A DNA stretch of 64,000 nt from Intrasporangiaceae bacterium (GTDB taxonomy: Bacteria > Actinomycetota > Actinomycetes > Actinomycetales > Dermatophilaceae), in assembly GCA_021324575.1 (NCBI GenBank), contig JAJPIW010000011.1:1-64000 (forward strand), given 5' to 3'. Position numbers and translations under genes: made by a program. The notes beneath the pieces are model-generated. The model saw nothing but the letters and a program-made list of their open reading frames with translations. It was not told where the DNA came from and did not search any database. This document shows positions 1 to 64,000 of the stretch, in pieces. Numbering within the stretch: the stretch's first letter is position 1; the number at the start of each line of letters is the position of its first letter.

Positions 1-226
1 AGGCGTCGATCCAGTCGCGCCCGAAGCCGTCCACCATGTGGTGCGTCATGTGCTTCTGGTACCAGACCGGCTTCTCTCCCGGCGCCGGGCCGACGAGCGC
101 GTCGGCGACCTCGCGCCAGTCGGTCGGCTGCGAGCGGATCACCTCGTCGCGCATCGGGTGCTCGAGACCGGTCGTTGCGAGGTAATGCGCATAGAACGGC
201 TCGTCGACGACGGCCGTGTCCTCCCG
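1..226 (-). CDS. Partial sulfotransferase-like protein, possibly a truncated gene
   Basis: Reading leftwards, one open frame gives a stretch resembling the plant and bacterial sulfotransferase-like (branched-chain aminotransferase-like) family: DEPFYAHYL, then GLEHPMRDEV, then PVWYQKHMTHHM. The C-terminus is cut off by the window edge. In the family a P-loop motif of the type WSxPRSxST stands about 20 residues before DEP. Here that DNA is the 5' end of nagA on the other strand, and no P-loop is readable in any of the three frames. The recognisable part begins near 224 without a start codon; the first ATG in frame is at 154-152 (MRDEVIRSQ). It could be a gene that lost its 5' end or a gene starting at 154. 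The family match is by eye. Confidence 0.45.
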
Positions 227-1354
227 GAGGCCAGCGTGGTCGTGGTCGGCGACACCGTCGCGTATGCCGGACCGTCCCGCGACCTGCCGGCCCACCTGGC
301 CACGGCACCGGTCCCCGACTACTGGCGCGACGGTCTGACCCTCCTGCCCGGCCTCGTCGACATCCACTGTCACGGGGCCGCAGGCGGCGAGTTCGGCGAG
401 TCCGCCGACGAGGGGGCGCGCGCGGCGGCCCACCACCAGGCGGCGGGAACGACGACCGTCGTCGCCAGCATTGCCTCCCGCGTCCCCGACCGGCTCGTGC
501 GAGCGGTCCAGGCGTGCTCCACGCTCGTCGCGGACGGAGTCGTCGGCGGGATCCACCTGGAGGGGCCGTTCCTCTCCACGGTCCGCCGAGGCGCCCAGAA
601 CCCCGCAGCCCTGCGCGACGTCGACCCCGACCTCGTCGCCGCGCTCGTCGCCGCGGCCGGCCCGGGTGCCCTCGTCCAGATGACCCACGCACCCGAGCGC
701 GACCCACGCAGGCTGCTCCCGGCACTGCTCGCTGACGCAGAGGTCGTCACCGCTATCGGGCACACCGACGCCGACGCAGCGCTCACCGCCCGCACCCTCG
801 CCGCCGCCGCGGAGGTCGCGCCGCGGGGGCTGCGCCCTCTCGTCACCCACCTGTTCAACGGCATGCCGCCGCTCCACCACCGCTCCCCCGGTCCGGTGGC
901 CGCCGCGCTCACCGCGGCGGCCCGCGGTGACGCGGTGCTCGAGCTCATCGGCGACGGCGTCCACCTCGCCCCGGAGACGGTCCGGATGGTCTTCGAGACC
1001 GTCGGGCCGGACAACATCGCCCTGGTCTCCGACGCGATGGGTGCCTGCGGCATGTCCGACGGCGACTATCGCCTCGGTGATCTCGAGGTCCGGGTCGTGA
1101 GCGGGGTGGCCCGGCTCACCGACGGTGACTCGATAGCCGGCGGCACGGCGAGCCTGCTCGACGTCGTCCGCTGGTGCGTGACCGTCGCGGGCGTACCCCT
1201 CGCCGATGCCGTGACCGCTGCCACCGCCGCTCCGGCCGCGGCCCTCTCCCTCCCGGCCGGCTCGCTGCGAGTCGGCGACCGGGCCGACCTCGTCGTCGTC
1301 GGCGACGACCTGGCGCGGGTCGCCGTGCTACGCGCCGGAGCCCGGCTCAGCTGA
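185..1354 (+). CDS. nagA: N-acetylglucosamine-6-phosphate deacetylase
   Basis: Removes the acetyl group from GlcNAc-6-phosphate to give glucosamine-6-phosphate in amino-sugar and cell-wall recycling. The 389-residue product is of normal family length. It has the amidohydrolase metal site motif DIHCHGAAG near residue 58, [12 protein letters not shown] in the middle, and a late [11 protein letters not shown] segment carrying the expected aspartate. I chose the ATG at 185, preceded by GCGAGG, because the protein then begins with the usual beta-strand domain ([19 protein letters not shown]). An in-frame ATG at 38 would add 49 residues with no family likeness. Its last 27 bases overlap the end of convergent uppS. 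Its first 40 bases lie antisense to the sulfotransferase-like frame. Confidence 0.9.
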
Positions 1355-2152
1355 CCGCTCCGCCACGGCCGACTGGTCGACCGCTCCGCCGTACCGGCGG
1401 TCCCGGGCGACATACGTCTCGATCGCGGCCCACAGGTCGCGCCGGTCGTAGTCGGGCCACAACCGGTCCTGGAACACCATCTCGGCGTACGCGCTCTGCC
1501 ACAGCAGGAAGTTGCTCGTCCGCTGTTCCCCCGAGGACCGGACGAACAGGTCGACGTCGGGCATGTCCGGCTCGTTGAGGTACCGGGTGATCGTGTGCTC
1601 GTCGACCCCGCTCGGCTTGAGCCGGCCGCGCTTGACGTCCTCGGCGATCGCCCGGACGGCATCGGCGATCTCGGCCCGCCCGCCGTAGTTGACGCAGAAG
1701 TACAGTGTGAGCCCGGTGTTGTGCCTCGTCATCTCCTGGGCGATCTCGAGCTCCTTGATGACCGACGACCACAGGCGAGGCCGCCGACCGACCCACCGCA
1801 TCCGCACGCCCCAGGCGTTGAGCTGGTCGCGCCGGCGGCGGATGACGTCGCGGTTGAACCCCATGAGGAAGCGGACCTCGTCCGGCGACCGGCGCCAGTT
1901 CTCGGTCGAGAACGCATAGGCCGACAGGTGCGTGACGCCCACCTCGATCGCGCCGGCGACGACGTCGAGCAGCGAGGCCTCCCCGGCCTCATGGCCGACG
2001 GTCCGCGGCAGGCCCCGCGCGTTGGCCCACCGTCCGTTGCCGTCCATGACGACCGCGACATGGCGCGGTAGCGCGGCCCGCGGGATGACGGGCGCCGTTG
2101 CACCAGAAGGGTGCCCGAACGGTCTCTCGTATGCCGGGTGCCCTGTGCTCAT
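1328..2152 (-). CDS. uppS: Isoprenyl transferase (cis-prenyltransferase, UppS type)
   Basis: Condenses isopentenyl diphosphate units in cis configuration to make the polyprenyl diphosphate carrier needed for peptidoglycan precursors. The 274-residue protein has the [13 protein letters not shown] motif (catalytic Asp37) and the C-terminal signature [20 protein letters not shown]. The ATG at 2152 is fixed by its ATGA overlap with the recO stop codon, so the two are translationally coupled. Actinobacteria often have two such enzymes, one for short (Z-farnesyl) and one for decaprenyl/undecaprenyl products; sequence alone does not say which this is. The 3' end runs antisense into nagA. Confidence 0.93.
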
Positions 2153-2877
2153 ACGCGTTCGACCATCCGCAGCGACCGGACCTGCTTCTCCAGGTGCCAC
2201 TGGAGGAAGGCGCTGACCAGGCCGTTGCCCTCGCGCCGGTGGCGGTCGGCCGAGGCGTCGGCGATCACCCAGTCACCGGTCAGGAGTGCGGCGAGGAGGA
2301 CGAGCGTCTCCGGCGCCGGTGCAGCCGAGCCGGGCGGCCGGCATACCGAGCAGACCGCCCCACCGGCCTGGATGTTGAACCCGCGGTGCGGCCCCGGGTC
2401 GCCGCACCTGGCGCAGTCGTGGAAGCTCGGCGCCCAGCCGGCGACCGCGAGCGCCCGCAGGAGGTAGGCGTCCAGGACCAGACCCGGGTCGTGCTCGGCA
2501 CCCGCGAGGGACCGGAGCGCGCCCCCGAGGAGGAGGTACTGCTGGATCGCGGGTGCGTGCTCCTCGGTGAGCCGGTCGCACGTCTCGACGATCGCGCCTT
2601 GTGCCGTGTAGGCCGGGTAGTCGCGGGAGATGGTGTCGCCCCAGGCGTCGAGGGTCTCGACCTGGGTCACCGTATCCAGGTTGCGGCCCTCGTAGCACTG
2701 GAGGTCGATGTGCATGCCCGGCTCGAGCCGCGACCCGAACCGGCTCTTGGTCCGCCGCACGCCCTTGCCGACCACCCGCACCTTGCCGCGGGTGCGAGTG
2801 AGGAGGGTGACGATCCGGTCGGCTTCGCCCAGCTTCTGGGTGCGCAGCACGATGGCTTCGTCGCGGTAGAGGGGCAC
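2149..2877 (-). CDS. recO: DNA repair protein RecO
   Basis: Loads RecA onto SSB-coated single-stranded DNA in the RecFOR recombination pathway. The 242-residue protein opens with the OB-fold start [21 protein letters not shown]. It carries a zinc finger with Cys155, Cys158, Cys176 and Cys179 (CARCGD and CSVCRP) and the helical C-terminal domain. It is the first gene of a two-gene unit with uppS. The neighbouring AlkB-like gene is divergent, with about 90 bp between the two starts that must hold both promoters. Confidence 0.93.
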
Positions 2878-2969
2878 CGGTCCATTCTCCTATGCGGCCG
2901 CCCCGCCGCCGCGCAGGTCGGGCGCCGTGTTCCTCGCACATCTGTCCACTCGGTGCTATCGTCGAACAC

Positions 2970-3614
2970 ATGTCCGCAGCGGTGGATCTCGACCTGGCCC
3001 TCCAGGGCTCGCTCTTCGACGTGGCCGACGACGGCCCGGTCCGCACGTCCGCCCCGGTGCGCCGCGACCACCTCGACCGGGGCGCGTGGGTCGATGTGTG
3101 CCCGGGCTGGCTGGGAGCCGCCGATGCGGCATACCGCGGACTCTTGACCGACGTGCCGTGGCAGGCCGAGCGTCGGCAGATGTGGGACAACGTCGTCGAT
3201 GTCCCCCGGCTGCTCGCGTTCTACGGCGAGGGCGACCCACTCCCCCACCCCGCCCTCGACGACGCGCTGGCCGCTCTCAACCGGCGGTATGCCGGGGGGC
3301 TGGGTGAGCCGTTCGTGACGGCCGGGCTGTGCCTCTACCGTGACGGCCGCGACTCGGTGGCCTGGCACGGTGACCGGATCGGGCGTGGCCGTGACGCCGA
3401 CACCATGGTCGCGATCATCTCCCTCGGCTCACGGCGCAACCTCATGCTCCGTCCGCGGGGCGGCGGGACGGCCCGGCGCTACCCGCTGGGTCACGGCGAC
3501 CTCGTCGTCATGGGCGGGTCCTGCCAGCGGACCTGGGACCACTGCATCCCCAAGACGGCTCAGCCCGTCGGCCCGCGCATCTCGGTCCAGTTCCGGCCGC
3601 GCGGCGTCCGCTGA
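2970..3614 (+). CDS. AlkB-like 2-oxoglutarate/Fe(II) dioxygenase
   Basis: Predicted oxidative demethylase of alkylated nucleic acid bases. The 214-residue protein shows the iron ligands HxD in VAWHGDRIG near residue 135, the second His in TWDHCIPKT and the 2-oxoglutarate-binding arginines in GPRISVQFRPR at the C-terminus. The start MSAAVDLDL (ATG at 2970) precedes the first conserved block FDVADDGPV. An in-frame ATG at 2892 would add a basic, unmatched leader. It stands alone, divergent from recO, so it may belong to a damage response with its own promoter, though no LexA or Ada box was identified. Confidence 0.88.
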   Translation: MSAAVDLDLALQGSLFDVADDGPVRTSAPVRRDHLDRGAWVDVCPGWLGAADAAYRGLLTDVPWQAERRQMWDNVVDVPRLLAFYGEGDPLPHPALDDALAALNRRYAGGLGEPFVTAGLCLYRDGRDSVAWHGDRIGRGRDADTMVAIISLGSRRNLMLRPRGGGTARRYPLGHGDLVVMGGSCQRTWDHCIPKTAQPVGPRISVQFRPRGVR

Positions 3615-3701
3615 TCCCCGGCCGCACCACCCTGCCCGCCTCCCAGCCTGCCTGTCCGCCTCCCGGCCTGCCCAGGCGCCTGCCCGGGCCCCGCCTATCC
3701 A

Positions 3702-3762
3702 CGCACGTGCGGGGTTGTTCAGCTCCCAAACGCCATCGGACGTGAACAACCCCGCACGTGCG
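3702..3762. terminator. Long perfect inverted repeat between convergent genes
   Basis: Arms 3702-3721 and 3743-3762 are 20-base perfect complements, with a 21-base loop. Each arm itself starts with the palindromic core GCACGTGC and ends GGTTGTTCA. It lies in the gap between the AlkB-like gene and the convergent acyltransferase, so a bidirectional terminator is the simplest reading, although there is no T-tract on either side. The preceding bases 3625-3690 are CCTGCC/CCGCCTCCC-rich imperfect repeats. Confidence 0.7.
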
Positions 3763-3837
3763 GGGAGGTGAGGTGGCGCATCGGCCAGCGTCGGCGGGCC
3801 GTCCACGCAGTCGAGAGGGTCACCGACGGCAGCCGGG

Positions 3838-5277
3838 TCACCCGGCGACGGCGCGGGCGGCCTTGAGCAGGTCGTCGAGCTCGAGGCGCAGCGACTTGGC
3901 GACGTCGTCGATGTCGGGCATGACCTCGCGGGCGGCGACGAGGCCGAAGTGGAGCTGGCCGAGGTAGCCGATGAGGGTGAAGTTCATGCCCTGCCCGTCG
4001 AGTACGACCGACAGCGGATAGTGCGCGAGGAGCTTGGCACCGCCCATGTAGACCGGCACGTTGGGGCCCGGCACGTTGGAGACGACGACGTTGAACGGGG
4101 GCAGCCGCGACAGGATCGAGCTGCTCAGGACGACCCGGGCAGCGCGGGCGGTCAGGGCCGGTGGCGCGAAGTCGGAGATGTCGTCGACGAGCCCTTGCGG
4201 GATGACGGCCTGCTGGGCCTTGGCGACCTTGGTCGCCTGGCTGGCCACGATCAGCCGCTCGGCGGGGTCCTCGATGTGGGTCGGCAGGACGGCCAGCATC
4301 GCCGAGACCTTGTTGCCCATGGCACCCTTGCCGCTCTCGTCCCGGATGCTCACCGGGACCATCGCCACCAGAGGCCCGGCCGGAAGGGCGTTGCGCGCGA
4401 TCAGCCAGCGACGCAGCGCCCCGGCGCACATGGCCATGACGACGTCGTTGACCGACACCCCGAAGGCGTTCTTGACCGTCTTGACCTCATCGAGGGGAAG
4501 GCTGATGAACGCGAACTTGCGGTGGGCCGTGATTTGGGTGTTGAGCGGCGTCGTCGGCGCGATCAAGGGTCCGCTCTTGATCACCTCGCCGTCGGCGCTG
4601 CTTCCCCGACCGACGAGGCCGCTCACGACCGGAAGGAGGGCCGGCGCGAGTGCGGGCAGGGCGCGCAGGGCATCGGTTGCCAGCTTGGTCGCCTGCACGG
4701 GGCGGAGCGCCAGTCGCGCCACCGCCTGGATCCCGAGGCCGAGCCGGCTCGGCGCGGCCGATGGACGGAACGGCTCGAACGGCTGCACCGGTCGACCCTC
4801 CGGCGACAGGTCCATGAGCACGGTCATCAGCTCGGCACCCGAGACGCCGTCGATGGCCGCGTGGTGGACCTTGGTGTAGATCGCCACCCGCTTCTTGGCG
4901 AGCCCGGTGATCAGGTAGCTCTCCCAGAGCGGGCGGGTCCGGTCGAGCGGCCGCGCGTGCAGCCGAGCCACCTGCTCGGCCAGCTGGGCATCCGACCCGG
5001 GGCGCGGCAGCGCGAGCTCCCGGACGTGGTACTCGATGTCGAAGTTCTCGTCGTCGACCCAGTACGGCTGGTCCAGGCCGAGCGGCACGTGGTGCAGGCG
5101 TCGGCGCATGACCGGCACGAGGGGCAGCCGCTCGGCAATCACCTCGGTGAGCCGGGCCAGGTCGAGCGGCTCGGGCGCGGTGGACGGGTCGAGGATGGAC
5201 AGACCGGCGACGTGTCCGGTCGAGCGTGGGGTCTCCAGAGCGAGGAAGGCGGAGTCGAGCCCGGTCAGCCGTTGCAT
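3838..5277 (-). CDS. Wax ester synthase/diacylglycerol acyltransferase (WS/DGAT)
   Basis: Transfers acyl groups from acyl-CoA to diacylglycerol or fatty alcohols, making storage triacylglycerol or wax esters; typically membrane-associated in actinomycetes. The 479-residue protein starts MQRLTGLDSAFLALETP, as family members do. It carries the active-site motif HHAAIDG near residue 138 and the second block VSVNDVVMAMCAGALRRWL near residue 270. The adjacent lipase ends nine bases before this start codon on the same strand, so the two are probably co-transcribed in a lipid-turnover unit. Several paralogues are common in these genomes, so the substrate is uncertain. Confidence 0.9.
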   Translation of the reverse strand: MQRLTGLDSAFLALETPRSTGHVAGLSILDPSTAPEPLDLARLTEVIAERLPLVPVMRRRLHHVPLGLDQPYWVDDENFDIEYHVRELALPRPGSDAQLAEQVARLHARPLDRTRPLWESYLITGLAKKRVAIYTKVHHAAIDGVSGAELMTVLMDLSPEGRPVQPFEPFRPSAAPSRLGLGIQAVARLALRPVQATKLATDALRALPALAPALLPVVSGLVGRGSSADGEVIKSGPLIAPTTPLNTQITAHRKFAFISLPLDEVKTVKNAFGVSVNDVVMAMCAGALRRWLIARNALPAGPLVAMVPVSIRDESGKGAMGNKVSAMLAVLPTHIEDPAERLIVASQATKVAKAQQAVIPQGLVDDISDFAPPALTARAARVVLSSSILSRLPPFNVVVSNVPGPNVPVYMGGAKLLAHYPLSVVLDGQGMNFTLIGYLGQLHFGLVAAREVMPDIDDVAKSLRLELDDLLKAARAVAG

Positions 5278-5286
5278 GATCGCAAC

Positions 5287-6120
5287 CTAGTCCCCCGACG
5301 GCCCGGACAGGTCGCCGTAGAAGGGACGAAGCAGGCGCGGCGGCGCGAACGGGGCCCAGTCCGCCACCGGACGGGCCAGCCGGTCGGCGACCACCCACAG
5401 GGTCGCCGGGTCGTAGCCGAACCCGAGGTGGCTGCACCGGACCTCGACGTTCTGGTGGGTCGGCTCCACATCGCCGAGACAGGCCCGCCAAGCCACGATC
5501 CCATCGAACCGGGAGTAGACCGACGTCGTCGGCACCGGCACCGGATCGGTCCAGTGCGAGGGGGTCGGGAACCGGGTCGGCCGGGCATGCAGCGCCATCA
5601 GCCGGTCGAACGTCGCGTCGGCATGGGTTCGGTGCCCATGGGCCACCCCGAACGGCGACCCCAGGGTGATGACCTGTCGGACGTATGCCGTGTGCTCCAT
5701 GGCGAGGTACCGGGCATAGATCCCGCCCAGGCTCCACCCGATGACCGACACCGGCCCGCCGGTGCGCTCCGCGAGGTCCCGCAGGCCACCCGGCATACCG
5801 TCGAGGATCGCCTCGGTCGGGCCGAGGTTGCGACCGAGGCGCCAGCCACGGACGTAGTAGCCCCGGCCGCGGAGGAACGACCGCAACGGCCGGGTGCTCG
5901 CGTCGGAGGCGAGCAGGCCGGGCAGAACCAGCACGCCGTGGCCGTCGCCGGGTGGCGCCGAGCGCAGCCACGGGGTGGCGACCGGCAGGATGGCCCGGTC
6001 GATGACGCCGCGGAGCGGCTCGGTGAGGTACAGCGCGGCAGACGGACGCACCCCGAGGGCCCGAAGGCTCTCCGGCTCCGTTGCCGGCCCGCTGTCCATC
6101 CGCCGAGAGTGACAGGACAT
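5287..6120 (-). CDS. Alpha/beta-hydrolase lipase/acyltransferase
   Basis: Predicted serine hydrolase acting on lipid esters. The 277-residue protein has the segment HGVLVLPGLLASDASTRPLR, an oxyanion region resembling PGPP-type lipases, and the nucleophile elbow VIGWSLGG. A late SHLGFGYDP supplies a candidate catalytic His. A candidate Asp stands in SRFDGIV. It has no signal peptide. The start is uncertain: ATG at 6120 (MSCHSRRMDS) or ATG at 6099 (MDSGPATEP), neither with a strong ribosome site. It lies directly upstream of the WS/DGAT gene, which suggests cooperation in lipid storage or remodelling. The exact substrate cannot be read from the sequence. Confidence 0.8.
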   Translation of the reverse strand: MSCHSRRMDSGPATEPESLRALGVRPSAALYLTEPLRGVIDRAILPVATPWLRSAPPGDGHGVLVLPGLLASDASTRPLRSFLRGRGYYVRGWRLGRNLGPTEAILDGMPGGLRDLAERTGGPVSVIGWSLGGIYARYLAMEHTAYVRQVITLGSPFGVAHGHRTHADATFDRLMALHARPTRFPTPSHWTDPVPVPTTSVYSRFDGIVAWRACLGDVEPTHQNVEVRCSHLGFGYDPATLWVVADRLARPVADWAPFAPPRLLRPFYGDLSGPSGD

Positions 6121-6152
6121 GCTCGCCGGAGCAAGCACCGCCACTCGGTGTG

Positions 6153-6719
6153 TTACCGCTCGGAAACCTGGGTGGCCCGTCGAGCCACGGCAGCGAGGAC
6201 ATCGCGTCGGATGAGCCCGCTCCAGGGACGGATGAGTGCCCAGTAGGGCACGAAGCGGCGCCATGCCGCCCGGTCGGTCGCCTCGCACAGTGTGACGGTC
6301 CGCAGGACCGACCCCGCCTCGCCGTCCGGCTCGATCGTGAACTCCATGCCGTACTTCAGCCAGCCCGGTTCGTCGAAGACGCGCAGCGCGTCGAGTGACT
6401 CCGGGACGGGCCCGATGTCCGGACGCGGTTGCCAGGGCTTGGCGATGCGCCCCGCGGTGATCCACGCGGGACGTGACTCGTCGAGCACCACGACAGGGCT
6501 GGGCTGGTCCAGGAGACGCTGGTCGCCGGTCGCGGTGCGTCCCCCAGCCCGGAGCCAGCTGAGCGGCTTGGTCACCGTGAGGTCGCGGACCCGGAGGTCG
6601 TGCAGGGCATCCCAGACGGCGTCCCGGCTCGCCGGGATGCGTCGCGCGTGGCGTTCGCCGAACTGGGCGCCGGGCAGAGCTTGGGCCAACGGGGAGGTCT
6701 GAGCTTGGACGCTGTTCAT
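6153..6719 (-). CDS. DUF2867/SRPBCC-fold protein
   Basis: The 188-residue protein resembles the DUF2867 group of the SRPBCC ligand-binding fold: RRIPASRDAVWDALHDL near the N-terminus, then the pattern EPGWLKYGMEFTIEPD and a C-terminal RFVPYWALIRPWSGLIRRDVL helix. Such proteins bind hydrophobic ligands or act as accessory subunits; no catalytic residues are evident. It is divergent from the TetR gene, sharing a 53-base control region that holds palindromic TAGAAC half-sites, so it is very probably the regulator's target. The start codon overlaps the outer half-site. Confidence 0.75.
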   Translation of the reverse strand: MNSVQAQTSPLAQALPGAQFGERHARRIPASRDAVWDALHDLRVRDLTVTKPLSWLRAGGRTATGDQRLLDQPSPVVVLDESRPAWITAGRIAKPWQPRPDIGPVPESLDALRVFDEPGWLKYGMEFTIEPDGEAGSVLRTVTLCEATDRAAWRRFVPYWALIRPWSGLIRRDVLAAVARRATQVSER

Positions 6720-6766
6720 TTAGAACCTCGCTTCTAGTTGGGACGTTCTAAAGGTATGCCTATGCT
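6719..6766 (+). promoter_or_regulatory. TetR operator and leaderless promoter
   Basis: An 8-base perfect inverted repeat, TTTAGAAC (6719-6726) and GTTCTAAA (6745-6752), encloses a further TTCTA half-site (6732-6736) that pairs with TAGAA at 6721-6725. A promoter for the TetR gene fits inside: TTGGGA (6738-6743), a 17-base spacer, then TATGCT (6761-6766), six bases before the ATG. This implies a leaderless mRNA. The operator halves flank and overlap the -35 region, as expected for autorepression, and also cover the start of the divergent SRPBCC gene. Confidence 0.7.
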
Positions 6767-6772
6767 CCAACC

Positions 6773-7363
6773 ATGGCAAGGCCGCAGAAGTTCACGACCG
6801 ACCAGATCCTCGACGCCGCGCTCACCGCCGTGCAGCAGCACGGTCCCGCGGCCACCATGGCCGACGTGGCTCGCGCAGTGGGCGCACCCATGGGCTCGAT
6901 GTACTACCGGTTTCCGTCCAGGGAGCACCTGTTCATCGCCCTGTGGCTACGCTCGATCCGTCATTTCCACGCGGGCCTGCTCGAGGCCCTGACCATCGAG
7001 GATCCGCGGACCGCGCTGGTGGCCGCGGCACGTCACATCCCACGCTTCTGCCGGGCCCACCCCGACGTCGCGCTCGCGTTGACGCTCTACCGTCAGACCC
7101 GCCTGGTCCAGTCCGCTCCGGCCGAGCTGGTGGAGGAGGTCCGGACGATCAACGAGCCCGTTCTGGAGGCGATGGCACGTGCCTGCACACGCCGCTTCGG
7201 GCGAGCCACTCCCAAGCGGCTCGACCTCGTCCGCACCGCGTGCCAGGCGTCACCGTACGGCCTGGTGCGACCCTACGTCGGGGGTCCCGTACCGCTCTGG
7301 CTGGACGCGGTCGTCACCGTCTCCACCGAGGCGATCCTCGCCCTCGGCGATCCCGGGGCCTGA
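6773..7363 (+). CDS. TetR/AcrR family transcriptional regulator
   Basis: The 196-residue repressor has the N-terminal helix-turn-helix block ILDAALTAVQQHG, then TMADVARAVGAPMGSMYYRFPSREHLF, followed by an all-helical ligand domain. It is divergent from the SRPBCC gene and probably controls it and itself through the TAGAAC/GTTCTA sites between them. The ATG stands six bases after a TATGCT -10 element. The ligand is unknown; neighbours in lipid metabolism make a fatty or aromatic ligand plausible, but this is inference only. Confidence 0.88.
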   Translation: MARPQKFTTDQILDAALTAVQQHGPAATMADVARAVGAPMGSMYYRFPSREHLFIALWLRSIRHFHAGLLEALTIEDPRTALVAAARHIPRFCRAHPDVALALTLYRQTRLVQSAPAELVEEVRTINEPVLEAMARACTRRFGRATPKRLDLVRTACQASPYGLVRPYVGGPVPLWLDAVVTVSTEAILALGDPGA

Positions 7364-7373
7364 CCCCGAGACG

Positions 7374-9128
<1,755 letters not shown>

Positions 9129-9355
9129 CTACTCGTTCGGGTCTTCGCCTGCTCGGTGTCGGCCGGACACAGCGAACTCCGCGACGAGGGGCGGCCGATT
9201 CTGTCAGGCCCCGCCGCGGCAACGAAGGAGGAGGCGTGAGTGACTCACGGAGCCACCGTATGCCGCGCGCCTCCACCGCGTCCACCAGCCGACTCGCTTC
9301 GCCCACCATCCGGACACCCCACGCGCGCGCCGGTTGACCGGCATACTCGCTGGTC

Positions 9356-10051
9356 ATGAAGGTCATCCTCTTCGGCGGTTCCGGAATGGTCGGGCAGGGC
9401 GTGCTCCGCGAGTGCCTGGCCGACGACCGGGTGACCCAGGTCGTGTCCGTCGGCCGGCGGGCCCTGCGGGTCAGCCACCCCAAGCTCTGCGAGGTCCTGC
9501 GCCAGGATCTGGCCGACCTGTCCCCGGTCGAGGCCGATCTGGCGGGTGCCGACGGCGTCTTCTACTGCCTGGGCGTCTCGTCGGTGGGCCTGAAGGAGGA
9601 CGCGTACCGCCGGGTGACGGTCGACCTCACCCAGGAGGCGGTGCGCGCCGTGCGGGCGGCGAGCGGAGACGAGGTGCGCTTCCTCTACGTATCGGGCGGC
9701 GGAACCGACTCCACCGAGCAGGGCCGCGTCATGTGGGCCCGGGTCAAGGGAGAGGCCGAGAACCTGGTCCTCGCAGCCTTCCCCCGCGCCGTCATGTTCC
9801 GGCCCGGCTTCATCCAGCCGCGCGACGGGATCCGGTCCAAGACCGCCTGGTATGCCGCGGTGTACGCCGTCACCGGCGTCCTCACCCCGGTCCTGCGCCT
9901 GGTTGCGCCGGGCACCGTCAACGACACCCGCGAGATCGGCCGGGCCATGCTCAACGTGGCCGCCGGCACGGTCTCGCTCCAGGTCGAGGGCAAGCGGATC
10001 CTCGACCCGCGCGACATCGCCCTGGCCGCCGAAGGCCCAGAGGCACCCTGA
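9356..10051 (+). CDS. NAD(P)-binding Rossmann-fold epimerase/reductase family protein
   Basis: The 231-residue protein opens with the dinucleotide-binding motif MKVILFGGSGMVGQG and continues like TIP30/atypical short-chain dehydrogenases, with FLYVSGGGTDST before a lysine in WARVKGEAENL that could serve as the YxxxK lysine. The tyrosine of the usual YxxxK motif is replaced by tryptophan. This suggests a redox-sensing or binding role rather than classical reduction. It stands alone, convergent with asd and separated from it by hairpins and repeats. Confidence 0.8.
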   Translation: MKVILFGGSGMVGQGVLRECLADDRVTQVVSVGRRALRVSHPKLCEVLRQDLADLSPVEADLAGADGVFYCLGVSSVGLKEDAYRRVTVDLTQEAVRAVRAASGDEVRFLYVSGGGTDSTEQGRVMWARVKGEAENLVLAAFPRAVMFRPGFIQPRDGIRSKTAWYAAVYAVTGVLTPVLRLVAPGTVNDTREIGRAMLNVAAGTVSLQVEGKRILDPRDIALAAEGPEAP

Positions 10052-10093
10052 GGGGCTCCTGGGGAGGCCTGTGGAGAGGGTCGTGCCAGGTCG

Positions 10094-10177
10094 GTTTCTG
10101 CGCCATGGCGCTCACGCCGACCGCCGGCGCACCCATTTCTGCGCCGGCGGTCGGGCGTTGCGCCGGGGCGCAGAAAC
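10094..10177. terminator. Nested hairpins between convergent genes
   Basis: The inner stem is a perfect 15-base pair arm set, 10117-10131 with 10140-10154, closing an 8-base loop (CCCATTTC). An outer pair of 11 bases, GTTTCTGCGCC (10094-10104) with GGCGCAGAAAC (10167-10177), encloses it. There is no T-run. Its position between two convergent genes suggests termination in both directions. Confidence 0.65.
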
Positions 10178-10202
10178 GCCTTGCGCCAGCACAACCGGAG
10201 GC

Positions 10203-10294
10203 GGGGCGACCGGGGGCGCGGGACAACCGGGGGCGTGGCGACCGGGGGCGCCGGACAGCCGGGCGCAGGACAGGCGGGGGCGGGGGCGACCGGG
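10203..10294. repeat. Imperfect ~16-bp tandem repeats at the 3' end of asd
   Basis: Degenerate copies of a GGCGACCGGGGGCG-like unit recur with spacings near 16 and 32 bases (GGCGAC at 10205, 10237 and 10285). The array ends at the asd stop codon. It carries no gene that I can support. Confidence 0.6.
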
Positions 10295-10295
10295 C

Positions 10296-12291
<1,996 letters not shown>

Positions 12292-12300
12292 GCCTGCGGG

Positions 12301-15300
12301 TCAGAGCTCGGACCCCTCCTGGGGAGGACGACCCGAGTCGACGAACTTGCGCATCCGTATGCCGCGGGGCTTGAGGGTCGGGACCTCGCCCGGCTTCGCG
12401 TCGACCCACCAGCGGTAGGCCAGGTCGCGGTGCACCAGGTCGATGGCGTACGAGCGGTCGGGCGTGATCGGTACCGGCTGCTCGGTGTCGTAGTCGGCCT
12501 GGCTGGCCACGAAGGGCGGGAGCTTGCCGGCCCGCGCCCGCTCGTTGGCGCGCACCCGACCAAGGGCCAGCAGGGGGGCCAGGACCGGGACCACGAGGGT
12601 GAGGACGACGCCGAGGACGAGCGCCATGGCGCACAGCGAGCGGGCCCAGAGCGCCTCGTGCCAGTTGTAGGGATCGGCGACGAGCACGCAGGCGACGGCG
12701 AGGTAGACCCAGCCGTAGAGGACAGACCAGCCGGCCTGGACCCCTGCCGGCTGCGCAACCCGGAGGAAGGTCCAGGTGACGACCGACTCACCGCGCTGCT
12801 CGTGGAGGGACTGCAGGGCGAACCCGGTGTAGCTCGAGACGAGCAGGCCGACGAGCGCGAGAACGACCGCGACCGCGATGCACCAGCCGAGATGGCGGTG
12901 CAGCGTGTCATCGATGCGCGTCCACCCGGACGCGACGACCCACCAGGCCAGGACGAACGGCACCGCGAGGATGAGGATCCGCCCGCCGAGCTCGACGACC
13001 GAGCGCCAGATCCCCTTGAGGCGGCGCACGATTCCCTCGGCCAGGTGACCCCAGAGGGTCGGGCTGGGATGGGCGACGGGCGGGACGCCGACCTTGGTCG
13101 CGAGGGCGCCCAGCGCGGCATACGGGCTGGCCGTCGCCGCCGGCAGGGTGCCGAGGAGCATCAGTCCGAGGCTCAGCACGACGATCGCCCCGACGACGAC
13201 CAGGCCGTGCGTCGACTCACTCGTCGAGCCGGTTCCGGAGCGGGTGCGGTCGACTGCGTCGGCGACGAGCGGCACGAGCGGGGTGAGCAGGACGAGCCCG
13301 TGGAGCATCGTCCCGGCCCGGAGCGCGCCGTAGGCGAAGGCGAGCAGGATCAGGGACAGGCCGAACGCCGAGGCCGGTGCCGAGACCGCGCTCGGCAGCG
13401 CCCCGAAGACGGAGAGGGCGACGAGGACCGCCCCGAGCGCCAGCCCGAGGAGGGCCAGGCTGCGGGCGATGACCGACTTGGCGGTGAGCCCGGTCATCCC
13501 CCAGAACACGACGAGCATGGAGCCGCGGATGGCACGCGTCACCGGTCGGATGGCCGCGAAGCCCGAGCGGGGCGAGTCCAGGGCGGTTGCGGCCACGGCA
13601 GCGGCGGTCGTGGCGGTCCGCAGCATCAGGTCACTGCTCAGCTCGCCCTCCAGCGGCTCCCGCCCGACCCCGGCCCGGTCGAATGCCTCGAGCAGGCGTA
13701 CCCGGTCGCCCGGGTCGACGGCATCGGCACCGTGCTGCTCGACGACTCCCGTGACCCGGGTGAGCAGGTCGGCGTTCTGGGTGAGGAAGAACTGGCCCCG
13801 GGACCGCTCGTTCGCCCCGTCCAGGGCGTCGGACCGGATCGCGGACACCAGCGCCGGCACGTCGACCGGGAGCGTCTGCAGGTGTACTGCCCAGGCGAAG
13901 AGCCCGGCGAGCCCGGGCATCGACGGCGGCAGGTCCCCCGGTGGCACCCGGTCGACGTCGAAACAGTCGGCGAGCTCCTTGCGGGCCTGGGCGGCCAGGC
14001 TGACGACCCGACCGTCCTCGGCGGCGGTCGACCCCGCGAACAGCTCGGCCACGAGTCCTTGCACGGTGGCCGCTGCCCGGCTGTCGGGCGTCCCGCTTCC
14101 CTCGAGGTAGCCGCTGAGCACCGCGGTCCGGCGCAGCCGGGTCGGTGCCAGGACGGTGAGGGCCAGAACGGTCGCGGCGTCGAGCCGGCCCCAGATCCAG
14201 TCGTTGAGCCGCCAGGAGCGCTTGAGGAAGCCGCCGAACCGGCTCACCGACATACCGCCCAGCTTGTCGTCGGCCGTGCGGGTGTGCCGGGTGAACCCGT
14301 TGACCGTCTGGGCCGAGAGCTGGACGAGCTCGACCGGCAGCGTCGTCCCCGTCGCGACCTCGTCGCCGAGTGCGGTCGTGGCCACCTCGAGCTGGAGCAG
14401 CCGGGTGAGCAGGGTGGCGTCGTCGATCGGGTCAGCACCGGCCGCCAGCACGTTGCGCCACACGTCCAGCCGGGCGTCGGCGACGATGAGCGACTCCTCG
14501 GTCGCCAGCCGGTCGACGGTGCGGCGGAGGACCGGGACGACCGTGGCCAGGCAGCCGACGACCTGGTCGACCTGCGCTCGCACGGTCGCGCCGGCCGAGC
14601 CGGACCGCTCCCGCGCCGAGGTCAGCCAGGACGTCAGCGCCGTCTGGACCGCGGCGCGGCGCGCGTCCTGCTCCTTGCAGCTCTGGGTGCGCTCGAAGAC
14701 CAGGTTGCCCTCGGCCGCGACGATCTGGGCGAGCAGGTCGTCCAGGCCGTCGACCGACTGGCCGAGCATCAGGCTGGCGTAACAACCGAGCCGGAACGCC
14801 CAGTAGCTCTGGCCGGGTTCGAGGGTGAGCAGCACCGGGTCGGTGTCCCACGGCCCGTCGGTGTCCATCCGCGCGTCCTCGGTGCGCAGGGCCGCTTCCG
14901 AGACGGTCTCGCGGGCCGCCTTGACGATGTCGTAGTCAGGCCCAGGGGGAAGCACCCAGACGAGCCGCCGCAGGAGGTCGCCGACGGCCTCGGCGATCCG
15001 CTCGGCCCCGGTGACCCCCCAGCCCCAGCCGGGCCCGGTGTCGGGTGCAGACCCCGTGGGCATCGTGCTCGGGACATAGGGCAGGCCGACCACCATGCCC
15101 TGCGCCCTCGGTGCGTTCGGCGAGTTCGGCACGACCCGGGCGTCACCGTCGTCGAGCCACTCCTGGGCCTTCTCCGCGGCGGCCCGGATCCGCTCGTACC
15201 CCCAGCCGGCCGCCTGGTCCTGCTGCGCCATCGGGAGCGCCGCCACGAGGTCGACCATCCGCTGCGACAGGTCACGTGCGGCGCGCCAGATCCGCAGCCG

Positions 15301-16536
15301 GCGGTAGTGCGGATAGAGGGTCCGGGCCAGGTCCTCCAGCCCCTCCTCCCCCTGGCCGGCCACCGTCGCGAGGATGTCGCTGCGGGTCCCGCGCCGTCCG
15401 GCGGCGAGCCGGTTGTGTGCCTCGACCTCCTCGACGAAGGTCCGGCCGCCCTGGGCCGTGAGCGAGCCCAACAGCCCGGTCACCGTGTCACGGATCGTCG
15501 GGGGCGCGGTGAAGTCGTCGGCGGGGTCCAGCCCCGGCTCGGGCGCGTGCGGATAGACGAGCAGCATGACCCGGCGGACCGGGCCGGCGGAGGGCATCGC
15601 CTGGATCGCCTTGAGCGCGTATGCGGTTGGCGTGTTGGCGAGGAGCCCGCCGTCGACGGCATACCGCGACCGGTCGCGACCTCCGGCACCGTCGCCCCAC
15701 GCGGCGACCGCCGACTCCATGTCCGGCCGGACCTGCTGGTCCTCACGGCTGCGTGGCGACGTGGCGGGGTTCTCGCCGACCGGGACGTAGGTGGGCTCGA
15801 AGGCGATCGGGAAGCTGGCACTGGCTCTGGCCGCCAACGCCAGCTGGGCGGCTGTGAAGCGAATCGCCGTGGGAGAGAAGGGATCAGCCGCGCGCAAGCC
15901 GGTGGCCGGGTTGATCTGGGGGACCGGCCATCGGCTCCAGCGAAGGCGTGCGGCGTGCAGCGACTGCGGCAGCCTCTGGCCCAGTGCATCGGTCGTCACG
16001 AGCTGGTTGCCCTTGAGCACGGTCGTGGCGATGGTGAGGTCGATCGGCGCCTCGCTCGGCGACCGCCAGTCCAGCGGTGCCGCCATCTGGGTCAGGGCGG
16101 CGTTGAGCTCGGGGAGGAAGAAGTCGTCCCCCCGCAGCAGCGAGGACGGGGCTCCTCGGAACGGCTGGCGCAGCAGCGTCTCGATCTGGCCCTGGTCGAT
16201 CCAAACGTCGCGCAGGGCGTCGACCCGGGCCCGCCCGTTGACCTGGGCCAGGGCGAGCGCGGCCCCGTTGATGCCGCCGGCCGAGGTCCCTGCGATGACG
16301 TCGGCTCGGGCGGTGGCGCCGGCAAGGGCGAGCATCAGCCCGTATGCCGTGCGCGATGTCTCCCCCTGGCCGGCCTTGATCAGCCGGTCCAGCTCCAGGA
16401 CGGTGCCACCCATCCAGACGGCGAGGCTGACCCCTCCGTTGAGGACGACACAGAACCGGACCTCCTCGGCCGGGACGGTGCCCAGCGCAGCGAACCCGGC
16501 CAGGCCGGTGCCCGCACCCACCTCCGTCTGCGCCAT
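12301..16536 (-). CDS. Patatin-like phospholipase with C-terminal membrane domain
   Basis: The 1411-residue protein begins with a patatin domain: oxyanion-hole glycines in NGGVSLAVWMGG (34-44), nucleophile Ser85 in GTSAGG, SASFPIAFEP (240-249) and the catalytic Asp of DGG at 295. This gives a Ser-Asp dyad for lipid acyl hydrolysis. A long helical middle section follows. From about residue 1060 to 1340 there are at least six hydrophobic spans, e.g. FGLSLILLAFAYGA and LVVVGAIVVLSLGLMLLG, so the C-terminus is membrane-embedded. This layout fits the DUF3376/patatin-like actinobacterial group. The ATG at 16536 has a strong GAAGGAGAGG site. A potential terminator and era lie upstream. Confidence 0.87.
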   Translation of the reverse strand: MAQTEVGAGTGLAGFAALGTVPAEEVRFCVVLNGGVSLAVWMGGTVLELDRLIKAGQGETSRTAYGLMLALAGATARADVIAGTSAGGINGAALALAQVNGRARVDALRDVWIDQGQIETLLRQPFRGAPSSLLRGDDFFLPELNAALTQMAAPLDWRSPSEAPIDLTIATTVLKGNQLVTTDALGQRLPQSLHAARLRWSRWPVPQINPATGLRAADPFSPTAIRFTAAQLALAARASASFPIAFEPTYVPVGENPATSPRSREDQQVRPDMESAVAAWGDGAGGRDRSRYAVDGGLLANTPTAYALKAIQAMPSAGPVRRVMLLVYPHAPEPGLDPADDFTAPPTIRDTVTGLLGSLTAQGGRTFVEEVEAHNRLAAGRRGTRSDILATVAGQGEEGLEDLARTLYPHYRRLRIWRAARDLSQRMVDLVAALPMAQQDQAAGWGYERIRAAAEKAQEWLDDGDARVVPNSPNAPRAQGMVVGLPYVPSTMPTGSAPDTGPGWGWGVTGAERIAEAVGDLLRRLVWVLPPGPDYDIVKAARETVSEAALRTEDARMDTDGPWDTDPVLLTLEPGQSYWAFRLGCYASLMLGQSVDGLDDLLAQIVAAEGNLVFERTQSCKEQDARRAAVQTALTSWLTSARERSGSAGATVRAQVDQVVGCLATVVPVLRRTVDRLATEESLIVADARLDVWRNVLAAGADPIDDATLLTRLLQLEVATTALGDEVATGTTLPVELVQLSAQTVNGFTRHTRTADDKLGGMSVSRFGGFLKRSWRLNDWIWGRLDAATVLALTVLAPTRLRRTAVLSGYLEGSGTPDSRAAATVQGLVAELFAGSTAAEDGRVVSLAAQARKELADCFDVDRVPPGDLPPSMPGLAGLFAWAVHLQTLPVDVPALVSAIRSDALDGANERSRGQFFLTQNADLLTRVTGVVEQHGADAVDPGDRVRLLEAFDRAGVGREPLEGELSSDLMLRTATTAAAVAATALDSPRSGFAAIRPVTRAIRGSMLVVFWGMTGLTAKSVIARSLALLGLALGAVLVALSVFGALPSAVSAPASAFGLSLILLAFAYGALRAGTMLHGLVLLTPLVPLVADAVDRTRSGTGSTSESTHGLVVVGAIVVLSLGLMLLGTLPAATASPYAALGALATKVGVPPVAHPSPTLWGHLAEGIVRRLKGIWRSVVELGGRILILAVPFVLAWWVVASGWTRIDDTLHRHLGWCIAVAVVLALVGLLVSSYTGFALQSLHEQRGESVVTWTFLRVAQPAGVQAGWSVLYGWVYLAVACVLVADPYNWHEALWARSLCAMALVLGVVLTLVVPVLAPLLALGRVRANERARAGKLPPFVASQADYDTEQPVPITPDRSYAIDLVHRDLAYRWWVDAKPGEVPTLKPRGIRMRKFVDSGRPPQEGSEL

Positions 16537-16636
16537 GGCCTCTCCTTCGCGACAGGCATGCCCTCCTCCCGAGGATGTCGTGCGGGAGACCCGGCAGTCC
16601 GGCATACGAGGGGCCCTCACCCGATCAGCCGATGCC

Positions 16637-16684
16637 TTGCGTCTGCGGATCTGAGGTCCCCCCACCTCAGATCCGCAGACGCAA
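16637..16684 (-). terminator. 21-bp perfect hairpin with a six-C loop after era
   Basis: Arms 16637-16657 and 16664-16684 are perfectly complementary over 21 bases and enclose six C residues on the + strand (six G on the - strand). It begins six bases beyond the era stop codon and separates era from the patatin-like gene, so it is placed to end the phoH-ybeY-era transcript. No T-tract follows. Confidence 0.75.
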
Positions 16685-16690
16685 CGGGGC

Positions 16691-17605
16691 TCAGAAACCC
16701 AGGCGCTGCAGCTGTTTCGGGTCGCGCTGCCAGTCCTTGGCGACCTTGACGTGCAGGTCGAGGAAGACCTTCTGGCCGAGCAGTGCCTCGATCCCGCGAC
16801 GGGCGTTGGAGCCGACCTCGCGCAGCCGCGACCCGCCCTTGCCGATGACGATGGCCTTCTGCGAGGAGCGCTCGACGAACACGTTGACCCGGACGTCGAG
16901 GAGGGGCTTGCCCTCCGGCCGGCCCTCCCGCGGGAGCATCTCCTCGACGACGACGGCCAGGGAGTGGGGCAGCTCGTCGCGGACCCCTTCGAGGGCCGCC
17001 TCGCGGACCAGCTCGGCGATCATGACCGCTTCCGGCTCGTCGGTGAGGACCCCGTCGGGGTAGAGCGGTCCGGGCGAGGCGGGCAGGTGGGAGGCGAGGA
17101 CGCCGGCGACGACGTCGACCTGCTCGCCGCTCACCGCCGAGCACGGGACGATGTCGGCCCAGTCGCCCAGCCGGTCGATGGCGATGAGGTGCTCGGCGAG
17201 CCGCTCCCGGTCCACCCGGTCGGTCTTCGTCGCGATGGCGACGACGGGGCGGCGGCGCACCTGGCTGAGCTCCTTCAGCTCGGCGGCGATGAACTCGTCG
17301 CCCGGCCCGACCCGCTGGTCGGCCGGCAGGCAGAACCCGATGACGTCGACCTCGAGGAGGGTCTGCCGGACCAGGTCGTTGAGCCGCTCACCGAGGAGGG
17401 TGCGTGGTTTGTGCAGGCCGGGAGTGTCGACGAGGATCAGCTGGCTGCTGTCGGTCGTCACGATCCCGCGAATCGTGTGCCGAGTGGTCTGCGGCTTGGA
17501 GGAGGTGATGGCCACCTTCTGGCCGACAAGGGCGTTGGTGAGGGTCGACTTGCCCGCGTTGGGGCGGCCGATGAGGCAGGCGAACCCTGCGGCATACGTG
17601 CTCAT
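16691..17605 (-). CDS. era: GTPase Era
   Basis: Binds near the 3' end of 16S rRNA and helps mature the small ribosomal subunit. The 304-residue protein has G1 GRPNAGKS (13-20), the switch region KPQTTRHTIRGI, G3 DTPG, G4 TKTD and a C-terminal KH domain with VIGKGGSRLREVGSNAR. G4 has threonine in place of the usual asparagine (NKxD), a variant found in actinobacteria. Its start abuts the stop of the CNNM/CorC gene with no spacer, so it is the last gene of the HIT-phoH-ybeY-corC-era unit. Confidence 0.95.
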   Translation of the reverse strand: MSTYAAGFACLIGRPNAGKSTLTNALVGQKVAITSSKPQTTRHTIRGIVTTDSSQLILVDTPGLHKPRTLLGERLNDLVRQTLLEVDVIGFCLPADQRVGPGDEFIAAELKELSQVRRRPVVAIATKTDRVDRERLAEHLIAIDRLGDWADIVPCSAVSGEQVDVVAGVLASHLPASPGPLYPDGVLTDEPEAVMIAELVREAALEGVRDELPHSLAVVVEEMLPREGRPEGKPLLDVRVNVFVERSSQKAIVIGKGGSRLREVGSNARRGIEALLGQKVFLDLHVKVAKDWQRDPKQLQRLGF

Positions 17606-18988
17606 TCAGGTGGCCTCCGAGACCTCGTGGCGTGAGGGGTCGGCGGGTTCTGCCGACTCCGGTGGTGCGAGGTCCTCCGGTGCGGCCCCCGGCTCCGCGG
17701 ACTGCCCCTCCGCCGCCTCGCCGTGGGGTGCCGGCCCGGGAACGCGTTCGACGAGGACGGTCGCGATCCGGTGCCGACGTCCCGCCATCCGTTCGGCGAC
17801 GAGCGACAGACCATGCACGTCGCAGGAGGAGCCGACGATCGGCACCTGGCCGATGGTCTTGCCGATGAGGCCCCCGACGGTTGCGACCTCGTCGTCCTCC
17901 AGCTCCAGGCCGAACAGGTCACCGAGGTCCTCGATGGCCATCGTCGCGTCGACCCGGTAGCGGCCGTCGCCGAGGTCCTCGACCTCGGGCTCCTCGCGGT
18001 CGTACTCGTCGGCGATCTCGCCGACGATCTCCTCGATGATGTCCTCGATCGTCACCAGGCCGGCGGTGCCGCCGTACTCGTCGACGACGAGGGCGAAGTG
18101 GCTCTGCTCGCGCTGCATGTCACGAAGCAGGTCGTCGACCGGCTTGGACTCCGGGACGAAGTGGATGGGGCGCATCATCGCCGTGACGGGATGGCTGCCC
18201 GCCTCCGCGTCGCCGTTGAGCCGGCGGGCGACGTCCTTGAAGTAGAGGAGGCCGAGGACGTCGTCGGAGCCGTTGCCGACGACCGGGATCCGGGAGAAGC
18301 CGGAGCGGAGGAACAAGGACATGGCATGGCGGCCGAGGCGCTCGTGGTCGATGGTCACCATGTCGGTGCGCGGGACCATGACCTCGCGGGCGATGGTGTC
18401 ACCGAGCTCGAAGACGGAGTGGATCATCTCCCGCTCGTCGGCCTCGATGAGCGAGTTCTCACCGGCCAGGTCGACGAGGTCGCGCAGCTCGGACTCGCTC
18501 TGGAACGGACCGTCACGGTAGCCGCGACCCGGGGTCACGGCATTACCGATCGCGACGAGGAGCCTGGCCAGCGGTCCCAGGACGCGGCGCAGCCAGACGA
18601 CGACGGGGGCCCCGAGCCGGGCCACCGCGTCGACGTGCTGACGGCCCACGGTCCGGGGCGAGACACCCACGACGACGAAGCTGAGGAGCGCCATGACCCC
18701 CACCGCGATGAACAGCGGCTTCCAGGTCCCCGCGACGAGGGTCTTGACGGCGACGGTGATCATCGCCATCGCGGCGGACTCGCAGACGACCCGCACGAAC
18801 GTCGTCACCGAGAGGTATGCCGCGGAGTCCTCGAGGATCCGCACCAGAGCCGTGGCCCCGGGCTTGCCCTCGTCGAACAGCTCGGCGGCGCGGACCCGCG
18901 ACACCCGCCACAGCGCCTCCTCGACGGCCGCGAGCGCGAACGCCAGAATGATCGCCACGACGGCGAGGGTGAGCAGGGTGCTGACCAT
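17606..18988 (-). CDS. CNNM/CorC-HlyC family membrane protein with CBS domains
   Basis: The 460-residue protein has an N-terminal DUF21 membrane domain with about three to four hydrophobic helices ([39 protein letters not shown]). A tandem CBS pair follows ([14 protein letters not shown] to [15 protein letters not shown], residues 200-330), then a CorC/HlyC transporter-associated domain. The final 60 residues are proline/glutamate-rich and look disordered. Family members are linked to magnesium or cobalt efflux and homeostasis. It sits between ybeY (16 bases) and era (no gap), the usual actinobacterial position. Confidence 0.9.
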
Positions 18989-19003
18989 GTGCGGGGGTGA
19001 CGA

Positions 19004-19468
19004 TCAGGCAGTGCGGCCGCGCGTGGCGAGGAAGGTGAGCAGGAGCTGACGTTGCAGCTCGAACATCTCCTTCTCCTCCTCGGGCTCCGCGTGGTCGAAG
19101 CCGAGCAGGTGCAGGATGCCGTGTGTCGTGAGGAGGAGCAGCTCCTCCTCGGTGGCGTGGCCGGCCGCGGCGGCCTGCTTGGCAGCCACCGTGGGGCAGA
19201 GCACGACGTCGCCGAGCATGCCGGCCTCGCTCGTGGACCCCTCGGCGCCCGGGCGCAGCTCGTCCATCGGGAAGCTCATGACGTCGGTCGGGCCGGGCAG
19301 GTCCATCCACTGCACGTGGAGGGTCTCCATGGCCGCCTCGTCGACGAGAGTGATCGCCAGCTCGGCCTGCGGGTGGACCCGCATCTCGCCCATGACGTAG
19401 CGGGCGCAGGCCACCAGCTCCAGCTCGTCCACGACGACGTCAGTCTCGTTGTGCACGTCGATGCTCAC
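19004..19468 (-). CDS. ybeY: Endoribonuclease YbeY
   Basis: Metal-dependent RNase that matures 16S rRNA and takes part in ribosome quality control. The 154-residue protein carries the zinc motif [11 protein letters not shown] near residue 118 and the preceding [10 protein letters not shown]. The GTG at 19468 overlaps the phoH stop as GTGA and is preceded by AGGGG, which settles the start; the upstream open frame is shared with the repeated phoH tail. Coupling to phoH is conserved across actinobacteria. Confidence 0.94.
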
Positions 19469-20625
19469 GCGGTCCCCTCCCCGACGTCGACTCGCCCTGA
19501 TCGCGCTGCTGGCTCTCCGCCACCGCGCCGGACTCCGTCCGTCCCGGCGCCGTGGGCCCTCCCGCCTCCGCCCCGGACTCCGTCCGTCCCGGCGCCGTGG
19601 GCCGAGTCCCACCGGCCGTAGGCGTTGACGATCTCGCCGACCAGGCGGTGCCGCACGACGTCGTGGGCGGTGAGGATCGAGAAGTGCACGTCCTCGACAC
19701 CGGCGAGGATGTCGCGGACGACGCGTAGCCCGGAGAGGTTCCCACCGGGCAGGTCGACCTGGGTCACGTCACCGGTGACGACCATCTTGGAGCCGAAGCC
19801 GAGCCGGGTGAGGAACATCTTCATCTGCTCCGGCGAGGTGTTCTGGGCCTCGTCCAGGATGATGAACGCGTCGTTGAGGCTCCTTCCCCGCATGTATGCC
19901 AGCGGTGCGACCTCGATCGTCCCCGCCGCCATCAGCTTGGGGATCGACTCCGGGTCGACCATGTCGTGGAGGGCGTCGTAGAGCGGGCGCAGGTACGGGT
20001 CGATCTTGTCGTTGAGTGTGCCGGGCAGGAACCCGAGCCGCTCCCCCGCCTCGACCGCAGGACGGGTCAGGATGATCCGGTTGACCTGCTTGGCCTGCAG
20101 TGCCGCGACCGCCTTGGCCATCGCCAGGTAGGTCTTCCCGGTGCCTGCGGGGCCGATGCCGAAGACGATGGTGTTGTCGTCGATCGCGTCGACGTAGTGC
20201 TTCTGGTTCAGCGTCTTGGGCCGGATCGTCCGGCCCCGGTTGGAGACGATGTTCATGGTGAGCACATCGGCGGGTCGTTCGACGGAGTTGGCCCGCAGCA
20301 TCTGGATCGAGCGCTCGACGGCGTCCCGGTTGAGCGGCTGTCCACCCTCGATGACGGCGAGCAGCTCGTCGAGGGTCCGCTCGACGAGGGCGATGTCGCC
20401 GCTCGGTCCGCTCACGTGGAACTCGTTGCCGCGCACGTGGATCTGGGCGCGCGGGAACGCCCGCTCCATAGTCCGCAGCAGTTCGTCGCGGGGACCGAGA
20501 AGGGTCACCATGTTGACGTCCGGAGGGATCACGACGGTGTGGGTCGGCAGGTGCCGGGTGGCCGGGCCCGCGTCAGCGGCGCCCTCGGCGGCACCCGGGG
20601 GGCGCTGGTCGGCAGGTTCAGTCAT
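19465..20625 (-). CDS. phoH: PhoH-like ATPase
   Basis: Predicted cytoplasmic RNA-associated ATPase. The 386-residue protein has an N-terminal KH-like segment, Walker [12 protein letters not shown] near residue 156, Walker [11 protein letters not shown] and the sensor block [13 protein letters not shown]. The core normally ends at about VNAYGRW. Here it is extended by roughly 45 residues containing two near-identical 15-residue units ([10 protein letters not shown]). Upstream the HIT gene ends 24 bases away on the same strand. Confidence 0.93.
19528..19603 (-). repeat. 45-bp tandem duplication in the phoH tail
   Basis: A 31-base block (19528-19558) recurs exactly at 19573-19603, a 45-base period, so it stays in frame and encodes the repeated [10 protein letters not shown] units. 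The unit lies in the non-conserved C-terminal tail, beyond the ATPase core. Confidence 0.8.
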
Positions 20626-20649
20626 CGTGCCCCCAGTCTAGTTGGCCGC

Positions 20650-21015
20650 TCAGCCGGGCGGCCACGCCATGGACCGGCCGCCGAGGACGTGGACATGGGC
20701 GTGGAAGACGGTCTGGTGCGCGGCCGGCCCGGTGTTGGCGACCATCCGGTATCCGGCGTCCGGGCCGGCGAGGCCCTCCTGGTCGGCCACGGCCGCGGCC
20801 GCGGAGAAGAGCGAGACGACCTCCTCCGGCGCCTCGGCGACGAGGGAGGCGATGTCCGGCACGTGCCGCCGCGGGATGACGAGGACGTGGGTGGGCGCCT
20901 GCGGCTGGACGTCACGGAAGGCGAACGTCGACTCGGTCTCGTGCACGACATCGGCCGGGATGTCCCCGGCGATCAGCTTGCAGAACAGGCAGTTCGGGTC
21001 CGCGGCATACGACAT
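20650..21015 (-). CDS. HIT family nucleotide hydrolase
   Basis: The 121-residue protein has NCLFCKLIAGDIPADVV at the start and the histidine triad HAHVHVLGG near residue 105, the HINT/PKCI-like branch that hydrolyses AMP-lysine or AMP-lipid type conjugates. The start ATG at 21015 is the first at the family N-terminus. It heads the five-gene unit running leftwards to era. Confidence 0.93.
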   Translation of the reverse strand: MSYAADPNCLFCKLIAGDIPADVVHETESTFAFRDVQPQAPTHVLVIPRRHVPDIASLVAEAPEEVVSLFSAAAAVADQEGLAGPDAGYRMVANTGPAAHQTVFHAHVHVLGGRSMAWPPG

Positions 21016-21073
21016 GGCGCCGACACTATCGCCGCCGGGTAAACCGATCGGCCCGCCCGCGCGTGGATGATGC

Positions 21074-21640
21074 GTGACGATTGGGCTCATGGGCACGCGC
21101 GAGGACCCGGGGCGCCTCGGCAGCGCCGATGCGGCCGTGTCGGAGCTGTATGCCGCGCACTGGGCCGGGATGGTCCGGCTCGCGTGGCTGCTCGTCCACG
21201 ACCAGGGGGTCGCCGAGGAGATCGCCCAGGACAGCTTCGTGGCGCTGCACCGCCAGTGGGACCGGCTGGCCGACGAGGGCCGAGCGGTGGGGTACCTGCG
21301 TCGGACCGTCGTCAACCGGGCCCGATCGGCGCTGCGTCACGACAAGGTCGTCCGTCGACAGCACCTCGCCGACATCGCCGGCGGGAACGCCCTGGGCAGC
21401 CATGCCGCCCCCAGTGCCGAGGAGCAGGCCCTCGTGACCGAGCGCCACGACCGGGTCCTGGCCCTGCTCGCGGCATTGCCCGACCGCCAGCGCGAGGTGC
21501 TCACGCTGCGCTACTACGTCGACCTCGACGAGGCCGGAATCGCTGCCGCACTGGGGATCTCGCGCGGTGCCGTGAAGTCCCACGCGCACCGCGGCCTGCT
21601 CGCGCTGCGCTCGGCCACGACCGACGGGAGCCTCCGATGA
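21074..21640 (+). CDS. ECF-type RNA polymerase sigma factor (SigE/SigM-like)
   Basis: Sigma-70 family protein of about 188 residues with region 2 (ELYAAHWAGMVRLAWLLV, then GVAEEIAQDSFVALHR) and region 4 (LPDRQREVLTLRYYVDLDEAGIAAALGISRGAVKSHAHRGL). It recruits RNA polymerase to a small regulon. The start may be GTG at 21074, with GGATGA just upstream, or ATG at 21089. The next gene overlaps by ATGA and encodes a one-span membrane protein that is the probable anti-sigma partner. Confidence 0.88.
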   Translation: MTIGLMGTREDPGRLGSADAAVSELYAAHWAGMVRLAWLLVHDQGVAEEIAQDSFVALHRQWDRLADEGRAVGYLRRTVVNRARSALRHDKVVRRQHLADIAGGNALGSHAAPSAEEQALVTERHDRVLALLAALPDRQREVLTLRYYVDLDEAGIAAALGISRGAVKSHAHRGLLALRSATTDGSLR

Positions 21641-22752
21641 GCGACCACGCCCGCACCGACCTCGCCCAGACCGAGGACAGCCTGCGGCGGGCCCTGGCCC
21701 GCGACGCCGAGCGGGTCTCCCCGCCCGAGCGGCTCGGCGCGATCCTGCGCGAGGCGCATCGGCCGCCGGTGGCGACCCTCGTCGACGAAGCGTTGCGCGA
21801 CGCCCCGCCGGCCCGGCACACCTGGCTGGCAGCGGGCGCCGCCGCGGCTGCCGTCGTCGTGGCCGTCGCCGTGGGTGCGGCTGTCACCGACCGCGACCGC
21901 CCGACCACACCCGGAGCGACCGGGTCCAGCACGGCTCCGGCCACGGGCGCCTCGGCCAGCGGTCCGGGCACCAGCTCAGCGGCCCCCACGACGGGCCACG
22001 GCACCACGACGTCGGGCACGGTGGCGCTCCCCGTCTACTACGTCGGTCATACGGCGGGCAACGACGGCGCCGACGCGCTGCTGCGGGAGTTCGTCCCCAC
22101 GACTCTCGGAGGTGCGGACGGTCCGGCCGCCCGGGTCCAGCGCGCCGTCGACCTGGCGTTGGCCGCCGAGGGCACGTCGTATGCCGCGATCGGCCCGGGC
22201 CAGGTCACGTCCTCGGTGAACGAGGTGTCGTCAGCCGGAGTCGAGCTCACGCTCACGTCGGACACGGGCTCGATCACGCTCACCCCGACCCAGGAGGCCG
22301 CCATCACCTACACGGCTCAGGCCGCCGCTGCCACGGGCGCCGGTGCGATCACGGGCAACCTCCCGGTCACCATCGACCTGAACCCGCACACCTTCGGCCC
22401 GCTGGGCCGCGTCGGCCCCTTCGTCCGCAGCTCGTTCGGAACGTCGGTGCTGGCCCCGATCTGGGTCGACGCGCCCTATCGCGGGCAGGTCTACCCCGCC
22501 GGGCAGGCGATCAGGGTCACCGGCCTGGCATCGGTCTTCGAGGCGCAGTTCGCGTGGGAGGTCCGCCGGGGCGATGCCGTGGTGGCCAGCGGCTCGGCCA
22601 GGGCCGCCGAGGCGGCGCCGGCGCGCACGGCATACGCGTTCACGGTCGACCGCCTCCCGGCCGGCGACTACACGCTTCGGCTCTTCGAGCCCTCGGCCAA
22701 GGGCGACGGGACGCTGTCGGCCGAGGTGAGCACCACGTTCGCGGTGAGGTGA
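21637..22752 (+). CDS. Membrane-anchored Gmad2-domain protein, putative anti-sigma partner
   Basis: The 371-residue protein has a 65-residue acidic/basic cytoplasmic N-terminus (RRALARDAERVSPPERLGAIL), one membrane span (TWLAAGAAAAAVVVAVAV, about 65-88), a Ser/Thr/Pro linker and an extracytoplasmic part. That part ends in a Gmad2 immunoglobulin-like domain (VDAPYRGQVYPAGQAIRVTG to TFAVR), a domain linked with GerMN/spore-germination proteins. There is no HxxxCxxC zinc motif. Translational coupling to the sigma factor suggests it senses the envelope and holds the sigma factor, but this is inference from position. Confidence 0.8.
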   Translation: MSDHARTDLAQTEDSLRRALARDAERVSPPERLGAILREAHRPPVATLVDEALRDAPPARHTWLAAGAAAAAVVVAVAVGAAVTDRDRPTTPGATGSSTAPATGASASGPGTSSAAPTTGHGTTTSGTVALPVYYVGHTAGNDGADALLREFVPTTLGGADGPAARVQRAVDLALAAEGTSYAAIGPGQVTSSVNEVSSAGVELTLTSDTGSITLTPTQEAAITYTAQAAAATGAGAITGNLPVTIDLNPHTFGPLGRVGPFVRSSFGTSVLAPIWVDAPYRGQVYPAGQAIRVTGLASVFEAQFAWEVRRGDAVVASGSARAAEAAPARTAYAFTVDRLPAGDYTLRLFEPSAKGDGTLSAEVSTTFAVR

Positions 22753-22764
22753 GGTTCGCCGAGA

Positions 22765-23508
22765 TCAGCGCCAGCGGCTTGCGGCCGAGAGGACCGCGAG
22801 GGCGGCCGGACCGGCACTGCTCGACCGGAGCACGGTGCTGCCCAGCCGGACGACCTTCGCGCTTGCGGCGGCCAGCGCCTCGAGCTCGGCGGGCGTGATC
22901 CCGCCTTCGGGACCGACGACGAGCAGGACGTCGCCCTGAGCCGGAACCGCTTGTGCCGCAAGGGGTTCGGTCGCCTCCTCGTGCAGCACGTATGCCGCGC
23001 TCGCACCGTGGGTGAGCGCCACGACCCCCCGCAGGTCGACGAGGTCCCACACCTCGGGGAAGCGAGACCGGCGCGACTGCTTGCCGGCCGCGCGCACCGT
23101 GTCGACCCAGCGCTGTCTGGCCTTGGCGCCGCGCTCGGCCCGCCACTGGACGATGCTGCGCTGGGCCTGCCACGGGACCACGACGTCGACGCCGAGCTCG
23201 GTCGCGGCCTCGATGGCCTGGTCGTCGCGGTCGCCCTTGGCGAGCGCCTGGACGAGGACGAACCTCGGCTCGAGGGGGGCCTCACGGCTGACGGCGTCCA
23301 CCCGGATGTCGAGGTCGGCCTTGCCTGCCGCGACGACCTCTCCGGTCAGGCGGACGCCCGCACCGTCGACGAGGTCGACCTGCTCCCCCAGCCCGATCCG
23401 GCGGACCGTTGCCGCGTGGCGGCCCTCGGGGCCGTCGAGGATGACGACATCGCCGACTGCCACCCCCGCCGTGTGCTCGGCGTCGCTGACGAAGACGGGA
23501 CGGCTCAC
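22765..23508 (-). CDS. rsmE: 16S rRNA (uracil-1498-N3)-methyltransferase RsmE
   Basis: SPOUT-class enzyme that methylates U1498 of 16S rRNA. The 247-residue protein has an N-terminal PUA-like domain (HAATVRRIGLGEQVDLVDG), the LVQALAKGDRDDQAIEAATELGV block, then VGPEGGITPAELEA and the knot end LGSTVLRSSSAGPAALAVL. The usual ETA triplet of the knot is SSA here, a variant seen in actinobacteria. It lies downstream of dnaJ with a 50-base gap holding a small GGTTGTC/GACAACC inverted repeat (23523-23556). Confidence 0.94.
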   Translation of the reverse strand: MSRPVFVSDAEHTAGVAVGDVVILDGPEGRHAATVRRIGLGEQVDLVDGAGVRLTGEVVAAGKADLDIRVDAVSREAPLEPRFVLVQALAKGDRDDQAIEAATELGVDVVVPWQAQRSIVQWRAERGAKARQRWVDTVRAAGKQSRRSRFPEVWDLVDLRGVVALTHGASAAYVLHEEATEPLAAQAVPAQGDVLLVVGPEGGITPAELEALAAASAKVVRLGSTVLRSSSAGPAALAVLSAASRWR

Positions 23509-23558
23509 GGCATACGACCTGTGGTTGTCACCGAGACAGCGGTCACCGCGACAACCTC

Positions 23559-24683
23559 TCAGTGGCCCTTGAAGGCGTCGCGCAGCTTGCCGAACAGGCC
23601 CTGGTCGGCCGCGGTCACCCGGCCGGCGGGGCGCTCCTCGCCACGGGCGACGGCCAGCTGACGCAGGAGGTCCTCCTGGTGGGCGTCGAGCCCGCGCGGC
23701 GTCGAGACGGCCATGTGGACGATGACGTCGCCCCGGCCACCGCCGCGCAGATGGGTGACGCCGAGCCCGCGCAGGGTCTTGGTCTCACCGGACTGGGTGC
23801 CGGTGGTCACATCGACCGGGCGCGACCCGTCGAAGGTCTCCAGCTCGACCGTCGTGCCGAGGGCAGCAGCGGTCATCGGAATCTCGAGGGTGGCGTGCAG
23901 GTCGTCGCCGCGCCGGCTGAACAGGTGGTGGGGCCGCACCTTGACCTCGACATAGAGGTCGCCGGGCGGGCCGCCACCGGGACCGACCTCGCCCTCGCCG
24001 GCGAGCTGGATCCGGGTGCCGGTGTCGACGCCGGCCGGCACCTTGATGGTCATCGTCCGCCGCTGCCGGACGCGGCCGTCGCCGGAGCACTCGAAGCAGG
24101 GGTTGGTGATGACCTCGCCGAAGCCCTGGCAGGCGGAGCACGGGCGGGTCGTCATGACCTGGCCGAGGAACGAGCGCTGGACCTGCTGGATCTCACCGCG
24201 CCCGTTGCAGACGTCGCACCGCCGGCGACCGGTGCCGGGCTGGGCGCCGTCGCCGTGGCAGGTGCCGCAGAGGACCGCCGTGTCGATGGTCAGCGGGCTC
24301 TCCCCGCCGAAGACCGCCTGCTCGAGGTCGAGGTCGAGGCGGACGAGCCCGTCCTGGCCGCGCATCGCCCGGGACCGCGGCCCACGACCCGCGCCACCGG
24401 CAGCACCACCGAAGAACGCGTCCATGATGTCGCTGAACGAGAAGCCCTGGCCGAAGCCGCCGTGTGCGCCGCCGTAGGGGTCCGAGCCCATGTCGTAGGA
24501 GCGCCGCTTGTCGGCGTCGGAGAGGACGTCGTAGGCCTGGGAGACCTTCTTGAACTCCTCCTCGACCTCGGGGCCGGGGTTGACGTCGGGGTGCAGCTGA
24601 CGGGCCTTGCGGCGGTAGGCCCGCTTGATGTCCTCCGGGCTCGCGTCACGCGCGACGCCCAGGTCGGCGTAGTAGTCGTTCAA
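23559..24683 (-). CDS. dnaJ: Chaperone DnaJ (second, hrcA-linked copy type)
   Basis: Hsp40 co-chaperone that stimulates DnaK. The 374-residue protein has the J domain with the HPD motif near residue 32, a Gly/Phe-rich linker, four CxxCxGxG zinc repeats ([32 protein letters not shown]) and the two beta-sandwich client domains. Translation appears to begin at TTG (24683-24681), preceded by GAGAAGGAACTCC; no ATG or GTG fits. It is downstream of hrcA in the heat-shock unit. A three-copy 16-bp repeat lies between them. Confidence 0.95.
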
Positions 24684-24699
24684 GGAGTTCCTTCTCGTG

Positions 24700-24748
24700 T
24701 CAGTGCGGTTCAGTCTCAGTGCGGTTCAGACTCAGGTGCGGTTCAGTC
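24700..24748 (-). repeat. Three 16-17-bp direct repeats between hrcA and dnaJ
   Basis: Units at 24700-24715, 24716-24731 and 24732-24748 share TGCGGTTCAG on the + strand. The last one covers the hrcA stop codon, and the array ends about 10 bases before the dnaJ ribosome site. Read leftwards, each unit offers TGA stops (GACTGAACCGCACTGA), so the array was perhaps produced by slippage at the stop. Confidence 0.8.
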
Positions 24749-25768
24749 CCCGAGGACCTGGGACAGGTAGGTGGCAACGGCCCGGACCGCCGCCATCGTC
24801 GAGGGGTAGTCCATCCGGGTCGGGCCGATGACGCCGAGACCGGCGACCAGGTCCGAACCGGTGCCGTAGGCCGAGGCGACCATGGACGCGGCGTGCAGCC
24901 CGGCATACGAGTTCTCGTGGCCGATCCGCACCGCGACCGCGTCGTCGTGGCCCACGGTGTTCAACAGCTTCAGGAGGACCACGTGCTGTTCCAACGCGTC
25001 CAGGACCTCGCCGATGCCGCCCTGGAACTCACCGGAGCGGACCAGGTTGGCGGTGCCGGCGAGGACGACCCGCTCCTCGCGCTCCTCGACGAGGGCGTCG
25101 TCGATGGTCGCCGCGACCGTGCGCGCCAGGTCACGCTCGTGCGGCTCGAACTGGTCGGGGACGGCCCCCAGGCCGACGGCGGCGTCGGCGACCGGGCGGC
25201 CGACCACCACGGCGTTGACCGCCGTGCGGATCCGCGACAGCAGCTGCTCGCCGCCGGTTCGCTCCAGGTCGGTCGGCGACTCGATGACGCGCTGCTCGAC
25301 CCGCCCGGTGTTGAGGATGAGGACGACCATGAGCCGACTCTGGCCGAGGGGAACGAGCTCGACGTGGCGGACCTGGGACCGGGTCAGCGAGGGGTACTGG
25401 ACGACGGCGACCTGGTGGGTCAGCGACGCGAGGAGGCGCACGGTCCGGTCCACCACATCGTCCAGATCGACTGCGCCGTTGAGGAACTCGGCGATCGCGG
25501 CCCGCTCGGAGGACCGGAGCGGCTTGATCGCTGCCAGCCGGTCGACGAACCGGCGGTAGCCCAGGTCGGTCGGGATCCGGCCGGCGCTCGTGTGCGGTGC
25601 AGTGATCAGCCCCTCATCCTCCAGCGCGGCCATGTCGTTGCGGACGGTGGCCGCCGAGACGCCGAGGTTGTGCCGTTCGAGGAGCGCCCGCGAGCCCACC
25701 GGCTCACTCGTGCGGACGAAGTCCTGGACGATGGCGCGCAGCACGTCCATCCGCCGGTCGTCGCTCAT
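24743..25768 (-). CDS. hrcA: Heat-inducible transcription repressor HrcA
   Basis: Represses chaperone operons by binding CIRCE elements. The 341-residue protein begins [20 protein letters not shown] with a winged helix ([33 protein letters not shown]) and ends with the GAF-like regulatory domain ([10 protein letters not shown]-type segment read here as [31 protein letters not shown]). I chose the ATG at 25768, preceded by GGGAGG, over an upstream ATG lying within the leader. A CIRCE-like operator lies 57 bases upstream, so the unit hrcA-dnaJ is autoregulated. Confidence 0.96.
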
Positions 25769-25824
25769 CGGGCCTCCCTCACGCTCTCCTCGTCGCGGGC
25801 ACCCGCGTGCCGGGCGCATCGTTC

Positions 25825-25849
25825 TGGCACTCGTATGCCGTGAGTGCCA
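25825..25849. promoter_or_regulatory. CIRCE operator upstream of hrcA
   Basis: TGGCACTC and GAGTGCCA are perfect inverted arms separated by nine bases, matching the consensus TTAGCACTC-N9-GAGTGCTAA with A-to-G/T-to-C changes in each arm. The nine-base spacer is GTATGCCGT, i.e. it consists of the genome-wide octamer plus one base. It is the expected HrcA-binding site controlling hrcA-dnaJ. Confidence 0.85.
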
Positions 25850-25923
25850 AGTCTACGTGTTCACGCCTGGACTGTCGGCGTGCCATGGCCCGAGGGCGCG
25901 GTGGACCGGCATAGCCTCCCCGG

Positions 25924-26802
25924 GTGACCGACCGTTATGGCTCCGACGTGCTCTCCGGCGACTGGCGCAGGCCCGCGCGCGGACGGACCCGGCCGGTCGA
26001 GGCCGAGACCGGCCTGGTCGTCGAGGACGTCGAGACGGGCTGGGTCGGGGCGGTCGTGCGGGTCGAGAAGGCCGGCGGCATGCAGGTCGTCCACCTCGAG
26101 GACCGCCGTGGTCGGACCAAGGGCTTCCGTCTCGGGCCCGGGTTCCTCCTCGACGGGGCTCCGGTGACGCTCACGCCCCCAACGGCGGCCTCCCGGGCGG
26201 CCCTGGGCGCGGCGCGTGCGGCCACGGCCCGGACCGCCTCGGGGTCGGTCGCCGTCACCGGCCAACGGGCGCGAGTCGCCTCCGGGTCGCGGATCTTCGT
26301 CGAGGGCAAGCACGACGCCGAGCTCGTCGAGAAGGTGTGGGGCGCGGACCTGCGGGTCGAGGGCGTCGTCGTCGAGATGCTCGACGGCGTCGACGACCTC
26401 GCGGCCGCGATCCGCGACTTCGCCCCCGGACCCGGCCGGCGGCTGGGAGTGCTCGTCGACCACCTCGTGCCCGGGTCCAAGGAGAGCCGGATCGTGCAGG
26501 AGGCGAGCGGCATGCGACCGTATGCCGCTCACGTCCTCGTCGTCGGCCACCCGTACGTCGACGTCTGGCAGTCGGTGCGGCCGGAGCGGCTCGGGCTGTC
26601 CGCCTGGCCGGTGATCCCCCGCACGGTGGAGTGGAAGCAGGGGATCGTCGCCCACCTCGGCTGGCCGCACCAGACCCAGGCCGACCTGGCGATGGCCTGG
26701 AAGCGGATCCTCGGGACGGTCCGGACGTACGCCGACCTCGAGCCCAGCCTGCTCGGCCGGGTCGAGGAGCTCATCGACTTCGTGACCGCCCCAGACGCGT
26801 GA
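25924..26802 (+). CDS. DUF3097 family protein
   Basis: The 292-residue protein belongs to an actinobacterial family of unknown function found beside hrcA/hemW. It has an N-terminal basic stretch, a small barrel-like region (GLVVEDVETGWVGAVVRVEK) and a C-terminal part with IFVEGKHDAELVEKVWG and LVDHLVPGSKESRI. Their spacing of a Glu and later acidic residues recalls a Toprim fold; a nucleic-acid role is therefore possible but unproven. The start is GTG at 25924. It is divergent from hrcA. Confidence 0.85.
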   Translation: MTDRYGSDVLSGDWRRPARGRTRPVEAETGLVVEDVETGWVGAVVRVEKAGGMQVVHLEDRRGRTKGFRLGPGFLLDGAPVTLTPPTAASRAALGAARAATARTASGSVAVTGQRARVASGSRIFVEGKHDAELVEKVWGADLRVEGVVVEMLDGVDDLAAAIRDFAPGPGRRLGVLVDHLVPGSKESRIVQEASGMRPYAAHVLVVGHPYVDVWQSVRPERLGLSAWPVIPRTVEWKQGIVAHLGWPHQTQADLAMAWKRILGTVRTYADLEPSLLGRVEELIDFVTAPDA

Positions 26803-26815
26803 GCCGGGCCCGGCC

Positions 26816-26870
26816 CGCTCCGGACCCGCTCCGGACCCGCTCCCGATCCGCTCCGGATCCTCTCCGGATC
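26816..26870. repeat. Five 11-bp tandem repeats after the DUF3097 gene
   Basis: Five consecutive 11-base units of the form CGCTCCGGAYC run from 26816 to 26870, starting 13 bases beyond the DUF3097 stop codon. The later units carry T for C at position 10. No hairpin or gene is apparent. Confidence 0.85.
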
Positions 26871-26982
26871 TGCCGCTCGGGGTCTGCCCTGAGCGCACCC
26901 TGACCGCACCCCGAAGCCGGAACATGTGGTCATCGCCATGCGCTTCACTGGTGGACACACACCCGCCAAGGAGGGGACCCCA

Positions 26983-27420
26983 ATGACCAACTACCCGCAG
27001 GACCCGGGCTCGCGCCATGCCGACCAGCCACTGAGTGGCTACGGCGCTCCGGTCGGCTCGGTCGCGCCCACGATGACACCCGACCAGGAGCGCACCTGGG
27101 CCACCGCCAGCCACCTCATCCCGCTCGCCGCCATGGTGCTCAGCGCCGGCGTCCTCGGGTTCGTCGCGTCGCTCGTCATGTACTTCGTGATGCGCGACCG
27201 AGGACCCTTCGTCCGTCAGGCCGCCGCCAACTCGCTCAACGTCCAGATCATCACCGGGATCGTGCTGGTCGTCTCGGTCCCGCTCATGTTCGTGCTCGTC
27301 GGCTTCGCCACGTACGGGCTCGCCCTGGTCTTCGCCTTCGTCGTCCACCTCGTCGCGGCGATCAGGGCCAACCAGGGCGAGTGGTACAACCCGCCGATGA
27401 CGCCGCACTTCGTCAAGTAG
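26983..27420 (+). CDS. DUF4870 family membrane protein
   Basis: The 145-residue protein has a polar N-terminus, then three hydrophobic spans: HLIPLAAMVLSAGVLGFVASLVMYF, ITGIVLVVSVPLMFVLVGFATYG and LALVFAFVVHLVAAI. The conserved FVRQAAANSLNVQI element stands between the first two, as in DUF4870/Tic20-like proteins. The ATG at 26983 has a consensus AAGGAGG site. The function of the family is unknown. It ends 15 bases from the convergent hemW. Confidence 0.85.
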   Translation: MTNYPQDPGSRHADQPLSGYGAPVGSVAPTMTPDQERTWATASHLIPLAAMVLSAGVLGFVASLVMYFVMRDRGPFVRQAAANSLNVQIITGIVLVVSVPLMFVLVGFATYGLALVFAFVVHLVAAIRANQGEWYNPPMTPHFVK

Positions 27421-27435
27421 CGACCGTCTCCGCCG

Positions 27436-28695
27436 TCACCAGCCGAGCAGCCGCCGCACGACGGTATCGGCCAGCAGCCGCCCACGCAGCGTGAGCACCA
27501 CCCGGTGCCGCTGCAGGGCGGCTGCTCCGTCGATGAGGCCGTCGGCGATGAGCCCCGCCACGGCTGCTGCTGTGGGCAGGTCGTCGATGGCGAGCCCGTC
27601 GACGAGCCGCACGCCGAGCAGCACCGCCTCGTCGGCCCGCTGGGCAGCGGTGAGGGTCTCCCGAGCAGCCGCCGGCGACTCCAGCGAGGCCAGGCGCGCG
27701 GCATACGCCCGGGGATGCTTGACGTTCCACCACCGCACGCCGCCGACGTGGCTGTGCGCGCCGGGCCCGACACCCCACCACGTGTCGCCGCGCCAGTAGA
27801 GCTCGTTGTGGCGGCACCGGGTAGCGGGAGAGGTGGCCCAGTTGCTCACCTCGTACCAGCCGAACCCGGCGGCGGCCAGGCGCGCGTCGGCGAGCTCGTA
27901 CTTGGCCGCCTCGTCATCGTCGTCGGGCATCGCCACCTCGCCACGACGTACCTGCGCGGCCAGCTTGGTGCCCTGTTCCACGACAAGGGCGTACGCCGAG
28001 ACGTGGTCGGGCTGGAGGGCGACCGCGGCATCCAGGCTCGCCGCCCAGTCGTCCACGGACTCCCCCGGCGTGCCGTAGATGAGGTCGACACTGACCTGGA
28101 GCCCGGCCTCCTTGGCAGCCTCGACGGCGCGCGCGACACCGGCCGGATCATGAGTGCGCTCAAGGGTTCTCAGCACATGCGGGACGGCTGACTGCATCCC
28201 GATCGACACCCGGGTGAAGCCGCCGTCGGCGAGGGCGCGCAGGTCGTCGACAGTGACCGAGTCGGGGTTGGCCTCGGTGGTCACCTCGGCGTCCGCGGCC
28301 AGTCCGAACCGGTCCCGTATGCCGTGGAGCACGGCCACCAGGTCACGCGCCGGGAGCAGGGTCGGAGTGCCGCCGCCGAAGAAGACGGTGTCGACCGGGC
28401 GGGCCTCGGGCAGCACCTGGCGGGCGAGGTCGAGCTCGGCCAGGGCGGCACCGGCATACGTCTCGACGCTGGCGCCGAGGAGGGTGCGACCCGCAGGGTG
28501 CGCGACGGTTGGTGGACCGGCGTTTCCGAGCTCGCGCGCGGTGTAGGTGTTGAAGTCGCAGTAGCCGCAGCGGACGGTGCAGAACGGGACGTGGACGTAG
28601 ACGCCGAACGGTCGGCCGGCTGCCTGGGTCAGGGCCGCCCTCGGAAGGGTCCCGTCGACCGGCGCAGGGTCACCGTCGGGCAGGGCGCTGGGCAC
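27436..28695 (-). CDS. hemW: Radical SAM heme chaperone HemW
   Basis: HemN-like protein that inserts heme into target proteins. The 419-residue product has the radical-SAM cluster motif CTVRCGYC near residue 38, FFGGGTPTLL, TEANPDSV and a C-terminal HemN domain (WWGVGPGAHSHVGGVRWWN). It lacks the second-SAM features of true oxygen-independent coproporphyrinogen oxidases, in line with the chaperone branch. I chose GTG at 28695 (PSALPDGDPAP) because close relatives begin here; the frame stays open to 28812. Confidence 0.92.
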   Translation of the reverse strand: MPSALPDGDPAPVDGTLPRAALTQAAGRPFGVYVHVPFCTVRCGYCDFNTYTARELGNAGPPTVAHPAGRTLLGASVETYAGAALAELDLARQVLPEARPVDTVFFGGGTPTLLPARDLVAVLHGIRDRFGLAADAEVTTEANPDSVTVDDLRALADGGFTRVSIGMQSAVPHVLRTLERTHDPAGVARAVEAAKEAGLQVSVDLIYGTPGESVDDWAASLDAAVALQPDHVSAYALVVEQGTKLAAQVRRGEVAMPDDDDEAAKYELADARLAAAGFGWYEVSNWATSPATRCRHNELYWRGDTWWGVGPGAHSHVGGVRWWNVKHPRAYAARLASLESPAAARETLTAAQRADEAVLLGVRLVDGLAIDDLPTAAAVAGLIADGLIDGAAALQRHRVVLTLRGRLLADTVVRRLLGW

Positions 28696-28839
28696 GTCGC
28701 CATGGTCGCAGACCACGAGGAGGCGGTCCGTCCCGGTTGCTCCGGCGTGTTCGGGCCGACACGCCGGAACGCCGGAAATCTCGGGAGAAAGTTGCTCGAG
28801 AGGGGTTGCCAAGAGCCGTGGCCCGGACTAGAAATGGTC

Positions 28840-28932
28840 TTACGCAATCACCTCGGTGAGAGCGTCGGTGAAGGGCTTCGGCCCGGAACTGTCGAGGGCC
28901 TCGATCAACTCATACTTGATCGAGGCCCTCAC
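28840..28932 (-). CDS. Possible 30-residue leader peptide or small protein
   Basis: A GTG-started frame just after AAAAG encodes a 30-residue peptide with an amphipathic start (RASIKYELIEAL) and an end PKPFTDALTEVIA before TAA. Its codons (TAT, TTG, AGT, ATT, TAA) are AT-rich for this genome, which contrasts with both neighbours. Its first 39 bases form a perfect hairpin. It lies between the GAF regulator and hemW on the same strand. I do not recognise it; it could be a regulatory leader, a remnant gene end or the antisense strand of a small RNA. Confidence 0.35.
   Translation of the reverse strand: MRASIKYELIEALDSSGPKPFTDALTEVIA
28894..28930 (+). terminator. 15-bp perfect hairpin followed by TTTT
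   Basis: Arms 28894-28908 and 28916-28930 pair perfectly around a 7-base loop (CTCATAC). On the + strand the stem is followed by ACC and TTTT, the best intrinsic-terminator shape in the window. Yet no + strand gene ends here (flanking genes are on the - strand), so it may terminate an unannotated + strand RNA or act within the small reading frame on the other strand. Confidence 0.6.
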
Positions 28933-29030
28933 CTTTTGCTGCCGACGTGCTGCCCGAACCAGCCCCGCTGCGAAGGGTGACGCGGGCCGAGATCCGTTGG
29001 CGCACAGTCGAACTGGTCGCGTTCTCGTCC

Positions 29031-29070
29031 GGGCAGGCTCGTCCCGGGCAGGGTCGTCCCGGGCAGGCTC
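29031..29070. repeat. Three 15-bp tandem repeats over a gene end
   Basis: Units beginning GGGCAGG recur at 29031, 29046 and 29061 (GGGCAGGCTCGTCCC type). The last covers the stop codon of the GAF regulator gene. Between this array and the hairpin (28931-29030) I see no other gene. Confidence 0.75.
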
Positions 29071-30265
29071 AGGTGAGGTCGCGGTCCATCCGGGCAAGCT
29101 GGCCGGCGATGAGCGGCGCGAGCGGGGAGGACGGCTGCACAAGGTCGGACTGCGCCTGCCACATCGCGTAGTCCTCACTCCCCCAGCCCGAACGCGTCCA
29201 GCGGGACATGAGGTCCAGGTGACCGCTGCGCAGCACGGCCTCGCGCAGGGAGCTGGCGAGCCCGTCCCGGAGGCGAACGACACCGGGTGCCTCTGACCTC
29301 GACAGCAGCGGACCCCGATAGCTGGCCAGGGCGCCGGCCACGTCGCCCGCAGCCAGCACCGCCTCGACGGCCAGCCAGTCCGCCGACACCTCCGCGGCCA
29401 GCCGGTAGGGGCGCGAGGCGAGCAGGTCGTCCCCGAGGAGGGACCGGAGCCGGTTCAGCTCGGCCCGCAACGTGGAGGACGAGGAGTCCTCCTCATAGAG
29501 CAGGACGGCCAGCTCGTCCCCGGACAGCCCGTTGGGCGTCGAGGCGAGGAGGACGAGGAGCTCGCTGTGTCGGGGGCTGAGCCGCATCGACCGGGTCGAG
29601 TCGCCGACCGCGAGCAGGGCGTCTGACCGGCCCAGCGCCGACAACCGCACGGCCGGCGTCGAGCCGATCGCTGCGCGCGACGCCTGGCCCTGCCCGCTCA
29701 GCCGCTGCCGCCCCAGCTCCGCCTCGGCCATCCGCGCGGCAGCGCGCACCATCGCCATCGTCTGCGGCACGACGATCTGCTGACCACCGGTGATGTCGAG
29801 AACTCCGAGCAGTGAGCCGGTGCCGGGGTCGTGGATCGGGGCGGCGGCGCAGTTCCACCGCTGAACGCTGTGCCGGAAGTGCTCGGCGCCGATGACGCTC
29901 GCCGGCTGGTCCAGCGCCAGCGCCATGCCGGGCGCGTTGGTGCCGGCAAGCCGCTCGTCCCAGTTGCTGCCCTCGACGAAGCCGATCGACTCCGCCGCCC
30001 GCAGCAGGCTGGGGCGGCCGCACACCCAGAGCAGCTGGCCCTCGGCGTCCGACACGGCCATCACGGTGTCGCAGTCGCGAGCGGCCTGCCCGAGGACGTC
30101 GTCGAGGAGGGGAAAGACCGACGCAAGCGGATGTGCCTCCCGGTAGTCCCGCAGCTCGGTCTCGGGGAGCGTGATGGGAGCGTCGACCGTCTCGGCCCGG
30201 ACACCGGCGGCGGCGCTTCGGTACCAGGACTCCACGACTTGGGCCCGCATGGCCGGAGGGGTCAC
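29069..30265 (-). CDS. GAF-domain transcriptional regulator of aldehyde dehydrogenase
   Basis: The 398-residue protein resembles actinobacterial AcoR-like activators lacking the AAA+ domain. The N-terminal half is a GAF sensor ([18 protein letters not shown], then [18 protein letters not shown], then GVLDITG). The C-terminal half carries a winged-helix DNA-binding segment ([28 protein letters not shown]) with [16 protein letters not shown]. The start is GTG at 30265, or ATG at 30250. It is divergent from an acetaldehyde-dehydrogenase-type gene, a pairing seen repeatedly in actinobacteria, so it probably activates that gene in response to alcohol or aldehyde. Confidence 0.82.
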
Positions 30266-30427
30266 CCACTCATTCGAACATCACCGGCCGCCCGGCGACA
30301 GCCCTCCGGCCGATCCGGTCGCAACGTGGATGCAACATCGCCCGACCTACCGTGGCGGCATACGCCCACCGCGGGGCCGCTCCGAGCCCTCGGCGAGCAC
30401 ACGGCATACGAGGCAAAGGAGCCAACC
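30266..30427. promoter_or_regulatory. Divergent control region for the aldehyde dehydrogenase
   Basis: This 162-base region separates the regulator and dehydrogenase starts. It holds two octamers CGGCATAC (30356, 30403), a GCAAC repeat around 30321-30340 and the ribosome site AAAGGAG before the dehydrogenase ATG. No clear -35/-10 pair or palindrome could be fixed. Confidence 0.45.
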
Positions 30428-31951
<1,524 letters not shown>

Positions 31952-31985
31952 TGGAGCCCGACCGCGCGGTTGCGAGCCCGTCCTG

Positions 31986-32363
31986 ATGTCGACTCGTGTC
32001 GATGTCACCGGTGAGGCGGCGATCCTGCTCCGCCGCCTCACCGGCACGCACGGCCCGGTCATGTTCCACCAGTCCGGTGGGTGCTGCGACGGCTCCTCTC
32101 CCATGTGCTTCCTGGCCGGGGAGTTCATCACCAGCGAGGCGGATGTGCACCTCGGCGACCTGGCAATCGACGGCGTGGAGCAGCCCATTCCGGTCTGGAT
32201 GTCACGCGCCCAGTTCGAGTACTGGAAGCACACGCACCTGACGATCGACGTCGTGAAGGGTCGTGGCGCAGGCTTCTCGCTCGAGGCACCCGAGGGCGTG
32301 CGCTTCCTCATCCGGTCGCGGCTGCTGACGGACACCGAGCTCAGGCACTTCGGCCTCCTCTGA
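31986..32363 (+). CDS. DUF779 family protein
   Basis: The 125-residue protein carries the family pattern MFHQSGGCCDGSSPMC with three cysteines, near residue 25. Two further blocks, GDLAIDGVEQPIPVWMSRAQFEYW and the SLEAPEGVRFLI end, complete it. DUF779 genes are almost always next to aldehyde dehydrogenase genes, as here. The cysteine cluster hints at metal or thiol chemistry that assists the enzyme, but the function is not established. Confidence 0.9.
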   Translation: MSTRVDVTGEAAILLRRLTGTHGPVMFHQSGGCCDGSSPMCFLAGEFITSEADVHLGDLAIDGVEQPIPVWMSRAQFEYWKHTHLTIDVVKGRGAGFSLEAPEGVRFLIRSRLLTDTELRHFGLL

Positions 32364-32394
32364 GGAGCGTGGAGCGGCCACATAGGGTCGACGG

Positions 32395-33165
32395 ATGACC
32401 CCCAACTGGATCGACCTGGACGGTGTCGCCAACATGCGCGACCTCGGCGGCCTCCCCACCTCTGGCGGCGGCCAGGTCGCCCATGGCGTCCTCATCCGCT
32501 CGGACAACCTCCAGGAGCTCCCCCCGGCCAGCGTCGCCCGACTGGTCGACGAGCTCGGCGTCACCGACATCGTCGACCTGCGCACCGAGACCGAAGTCCA
32601 CCTTGAGGGCGCCGGACCGCTTCGGAGCATCAGCTCCCTCGTGCACCACCATCATTCGCTCTTCACGCCCGAGATCGTCGCCGAGACCGACACGACCTTG
32701 CCCTGGCACGACGACCGCGACCTCGACCGGACGACGGCCGAGTTCTGGGGCGGGCACTACCTGGGCTACCTCCACGGCCGACCCGACTCGATCAGCGCGG
32801 CCCTGCGCGTCCTGGCCGGAGCATCTGGGGCCACGATCGTCCACTGCGCAGCCGGCAAGGACCGTACCGGCTCCGTCGTCGGGCTCGCCCTCGATGTCGC
32901 CGGCGTACCGCACGAGGCGATCGTCGCCGACTTCATGGCCACCGCCGAGCGGATCGACGCCATCATGGCCCGGCTGCTGTCCCGACCGGCATACGCCGAG
33001 CAGCTCCGCGGGAGCACGGTCCATGACCAGGCCCCGCAGCCGCTGGCGATGGAGGCGGTCCTGGCGTATGCCGCGGAGCAGTTCGGCGGTACGGCCGGCT
33101 GGCTCCGCGCGCAAGGGTGGCGCGAGGCCGACGTGGACCTGCTGAGGAACCGACTCCGAGCCTGA
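32395..33165 (+). CDS. Tyrosine/serine-type protein phosphatase
   Basis: The 256-residue protein starts NWIDLDGVANMRDLGGLPT and has the catalytic P-loop HCAAGKDRTG (CX5R) near residue 153, placing it with the Y_phosphatase3/PtpB-like group. This group can dephosphorylate phosphotyrosine, phosphoserine or phosphoinositides. It lacks a signal sequence. It follows DUF779 by about 30 bases but is not an obvious functional partner. A 42-bp tandem array follows its stop codon. Confidence 0.88.
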   Translation: MTPNWIDLDGVANMRDLGGLPTSGGGQVAHGVLIRSDNLQELPPASVARLVDELGVTDIVDLRTETEVHLEGAGPLRSISSLVHHHHSLFTPEIVAETDTTLPWHDDRDLDRTTAEFWGGHYLGYLHGRPDSISAALRVLAGASGATIVHCAAGKDRTGSVVGLALDVAGVPHEAIVADFMATAERIDAIMARLLSRPAYAEQLRGSTVHDQAPQPLAMEAVLAYAAEQFGGTAGWLRAQGWREADVDLLRNRLRA

Positions 33166-33235
33166 CAGGCACTTCGGCCGATGAGCGCCTGGCACACGCG
33201 ATCGGGGGGCCGCCCGTGGCCGGCGCAACCGTGGC

Positions 33236-33350
33236 CGGCGGCAACGGGGACCGGCGCCGAGCGGCGGCAACCGGGACCGGCGGCAAGGGGGACCGGCGCC
33301 GAGCGGCGGCAACCGGGACCGGCGGCAACGAGGACCGGCGTCGAGCGGCA
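33236..33350. repeat. 42-bp tandem repeat array
   Basis: Two full 42-base units (33236-33277, 33278-33319) and a partial third (to about 33350) are built of GGACCGGC and GAGCGGCGGCAAC elements. It fills most of the 288-base gap between the convergent phosphatase and thioesterase genes. It is open in several frames, but no start or family supports a gene. Confidence 0.8.
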
Positions 33351-33453
33351 GCCGGTGCCGAGCCTGACGAGCAGATCGGGCCGGCGGGTGCAGCAGTATG
33401 GCGCTGCTGGGGCGTGGCGGCGTGGCGCCTCGAGTGGCTCCCGGATCGGCGGA

Positions 33454-33936
33454 TCAGGCAGTCTGCTTCTCGCTGACGTAGATCGTGATCACGCCGCGGA
33501 CGACGACGGTGCCGTCGGTCCTGCGAGCCTCCACTCGCACGTCGACGTCTCCGGGCGCGACCCAGTCCTGCGGGTCGGTAACGGCCGTGCACAGCAGGTC
33601 GGTGGTCGACTTGGCGAGGTAGTCGACCTTCATGCCGCGCGGGATCCAGCGGCGTCCGATCGGCGTGGTGGCCTCGGCGAGCAGTCCCATGGCTGCCTCA
33701 AGCCCGTTGCAGACTGCGATGGCGTGGACGGTGCCGAGGTGGTTCTGGACCGCCCGCCGCTTCCGGATGGTCAGCTCGGTGTGGTTTGGCCCGACGTCGC
33801 GGACCCGCGGGCGCACGCTCCAGAAATAGGGAGCGGCCTGGGCGAAGAACACGGAGAAGACCCGCCTGCCCGCAGGTAGGTCGCGCAGGCGTCGGTACAC
33901 GGCGTAGGTGTCGGGCATGCCGGTGAGATTACCCAT
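33454..33936 (-). CDS. DUF4442 hotdog-fold thioesterase family protein
   Basis: The 160-residue protein fits the YiiD-like/DUF4442 hotdog family: an N-terminal helix DTYAVYRRLRDLPAGRRVFS, then the hotdog core LTIRKRRAVQNHLGTVHAIAVCNGLEAAMGLL, IPRGMKVDYLAKSTT and a final DGTVVVRGVITIYVS strand. Such proteins hydrolyse acyl-CoA thioesters. The ATG at 33936 (MGNLTGMPDT) is preceded by GAAGG; ATG 33918 is an alternative. The 5' flank is a hexanucleotide repeat array. Confidence 0.82.
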   Translation of the reverse strand: MGNLTGMPDTYAVYRRLRDLPAGRRVFSVFFAQAAPYFWSVRPRVRDVGPNHTELTIRKRRAVQNHLGTVHAIAVCNGLEAAMGLLAEATTPIGRRWIPRGMKVDYLAKSTTDLLCTAVTDPQDWVAPGDVDVRVEARRTDGTVVVRGVITIYVSEKQTA

Positions 33937-33984
33937 CAGTAGCCTTCGCGGCGACGCCTTGTGAGACACCTGACGCGCGACCGC

Positions 33985-34044
33985 CACCGGCATCGGCATC
34001 GGCATCGGCATCGGCACCGGCACCGGCACCGGCACCGGCACCGG
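33985..34044. repeat. Ten hexanucleotide repeats (CAYCGG)
   Basis: One CACCGG, four CATCGG and five CACCGG units run without interruption from 33985 to 34044, about 50 bases upstream of the thioesterase start. It is the only simple-sequence tract of this purity in the window and is a likely slippage site. On either strand it could read as alternating Gly/Ile/Thr/Pro-type dipeptides, but no gene is supported. Confidence 0.9.
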
Positions 34045-34121
34045 CACCATAGTCGCGCCTGCCTCCAACAACACCCGCCGCCAACGGCCCCTCGCCGGCG
34101 GTGCCCACCGACAGCCGCGTC

Positions 34122-34249
34122 CGCCGACAGCGTCCGACCACAACGGCGCCCGACCACAACGGCGCCCATCGCCGACAGCGTCCGACCACAACGACGCCCG
34201 TCGCCGACAGCGTCCGACCACAACGGCGCCCGTCGCCAACGGCGCACGG
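34122..34249. repeat. Array of alternating 16-bp units A and B
   Basis: Unit A (CGCCGACAGCGTCCGA) stands at 34122, 34170 and 34202; unit B (CCACAACGGCGCCCGT and variants) at 34138, 34154, 34186 and 34218. The order is A-B-B-A-B-A-B plus a decayed copy. It lies in the 368-base gap between lepA and the thioesterase gene and ends about 55 bases before the lepA stop. Confidence 0.85.
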
Positions 34250-34304
34250 GCGCGGTCAGCCGCGGGACGGCATACGGGATGCAGTTCTGCGGTCTGCTTC
34301 GCGC

Positions 34305-36164
34305 CTACTTCTTGGGCTTGGCCCCGGACTCGTCGGAGGACAGCGCAGCGATGAAGGCCTCCTGCGGGACTTCCACGCGACCGACCATCTTCATCCGCTT
34401 CTTGCCCTCCTTCTGCTTCTCCAAGAGCTTGCGCTTGCGGGTGATGTCGCCGCCGTAGCACTTGGCGAGAACGTCCTTGCGGATGGCGCGGATGTTCTCC
34501 CGCGCGATGATCCGCGCGCCGATCGCGGCCTGGATGGGCACCTCGAACTGCTGGCGCGGGATGAGGTCCTTCAGCTTGCCGGCCATCATCACGCCGTAGG
34601 CGTAGGCCTTGTCGCGGTGAACGATCGAGCTGAAGGCGTCGACCGTCTCGCCCTGTAGGAGGATGTCGACCTTGACCAGCTCGGCAGTCTGGTCACCGTC
34701 GGGCTCGTAGTCGAGGGACGCGTAGCCGCGGGTCCGGCTCTTGAGCTGGTCGAAGAAGTCGAAGACGATCTCGGCGAGCGGCAGCGTGTAGCGCATCTCC
34801 ACGCGGTCCTCGGAGAGGTAGTCCATGCCGCGCAGGGTGCCACGCTTGGACTGGCACAGCTCCATGATCGCCCCGACGAACTCGCTGGGGGCGAGGATCG
34901 TGGCCCGGACGATGGGTTCGCGGACGTCGGCGATCTTGCCGCCCGGGAACTCACTGGGGTTGGTGACGACGATCTCCTTGCCGTCCTCCATCGTCACGTC
35001 GTAGACCACGTTGGGCTGGGTGGAGATCAGGTCGAGGTTGAACTCGCGCTCCAGCCGCTCCCGGACGATCTCGAGGTGGAGCAGGCCGAGGAAGCCGCAC
35101 CGGAAGCCGAAGCCGAGGGCTGCGGAGGTCTCCGGCTCGTAGACGAGGGCGGCGTCGTTCAGCTTGAGCTTGTCCAGCGCCTCGCGCAGGTCGGGGTAGT
35201 CCGAGCCGTCCAAGGGGTAGAGGCCCGAGAAGACCATCGGCTTGGGGTCTCGGTAGCCACCCAGGGAGGTCGATGCCGGCTTGCTCGCGTTGGTGACCGT
35301 GTCGCCGACGCGGGACTGTCGGACATCCTTGACTCCGGTGATGAGATAGCCGACCTCGCCGACGCCCAGCCCCTTGCCCGGCACCGGCTCGGGACTGATG
35401 ACGCCGATCTCGAGCAGCTCATGCGTCGCCTTCGTCGACATCATGACGATGCGCTCGCGCGGGTTGAGGTTGCCGTCGATGACGCGGACATAGGTGACGA
35501 CGCCGCGGTAGGTGTCGTAGACCGAGTCGAAGATCATCGCGCGAGCCGGAGCGTTGGCGTCGCCGACGGGGTGGGGAATCTGGCGGACGATTTCGCCCAA
35601 CAGCGGCTCCACCCCGGCACCGGTCTTGCCCGACACGCGCAGGCAGTCCTCTGGCTCGACACCGATCAGGCCGGCGAGCTCCTCGGCGTACTTCTCCGGC
35701 TGGGCCGCCGGTAGGTCGATCTTGTTGAGCACGGGGATGATCGTGAGGTCGTTCTCCATCGCCAGGTACAGGTTGGCCAGAGTCTGCGCCTCGATGCCCT
35801 GCGCCGCGTCGACGAGGAGCACCGCACCCTCGCAGGCGGCCAGGCTGCGGCTGACCTCATAGCTGAAGTCGACGTGTCCGGGCGTGTCGATCATGTTGAG
35901 GGCGTACGTCTCGCCGTCGCTCTCCCACGGCATACGGACCGCTTGGCTTTTGATCGTGATGCCACGCTCGCGCTCGATGTCCATCCGGTCGAGGTACTGG
36001 GCACGCATCGCCCGCGCGTCGACGACCCCGGTGAGCTGCAACATCCGGTCGGCCAGCGTCGACTTGCCGTGGTCGATGTGGGCGATGATGCAGAAGTTGC
36101 GGATCAGGGCAGGCGGGGTCGCGTGCGGCTGGAGCACGCTCGCGGCGCGGGCCATCGGTGACAC
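34305..36164 (-). CDS. lepA: Elongation factor 4 (LepA)
   Basis: Ribosome-associated GTPase that acts on stalled or mistranslocated ribosomes and in initiation complex assembly. The 619-residue protein has G1 [10 protein letters not shown]2 RERGITI, G3 DTPGH, G4 NKID, domains II, III and V, and the LepA-specific C-terminal domain ([24 protein letters not shown]). Start is GTG at 36164 or ATG at 36155; AAGGA lies upstream. It belongs to the conserved rpsT-lepA-hemW-hrcA order, but the GAF-aldehyde block now separates it from hemW. Confidence 0.97.
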
Positions 36165-36571
36165 GGGGTGCGGACGTCCTTACGGAATTTGGTGCGGGGA
36201 CGGAGACCCCACAGTGTCCCATCCCGGCACCCACGTCCGAAATCCACTCCGTGGCGCTCCGAACTCCGGGCCCCCGACGCTCCGGTTGGCGCACTGCCGA
36301 TCCTCGAAGGGGGGTGCGCCCGGCTCCGGGCTGTCGACGACGCTTGAAAACGAGGCCATGGCGACGCATGGGCCCAATTTTCGAGCGACGTCGACACGGG
36401 CGCTCGGTGCCGCCACCGTGCTCTCGCACGGGTCCAGGCCAGGCTTGCCGACTCAGGTCGGCGCACTCCCTGCCGCGGTCGCCAGGTGTGCTCACTCAGT
36501 CGGCACACTGTTGACCGCGCGGGCCGCGCGGGCCGGGCGCACCGGCGACTCCCGGTGGGCATACTGCTGAC
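36165..36571. other. Non-coding stretch upstream of lepA and the MazF-like gene
   Basis: About 400 bases with lower GC than the flanks near 36340-36385. It must hold the lepA promoter and that of the divergent MazF-like gene. I see an imperfect GCTTGAAAA/TTTTCGAGC inverted pair near 36339-36386, two similar GGTCGGCGCACT/AGTCGGCACACT blocks near 36458 and 36497, and no reading frame with family likeness. Confidence 0.5.
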
Positions 36572-37075
36572 GTGGCCCCACGTCCCCTCCTCGACCGGCT
36601 CCTGCACCTCCTCGTTGGCCGCCCGCGCCGACCGGCCGAGCCCTCCAAGCGCCCTGCACTGATGCGAACGGCGTACCCCGGAGACTTCGTCGGGCTCCCC
36701 GACCTGGACTACTCGCCGCTGGCGGACGGCCGGCCGGACCCCGGCGAGATCGTGTGGACGTGGGTCCCCTACGAGGAGGACCACGCCAAGGGCAAGGATC
36801 GACCGGTCCTCCTCATCGGCCGGGACGAGCCGTGGCTGCTCGCCCTACCCCTCACGAGCAAGGACCACGATCTGGACGCCGCCCAGGAGCATCGCGCCGG
36901 ACGTGAATGGGTCGACATCGGAACGGGCGGCTGGGACGCACGCGGTCGGGCAAGCGAGGTCAGGGTCAACCGGATCGTGCGCGTCGACCCGCACGGTATC
37001 CGTCGCGAGGGATCTGTGCTGCCGCGGCACACCTTCGATGGTGTCGCCGCGGCGGTTCGCGCCCAGCACGGATGA
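36572..37075 (+). CDS. PemK/MazF-like growth inhibitor family protein
   Basis: The 167-residue protein ends in a MazF-type barrel: PGEIVWTWVPYEEDHAKGKDRPVLLIGR, then LALPLTSKDHD and VRVNRIVRVDPHGIRREGSVL. MazF toxins are sequence-specific RNases. The N-terminal 45 residues are basic and proline-rich. No antitoxin-sized gene is adjacent on the same strand, so either it is an orphan or a non-toxic relative common in actinobacteria. The start is GTG at 36572. Confidence 0.75.
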   Translation: MAPRPLLDRLLHLLVGRPRRPAEPSKRPALMRTAYPGDFVGLPDLDYSPLADGRPDPGEIVWTWVPYEEDHAKGKDRPVLLIGRDEPWLLALPLTSKDHDLDAAQEHRAGREWVDIGTGGWDARGRASEVRVNRIVRVDPHGIRREGSVLPRHTFDGVAAAVRAQHG

Positions 37076-37299
37076 CGCCGGCGGTCCGATCGCGATGTGA
37101 GCACCGGTGACGCGCACAGTCGGAGCAGGGGGCCATGGTCGCCCGGGCGCGTACGGACGGCGTCGAGGACGGCCTCGGTCCAGAGGTGCCGAAGGTAGCC
37201 CACTGCGTAGGCAAGCCGGCGCGGCTCAACTACCGGCTCTGGGTCCGTTCTGCCGGCTCAAAGCCGCCGCTTGAGAGACGGCTCGGCCTCCTTCCCCAC

Positions 37300-37461
37300 G
37301 TACCGGGCTTGGCCCGGTTGGCCGACGTACCGGGCTTGGCCTGGTTGGCCGACGTACCGGGCTTGGCCTGGTTGGCCGACGTACCGGACTCGGGCCGGTT
37401 GGCCCACCCACCGGACTCGGGCCGGTTGGCCCACCGACCCGACTCGGGCCAGTTGGCCCAC
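37300..37461. repeat. Six 27-bp tandem repeats
   Basis: Units begin at 37300, 37327, 37354, 37381, 37408 and 37435. The first three are near-identical (GTACCGGGCTTGGCC then TGGTTGGCCGAC), the last three carry GGACTCGGGCC instead. Since 27 is a multiple of three, the array stays open on both strands, giving VPGLARLAD-like or YRAWPGWPT-like nonapeptides on + and SANQAKPGT-like ones on -. The region 37076-37511 is otherwise empty. Confidence 0.88.
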
Positions 37462-37511
37462 GCACCGGGCACGGCTGCGTGACCCCCTCCAGGGCCGCTC
37501 CGTTGGCCTAC

Positions 37512-39647
37512 CTAGGGGGGCTCTGCCGACGGCTCCGCCCTGGTCGGAGGTGGGTGAGCGACGCTCGAGTATTCATGACCGGTAGGCGTCCTGACAGTCA
37601 TCCGGTGGCCAGCTGGGTCGGGCGCCGGGTTCTCCAGGTCGAACAAGAGGGCGTCGAGCACGTCGTCCCAGGTCTGGCCGCCCGGACCACGCGGAATCCC
37701 GGTGTCATCGACCCGGAAGAGCCACCCAAGCTGCTCCTTTTCCAGGTTGCACCTTCGACAGCCTCCTCTGCCCGTCGCCAGGTGCGTGCACCCGCCGAGC
37801 CGAACCGGAATGACATGGTCGATGTCACGGATCGGGGCCTCGCAGAAGGGCGTCCGGCATCGGAGATCGCGCAACACAAGGAATCGGCGCAACAGGCCCG
37901 AGAAGCCCCGCTGTGGACTGGCCCAGGCCACGAGTTCTCCAGGCCCTGGCAGCCGGTCGAACGCCTTGAGCCAGTGTCCGACCTCGTCGGGAACCACTGC
38001 AGAGGCGACACCGCCCGATCCGTCCCCCGCGCTCAGGGTCCCTCGAGCCGATCGGGCGATCCACGTACGCACCGACATCGGCAGCAGACGCCGTCGTCGC
38101 TCCATACCGATCAGCTGGCTACCCGTCGCGTCCGTGAAGAGGCGGCGCACCCACACGGGTCTATCGCCCGCGCGGCACCGCAACGCGGGGCCCGAGTCGA
38201 GCGCCCACTGGTTGGTGACGGCCTCGCGAAGGGCTGCCGCCGACATCGTGCCCACGCCGGGAATCACGGCTGACGGCCCGCCGCCGGGCGTGAAGAGCGA
38301 TGCCTCCGGTTTCAGGTTCGCTGGGTGCCCAGCTGAGCTCCCGGAACCTGCAGCGCAAGCCTCGGTGCCGTATGCAGCAGGGTCGCTGGAGGAATTGGCA
38401 GCCGCCGGGGTCGTCTCCTCCTCCCTCGTCGTCTCCTTCTCCCGCGTCGTCTCCTTCTCCCTCGTTGCCGTCTTCTCCGGCGTCGGCTCCTGCGCTCCGG
38501 TCGCCACCGTCGCCCCGGTCGGCTCCTGCGTCCCCCTCGGCACCCGCGTCCCCCTCGGCACCCGCGTCCCGGCCGACTCCTGCGCTCCCACCCGCTCACT
38601 TGACGAGGTCGATGACGAGCCGGTGGGCACAGCCGGTGACCCGGCTGGCGGTCGACCGCGGTTCGGGGTTGCCGGCTTCGCGGGGCCCGCCGCCCAACCG
38701 GGACCGGCCGGACGGGCCGGACGGGCCGGACCGAACGGACGGGCCGGACCGAACGGACCGAACAGCCCGGCCGCTCCCACTACAACATGGACTTCGACCG
38801 GCTGCGCTTGACCCGGGCTCCGACCGGACAGCACCTCGAGGGCGTGGTCGGTCATGACGTTGGCCCGGCGCCGCCCGAGCAGGGGGTCGTCGGTCACCGC
38901 GCCCTGGGCGGCCGAGTCGGCATACGAGCCAAGGGATGTCATCGCCCCCGCGACGTCGAGCATCGGACCATAGATCGTGAGGTAGCCCATGCCGTCACGG
39001 CCAGACCGCGCGGAGACCCGGCGCTCGCCGGCCTCGTGCCTGGCCCGTTGCCCCAACGCGTCGGGATCCAGCTCATCCGCGAGTCGCCGTGCCTGCTCGC
39101 CCACCTGGAACCGGTTGTGCGTCGTCAGCTCGGCCGAGAGCCGGGCGTCGACGGCGCGGCGCGTCTGCGAGGACAGCGCAGCGGTGGCCCGGTGGACGGC
39201 AGCGGCCTTCTCCTCGGAGATCTCCCCTCGCGTCAGGGCGCGCATGGTGTGCGGCAGATCCTGGGTCAGGGCCCGCGCCAGAGCCAGATGCCCGTCGCCC
39301 GAGCTCGGAGACTCGCTCCGAGCCAGGCCGATCTGCTGACCGATCGAACGGTCGCGCGCCCGCTCAGCCCGTGGGTCGTCCGCCGGTGGCAGCGTCTCGG
39401 TGGAGGTGGCGAAGGATGCCGTCACTCGGGCCAGGGCAGCGGACGCCGCGCCTCGGAGCCGCTCCAACGACGCCACGGTCGTGATCCGGTCGGCGTCACC
39501 CAGAGCCGACCCGTCGACGCGGGCGAGCCAGCCCGCGACGGCGTCGACGACCTCGGCCGGCGCGTCGCGGGCGGTGTCGCGGGTGAGCACGGGCAGCATG
39601 GCGGGGCGTTGACCGGACTGACCGAGCTCGTGGACCGATGTCGTCAT
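37512..39647 (-). CDS. DUF222/HNH endonuclease domain protein (13E12 family)
   Basis: The 711-residue protein has an N-terminal DUF222 helical domain (DAPAEVVDAVAGWLARVDG to DPLLGRRRANVMTDHALEVL). A Gly/Pro/Ala- and Thr/Glu-rich insert of about 200 residues with short repeats (GTRVPR twice, REKETT repeats) follows. The C-terminal HNH nuclease site has CRTPFCEAPIRDIDHVIPV and CRRCNLEKE near residues 600-640. These multicopy genes are typical of actinobacteria and may be mobile or recombining. The ATG at 39647 is preceded by AAAGGGGG. Confidence 0.87.
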   Translation of the reverse strand: MTTSVHELGQSGQRPAMLPVLTRDTARDAPAEVVDAVAGWLARVDGSALGDADRITTVASLERLRGAASAALARVTASFATSTETLPPADDPRAERARDRSIGQQIGLARSESPSSGDGHLALARALTQDLPHTMRALTRGEISEEKAAAVHRATAALSSQTRRAVDARLSAELTTHNRFQVGEQARRLADELDPDALGQRARHEAGERRVSARSGRDGMGYLTIYGPMLDVAGAMTSLGSYADSAAQGAVTDDPLLGRRRANVMTDHALEVLSGRSPGQAQPVEVHVVVGAAGLFGPFGPARPFGPARPARPAGPGWAAGPAKPATPNRGRPPAGSPAVPTGSSSTSSSERVGAQESAGTRVPRGTRVPRGTQEPTGATVATGAQEPTPEKTATREKETTREKETTREEETTPAAANSSSDPAAYGTEACAAGSGSSAGHPANLKPEASLFTPGGGPSAVIPGVGTMSAAALREAVTNQWALDSGPALRCRAGDRPVWVRRLFTDATGSQLIGMERRRRLLPMSVRTWIARSARGTLSAGDGSGGVASAVVPDEVGHWLKAFDRLPGPGELVAWASPQRGFSGLLRRFLVLRDLRCRTPFCEAPIRDIDHVIPVRLGGCTHLATGRGGCRRCNLEKEQLGWLFRVDDTGIPRGPGGQTWDDVLDALLFDLENPAPDPAGHRMTVRTPTGHEYSSVAHPPPTRAEPSAEPP

Positions 39648-39757
39648 GGGTACCCCCTTTCGAAATACCCAAACACAAGGCACCGACACCCCCGGCATCC
39701 GCCGACAGCCGACACCCCGAGGGACGAACGCGCGACGCTGCACCCGCTCGCCAAACA

Positions 39758-39796
39758 CGAAGGGGCCCGTCACCACACGGGTGACGGGCCCCTTCG
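39758..39796 (-). terminator. Rho-independent terminator of rpsT
   Basis: A perfect 17-base stem (39758-39774 with 39780-39796) closes a 5-base loop (ACACG), 14 bases past the rpsT stop. Reading leftwards, the stem ends CCCCTTCG and TGTTT follows, a weak U-tract. This is the best supported terminator in the window. Confidence 0.88.
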
Positions 39797-39810
39797 CAGG
39801 GTTGGCTACC

Positions 39811-40071
39811 TCAGAGTGAGGCGGCCTTCTTGGCCATGGCCGACTTCTTGTTGGCGGCCTGGTTCGCGTGGATGACGCCCTTGCTCACGGCCTTGTCGAG
39901 CTTGGTGGACGCGGTCTTGAGGGCGGCCTTGGCCTCCTCGACCTGACCGGCGTCGGCGGCCGCACGGAACTTGCGGATCCACGTCTTGAGCTCGGACCTG
40001 ACAGCCTTGTTGCGCTCGGTCGCGACCGCGTTGGTCTTGATCCGCTTGAGCTGGGACTTGATGTTTGCCAC
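39811..40071 (-). CDS. rpsT: 30S ribosomal protein S20
   Basis: Primary 16S rRNA-binding protein. The 86-residue lysine/alanine-rich protein begins [29 protein letters not shown], the family N-terminus, from a GTG at 40071, and ends [17 protein letters not shown]. It is monocistronic, with a terminator at its 3' end and about 250 bases of upstream DNA containing two octamers. Confidence 0.97.
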
Positions 40072-40324
40072 TGATCGTCTTTCTGATGGAGGTCGGTATG
40101 CCGTTAGAGGGCGGCAGAAGCGGCTCGGGACCGGGCGTGGGGCACCCGTGGAGAGAACCGCTCTGGATGAAGCTTCGTGCGCGCACGACCTGAGCGCGCA
40201 CGCGAGGAGCAAATCTACCAGCGGGCCCACCCCCCGACCAAAACGCCCAACAGCGCTGCCTGCACGAACACCGTATGCCGGTCGGTCGGCTCCCGCGTCC
40301 GCCTGGACACCCCGCACGGCCGGG

Positions 40325-41317
40325 TCAGCCGCCCCTGCGCTCGCGGGTGATGGTGAGCACGGCCCGCTCCACGGCATACACCGGGTCCCGCCCGCCACCC
40401 TTGACGTCGAAGTCGGCGGCCGCGACGGCCTGGATCGAACGGCCGAGCGCATCAGGCGTCCAGCCGTTCAGGGAGCGGCGGGCCTTGTCGACCTGCCACG
40501 GGGCCAGCCCGAGATCGCGGGCCACGTCGACCGAGCGACCTCGCCCCGCCGAACCCACCCGCACCAGCTGACGCAGCTGTTGCGCGAGCACGGCGACGAT
40601 CGGAACCGGATCCACCCCGACCGCGATGGCGTGTCGCAGCAGCCGCAGCGCCTCGCTCGTGTCACCGGCCACGGCAGCGTCGGCGACGCGGAAGCCGGTC
40701 GCCTCGACCTTGCCCCCGTGGTACAGCTCGACGACCGCCTCGTCGATGGTCCCGGTGGTGTCGGCGATGAGCTGCTGGCAGGCCGAGGCGAGCTCGCTGA
40801 CGCTCTGCCCGACCGCCTCGACGAGCGCGCGCACGGCGCCCGGCGTGGCGCGCCGGTGCGCGGCGCGGAACTCATGGCTCGCGAAGTCGGTCTTGTCCCG
40901 GTCGGACTTGATGGCCGGCGCCTCGACGACGCGCGCCCGGGCGGACCTCAACGCGTCGAGGACCTTCTTGCCCCGGTTGCCGCTCTTGTGCCGGACGATG
41001 AGCGTCACCCCGTCCTCGGGCGCCGCGAGGAAGGCCAGCAGGTCGGCCTGGAGCTCGTCGGGAGCCTCGTCGAGGTCATGGACGACGATTGCCTTGTCGC
41101 CCCCGAAGAGTGAGGGCGCGGCCTGGGCGAGCAGATCACCCGGAGCGTAGCTCGCGGCATACAGGCGCACGACCTCGAGGTCGGGCTGGCTGACGCGCAG
41201 GTCCTCGAGAAGGCCCTTGACCGCCCGGTCGGCGATGACCTGCTCCGGCCCGGAGACGAGCGCGAGGGGAGGCACCCGCCTCGGCACGTCCATCACATCC
41301 ACGGGGACATCGGTCAC
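40325..41317 (-). CDS. holA: DNA polymerase III subunit delta
   Basis: Clamp-loader subunit that opens the sliding clamp. The roughly 330-residue protein begins the fold at [20 protein letters not shown], then has [10 protein letters not shown]-like Walker-B region ([21 protein letters not shown]), and a C-terminal helical domain ([19 protein letters not shown]). The start is uncertain: GTG at 41317 or ATG at 41293. It stands in its usual place next to rpsT. Confidence 0.92.
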
Positions 41318-41375
41318 GGCGTCAGCCTGCCACGCACCCCGGACAGCCGATGACCGGGCGCACAGTCGAGCACCG

Positions 41376-42599
41376 TCACATGAAGTTCTTCGTATGCAGC
41401 GCGGAGAGCTCCGCAGCCTCGCCATCGGGGAAGCCGATCGCGGCCAGCCGCCGGCGGCGACCCTCGTCCATCCGGCGCTGCAGGCCCTGGACGGCCTCCC
41501 AACCGCGCCGGATCGCAGCCGGCTCCCAGGACCCCGCCGCGAGCAGCACCAGCCCGTCGAAGACCGACTGGTTCAGCCCGGCGGTGTCGCGAAGCGCCTC
41601 GTGACGACGTTCGACCGCGCCGCGGAGCCGGCCGAGGAAGGCCGGGTCGCTGTGCGCGATGTATGCCGTGTGCGCCACTCCGAAGGCGACGTGCCGGGCC
41701 TCGTCGCGCGCTGCCAGCCGGGTGACGTCGGCCGTGACCCGGTCCGGCGCGAAGTCGTGGATGAACTTCAGCAGGTCCACGAAGGTTCCCTCGCCGAGAA
41801 CGGACAGGAGGAACGAGGCCAAGGTGAAGTCGGGCTCGTTGAGCAGGGTCTGCAGGGACTCCCGGCCGTCGGCGCCGGACCGGCCCATCTGGCCCCGGGT
41901 CAGGAGGGCCCGCCGGGTGAAGATCTCCACATGGCGGGCCTCGTCGGCGACCTGGGAGGCCAGCAGCTGCATCACCTCGCGGTAGTGCGGGTGCAATGTG
42001 CCCAGCATCCTGGCCGGGATCATGAGCGCGGCCTGCTCGTTCTCCACGAGATAGGTCATGATCTGGACGACGGCGTCCTCGATGTCATCGGGGACACCGC
42101 TCGGCGGCGTCCAGTCGATGATCGTGTTGGGGTCCCACTGCGAGGCAGCAGCGCGCGCGTACAGAGTGGGCGCGATGTCCGCCCACACGTGGTCCCGCTC
42201 GACCCAGGCGACGTCGAGCTTCGGACCACCGGCCTCGACGAGCGCACCACGCGCAGCCAGGCCCCAGGTCCGGTCCGCCCTGGGCAGAACGCCACCCGGC
42301 TCACCCGCGCGGACGGCGCCCGACCAACGCTGGTCGTGCGCCGCGCCCTTCTCCAGGACCAGCGAAGGCCCGTCGCTCAGCTCATCCGACGACAACCGAT
42401 CCGCTGCTGGCATCGGCCGATCCGCTGCCGGCAGCAGCCGATGACCGTGCGACCGCGCCCACGCCCCCAGCATGAGGGACAGGCCGCCGGACCGGCCGCG
42501 CACCTCCAGCTGCTCCCCGGGACGCAGCCCGGCGAGGGCGCGCTCGAGGAGGATGTGGCCGCCCTCGTCGAGGGCGAGGTCCTCAAGGTCGATAGTCAT
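41376..42599 (-). CDS. TusA-like/ferritin-like diiron fusion protein
   Basis: The 407-residue protein joins two modules. Residues 1-55 resemble the second half of TusA/SirA (LAGLRPGEQLEVRGRSGGLSL to ARSHGHRL) but lack the sulfur-carrying CPxP cysteine. Residues 130-400 form a ferritin-like helical domain with two identical DEARHV motifs (219-224, 299-304) and Glu in ENE (186-188) and GEG (270), enough for a four-helix diiron site. This predicts oxygen-dependent or reductive chemistry on a small substrate. It overlaps the upstream PhnD-like gene by 17 bases and ends the three-gene unit. The function is not known. Confidence 0.8.
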   Translation of the reverse strand: MTIDLEDLALDEGGHILLERALAGLRPGEQLEVRGRSGGLSLMLGAWARSHGHRLLPAADRPMPAADRLSSDELSDGPSLVLEKGAAHDQRWSGAVRAGEPGGVLPRADRTWGLAARGALVEAGGPKLDVAWVERDHVWADIAPTLYARAAASQWDPNTIIDWTPPSGVPDDIEDAVVQIMTYLVENEQAALMIPARMLGTLHPHYREVMQLLASQVADEARHVEIFTRRALLTRGQMGRSGADGRESLQTLLNEPDFTLASFLLSVLGEGTFVDLLKFIHDFAPDRVTADVTRLAARDEARHVAFGVAHTAYIAHSDPAFLGRLRGAVERRHEALRDTAGLNQSVFDGLVLLAAGSWEPAAIRRGWEAVQGLQRRMDEGRRRRLAAIGFPDGEAAELSALHTKNFM

Positions 42600-43440
42600 C
42601 CGCGGTGATGTTGCCCTCCGCGTCGTAGAAGCCCGTCTCGTCGACGGCTCGCTCCAGTGCAGCGTAGTTCTCCGTCCGACCCGGCAGCCACTGCTTCAGC
42701 CCTTCGAGGTCGAGCAGCCGGCGGACGGTCGGGTCGGCATACGACATGGCGAGAAAGGCGTCGTTCAGGGTGGCCACCGCCTCGGGGTCCGCACCCGGCG
42801 CCGTGGTCATCATGCAGTGGTCGAAGGGCTCGGTCTGGCCGAGCACCGACAGGTAGCCGCTGGGGACGGTGCCCTCCTGGCTGAACACGATGAGGTTGGC
42901 GTCGAGCACGCAGGCCGCGTCGACGGAGCCTTCGCGCAGGGCGATCACGGCGTCGCGTTCGCCGCCGACGTGGTCCCCGTGCAGGCCGACACCGACGTCG
43001 AACCGGACCACCTCGAAGTCCTCACCGGGGACGAGCCCCTGCGACCGCAGGTACGACAGCGGGATCAGCGTCGACTGCGGTGAGTCCACCGCCCCGACGC
43101 CGACCCGCTTGCCGCGCAGGTCGGACAGCGTCTCGGCGCCGCTCCCCGCGCGGGTGACCACGGCCGAACGCAGCTCACGGTCGGAGTCCCGCATGAAGAG
43201 CGGGACGACCGTCAGCCCACGCGCCCTGGCCAGGCGGTCGGCCCGGACCCAGGCGAGCGGGGAGTTCCAGGCCAGGTCGATCCGGTTCGCGAGGAGGTCC
43301 TCCACCTGGCGTTCATAGTTGGAGTACAGCACGAAGTCGGTCTCGATCCCGCGCTCCCGGAGGAACCCGCGGAAGCCCTCCCAGATCGTCACCACCTTCG
43401 GGTCGTAGGCCACCGACCCGATCACGAGGGGGGTGCTCAC
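42583..43440 (-). CDS. PhnD/SsuA-like substrate-binding protein without a signal peptide
   Basis: The 285-residue protein has the two-lobe fold start STPLVIGSVAYDPKVVTIWEGF, then VEDLLANRIDLAWNSPLAWVRA and VVTRAGSGAETLSDLRGKRVGVG, as in phosphonate/sulfonate ABC transporter binding proteins. It has no signal peptide or lipobox, and no permease or ATPase gene is near. It is therefore predicted to be cytoplasmic, where it could bind a ligand for its partner enzymes. GTG at 43440 overlaps the stop of the flavoprotein gene (GTGA). Confidence 0.8.
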   Translation of the reverse strand: MSTPLVIGSVAYDPKVVTIWEGFRGFLRERGIETDFVLYSNYERQVEDLLANRIDLAWNSPLAWVRADRLARARGLTVVPLFMRDSDRELRSAVVTRAGSGAETLSDLRGKRVGVGAVDSPQSTLIPLSYLRSQGLVPGEDFEVVRFDVGVGLHGDHVGGERDAVIALREGSVDAACVLDANLIVFSQEGTVPSGYLSVLGQTEPFDHCMMTTAPGADPEAVATLNDAFLAMSYADPTVRRLLDLEGLKQWLPGRTENYAALERAVDETGFYDAEGNITADDYRP

Positions 43441-44570
43441 ACATCCCCCAACAACGGCAGCCCACACATGGCCCGACCGACGAAGTCGAGCAGTGCGTCG
43501 GTGGTCGGGGCCATCACCCGCGCCGCACGCGAGTCGCGAAAGCGTCGCTCCACGGCGAGCTCCTTGCGGAAGGCCGCGCCACCGCAGGCCACCATGGCCA
43601 GGTCGGACACCTCGGCAACCCCCTGGTCGGCGGATGCCTTGGACTCCAGCACGAGCAGCACCGCCTCGGGGCGGGCGGCGGCGACCGCCGCGAGTGCGTC
43701 CTCGACCAGGGTCCGGCTGCGGTCGCTCTGGATCTGCATCTGGGCGAGCCGGGTGCGGGAGGGGAGCTGCTGGGCCAGGGTCTGGCCCAGGTGCTGCAGC
43801 TGGGTGCCGGCGAGGTGGTCCCTCGTGGCCGCGGTCAGCGCCTGCATGGCTCCCACGCTGGCGGACGCGTTGAGCAGCAGGAACCACGGGAGCACGACGG
43901 CGAGCGCGTGGTCCAGGCCGGTGCCGTCGGTGCCGAGCAGGTCGGTCGCCGGGATCCGGACGTCCACCGCCGTGACCGGGCACGAGTCGTTGCCGCGCAG
44001 GCCGAGGCCGTCGAAGGTCGAGGGGATGCTCAGGCCCGGAGTGTCGGTGGGGACGTACCAGAGCGTCATCGGACCGTCGGCCGCCAACGGGGTCGAGGAC
44101 CAGACGTAGCTGTCGGCTTCGTGCGCAGAGGTCACCCAGCTCTTCTCCGCGTTGAGGACGACCTCGTCACCGTCGGCGGCGGCGGTGCTCACCGGCGCCC
44201 AGAAGTGGCTTCGCGAGCCCCGCTCGGAGAAGGCGAGGGTGGTCAGGTGGTCTCCTGAGGCGATCGCGCGCACGGCCTGCTCGTGTCCAGCGGCCACGAG
44301 CATCGCGGTGGCCGAGTAGTGCATACAGACCACCATGGCGGTAGAGGCACAGGCCTGGGCGAGGCGCCGGACGACGTCGGCCGCCACGTCCATCCCGGCT
44401 CCGCCCCCGCCGTACTCGGCGGGGACCGTGACGGCAAGGATCCCGGCAGCACCGAGGGCGTCGATGGCGGCTCGGGGGAAGGCACCCTCGGCGTCGACGG
44501 TGGCCGCCTGCGGCGCCACGATCTCGTCGATGATGCGCTGGAGGCTCTCGTCAATGGACACTTCGGACAC
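43437..44570 (-). CDS. Acyl-CoA-dehydrogenase-like flavoprotein
   Basis: The 377-residue protein has the three-domain ACAD fold: helical N-terminus (ESLQRIIDEIVAPQAATVD to GGGGAGMDVAADVVRRLAQA), a beta domain with LAFSERGSRSHFWAPV and KSWVTSAHEADSYVW, and a C-terminal helical bundle. Family members include fatty-acid dehydrogenases and group-D flavin monooxygenases such as DszC and SfnB. I could not fix a catalytic Glu. The start is GTG at 44570 (or 44561), with AGGAAG upstream. It leads the overlapping unit with the PhnD-like and TusA-diiron genes. Confidence 0.85.
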   Translation of the reverse strand: MSEVSIDESLQRIIDEIVAPQAATVDAEGAFPRAAIDALGAAGILAVTVPAEYGGGGAGMDVAADVVRRLAQACASTAMVVCMHYSATAMLVAAGHEQAVRAIASGDHLTTLAFSERGSRSHFWAPVSTAAADGDEVVLNAEKSWVTSAHEADSYVWSSTPLAADGPMTLWYVPTDTPGLSIPSTFDGLGLRGNDSCPVTAVDVRIPATDLLGTDGTGLDHALAVVLPWFLLLNASASVGAMQALTAATRDHLAGTQLQHLGQTLAQQLPSRTRLAQMQIQSDRSRTLVEDALAAVAAARPEAVLLVLESKASADQGVAEVSDLAMVACGGAAFRKELAVERRFRDSRAARVMAPTTDALLDFVGRAMCGLPLLGDV

Positions 44571-44740
44571 TTCGGTCTCGCTTCCTGGGATCCGCGGGTG
44601 GGATGGGCTCACGATAGTGACCCAACCGACGGGCCGGCAGACGTATGCCGGCCACCCGCTCGGGTGAATCGAGGGGTGAACCACCGCGGATGCGGATGCA
44701 GTCAGCCTGCCTTCCGCCTCACCTGCGGCCCGATCGGGCC

Positions 44741-47080
44741 TCAGCCCAGGTCGAAACCGGGCTGGGAGCCAGCCTCCAGACCGAGTCCACGCAGCCGCGC
44801 GGCGACCACGTCCTGGGCCAGCTCCAGACTCTCCGCCAGCTCCTCGAGGGTGAGACCGAGGGCGACCCCGTCGCGCAGCTCCTCGTCGGAGTGCTCGTCC
44901 CAGGCATGTCCCTGGGTGACGGCCGTGCGTGACGCGTCAGGGACCGGAGGCGGATCGGCGACCGGCCGAAGGTCGGGCGTCCCTGCTGCGGCAGCGGCAC
45001 CGGCAGCGGCAACGCCAACGGCAGCGAGGGGGTCGGCTATCGGGCGCGGGTGCTCGGCCCCATCGCCGGACCCCATCGAGGTGCCGGACAGTGCCCCGGT
45101 CAGACCACGCAGGGCGGGCGCCGCCACGGGCAGGACCGGCGGGGCGACCTTGTCGAGCCGCTCCAGCGCACCGAGGACGAGAGCCCGGTCGGCCGTCGGC
45201 CAGAACGGCGGCAGCGAGCGCTGGAGGAACCCGGCATACCTGGCACTCATCATCCGCGAGTCGAGGAAGGCGACGACTCCGCGGTCGTCGGACCGGCGGA
45301 CCAGTCGGCCGGCGCCCTGCGCGAGCCGAAGGGCGGCGTGCGTCGCGGACACGGCCATGAAGCCGTTGCCGCCCATCCGGGCGATCGCCTGGGACCTGGC
45401 GGAGGCGAGGGGGTCGTCGGGCCGCGGGAACGGGATCCGGTCGATGATGACCAGCTGGCACGACGAGCCGGGGACGTCGACCCCCTGCCACAGGGTGAGT
45501 GTCCCGAACAGGCAGACGGTTGCCGTCTCCGCGAACTGCCGGACGAGCGTGGTGATCTGGTCCTCGCCCTGGCACAGGAAGGTGATGTCGGTGCCGGCGA
45601 ACCGTTCGCGCATCGCCTCGGTCGCGTCCTGGGCCGCACGCATCGAGGAGAACAGACCCAGGGTCCGGCCCCCGGCAGCCCGGACCAGCGCCTCGATCTC
45701 GTCGAGCGTCGCCTTGCCGATGCCGTCACGGCCGGGTGCGGGCAGATGCTTGGCGACATAGGCCATCGCCTGAGCCGGGTAGTCGAACGGGCTCCCGACG
45801 TCGACTCCCTTCCAGTCCGGTGCCCCGTCGCCGCGCAGCCCCATCGTCCCGGCGAGGGCGTCGAAGGACCCGCCCAGCTCCAAGGTCGCCGACGTCAGGA
45901 CGACCGTCCGCTCGTCGAAGATCTTGTCGCGCAACAACATCGCCACGCTCATCGGCGCGACGCGCAGCACCGACCCACGTCGCGGGTCGCGCGACAGCCA
46001 CACGACATCGAGGTCACGCTCCTCGAGGATCCGGGCGGCGTTGTCGAAGACCTCGTCGACCGCGGCCCGGGCCACCTGACGAGCGCCGTCGGCCTCGGCC
46101 CCGGCCTCCGGCTTCAGCTCGGACTGCACCTGGCGGGCCGTGTCGCGAACCCGGGCGAGGGCGAGGGCCAGGGCGTCCGGTATGCCGGTCAGCCGCCCCT
46201 CGGGGGCACCGTCCAGGACGCCCTGGAGGAAGACCGCGGAGTCCTCCATCGCCTCCCGCGACTCGGCCTCGGCCATCCGCCCGGCCCGCTTGGCGGCCGC
46301 GGAGATCATCGACGGAGTGACCTCGTCGGTGATCGTCGACGTGACGCGGTCGACGAGCTCGTGGCCCTCGTCGATCACCAGGACGTCGTGCTCGGGCAGC
46401 ATCTGCCGGCCCTCGAACGCGTCGATCGCCATGAACGAGTGGTTGGTGACGATGACGTCGACGTCCTTGGCGGCCTCGCGCGACCGCTCGACGAAGCACT
46501 CGGCGATGGCCGGGCACTTGCCGCCCAGGCACTCGTGGGCACTCACCGAGACCTGTCGCCAGGCCCGCTCCGAGACGCCCGGGACGAGCTCGTCGCGGTC
46601 GCCGGACTCGGTCTCCTCGGCCCACTCCCGGAGCCGGACGACCTCGGCGCCGAGCCGGCCGATGCCCGCGTCGACCGCGCCCATCCCCAGCAGCGCGTCG
46701 TCATCGTCGGGGAAGCCGCCCTCGAGCTTGTGGGCGCACAGGTAGTTGCGCCGTCCCTTGACGAGCGCATATGTCGGCGTCCGCCCGAGCACCGGCGCGA
46801 TCGCCTCGGCCAGGCGGGGCATGTCGCGGTCGACGATCTGGGACTGCAGGGCCAGGGTCGCGGTGGCGACGATCGCCGGCTTCCCCGCGCTCATCGCGTG
46901 CTGGACCGCCGGCACGAGGTAGGCAAGGGACTTGCCGGTGCCGGTCCCGGCCTGGACGAGCAGGTGCTCGCCGGAGTCGACAGCGGCGGCGACGGCGTGC
47001 GCCATCTCGACCTGGCCCGGACGCTCGACCCCGCCCACGCCGACAACGGCAGCGTGCAGGAGGTCGTCGAGGGAAGGCAT
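44741..47080 (-). CDS. ATP-dependent DNA helicase, DinG/XPD type
   Basis: The 779-residue helicase of superfamily 2 has Walker A VQAGTGTGKSLAYL near residue 45, an Fe-S domain with four spaced cysteines (CAHK, CLGGKC, C in AECF), DEGH as the DEAH box, SATLELGG and a C-terminal helicase domain ending QGAGRLVRR. A final low-complexity Ala/Gly/Pro tail leads to a short acidic helix. DinG-like enzymes resolve R-loops and G-rich DNA. The palindrome GGCCCGATCGGGCC (44727-44740) directly follows the stop. ATG at 47080 is the family start. Confidence 0.9.
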   Translation of the reverse strand: MPSLDDLLHAAVVGVGGVERPGQVEMAHAVAAAVDSGEHLLVQAGTGTGKSLAYLVPAVQHAMSAGKPAIVATATLALQSQIVDRDMPRLAEAIAPVLGRTPTYALVKGRRNYLCAHKLEGGFPDDDDALLGMGAVDAGIGRLGAEVVRLREWAEETESGDRDELVPGVSERAWRQVSVSAHECLGGKCPAIAECFVERSREAAKDVDVIVTNHSFMAIDAFEGRQMLPEHDVLVIDEGHELVDRVTSTITDEVTPSMISAAAKRAGRMAEAESREAMEDSAVFLQGVLDGAPEGRLTGIPDALALALARVRDTARQVQSELKPEAGAEADGARQVARAAVDEVFDNAARILEERDLDVVWLSRDPRRGSVLRVAPMSVAMLLRDKIFDERTVVLTSATLELGGSFDALAGTMGLRGDGAPDWKGVDVGSPFDYPAQAMAYVAKHLPAPGRDGIGKATLDEIEALVRAAGGRTLGLFSSMRAAQDATEAMRERFAGTDITFLCQGEDQITTLVRQFAETATVCLFGTLTLWQGVDVPGSSCQLVIIDRIPFPRPDDPLASARSQAIARMGGNGFMAVSATHAALRLAQGAGRLVRRSDDRGVVAFLDSRMMSARYAGFLQRSLPPFWPTADRALVLGALERLDKVAPPVLPVAAPALRGLTGALSGTSMGSGDGAEHPRPIADPLAAVGVAAAGAAAAAGTPDLRPVADPPPVPDASRTAVTQGHAWDEHSDEELRDGVALGLTLEELAESLELAQDVVAARLRGLGLEAGSQPGFDLG

Positions 47081-47171
47081 GGGGTTCAGCGTATGCCGGG
47101 CCGCCGACTCTCCCCGGCGGCCATCCACAGCCCCCGTTGCGTCTGCGTCGATGAGGGCTCGCGACGTGCGG

Positions 47172-49910
47172 TCACCCGGACGTCGGCGTGCCCGACCGAG
47201 TGCAGATCAGGTGGGCCACCAGCGCCGTCCACCCGGTCTGGTGGGACGCGCCGAGGCCGGCGCCGGTGTCGCCGTGGAAGTACTCGGAGAACGTCGGATG
47301 GTCGGCCCATAGCGGGCCCGTCCCCACGTGGACCGGGTCGCTCGGCCGCCGCCCGTCGGCGTCCGGGCGGAACAGCCCGATCAACCGGTCGTCGAGCTCG
47401 TCGGCCACCTCGGCGAGCGTGCGTCGCGATCCCGACCCCGTCGGCAGCTCGACGGTCAAGGCGGAACCAAGCCCCGCGGCATACGTCCGCAGCGCGTCGA
47501 TGATGAGCACGTTGACCGGCATCCAGACCGGGCCGCGCCAGTTGGAGTTGCCGCCGAAGAGCCCACTGTCGGACTCGGCCGGCACGTACCGGATCGGGAG
47601 GTCGGCCCCGTCGATCGGGACCGAGTAGCCGTTGCGGTAGACCGCGGAAAGGGAGCGTATGCCGTGCGGCGAGAGGAACTCGTCCTCGTCGAGCAGCCGG
47701 CAGAGCAGGTCCTCGAGGCGCTCGGAGGTGAGCAGCGACAGGCTCGTGACGACGCGACCGTCGTTGCGGGAGCTGACAACTGCGTCCATCAGCTCGGGAC
47801 GTCGAGCGCGCAGCCAGCCGAGCCGGCCGGTGAAGTCCGGCAGCGCTCGCGGCACCCAGTCCGGCGTCACGGCGACGGCGAGCAGCGGCAGCAGACCGAC
47901 CATCGAGCGGACCCGCACAGGCTGGGTGCTCCCGTCGGCGGCGACGACGACGTCGTAGTAGAACGAGTCGACCTCGTCCCACAGCGACACCTTCCCCGAC
48001 CCGAAGCTCTCCATCGCCTCGGCGATCGCGAGGAAGTGCTCGAGGAACTTCGTCGCCGTCTCGTCCCACGCGGTGTCCTCGCGCGCGAGCTCCAGGGCGA
48101 TCCGAAGCATGGAGAGGAAGAAGAACGCCATCCAGCTCGTCGCGTCGGACTGCTCGAGCCGCTGGCCCTGCGGGAGCGGCTGGCTCCGGTCGAACGGGCC
48201 GACGTTGTCCATCCCGAGGAAGCCGCCCTCGAAGAGCCCGGACCCGTCGGCGTCCTTGCGGTTGACCCACCAGCCGGCGTTGAAGAGCAGCTTGCTGAAG
48301 ACCCGGATCAGGAAGTCGTGGTCCCACGCGCCGTCCAGGACGTAGACCTGCCAGGTCGCCCAGGCGTGGACCGGCGGGTTCACGTCGCCGAAGTCCCACT
48401 CGTATGCCGGGAGCTTGCCGTCGCGAGCCATCGCCCACTCCCGGCACATGAGGGTCAGCTGGTCCTTGGCGAAGGTGGGGTCGATGTGGGCCATCGCGAC
48501 ACAGTGGAAGGCGAGGTCCCAGCAGGCGAACCACGGGTACTCCCACTCGTCCGGCATCGAGATGACATCCGCGAGCGAGAGGTTCTGCCAGTCCGAGTTC
48601 CTTCCGTACCAACGGCTTTCGGGCGGCGCCGGTTGCGCAGGGTCGCCCTGCAGCCACTGCTCGACGTCGTACCGGTACAGCTGCTTGCACCAGAGCAGGC
48701 CGGCGAAGGCCCGTCGGGCGACGTACGCGTCCTCCCCACTGGTGTGGGCCGGGATGACCTCGGCGTAGAACTCGTCGGCCTCCTGCTTGCGCGTGGCGAT
48801 CGTCGTGGCGAAGTCCTCGAAGCCGGCCAGACCGCGGATCGGCCCCACGCCGGTGGCTGTCGGTGCGTTGTCGCTGGCAAGGCTGAGCCGGACAGTGAAG
48901 GACTCCCCCGGCCCGACGGCATCGACGTGCCACCACAGAGCCGCCTTGGTGCCGGACCCGCCGCTCGGGACGAGCCGTGACTCGTCGCCATGGACGATGG
49001 CGGTGTCGATGGCGTTCTTCGGGTGGGCGGCCGTGCCAGCGGTCGTGCCGAAGCAGTACTCGTTGTCGGTCTCGTTGTCGCACAACAGAACTCGAGGCGA
49101 ACCCTCGGCGCTCAGGACGTATCGGCCCAGGTAGGCGTGGTCGGCTGCCAGCGCGACCCGGCCCTCCCCCGCGTCGAGGACCTGGACCGTCGGGCGCCGG
49201 TCGTCCCGGCCCCACGACCACGTGTTGCGGAACCACAGCTGCGGCACGAGGTCCAGCGGCGCTGCCTCGGGCCCGTGGTTGGTCGCGGTGATCTCCACGA
49301 GCACGTGGTCCGGCCCGGCCTTGGCGTGCGTCACGTGGACGTCGAAGAACCGGTCCTCGTCGAGGATCCCGGTGTCGGAGAGCTCGAACTCGGGCTCATC
49401 CCTTGTGCGGCGGGCGTTCTCGTCGCGGAGCCGGCCGTAGGGGAAGGCGCGCTGCGGGTACCGGTACAGCCACTCGGCATACGAGTGGGTCGGTGTCGCA
49501 TCGACGTGCCACCAGTACTCCTTGGCGTCCTCGCCGTGGTTGCCCTGCCCGTTGGTCAGCCCGAAGATGCGTTCCTTGAGCCGGTCGTCCTGCCCGTTCC
49601 ACATCGCGATGGCGAGGTTGAGGAACCCGTAGCGGTCGCAGATGCCAGCGAGCCCGTCCTCCCCCCCGCGGTAGGCGCGGGCGTGGGCATGGTCGAACGG
49701 GAGGTAGTCCCACGCGTCGCCGCCGGGCGAGTAGTCCTCCCGGACCGTCCCCCACTGCCGGCCGGCGAGGTAGGGGCCCCACCGGCGCCACGCGGACAGG
49801 TCGCCCTGGCTCTGTGCCAGCCGGTCGTGCTCGGCCGTCGGTGGAACGCGTCGGGTGGTGGGCTCCGGCTGCGCGTCGGTGCTCGGCTGGTCGGGGGGCA
49901 CGTCCTGCAC
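47172..49910 (-). CDS. GH63-type glucosidase/mannosylglycerate hydrolase-like protein
   Basis: The 912-residue cytoplasmic protein carries WDYLPFDHAHARAYRGGEDG, RYGFLNLAIAMWNG and GWWVNRKDADGSGLFEGGFLGMDN, as in the MGH1-like/GH63 family that cleaves alpha-linked glucose or glucosylglycerate. The catalytic acid and base lie in an (alpha/alpha)6 barrel; candidate acids are in NRKDADGSGLFEG and in the final HPTFSEYFHG block. No signal peptide is present. It lies downstream of the two-component genes by about 60 bases, so it may be co-transcribed, but a functional link is not evident. Confidence 0.85.
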   Translation of the reverse strand: MQDVPPDQPSTDAQPEPTTRRVPPTAEHDRLAQSQGDLSAWRRWGPYLAGRQWGTVREDYSPGGDAWDYLPFDHAHARAYRGGEDGLAGICDRYGFLNLAIAMWNGQDDRLKERIFGLTNGQGNHGEDAKEYWWHVDATPTHSYAEWLYRYPQRAFPYGRLRDENARRTRDEPEFELSDTGILDEDRFFDVHVTHAKAGPDHVLVEITATNHGPEAAPLDLVPQLWFRNTWSWGRDDRRPTVQVLDAGEGRVALAADHAYLGRYVLSAEGSPRVLLCDNETDNEYCFGTTAGTAAHPKNAIDTAIVHGDESRLVPSGGSGTKAALWWHVDAVGPGESFTVRLSLASDNAPTATGVGPIRGLAGFEDFATTIATRKQEADEFYAEVIPAHTSGEDAYVARRAFAGLLWCKQLYRYDVEQWLQGDPAQPAPPESRWYGRNSDWQNLSLADVISMPDEWEYPWFACWDLAFHCVAMAHIDPTFAKDQLTLMCREWAMARDGKLPAYEWDFGDVNPPVHAWATWQVYVLDGAWDHDFLIRVFSKLLFNAGWWVNRKDADGSGLFEGGFLGMDNVGPFDRSQPLPQGQRLEQSDATSWMAFFFLSMLRIALELAREDTAWDETATKFLEHFLAIAEAMESFGSGKVSLWDEVDSFYYDVVVAADGSTQPVRVRSMVGLLPLLAVAVTPDWVPRALPDFTGRLGWLRARRPELMDAVVSSRNDGRVVTSLSLLTSERLEDLLCRLLDEDEFLSPHGIRSLSAVYRNGYSVPIDGADLPIRYVPAESDSGLFGGNSNWRGPVWMPVNVLIIDALRTYAAGLGSALTVELPTGSGSRRTLAEVADELDDRLIGLFRPDADGRRPSDPVHVGTGPLWADHPTFSEYFHGDTGAGLGASHQTGWTALVAHLICTRSGTPTSG

Positions 49911-49972
49911 TGTGCCAGCCCGCGCTGGACGGCGGCTGGACGACGGCCGGACGACGATCGGAGAGCAGGCCC

Positions 49973-50647
49973 TCAGCCCGGTCCGGGGCGGCCCATCCCC
50001 GCGTCCCGGGCCCGCACGATCGCCTCGGCCCTGCCCGCGACCTGGAGCTTGGCGAAGATCGTCGAGACGGTGTTGGCGACGGTCTTGGCAGCGAGCGAGA
50101 GACGCACGCCGATGGCCGCGTTCGGCAGTCCCGCCGCAAGGAGGTCGAGGATCTCGCGCTCCCGCGCAGTGAGCTCGGGGAAGGGCAGCGCATCGGGTGC
50201 CGCCGGCCCGGAGGCGAAGAAGGCGAGTACCCGCCGAGCCACGGCGGGCCCGAAGATCGCCTCGCCGCGCGCCACGGCCGAGATGGCTCCGAGGATCTCG
50301 TCCTGGGTGGCTCCCTTGACGAGGTAGCCGCGGGCGCCGGACCGCATGGCGGCGAAGACCGACCGGTCGTCGGCGTGCATCGTCAGCACAAGGACGGCGA
50401 CGTTCGGCGCGACCCGGGCCAGCTCCTTCGTCGCCTCGAAGCCGTCACCGTCGGGCATCTGGAGGTCGATGATGGCGACGTCGGGCGCCTGGAGGACAGC
50501 CTCGCGGACGGCCTCGTGACCCGACGCGCACCGGGCGACGACGTCGAAGCCGGGCACCGAGGTGAGTAGCGCGACCAGCCCGTCCCGGACGATCGGGTGG
50601 TCGTCGGCGATGAGCACCCGGACGTCAGCGGACCCATCAGCCGTCAC
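49973..50647 (-). CDS. NarL/LuxR-family response regulator
   Basis: The 224-residue protein has a receiver domain with acidic pocket ADDHP, phosphoacceptor Asp in DLQMPDGDG (near 62), the lysine in GYLVKGATQDE and a C-terminal LuxR-type helix-turn-helix (LTAREREILDLLAAGLPNAAIGVRLSLAAKTVANTVSTIFAKLQV). Its ATG overlaps the stop of the kinase gene (ATGA), so the pair is translationally coupled. The target genes are unknown; the divergent membrane genes on the far side of the kinase are candidates. Confidence 0.92.
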   Translation of the reverse strand: MTADGSADVRVLIADDHPIVRDGLVALLTSVPGFDVVARCASGHEAVREAVLQAPDVAIIDLQMPDGDGFEATKELARVAPNVAVLVLTMHADDRSVFAAMRSGARGYLVKGATQDEILGAISAVARGEAIFGPAVARRVLAFFASGPAAPDALPFPELTAREREILDLLAAGLPNAAIGVRLSLAAKTVANTVSTIFAKLQVAGRAEAIVRARDAGMGRPGPG

Positions 50648-52785
50648 GACGAGGCCCCGATCGACATCGACGGCGCAGACGGCTCAGCCTGCCCAGACGG
50701 CTCAGCCTGCCCGGCTCCAGCGGGTGACCCGGTCAGCGAGAGCGGCGTCGGGGCGGACGGCACGAGCGGCAGCGAGGCATGCACGCGACCGCCCCCAGCG
50801 GTGGGGCCAGCCTCGAACCGGCCGCCCAGCTCGGCGGCGCGCTCACGCATCGCGCCCATCCCGACCCCCGGCTGCCAGCCGCCGCCCGGCCGGCCGCCGC
50901 CCGGCCGGCCGTCGCCCGGCCGGCCGTCGTCGACGACCTCGACGTCCAACGTGTCACCACAGCGCAGCGTCACCTCGGCGCGCGAGGCGTCGGCGTGCCT
51001 GGCGACGTTGGTGAGCGCCTCGGTCGCGATCCGGTATGCCGCGACCTCGAGCGCCGCCGGCAGGTGCGGGAGTGCGTCGGTCACCACGCGGACCGAGATC
51101 CGCGACCCGTCGGGGCGGTAGGACAGCTCCTCGGCGCGCTGCCGGATGGCTTCGACGAGGCCGAGCTCGTCCAGGGCCGCAGGCCTCAGGTCGTCGACGA
51201 CACGACGCACGCTGTCCACCGCCTCCCGCGCCGTGACCCGGACTCTCCCCACGAGCTGGTCGGCTCGCGCGGGATCGGTGTCCCGCAGGTTGGCCGCCGC
51301 GTCCGCGGCGAGCGCCAACCCGGTGAGGGTCGGTCCGACACCGTCGTGGAGCGCACGCCGCAGCTGCCGCCGCTCCTCCTCCCGGGCCGAGACGATCCGT
51401 TCGCGAGAGGCCTGGACCTCAGCCGTGAGCACGGTCGCGTGCAGGGCGAGCGCGAGCGCGACCGACACCAGGTCCAGGGCCCGCCGGTCCGGCCCGGTCA
51501 GCGTCGCCTCCCCCGGACGCAGCCCGAGCCGGAGCAGGCCGACCACCTCCGTGCCGTGCAGCAGTGTCACGACCTCGTCGCGACCCTCGCTCTCCCCGCT
51601 CGAGCCGAGGAGCCGTCCACCCGGCGCCAGGACCGCGGCATACGGCATCCGCAGCGCCCTCGTGAGGGATGCGGCCACGTCGTCCAGCGAGCTCTCCGAG
51701 GCCGCGAGGTGCGGCGCGAGGGAGGAGACGATCCGTGCGGGGTCGCGGCGGTCGCCGTAGGTGACCCGGTCGACCAGACGCTGCAGTCTCGGCAGCAGCG
51801 GAGCGGCGGCGAGCGCGATGACGACGGTCGCGAGGACGGGCTGGCCGGTCCATCCCGACACGAGGCGGTCGAGGAGGGCGACGAGCACGACGTATGCCGC
51901 GAGGGCGAGCAGGGTGAGCAGCAGCCAGGTGAGCGCGCGGGAGATGACGAGCCGGATGTCGAGGAGCTGGTGCCGCACGATGGCGACGGTGATGGCCACC
52001 GGGACGACCGGGATGACGAAGAGCACGAGGATCGGTGTCCCGGCGACGAAGGCCCACGGGGTGACCACGCCGATGACGACGACCGTGGCGCAGGCGAGCC
52101 AGAGGATCTGGCTGCGCAGCGGCTCGACGGCGCGCCGGTAGCGCAGCACCAGCGCGGCGAGGGCGAGGCCGAGACAGACCAGGTTGCGCACCTCGGCGAC
52201 CGTCCACAGCGGCGCCAGCGAGCCGTAGCCCGACCAGGTGAGCAGGCCGAGGGGAAGGCCCGGCAGCGTGGGCGAGGGGTCGAGGACCATCTCGGCGACG
52301 AACAGCGGGCTGGTCACGGCGATGGCCACCGCGACCGGCCGCCACCGCGGCGAGGGCAGGTGGCCGTCGGGGAAGAGGAACAGGGCGAGGGGCAGGCACA
52401 GCCCGATCGACCAGGGCCAGCACCACTGGAACGCCGTGACCGCGACCCGCTGCAGCCACTCGGGGTCAGCATGGGCCACCAGCAGCGCGGCAGTCGGCGC
52501 GGCGACCGCACTGGCGAGATGACCCAGCCCGTCGGCGACGAGCAGCCAGCCCACGGCGTTGCCCGGCCGGTGGCGCGCTACGACGGCTCCGCAGAGCCCG
52601 AACGACAGGCCCAGCACGGCGTTGCTCACGACGTAGGTGTCGACCGCGTCCCGCCAGGTCCAGCCGACCGAGAAGGCCAGCCAGACCACCATGACAGCCA
52701 GCACGATGAGCACGACCCCCGCCGCCGACGCGACCGGCCGCCACCGCTCAGCCCGTCCCTCGTCGACCGCCGCGACCATCGCCAT
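50644..52785 (-). CDS. Multi-span sensor histidine kinase (NarL-system type)
   Basis: The 713-residue kinase has about ten hydrophobic segments in its first 350 residues, a GAF-like middle, the HisKA_3 box EERRQLRRALHDGVGPTLTG and a HATPase (EALTNVARHADAS, DDGRPGDGR, GVGMGAMRERAAELGG). The ATP lid contains a repeated GRPGG motif made by three 15-base DNA repeats. The start is ATG at 52785 or 52779. The signal is unknown. Confidence 0.88.
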   Translation of the reverse strand: MAMVAAVDEGRAERWRPVASAAGVVLIVLAVMVVWLAFSVGWTWRDAVDTYVVSNAVLGLSFGLCGAVVARHRPGNAVGWLLVADGLGHLASAVAAPTAALLVAHADPEWLQRVAVTAFQWCWPWSIGLCLPLALFLFPDGHLPSPRWRPVAVAIAVTSPLFVAEMVLDPSPTLPGLPLGLLTWSGYGSLAPLWTVAEVRNLVCLGLALAALVLRYRRAVEPLRSQILWLACATVVVIGVVTPWAFVAGTPILVLFVIPVVPVAITVAIVRHQLLDIRLVISRALTWLLLTLLALAAYVVLVALLDRLVSGWTGQPVLATVVIALAAAPLLPRLQRLVDRVTYGDRRDPARIVSSLAPHLAASESSLDDVAASLTRALRMPYAAVLAPGGRLLGSSGESEGRDEVVTLLHGTEVVGLLRLGLRPGEATLTGPDRRALDLVSVALALALHATVLTAEVQASRERIVSAREEERRQLRRALHDGVGPTLTGLALAADAAANLRDTDPARADQLVGRVRVTAREAVDSVRRVVDDLRPAALDELGLVEAIRQRAEELSYRPDGSRISVRVVTDALPHLPAALEVAAYRIATEALTNVARHADASRAEVTLRCGDTLDVEVVDDGRPGDGRPGGGRPGGGWQPGVGMGAMRERAAELGGRFEAGPTAGGGRVHASLPLVPSAPTPLSLTGSPAGAGQAEPSGQAEPSAPSMSIGASS
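50881..50925. repeat. Three 15-bp repeats in the kinase ATP-lid coding region
   Basis: Units at 50881-50895, 50896-50910 and 50911-50925 differ by one base at most and encode GRPGD/GRPGG. They lengthen the lid between DDG and GVGMG to about 20 residues. Confidence 0.8.
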
Positions 52786-52944
52786 GACCTCAGTGTGGAG
52801 CAGCGCCGTTCCCGGCGGCAGGGAATGCGTTCCCGACCGCCCGGGCAGGATCCCGCCGCTCCAAGGACCGCTGGCCCCGGTGCCGGGAGTGGCCCGACCC
52901 GCACGCTCGAAAGGTCGTTCCCGATCACTGCTCAGGAGGAAACC

Positions 52945-53304
52945 ATGTACACCTCGATCACCCAGCGGGTCGGACTCGCCGTCCTCGGTCTGCTGTCCCT
53001 GGCCGACGTCGTCGAGCCGCTCGTCACCGACGGGAAGACCCCGCCGATGGGCATCGCCCTCGTCGACTCCGCCCTCGGGGTCGTCTCGCTCATCGCCCTG
53101 GTACTGGCCGTGCGCGGCAGTCGCCGGGGCCTGCTCACTGTCGTCGGGCTGCGGCTGCTGTCGGCCCTCACGACGGTTCCGGCCTTCTTCGTGTCGGCCG
53201 TCCCCACCCCGGTCGTGGCCATCAGCGCGGCACTCGTGGCGCTCACCATCGCGGCCGTCGTCGCCGTCCTCCGGCCGGCACACACCGTGGTGGTCGCATC
53301 ATGA
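52945..53304 (+). CDS. Small four-helix membrane protein
   Basis: The 119-residue protein is almost entirely hydrophobic, with spans near residues 8-25, 35-58, 63-82 and 88-110, and short charged loops. It starts with a consensus ribosome site (AGGAGG at 52934-52939). It overlaps the next membrane gene by ATGA, so the two are co-translated. It is divergent from the kinase, a usual place for the target of a two-component system. I do not recognise the family. Confidence 0.75.
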   Translation: MYTSITQRVGLAVLGLLSLADVVEPLVTDGKTPPMGIALVDSALGVVSLIALVLAVRGSRRGLLTVVGLRLLSALTTVPAFFVSAVPTPVVAISAALVALTIAAVVAVLRPAHTVVVAS

Positions 53305-53981
53305 GCACCGCCACCGTCATCCCGACGTCCGGGTCCACCACGCGTCGGTATGCCGGGCCGTCGCCTCTGGTCGCGTCGCTCGCCGTCGTGGGGGCGGCGT
53401 CGATCGCCGTCCTGCGGCTCCTCATGCCCTACGACACGGTCGACGGCCCGGCCGCCATCGTGCACAAGGTCTACGCGGACCCCGGCGCTCAGTCGCTCCT
53501 GCTGTGGCTGGCGTTCGGGTCGGCACTCACCCTCGTGCCCGGTGTCCTCGCCATCGGGCGCTGGGTGCGAACCGGTGCCCCCCGACTCACCGCCGTCGCG
53601 ATGACCCTGCTCGTGGCCGGCTACCTCGCCCTGCCCACGCTCGACGGCACCGACCTCCTGCCGTGGCTCGGCCAGCACAGCGGCACGCGGGAGGCCACCG
53701 TCGCCACGATGGCCGCGACGAGCCACCCCACCACGACCGCGGCGTCGATCGTCTTCGTCGTCGGCCACGTGCTCGGCACGATGCTGCTGGGCATCGCGAT
53801 GTGGCGCAGTCGGAGTGTCCCCCGGTGGGCGGCGGTGGCCACGACCATCGCCCAGCCACTGCACTTCGTCTCGGCCGTGGTCATCACCAGCCACCCGCTC
53901 GACTTCGCGGCCTGGCTGCTCAACGCCGCCGGCTACGCGGCGGCTACCGTCGCCATCGCCCGAAACCGCTCGCGACACTAA
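53301..53981 (+). CDS. Six-helix membrane protein, DUF4386-like
   Basis: The 226-residue protein has about six hydrophobic spans (PLVASLAVVGAASIAVLRLL, LLLWLAFGSALTLVPGVLAI, LTAVAMTLLVAGYLALPTL, TAASIVFVVGHVLGTMLLGIAMW and two more). The general pattern is that of uncharacterised DUF4386-type proteins. It is translationally coupled to the preceding gene. The stop codon overlaps the PadR operator. Confidence 0.7.
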   Translation: MSTATVIPTSGSTTRRYAGPSPLVASLAVVGAASIAVLRLLMPYDTVDGPAAIVHKVYADPGAQSLLLWLAFGSALTLVPGVLAIGRWVRTGAPRLTAVAMTLLVAGYLALPTLDGTDLLPWLGQHSGTREATVATMAATSHPTTTAASIVFVVGHVLGTMLLGIAMWRSRSVPRWAAVATTIAQPLHFVSAVVITSHPLDFAAWLLNAAGYAAATVAIARNRSRH

Positions 53982-54031
53982 CTCGATCTAGATAGAGTTG
54001 GTCCCCGACAAACATCTACCTGTGTAGAGTT
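53980..54031 (+). promoter_or_regulatory. PadR operators and leaderless promoter
   Basis: A 20-base near-palindrome (53980-53999) centred on ATCTAGAT with AACTC/GAGTT ends and a second repeat TCTAC-N4-GTAGA (54015-54028) lie upstream of the padR GTG. A -10-like TAGAGT (54025-54030) stands six bases before the GTG at 54037, which suggests a leaderless mRNA. The -10 sits inside the second repeat, so PadR binding would repress its own gene. Confidence 0.65.
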
Positions 54032-54036
54032 ATCCC

Positions 54037-54375
54037 GTGCCCCGTCCCCGCGCCCTGTCGCAGCAAGCCCTCGCTGTCCTGGGGGCTCTCGCTGCAGACG
54101 CCGGCCGTTGGCGCCACGGCTATGACCTGGCGGCCGAGGTCGGCCTCAAGTCGGGCTCCCTCTACCCCTTGCTCATCCGGCTGGCCGAGCGCGGTCTGCT
54201 GGAGTCCGGCTGGGACGAGGCTCGGGGTGGCAAGCCGCCTCGCCACCTCTACCGGATCACGGCGGCGGGCACCGAGCAGGTCGCTGCGGCGCGGTCCGCC
54301 ACGACTCGTCGACAGGCTGTGATCAATGCGGGTCGGACGCCACTTGGGCGAGCCCGCCTCGGTGGTGCCCGATGA
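54037..54375 (+). CDS. PadR-family transcriptional regulator
   Basis: The 112-residue winged-helix protein has the family segment ALAVLGALAADAGRWRHGYDL, LKSGSLYPLLIRLAERGLLE and PPRHLYRITAAG. It lacks the long C-terminal dimerisation helix, as in short PadR-s1 members. The GTG start is close behind a promoter and palindromic sites. It is translationally coupled (ATGA) to a membrane protein, a frequent pair. Confidence 0.9.
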   Translation: MPRPRALSQQALAVLGALAADAGRWRHGYDLAAEVGLKSGSLYPLLIRLAERGLLESGWDEARGGKPPRHLYRITAAGTEQVAAARSATTRRQAVINAGRTPLGRARLGGAR

Positions 54376-55199
54376 GCACCCGGCGAGACGGTCCGTCGGT
54401 TCTGGTCGCAGTCGCCAGCAGACTGCTGGCCCACGACGAGGTGGACTGGGCCCGGGCGATGACCGGCGAGCTCCCTCACGTCACCGGCCGTCTGGAACGC
54501 TGGCGCTTCGCCCTCGGCTGCGTCGGAACGGCTCTGTTCCTCCCCATGCGTCGCCCCGGCGTGGTCGGTCTGGTGGTCGGCCTGGCTGTGATGGACGCGG
54601 CCGAGGTCGCCTGGGCGCTGGCTCGCTTCGCCGGTCTGCGCACCGCCTTCGGCACCTGGGCGGCAGTCGCCGCCTGCGCCGCGGTCCTGCTTCTCTACGT
54701 GGTCGCCGGAGCTGCCCTCGCGCGGCGCCTGCACCGCGGCCCGACCGAGCCGACCCGCACCGCCCTGCTCGGCGGCCTGGTCGTCGCGCTCACCTGGGTC
54801 GGCCTGGGCGCAACCACGTCGACCGGCGCCACGGCATACGGGGGCCTGCCCATGCTCGTCGGCTTCCCGCTCGCCTGCCTCGCCATCGGGGCGGTCGGCA
54901 CCCGGCGCGGTGGTTCCGCAGCCGGACGCCGGGGCGTGGCCCTCGCGGCAGTCGTCGCCGGACTGGGCTGCTTCCTGGTCTGGACGGGCGAGACGGTGGC
55001 CGGCAGCGGTCGCCCCTACGACCCCGGTCTGCTTCGTGACTTCCATACGAGCGGAGCCCCCGATCTGGCGACGTATGCCGTGAGCGACAGCCTCGGCTCG
55101 GCCATGATGCTGCTGCTCGTCGTCCCGATGCTCACCCTCGTCCTGGGCCTGGTCGGCGCCTCGGTCACCGGGGCCGTGGTGAGGCACCGGGCCGCTTGA
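54372..55199 (+). CDS. PadR-linked membrane protein
   Basis: The 275-residue protein opens with a cytoplasmic segment ending WARAMTGELPHVTGRLERWRFALG, as seen in PadR-associated membrane proteins. About seven hydrophobic spans follow (GVVGLVVGLAVMDAAEVAWAL, AAVAACAAVLLLYVVAGAA and others), then a basic C-terminus. It overlaps padR by four bases. Probably it is controlled by PadR and affects the envelope; the molecular function is unknown. Confidence 0.75.
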   Translation: MSTRRDGPSVLVAVASRLLAHDEVDWARAMTGELPHVTGRLERWRFALGCVGTALFLPMRRPGVVGLVVGLAVMDAAEVAWALARFAGLRTAFGTWAAVAACAAVLLLYVVAGAALARRLHRGPTEPTRTALLGGLVVALTWVGLGATTSTGATAYGGLPMLVGFPLACLAIGAVGTRRGGSAAGRRGVALAAVVAGLGCFLVWTGETVAGSGRPYDPGLLRDFHTSGAPDLATYAVSDSLGSAMMLLLVVPMLTLVLGLVGASVTGAVVRHRAA

Positions 55200-55250
55200 G
55201 CCGCCTCGTCGGGTGATCCGGGCGGCCGGCCCGGCGTGGAAGGATGACCG

Positions 55251-57806
55251 GTGATGCCCGCCGCCGACCCCAGCCGACTCGTTGCGGCGGGGAACACCGA
55301 CGCCGACACCCTGTACGACGACTTCACCGCCTGGGTGCAGCGGCAGGGGCTGACGCTCTACCCGCACCAGGACGAGGCGATCGTCTCCCTGCTCGCGGGC
55401 GACCACGTCATCCTGGCCACGCCGACCGGCTCGGGGAAGTCGCTCGTGGCGACGGCAGCGATCTTCGCCGCACTGTCCACCGACCGGGTGTCGTTCTACA
55501 CGGCCCCGATCAAGGCCCTCGTGAGCGAGAAGTTCTTCGCGATGTGCGAGGTGTTCGGTGCCGACAACGTGGGCCTCCTCACCGGCGACGCCGCGGTCAA
55601 TGCCGACGCCCCGATCATCTGCTGCACGGCGGAGGTTCTCGCCAACATCGCCCTGCGCGAGGGGCGCGACGCCGATGTCGGCCTCGTCGTCATGGACGAG
55701 TTCCACTACTACTCCGAGCCGGACCGTGGCTGGGCCTGGCAGGTTCCGCTGCTCGAGCTGCCGGACGCCCAGTTCCTCCTCATGTCGGCGACCCTGGGCG
55801 ACATGACCCGCTTCGCCGACGACCTCGAGCGGCGCACCGGCACCGACGCGGTCATCGTCGACACCGCCGAGCGCCCGGTCCCGCTGACGTTCTCCTGGGC
55901 GGTGACCCCGCTCCAGGACACCATCGAGGAGCTCGTCGAGTGGGGGCGCGTGCCCATGTACGTCGTCCACCAGACCCAGGCAGCCGCCGCCGACCACGCC
56001 AAGTCGCTCGCCACGACCAAGCTGGTCACGCCCGCCGAACGCGACGCGATCGCCGCCCGGATCGCCGACGTCCGGTTCTCCGCCGGCTTCGGCCGCACGC
56101 TGTCTCCTTTGCTGCGCAAGGGAATCGGCGTGCACCACGCCGGCATGCTGCCCCGCTACCGGCGGCTCGTCGAGCAGCTCGCACAGGAGGGACTGCTCAA
56201 GGTCATCTGCGGCACCGACACCCTCGGTGTGGGCATCAACGTCCCGATCCGGACTGTCCTGTTCACCGCCCTGACCAAGTTCGACGGGTCCAAGGTGCGA
56301 GTCCTGCGGGTCCGGGAGTTCCGCCAGATCGCCGGGCGCGCCGGCCGAGCGGGCTACGACACAGAGGGCTACGTCGTCGTCCAGGCACCCGAGCACACCA
56401 TCGAGAACGCCCGGCGCCTCGCCAAGGCCGGCGACGACCCGGTCAAGGTCAAGCGGGTCCAGCGGGTGAAGCCCGCCGAGGGTTTCGTCGTGTGGACCGA
56501 GCAGACCTTCGACAAGCTGACGACGGCCGACCCCGAGCCGCTCGTCTCGCGGATGAAGGTCGACAACGCGATGATCCTCAACGTCGTCGCCCGCCCGGGC
56601 AACGCCGTCACGGCCCTGTCCCGCCTCACCAGGGACAACGATGACAGCCCGGCGGGGCGAGCACGCCTGGCGCGCAGGGCGATCCGCCTGGGCCGGAGCC
56701 TCCTGGACTCCGGTGTCCTCGTCCGGCTACCCGAGCCGGACCCGACCGGGCGCACGGTCGCCCTCACCGTCGACCTCCCCGCGGACTTCGCCCTCAACCA
56801 GCCACTGGCCCACTTCGCGCTCGCGGCCTTCGACGTCCTGGACACCGAGTCACCGACCCACGCCCTCGATGTCGTCTCGGTCGTCGAGGCCGTCCTCGAG
56901 CCGCCGCGACCGGTCCTCATGGCCCAGCAGTACGCCGCGCGCGGCGAGGCGGTCGCCGAGATGAAGGCCGACGGGATCGAGTACGAGGAGCGGATGGCGC
57001 TCCTGGAGGACGTCACCTGGCCGCAGCCGCTCGCGGAGCTGCTCGGCGCGGCATACGAGATCTACCGGCAGACCCACCCCTGGCTCCCCGAGGACGCCCT
57101 CGGCCCGAAGTCGATCGTGCGGGAGATGTGGGAGTCCGGGATGACCTTCACCGAGCTCGTCGCGCGCTACCAGCTGGCCCGGTCCGAGGGAGTCGTCCTG
57201 CGCTACCTCACCGACGCCTACCGGACCCTGCGGCAGACCGTCCCCGACACGCACCACACCGACGAGCTGGGCGACATCATCGAGTGGCTCGGCGAGACAG
57301 TGCGGCAGACCGACTCCTCGCTGCTCGACGAGTGGGAGGCCCTCACCCACCCGACCGACCCCGGTGCGGTCGCGGAGGTCGTCTCGCACCATGATCCGAC
57401 GCGCTCGACGCGGCCGGTCACCGCCAACGAGCGAGCCTTCCGCGCGATGGTCCGCGGGGCGATGTTCCGACGCGTCGAGCTGGCCGGGCGCGACGACGTC
57501 GACGGCCTGGCCCGGCTCGAGACGAGCGGTGGCCCGATGGACCGCGACGCCTGGGACGAGGCGCTGGGCGGCTACTGGGACGACCACGACCACATCGGCA
57601 CCGACACCGATGCCCGCGGCCCCCAGTTCTTCACGATCGTCCCGTATGCCGCGGACGCGGACGGGCCGCGGCGCTGGCTGGTGACCCAGACCCTGGCCGA
57701 CCCGGCGCAGGACCACGACTGGGTCATCGAGGCCACCGTCGACCTCGATGCCAGCGACGAGGCCGGCGAGCCGGCCCTGACGACGACGGCGCTCCGCCGG
57801 CTCTGA
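55251..57806 (+). CDS. DEAD/DEAH-box RNA helicase with DUF3516 domain
   Basis: The 851-residue superfamily-2 helicase has Walker A TPTGSGKSLVA near residue 62, DEFHYY for the DEAD box, SATLGDM, GVHHAGMLPRYR and QIAGRAGRAGYDT. The C-terminal DUF3516 domain (about 540-850) is typical of actinobacterial RhlE/Ski2-like helicases. The start is GTG at 55251 (AAGGAT upstream) or the adjacent ATG at 55254. Its role in RNA turnover is inferred from the family. Confidence 0.9.
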   Translation: MMPAADPSRLVAAGNTDADTLYDDFTAWVQRQGLTLYPHQDEAIVSLLAGDHVILATPTGSGKSLVATAAIFAALSTDRVSFYTAPIKALVSEKFFAMCEVFGADNVGLLTGDAAVNADAPIICCTAEVLANIALREGRDADVGLVVMDEFHYYSEPDRGWAWQVPLLELPDAQFLLMSATLGDMTRFADDLERRTGTDAVIVDTAERPVPLTFSWAVTPLQDTIEELVEWGRVPMYVVHQTQAAAADHAKSLATTKLVTPAERDAIAARIADVRFSAGFGRTLSPLLRKGIGVHHAGMLPRYRRLVEQLAQEGLLKVICGTDTLGVGINVPIRTVLFTALTKFDGSKVRVLRVREFRQIAGRAGRAGYDTEGYVVVQAPEHTIENARRLAKAGDDPVKVKRVQRVKPAEGFVVWTEQTFDKLTTADPEPLVSRMKVDNAMILNVVARPGNAVTALSRLTRDNDDSPAGRARLARRAIRLGRSLLDSGVLVRLPEPDPTGRTVALTVDLPADFALNQPLAHFALAAFDVLDTESPTHALDVVSVVEAVLEPPRPVLMAQQYAARGEAVAEMKADGIEYEERMALLEDVTWPQPLAELLGAAYEIYRQTHPWLPEDALGPKSIVREMWESGMTFTELVARYQLARSEGVVLRYLTDAYRTLRQTVPDTHHTDELGDIIEWLGETVRQTDSSLLDEWEALTHPTDPGAVAEVVSHHDPTRSTRPVTANERAFRAMVRGAMFRRVELAGRDDVDGLARLETSGGPMDRDAWDEALGGYWDDHDHIGTDTDARGPQFFTIVPYAADADGPRRWLVTQTLADPAQDHDWVIEATVDLDASDEAGEPALTTTALRRL

Positions 57807-57811
57807 CCCGG

Positions 57812-59260
57812 TCAGCTCTGGTCGAGCTCACGGGCCAGCCGGGCGCGGGAGGAGATCGCGCGCGGCGAGGTGACGACGAAGGCCAGCACGAGCAGCCCGG
57901 CCCCGCACCCCAGCATGACCCACCACCCCACGTGGGAGGCCGAGGCGAGGGAGGTCCGCAGCGGCCCGGTGAGCGCGGCGAAGGTCACGGCCGGCAGGAT
58001 CGCCACCCCTAGGGAGGAGCCCGCCTGGCGGCTGGTCGAGGCGATCGCGGCCGCGACGCCCGCCTGCTGCCGCGGCATACCCGAGACGGCCGCGTTCGTG
58101 ACCGGCGCGTTGAGCGAGCCGAACCCGATGCCGAAGACCAGGTAGGCCAGGCCCAGGTTGGCGATCGAGGTCGTCCCGGTCAACCGCAGGAGCAGGACGG
58201 CGCTGGCACCGACGCCCAGCCCGGCGATCACGAGCGGCAGCCGCGGGCCGCGACTCCCCACGATCCGCCCGGAGAACGGGGCCACCACGGCCGTCGCGAC
58301 GGCCATCGGCAGGGTCATCAGACCGGCCTCCAGCGGGGTGAACCCACGCACCTCCTGCAGGTACAGGGTGTTGAGGAAGAGGAAGCCACCCATCGCGCAG
58401 AACCCGAGGACGGCCCCGATAACGGACCCGCAGAACGGGATGCTGCGGAAGAAGCGCGGGTCGAGCAGCGGCTCGGCGCGGTGCCGCTCGACCACGACCA
58501 GACCGACCGCGGAGGCGACGGCGGCGACGACGAGGAGCACGACGGTGGGCGACCCCCATCCCAGGTTGCGACCCTCGATGATCCCGTAGGTGAGCGTGGC
58601 GAGCATGAGCACGATGAGCCCCTGCGCCAGCGGGTCGGGCCGGCGCGGCCGGTCGGCGCGCGACTCCGGCACGAACCGCGCGGTGAGGACGAGCGCGACG
58701 AGCACGACAGGCAGGTTGACCCAGAAGATGGCCCGCCAGCCGAGGGAGGCGACGAGCACTCCGCCGACGACGGGACCCAGGGCCATGCCGAGCCCGACCA
58801 CCCCGCCCCACACGCCGATCGCGCGGGCCCGCTCGCGCGGTTCGCGGAAGGTGTTGGTGATGATCGACATCGCCACCGGGTTGAGCATCGACCCGCCGAC
58901 GGCCTGCACCATCCGGGCCCCGATGAGCTGTGTGGGCGACTGGGCCACCGAGCACAGGACCGACCCGACACCGAAGGCGACTAGCCCGATCTGGAAGACG
59001 CGGCGCCGTCCGACCCGGTCCGCGACCGAGCCGCCGAGCATGAGCAGGCTGGCCAGGACCACGGTGAAGGCGTCGACGACCCACTGCAGCTGGGTCGAGC
59101 TGGCGCCCAGGTCCCGGCCGATCGACGGCAGGGCGACGTTGGTCCCGAGCACGTCGATGCCGACGACGAACAGGCTGAGGCAGCAGATCCCGAGGATCAG
59201 CCGGCGACGGGCGGCGGTGAGGCCCTGCACCGCCGGCGGCGACTCCTGCAGGGCGCTCAC
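57812..59260 (-). CDS. MFS drug efflux transporter (DHA2 type, 14 helices)
   Basis: The 482-residue transporter has the DHA2 signs: LFVVGIDVLGTNVALPSIGRDL in helix 1, motif A GSVADRVGRRRVF and motif C-like GVVGLGMALGPVVGGVL, with about 14 hydrophobic spans. It exports small hydrophobic compounds using the proton gradient. Its GTG start overlaps the MarR stop (GTGA), so it is controlled by MarR. Confidence 0.9.
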   Translation of the reverse strand: MSALQESPPAVQGLTAARRRLILGICCLSLFVVGIDVLGTNVALPSIGRDLGASSTQLQWVVDAFTVVLASLLMLGGSVADRVGRRRVFQIGLVAFGVGSVLCSVAQSPTQLIGARMVQAVGGSMLNPVAMSIITNTFREPRERARAIGVWGGVVGLGMALGPVVGGVLVASLGWRAIFWVNLPVVLVALVLTARFVPESRADRPRRPDPLAQGLIVLMLATLTYGIIEGRNLGWGSPTVVLLVVAAVASAVGLVVVERHRAEPLLDPRFFRSIPFCGSVIGAVLGFCAMGGFLFLNTLYLQEVRGFTPLEAGLMTLPMAVATAVVAPFSGRIVGSRGPRLPLVIAGLGVGASAVLLLRLTGTTSIANLGLAYLVFGIGFGSLNAPVTNAAVSGMPRQQAGVAAAIASTSRQAGSSLGVAILPAVTFAALTGPLRTSLASASHVGWWVMLGCGAGLLVLAFVVTSPRAISSRARLARELDQS

Positions 59261-59691
59261 GCGTCGGCCCCGGCACGCATCTTGTCCACGAGCCGGAGCA
59301 GCTCACGGCGCTCTCCCGCGTCCAGCGCGGCCACCAACGGCGGCACGACGTCGGTCGTCTCGCGCACGTCGGTGATGAGCTGTCGCCCGGCATCGGTGAT
59401 GGCGACGATCTTGCGCCGGCCGTCGTCCGGGCTGGTCTCGCGGCTGACCAGCCCACGCTGGAGCAGGTCACCGACGATCGCGGACATGGCCGAGGCGTCG
59501 ACGCCCATCAGGTCGGCCAGCTCCCGTTGGGACCGGGCGGTCCCTTCAAGGCGCCGCAGGGCGCGGAACCGGCTCCACGGCATACCGATCCGACCCTCGA
59601 ACAGCTCCCGACCGGCGCCTTTGTGGTCCATGACGAGGGACATCAGGGCCAGCCAGACCGCCGCCGCGGTGGGACTTCTCCTTGTAGGCAT
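59257..59691 (-). CDS. MarR-family transcriptional regulator
   Basis: The 144-residue protein has the winged helix LARSQRELADLMGVDASAMSAIVGDLLQRGLVSRETSPDDGRRK (segments) and C-terminal dimer helices. The first codon lies inside a palindrome CATACAA-cca-TTGTATG. It controls itself and the MFS exporter in a two-gene unit. Confidence 0.92.
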   Translation of the reverse strand: MPTRRSPTAAAVWLALMSLVMDHKGAGRELFEGRIGMPWSRFRALRRLEGTARSQRELADLMGVDASAMSAIVGDLLQRGLVSRETSPDDGRRKIVAITDAGRQLITDVRETTDVVPPLVAALDAGERRELLRLVDKMRAGADA

Positions 59692-59712
59692 ACAACCATT
59701 GTATGACTACAA
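59682..59712 (-). promoter_or_regulatory. Two tandem MarR operators over a leaderless promoter
   Basis: TTGTA-N4-TACAA occurs twice, at 59682-59695 and 59699-59712, 17 bases apart, so the sites are on similar helical faces at about 1.6 turns. Reading leftwards, TACAAT (59703-59698) is a -10-like element six bases before the marR ATG, so a leaderless transcript is likely. One operator covers the start codon and the other the -10. Confidence 0.75.
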
Positions 59713-59741
59713 CCAATCTCCTCCCACACCGGGGCGAAGAC

Positions 59742-61193
59742 TCAGGCGACGTATGCCGTGAGCTCGGCCGCCAGGTCGGGGTTCACCCGGGCCACGAGAT
59801 GGGTTCCCTCGGCCCGGTGCTCGCTCGCCACGACCTCGCCCTCGGAGTGGACCCGGCTGACCAGGTCGCCACGGTCGTAGGGGACGACGACGTCGACGTC
59901 GACGTCGGGTCGCGGCAGCTCGACCCCGATGAGCGCCTGCAGCTCCTCGATCCCCGCGCCGGTCCGGGCCGACACGGCGATCGCGTGCTTCTCGTGGCGC
60001 AGGATCCGGTCGACGACGTCAGGGTCGGCGATGTCGGCCTTGTTGACGACGATGACCTCCTTGACGTCGGTCGCGTCGACGTCGGCCAACACGGCCCGGA
60101 CGGCGGTGATCTGGCCCTCGGGGTCCGGGTGTGAGCCGTCGACGACGTGGAGGAGCAGGTCGGAGTCGGCCACCTCCTCCAGCGTCGAGCGGAACGCCTC
60201 GACGAGCTCGTGCGGCAGCTGCCGGACGAAGCCGACCGTGTCGGTGAGCGTGTAGTCGCGCCCGTCGAGCGTCTCGGCCCGCCGGACCGTCGTGTCGAGG
60301 GTGGCGAACAGCTGGTTCTGGACGAGGACACCGGCACCGGTGAGCCGGTTGAGCAGCGAGGACTTGCCGGCGTTGGTGTAGCCCGCGATGGTGACCGACG
60401 GGATGTGGTTGGCGCGTCGTGACCCGCGCTTGGTGTCGCGGTGCGTCTTCATGCCCTTGATGTCCCGGCGCAGCTTGGCGATCCGGGTGTTGATCCGGCG
60501 CCGGTCGAGCTCGATCTTGGTCTCACCGGGACCGCGGGAGCCGATGCCCTCACCGCCGGCCACCCGGCCACCGGCCTGGCGGGACATCGACTCGCCCCAG
60601 CCACGCAGTCGCGGCAGGAGGTACTGGAGCTGGGCCAGCTCGACCTGGGCCCGACCCTCACGGCTCTTGGCGTGCTGGGCGAAGATGTCGAGGATCAGGG
60701 CGGTCCGGTCGATGACCTTGACCTTGACGATGTCCTCCAGCGACCGGCGCTGGGAGGGCGCGAGCTCGCTGTCGCAGATCACCGTGTCGGCGCCCTCGGC
60801 GATGACGATGTCGCGCAGCTCCTCGGCCTTGCCCGAACCCATCCAGGTCCCCGGGTCCGGCTTGGCCCGGCGCTGCATGAGCCCGGCGAGGACGGTCGAG
60901 CCGGCGGTCTCGGCGAGCGCGGCGAGCTCGCGCAGGGAGTTCTCGGCGTCGGCGACGGTGCCCTCGGTCCACACCGAGGCGAGGACGACCCGCTCCAGGC
61001 GCAGCTGCCGGTACTCGACCTCGGTGACGTCCTCGAGCTCGGTGGAGAGGCCCGCCACGCGACGGAGCGCCTCGCGCTCCTCGCGGTCGAGCTGGTCGCC
61101 GTCGAGGGAGGTCGGGTCGCCGTCGAGGTCGATCTCGGCCTCGGCCAGTGCCTCGGCCTGTTGGGTGAAGTAGTCGTGGTGTGGCGCAGTCAT
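59742..61193 (-). CDS. hflX: Ribosome-associated GTPase HflX
   Basis: Splits stalled ribosomes under stress. The 483-residue protein has the HflX N-domain (GSGKAEELRDIVIAEGADTVI), RGPGETKIELDRRRI, G1 GYTNAGKSSLLNRL, DTVGFVRQLPHELVEAF and NKAD. The actinobacterial C-terminal extension PDVDVDVVVPYDRGDL is present. ATG at 61193 is the natural start. It is independent of the MarR unit, ending about 50 bases from it. Confidence 0.95.
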   Translation of the reverse strand: MTAPHHDYFTQQAEALAEAEIDLDGDPTSLDGDQLDREEREALRRVAGLSTELEDVTEVEYRQLRLERVVLASVWTEGTVADAENSLRELAALAETAGSTVLAGLMQRRAKPDPGTWMGSGKAEELRDIVIAEGADTVICDSELAPSQRRSLEDIVKVKVIDRTALILDIFAQHAKSREGRAQVELAQLQYLLPRLRGWGESMSRQAGGRVAGGEGIGSRGPGETKIELDRRRINTRIAKLRRDIKGMKTHRDTKRGSRRANHIPSVTIAGYTNAGKSSLLNRLTGAGVLVQNQLFATLDTTVRRAETLDGRDYTLTDTVGFVRQLPHELVEAFRSTLEEVADSDLLLHVVDGSHPDPEGQITAVRAVLADVDATDVKEVIVVNKADIADPDVVDRILRHEKHAIAVSARTGAGIEELQALIGVELPRPDVDVDVVVPYDRGDLVSRVHSEGEVVASEHRAEGTHLVARVNPDLAAELTAYVA

Positions 61194-61260
61194 GTTGCCC
61201 CTAGGGTCTCACTCCTTCGCCGATGCGGGCGAATGCTTATCCCGCCCGTACCCTCGTGCG

Positions 61261-62754
61261 GTGACCACGCAGGACGGCGACCTCGCCGCCGACGACGCCC
61301 GGACCGCCGTCGACGGCATCGACCCCGCCGACCTGGCAACGGCGCTTCGCGTCCTGGACGAGCTCACCGAGCTCCCGCCCGGCCACCCCGACATCCACAC
61401 CGTCAAGCGGGCCACCGGCCGGATGTACCGCCGGATCCGCAAGACCCGCCGCGCGGACGCCCGCCGTCCGGACCAGGAGGCCGACGCCGCCGTCCTCGCG
61501 AGCACGGCCACCGGCTCGCCGATGCGGATCGACGACGAGACCCGCGGCATACCTCTCGTCTCGAACTCCAGAGGCGCGTATGCCGGTGAGCTGAGCAAGG
61601 CCCGCGGCTGCTACATCTGCCATGCGGACTACACCCTGGTCGACGCGTTCTACCACTGGCTCTGCCCGGACTGCGCCGCGATGTCGCACGCCAAGCGCGA
61701 CCAGCACACCGACCTCACCGGCCGCCGCGCGCTGCTCACCGGCGGCCGCGCCAAGATCGGCATGTACATCGCCCTCATGCTGCTGCGCGACGGCGCGCAC
61801 CTCACGATCACAACCAGGTTCCCGCGGGACGCGGTGCGCCGGTTCACCGAGCTCGCCGACAGCCCGGAGTGGATCGACCGGCTCAAGATCGTCGGGATCG
61901 ACCTGCGCGACCCCACCCAGGTCGTCGCCCTCGCCGACGACGTGGCGGCGGCCGGCCCGCTCGACATCCTCATCAACAACGCGGCCCAGACGGTGCGCCG
62001 CAGCCCGGGCGCCTACTCCCACCTGGTCAACGGCGAGTCCGAGCCGCTGGACACCCACGGCCCGCTGCCCGAGCTGGTCACCTTCGACCGGATCAGCGAG
62101 GCCCACCCGGCCGCCCTGCTCGGCTCGCTCGCCCAGCACCCGGTCCCGCACGCCGACCTGGACGCCGCCGCGATGACCCGGCTCGCCCTCTCCGCAGGAC
62201 ACGCGAGCCTCGAGGCCCACGTCGCCGGCACGGCCATCGACGCCGGCGGCCTGCTGCCGGACCTGCAGCGTTCGAACTCCTGGACCCAGACCGTCGAGGA
62301 GGTCGACCCGCTGGAGCTGCTCGAGGTCCAGCTGTGCAACTCCACCGCGCCGTTCATCCTCGTCTCCCGGCTCCGCCCGTCGATGGCCGCGTCCACGGCC
62401 CGGCGCACCTACGTGGTCAACGTGTCGGCGATGGAGGGCCAGTTCTCCCGCCGCTACAAGGGCGCCGGCCACCCGCACACCAACATGGCCAAGGCCGCCC
62501 TCAACATGCTCACCCGGACGAGCGCCCAGGAGATGTACGAAACCGACCGGATCCTCATGACCGCCGTCGACACCGGCTGGATCACCGACGAACGCCCACA
62601 CGACGAGAAGCTGCGGATCGCCGCCGAGGGCTGGCACGCCCCGCTGGACCTCGTCGACGGCGCCGCCCGCGTCTACGACCCGATCGTCCGCGGCGAGGCC
62701 GGCGAGGACCTGCACGGCATCTTCCTGAAGAACTTCGAGCCGCACCCCTGGTGA
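61261..62754 (+). CDS. SDR oxidoreductase with N-terminal zinc-ribbon-like module
   Basis: The 497-residue protein has an N-terminal helical part, then a four-cysteine ribbon (RGCYICHADY and LCPDCAAM) near residues 118-140. A Rossmann SDR domain follows (ALLTGGRAKIGMYIALMLL, ILINNAAQTVRR) and the C-terminus ends in a GTDGAR-like core (FSRRYKGAGHPHTNMAKAALNML). In the last, the catalytic YxxxK tyrosine position holds YKGAGHP, so activity is uncertain. The start is GTG at 61261. The gene is divergent from hflX. Substrate unknown. Confidence 0.85.
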   Translation: MTTQDGDLAADDARTAVDGIDPADLATALRVLDELTELPPGHPDIHTVKRATGRMYRRIRKTRRADARRPDQEADAAVLASTATGSPMRIDDETRGIPLVSNSRGAYAGELSKARGCYICHADYTLVDAFYHWLCPDCAAMSHAKRDQHTDLTGRRALLTGGRAKIGMYIALMLLRDGAHLTITTRFPRDAVRRFTELADSPEWIDRLKIVGIDLRDPTQVVALADDVAAAGPLDILINNAAQTVRRSPGAYSHLVNGESEPLDTHGPLPELVTFDRISEAHPAALLGSLAQHPVPHADLDAAAMTRLALSAGHASLEAHVAGTAIDAGGLLPDLQRSNSWTQTVEEVDPLELLEVQLCNSTAPFILVSRLRPSMAASTARRTYVVNVSAMEGQFSRRYKGAGHPHTNMAKAALNMLTRTSAQEMYETDRILMTAVDTGWITDERPHDEKLRIAAEGWHAPLDLVDGAARVYDPIVRGEAGEDLHGIFLKNFEPHPW

Positions 62755-62767
62755 CCCCGTATGCCGG

Positions 62768-63397
62768 TCAGCCGGCCCCGGCATACGGCTCGAGCTTCGG
62801 GCACCTGCTGCCCTTGGGCCCCGCCAGCCGCTCGAAGTGCCACCACTCGTTGGCATAGCGGCGGCACAACCCGAAGCGGACGCCGTTGGTCTCCAGCCAC
62901 TGTGCGGCAGCCCGCGGAGCGACGTCGATCGCACCACCCTTGACATGCTCGGACTCATCCGGTGGCAGCACCCACTTGCGCGCCTCCGCGGCCGAGCCGT
63001 AGCGGGCGATGGCCTGGTCATAGAGCTGCTGCTGGGTCGCCGCGTCACGATGCGCCGACACCACCTCGATGGTGATGCCCTGCGCCGCGGCGGCATCGCG
63101 GGCCGCCTCGAACGAGGCTCGCATCCTCGGCTGCAGACCCTCCAGGTCGTCGCTGCCGGTCGGAGCGTGCGGGTCCACCGGACCGGACTGCGCCGACGGT
63201 CCCTCGACGACCGAGGTCACCGCGCCGGCTCGGGCCTGCTCGATGCGCGCCGACACGGCGTCCCACGCAGTCGGGCCCGTCCCCACGGTCACCAGCGCGG
63301 CCACGGCGATCCGCGCGGCGCGCACCCTGGCCTCTCGCCGCGGACGCGGTGACCCGAACGTCAGCCCCCGGCTCACCGGTATCGGCTGGCTCGTCAT
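62768..63397 (-). CDS. M15 D-alanyl-D-alanine carboxypeptidase (VanY type)
   Basis: Zinc peptidase that trims peptidoglycan peptides. The 209-residue protein has an N-terminal basic segment and membrane span (ARIAVAALVTVGTGPTAW, about 27-45) acting as signal anchor. The VanY core has SAHRDAATQQQLYD, SEHVKGGAIDV (zinc His and Asp) and EWWHFE (catalytic Glu and zinc His). It is divergent from the methyltransferase gene and acts outside the membrane. Confidence 0.9.
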   Translation of the reverse strand: MTSQPIPVSRGLTFGSPRPRREARVRAARIAVAALVTVGTGPTAWDAVSARIEQARAGAVTSVVEGPSAQSGPVDPHAPTGSDDLEGLQPRMRASFEAARDAAAAQGITIEVVSAHRDAATQQQLYDQAIARYGSAAEARKWVLPPDESEHVKGGAIDVAPRAAAQWLETNGVRFGLCRRYANEWWHFERLAGPKGSRCPKLEPYAGAG

Positions 63398-63447
63398 GCG
63401 CTTCCTCCCTCGTCGCTGCCTCGTCGCTCCCCCGCCACGGACGACTG

Positions 63448-63467
63448 TATACCCGGTATATACCCGG
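63448..63467. promoter_or_regulatory. AT-rich palindrome and direct repeat in a divergent promoter
   Basis: TATACC-C-GGTATA (63448-63460) is a 13-base palindrome, and TATACCCGG recurs at 63459-63467. It stands out in otherwise GC-rich DNA midway between the carboxypeptidase and methyltransferase starts, so it may be a regulator site. TATCGT (63477-63482), eight bases before the methyltransferase ATG, could be its -10. Confidence 0.5.
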
Positions 63468-63490
63468 CGCAGGGCCTATCGTCACTCGCG

Positions 63491-64000
63491 ATGCCAGATC
63501 ACTACTTCACCGCCGCACCGGCGAGCCGGGACGCACGGGCCACCCTGCGGGTTGCGCTCGCCGGTCGACCGGTCGAGGTGGTCACTGCCTCCGGGATCTT
63601 CAGCCCCAGGGGCATCGACAAAGGGACTCGCGTGCTGCTCGAGGAGGTGCCCGCGCCGCCGCCCACGGGCGACTTCCTCGACCTCGGCTGCGGCTGGGGG
63701 CCGATCGCGCTCACTCTGGCCCTTCGCTCCCCCGACGCCACCGTCTGGGCCGTCGATGTCAACGAGCGCGCTCTTGACCTGGCGCGAGTCAACGCCGCCT
63801 CGCTCGGGCTGGACCGGATGCAGGCGAGCCAGCCGGACGGCATACCGACGGACCAGAGGTTCGACCTGATCTGGTCCAACCCGCCCATCAGGGTCGGCAA
63901 GGCCGTCGTCCACGACCTCATGACCACCTGGCTCCCGAGGCTGCGACCCGGCGGCACGGCATACCTCGTCGTGCAGAAGAACCTCGGCGCCGACAGCCTC
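63491..64000 (+). CDS. Class I SAM methyltransferase, RsmC-like (partial)
   Basis: The first 170 residues are visible; the rest lies beyond the window. The sequence has VTASGIFSPRGIDKGTRVLLEEVP, motif I FLDLGCGWGPIALTLA and motif IV SNPPIRVGK, matching the 16S rRNA G1207 methyltransferase family where NPPF is standard. The IR after NPP suggests a slightly different specificity. The ATG at 63491 fits the family start (DHYFTAAPASR). Confidence 0.88.
   Translation, partial: MPDHYFTAAPASRDARATLRVALAGRPVEVVTASGIFSPRGIDKGTRVLLEEVPAPPPTGDFLDLGCGWGPIALTLALRSPDATVWAVDVNERALDLARVNAASLGLDRMQASQPDGIPTDQRFDLIWSNPPIRVGKAVVHDLMTTWLPRLRPGGTAYLVVQKNLGADSL

Follow-up and report, generated by a model that had tools for sequence, protein, structure and literature searches.

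We conclude that three overlapping genes at positions 41376-44570 on the minus strand of the window (the whole 64-kb stretch of DNA analysed) are a conserved unit, that the link between this trio and selenium or selenocysteine is strong, and, with a probability of roughly 60%, that the trio is accessory to the selenocysteine trait, a module supplying selenium in the cytosol to SelD/SelA. Gene 1 (43437..44570; all coordinates below are also minus strand) encodes a predicted flavoprotein of the ACAD fold, assigned by Pfam Acyl-CoA_dh N/M/1; gene 2 (42583..43440) a leaderless 285-residue protein with the PhnD/PtxB-type fold of a binding protein (SBP), assigned by a predicted model and 120 bits against Phosphonate-bd; and gene 3 (41376..42599) a 407-residue protein joining a TusA-like N-terminal domain to a diiron domain, assigned by Pfam and structure comparison. 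These coordinates, and the overlaps of 4 and 17 bases, are those of the original prediction. Gene 1 starts with a GTG at 44570, and a second in-frame GTG at 44561 suits the family start. The Pfam-tested neighbours are unrelated (a DinG-like helicase, DNA pol III delta, ribosomal protein S20, and a glycoside hydrolase) and include no adjoining permease or ATPase. A reading of the trio as a defence system was rejected, the three proteins giving no PADLOC matches at 0.01.

All three genes are kept in 21 of 22 homologous loci, the exception being a MAG locus (L013) without the ACAD gene, and the arrangement exceeds chance because gene 3 homologues that are 52-77% identical keep the trio gene order across different phyla. 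Whole-genome searches, scoring the top few candidates in each genome (gene 3, 4; SBP, 6; SelB, 3), found full-length gene 3 in 6 of 394 actinomycete genomes, exactly the same 6 that carry a close SBP; the original view of the overlapping genes as a fixed functional unit whose families should recur together is thus upheld. In a proteobacterial sample, gene 3 was found in 2 of 329 genomes, one being the query genome and the other having a diverged copy. The diiron homologues of L066 and L140 are diverged (30 and 33% identical), are without the TusA part, and have no trio partners nearby in the stretches examined; these two loci and a weak match (L020) were excluded from the locus counts. Among the matches listed from the open-access literature, we found no described operon of the same composition with a known function, and no paper brings together at least four of selenium, diiron, SBP, ACAD, and selenophosphate; in the excerpted text of four selenium papers (PMC5322559, PMC9312934, PMC2432076, and PMC13188914), no word begins with 'acyl-CoA'.

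The evidence tying the trio to selenocysteine is both local and genome-wide: i) selA, selB, or selD lies within 7 of the 22 loci, in several arrangements that include SelD-ACAD-SBP-gene3-SelA-SelB, all in the same orientation and followed by tRNA-Sec (L007), FDH-FdhE-SelA-trio-SelB-tRNA-Sec (L017 and L018, FDH being formate dehydrogenase), trio-FDH-SelA-SelB-tRNA-Sec-SelD (L064), and SelB-SelA-SelD-trio-FDH (L136 and L137); ii) SelB scores above its curated cut-off in 6/6 full-trio genomes versus 69/394 actinomycetes overall (P = 2.4e-5, ignoring kinship), an association that is weaker when counted by genus (5/5, P = 0.003), SelB having been counted solely above the cut-off because EF-Tu cross-matches below it, so that weaker true SelBs are missed; iii) among the genomes searched, SelA is present in 24/25, SelD in 21/23, and SelB in 13/14, G487, where the search covered SelA, being SelA-positive; and iv) the window's own genome has selA, selB, selD, and tRNA-Sec. 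No sel genes lie near the trio in 15 of the 22 loci, including the window (10-20 kb per locus, some limited by contig ends, and 64 kb for the window). The trio was found only together with SelA/SelB/SelD, Ideonella (L019) being the one case that seems to depart from this: SelA and SelD gave no match there and SelB none above cut-off, although its FDH carries an in-frame TGA. The full trio occurs in just 6 of the 69 SelB-positive actinomycete genomes and must therefore be dispensable; two other SelB/SelD-positive genomes (G170 and G398) retain only gene 3 remnants.

Of 19 genomes examined, 16 encode an FDH with an in-frame TGA, as does the window's own genome. Because FDH and sel genes tend to keep company, a trio link to the one is hard to separate from a link to the other.

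The predicted model of gene 2 (pLDDT 91.4) finds PhnD/PtxB as its best PDB matches (Foldseek 1.1e-22 against PhnD 7s6g). As originally proposed, however, gene 2 lacks what defines a transporter SBP, an export signal and an adjacent permease/ATPase: inspection by eye finds no signal peptide in 22/22 loci, and in all 22 the first beta-strand starts within about 20 N-terminal residues. In PtxB, according to PMC5700983, the oxyanion is bound by Y55, S130-T131-S132, and H160, and the pocket is capped by Y208. Read by sequence alignment to solved proteins, gene 2 appears to keep part of this pocket, with an invariant Cys as the cap. Y55, S130, and H160 have their counterparts in Y42, S120, and H154, the last lying in the motif HGDH (residues 154-157, 42970..42981), where the model is weak (mean pLDDT 64 over residues 151-160); the S-T-S motif aligns with Ser120-Pro-Gln within DSPQ (residues 119-122, 43075..43086), Thr becoming Pro and the second Ser Gln; and HMMER alignments to 5jvb, 5o2j, 5lv1, and 7s6g place Cys209 of the pair H208-C209 (42814..42819) at the capping Tyr208, where a fifth aligned structure, 5ub3, has Ala. 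The H208-C209 pair is found in 32/32 sequences.

Gene 3 was correctly predicted to fuse a Cys-less TusA-like module to a diiron domain with two DEARHV motifs. The TusA-like domain (residues 1-60, 42420..42599) is a weak match in the window protein (E = 0.008, 16.4 bits versus a cut-off of 28.6), but all 14 family members match Pfam TusA at E <= 1, the best at 2.1e-7. None of the 14 has a Cys at the position of CPxP, which we take to be the motif of the conserved TusA sulfurtransferase Cys; the window domain has no Cys at all, and 11/14 members have one elsewhere in the domain. SirA-like proteins and YedF are kin to TusA. Both have been associated with selenium, in that PMC2432076 links a SirA-like domain to selD and PMC5322559 lists YedF as a selenium candidate; gene 3 differs in lacking Cys at the TusA site and in being fused to a diiron rather than a DsrE-like domain. 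The remainder of the protein (residues 143-404, 41388..42173) has a ferritin-like diiron fold, shared with VlmB azoxy synthase, aldehyde-deformylating oxygenase (ADO), and AurF, which are without the TusA-like fusion: VIA-align gives Z 21.1 and 3.2 A over 252 residues against VlmB 8wvr, and Z 20.6 and 2.5 A with 214 aligned against ADO 4rc5. AurF is matched by 11/14 members at E <= 1 (20.2 bits in the window, below the cut-off of 29.6), and no solved structure matches gene 3 by sequence at E <= 1. The fold is a four-helix bundle with two predicted E..ExxH ligand sets; E186/E188, E220, H223, E270, E300, and H303 are invariant in 14/14 members, E220 and H223 being predicted metal ligands in the first DEARHV motif (41928..41945), and E300 and H303 in the second (41688..41705). 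Judging from this fold, the trio probably uses oxygen.

Gene 1 has the ACAD fold, its N-terminal, middle, and C-terminal domains all scoring above the Pfam cut-offs, but is predicted to lack the SCAD-type catalytic base that would mark an enzymatic ACAD: HMMER alignment to three solved ACADs pairs the SCAD-type Y-E-G-T with M-A-P-T (residues 350-353, 43503..43514), replacing the catalytic Glu by Ala. Among 12 aligned sequences, M350 and P352 are invariant and A351 nearly so. At the presumed position of the IVD-type Glu, gene 1 has Phe227.

The closest relative of the trio that we have found is the operon Rv1679-Rv1680-Rv1681 (FadE16, SBP-like, and MoeX), which has the same ACAD-SBP-third gene order. 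The best NCBIfam match of gene 1 is Rv1679_FadE16 (NF049984; 368.8 bits, below the curated cut-off of 600), gene 2 scores 229.3 bits against the Rv1680 family (NF049985; cut-off 400), and the ACADs and SBPs of the two operons are about 43-47% and 36-39% identical, respectively (one SBP match is split, 36 and 44%). The H-C pair is kept in Rv1680, but the SBP pocket signature differs (T-N, Y/F, DSA[QH]AA, KHGDT, [CS]HC), and the third gene encodes a radical SAM protein (82.8-85.2 bits, 3 tested) instead of a diiron protein. As a control, SelB is present in 3/8 genomes with the Rv1680-type operon, and no sel genes surround it in 9 wide windows; since the H-C pair is shared with the Rv1680 family, which also occurs in SelB-less genomes, the gene 2 Cys is not selenium-specific. 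We do not claim that the radical SAM protein has a TusA-like N-terminus: of three proteins, Pfam matches two, at E 0.032 and 0.25, but not the third, and profile comparison gives a probability of 4.2% (reversed control 0.9%). No open-access paper naming Rv1679 together with Rv1680 was found, and Rv1680 is absent from the best 30 of 95 matches listed in that literature.

How might such a module supply selenium? Our tentative proposal for the chemistry is that the ACAD-fold and diiron proteins would use O2 to act on a selenium compound, either organic or oxidised; that the SBP-like protein would hold the small selenium anion so formed, be it selenite or one like selenophosphate, with Cys209 turned towards the selenium; and that the TusA-like domain, without the TusA Cys, would be a docking module rather than a chalcogen carrier. 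It is conceivable, at much the same modest odds, that this amounts to an undescribed O2-dependent route into selenocysteine, in which the base-less ACAD and the TusA-diiron protein free selenium from organoselenium and a former transport-binding protein, its capping Tyr turned Cys, captures the anion and passes it to SelD/SelA; such a route may have originated from a modular scaffold that combines ACAD and cytosolic SBP with an exchangeable third enzyme, either diiron or radical SAM, and of which Rv1679-Rv1681 would be the other form.

We have weighed four other explanations. The SBP could instead act downstream of SelD, carrying SelD-made selenophosphate, an anion that resembles phosphite and whose fourth substituent is soft, to SelA as a selenophosphate/selenide chaperone, with the ACAD and diiron proteins serving as an oxygen shield by consuming O2 or repairing oxidised selenium. 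The PtxB-type pocket with its three kept residues and a Cys over the fourth substituent, the missing leader, and the position of the trio between SelD and SelA in L007 all suit this idea, which we nonetheless think rather unlikely: the need for two dedicated oxygen-type enzymes is left unexplained, and most SelB-positive actinomycetes of the sample manage without the trio. That the trio matures selenocysteine FDH or its molybdenum cofactor, and does not handle selenium itself, seems to us improbable; FDH genes near the trio in five loci (L017, L018, L064, L136, and L137) and the widespread in-frame TGA favour it, but the trio adjoins sel genes in L006 and L007 with no FDH match within the 17-kb locus, and the L007 and L014 genomes encode SelA, SelB, and SelD with no FDH-alpha match (TIGR01553 only, one FDH family, at 1e-60).

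Oxidative-type enzymes and a small-anion binding protein beside sel genes could also serve to oxidise or sequester toxic selenide or mis-made sulfur analogues from the selenium pathway. We regard such detoxification as very doubtful, although no result counts directly against it; no exporter was recognised among the recurring neighbours, with most neighbours unannotated. Least probable of all is the intracellular organosulfur or organophosphorus pathway of the original prediction, despite the resemblance of the trio to SfnB/DszC-type ACADs, SsuA/PhnD, and TusA, and despite an ABC permease and extracellular binding protein of other families beyond tRNA-Sec in L007: the recurring neighbours are sel genes, SelB co-occurs, and among neighbours that mostly lack annotation we recognised no gene of sulfur or phosphorus metabolism that recurs. 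An intracellular binding protein and probable O2 use survive from that prediction; the sulfur or phosphorus chemistry is not supported, the evidence pointing to selenium instead.

To our knowledge, there is little understanding of how aerobic bacteria obtain and protect trace selenium for selenocysteine, or of the chemical form in which it arrives at SelD. If the trio is, as we favour, a selenium-supplying accessory of the selenocysteine trait, then a compact three-gene cassette found inside sel operons offers named proteins with which selenium supply can be tested. The trio also suggests that a soluble binding protein has moved into metabolism next to a pair of oxygen-type enzymes, and that Rv1679-Rv1681 may be a sister operon whose third enzyme is of another kind.

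The trio at 41376-44570 is a conserved unit, linked to selenium, whose proteins carry non-canonical active-site residues. The predicted arrangement of three overlapping minus-strand genes was borne out, with overlaps of 4 and 17 bases: gene 1 (43437-44570) matches all three acyl-CoA dehydrogenase (ACAD) domains of Pfam, Pfam assigns gene 2 (42583-43440) to Phosphonate-bd, and gene 3 (41376-42599) has Pfam matches to TusA and AurF, both weak. The window itself offers no functional clue, since a gene for a DinG-like helicase borders the trio at one end, and genes for DNA polymerase III delta and ribosomal protein S20 lie at the other.

A scan for gene 3 in a collection holding a single genome for each species returned 14 clear homologs, from Actinomycetes, beta-proteobacteria, and a Kofleriaceae MAG, and one weak hit. 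Setting aside one of the 14 (L019, from Ideonella), which ends at a contig edge, and adding the window together with five further actinomycete and three mycobacterial genomes, we obtained 22 loci. The original prediction had called for a check of whether the three families co-occur, and they do: the binding protein adjoins gene 3 in 22 of 22 loci and an ACAD gene is present in 21 (counting L015, where the contig end cuts it), the MAG locus L013 being the sole exception. Among 394 actinomycete genomes, there were 9 matches to gene 3, of which 6 are full-length, 2 are remnants, and 1 is diverged, and 14 to the binding protein (6 at E <= 2.2e-139 and 8 distant); the 6 genomes with a close binding protein are exactly the 6 with full-length gene 3. 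The trio is rare among near relatives, with matches in 2 of 57 genomes, the window's own and one marginal. The remnants (L067:9949-10116 and L065:9332-9748), both in SelB- and SelD-positive genomes, suggest cassette loss; one of them, in genome G170, lies immediately upstream of selD. Two diverged diiron homologs (L066:9331-10542 and L140:14-598; 30 and 33% identity) lack the TusA part, and no trio partners were found in the stretches examined around them.

Within the stretch examined at each locus, sel genes were present at 7 of the 22 loci and at none of the other 15, the window included. Specifically, i) Hydrogenophaga and Roseateles share the order formate dehydrogenase (FDH) subunits, FdhE, SelA, trio, SelB, tRNA-Sec; ii) Streptomyces hyderabadensis has SelD, trio, SelA, SelB, and then tRNA-Sec; iii) the Amycolatopsis trio faces SelD and SelA, and by coordinates a SelB lies about 0.5 kb past the fetched stretch; iv) in genome G180 the trio, FDH, SelA, SelB, tRNA-Sec, and SelD all fall inside about 14 kb; and v) two mycobacteria have SelB, SelA, SelD, trio, and FDH side by side. 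Neighbors were identified by eye first and then by cross-matching among loci; the names SelA, SelB, SelD, and FDH-alpha are backed by family searches of the genomes, and FdhE by eye and cross-matching. A GntR-like regulator, recognized by eye, lies near the cluster in two loci, directly after gene 3 in L006 (9379-10035) and upstream of selD in L007 (3929-4681). In L006 a 99-aa protein with no Pfam match (5427-5726) adjoins SelD opposite the trio; in L007 alone, the far side of tRNA-Sec (12565-15640) holds an ABC permease together with an extracellular solute-binding protein, both from other families and possibly an uptake partner. At the mycobacterial locus L136 (2820-5912), SelA matches fall in two frames and the SelA part continues into SelB as a single long ORF, which could reflect a frameshift, a fusion, or a sequencing error.

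The link extends genome-wide. Of the 394 actinomycete genomes, 69 have a SelB over cut-off, among them every one of the 6 full-trio genomes (hypergeometric P = 2.4e-5), or 8/8 with the two remnant genomes added (P = 6.2e-7); by genus the figures are 5/5 (P = 0.003) and 7/7 (2.8e-4). For loci L006-L019, 13 of 14 genomes have SelB over cut-off; of the genomes examined, 21 of 23 have SelD and 24 of 25 have SelA. Ideonella is the miss in all three counts, joined for SelD by G094, whose gene 3 content is a diverged homolog only; Ideonella has an FDH with an in-frame TGA, so its sel genes may lie beyond the contigs examined. In the window's genome, SelD, tRNA-Sec, SelA, and SelB are grouped on a contig other than the window's, and there is likewise an FDH with an in-frame TGA. 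The Amycolatopsis genome of L006 (G437) has three matches over cut-off for each of SelA, SelB, and SelD. In the Kofleriaceae genome of L015, the SelD match (L122) contains an in-frame TGA and is probably itself a selenocysteine protein.

A sister operon of Rv1679-Rv1681 type (the first two names from NCBIfam) shares the ACAD and binding protein with the trio, but its third gene encodes a radical SAM protein, which we take to be the Rv1681/MoeX counterpart, rather than a diiron protein. It is carried by the 8 genomes with distant binding proteins and by 10 of 118 mycobacterial genomes (those over the Rv1680 cut-off), one genome being common to both sets, and the order ACAD, binding protein, radical SAM holds in all 17 distinct genomes (loci L090-L099, L134, L135, L139, and L155-L161). 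SelB exceeds cut-off in 3 of the 8 compared with 6 of 6 full-trio genomes (Fisher P = 0.03), and no sel genes were found near the sister operon in 9 wide windows checked; the selenium link thus belongs to the diiron form and not to the shared scaffold.

Gene 1 aligns an Ala with the SCAD catalytic Glu, and by our reading has no acid at what we take to be the IVD-type catalytic position, making ordinary acyl-CoA dehydrogenation unlikely. The C-terminal domain of the gene 3 model (pLDDT 78.0) is predicted to fold as a diiron domain of VlmB/ADO type (Z 21.1, with 252 residues aligned at an rmsd of 3.2 A), in keeping with the diiron assignment made at the outset, and the expected ligands are invariant in 14 of 14 members. 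Gene 2, described beforehand as PhnD-like and leaderless, has no export signal visible on inspection, and its model (pLDDT 91.4 overall, 64 for residues 151-160) is closest to PhnD and PtxB; further structural matches include ArrX and AioX, binders of arsenate and arsenite. PMC5700983 describes an oxyanion Tyr, Ser, and His in PtxB, with Tyr208 capping the fourth substituent; aligned to PtxB 5jvb, gene 2 retains the Tyr as Y42, the first Ser as S120, and the His as H154, and places Cys209, just after His208, in the Tyr208 column, which in five aligned solved proteins holds Tyr in four and Ala in 5ub3. His208 and Cys209 are present in 32 of 32 sequences (22 selenium type and 10 Rv1680 type), and being common to both types the pair counts against selenium specificity; fixed pocket positions do differ between the selenium type and the Rv1680 type, for instance DSPQ versus DSA[QH] and Leu90 versus Tyr/Phe.

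Neither a description of the cassette nor a characterized system of equal composition was found among the open-access full-text papers listed, selenium papers among them; if the Rv1679-Rv1681 operon has already been characterized, the cassette becomes a variant of it.

We suggest that the binding protein may capture a selenium anion at Cys209 and deliver it to SelD or SelA, and that the ACAD-fold and diiron enzymes would carry out O2-dependent processing of a selenium compound. A role confined to FDH is less likely, since the trio genomes of L007 and L014 have SelA, SelB, and SelD and no FDH-alpha match to TIGR01553, the one family searched. The full trio is absent from 63 of the 69 SelB-positive genomes and is thus optional, as would be expected of a system serving a particular selenium source or a function in air, and also of one with some other accessory role.
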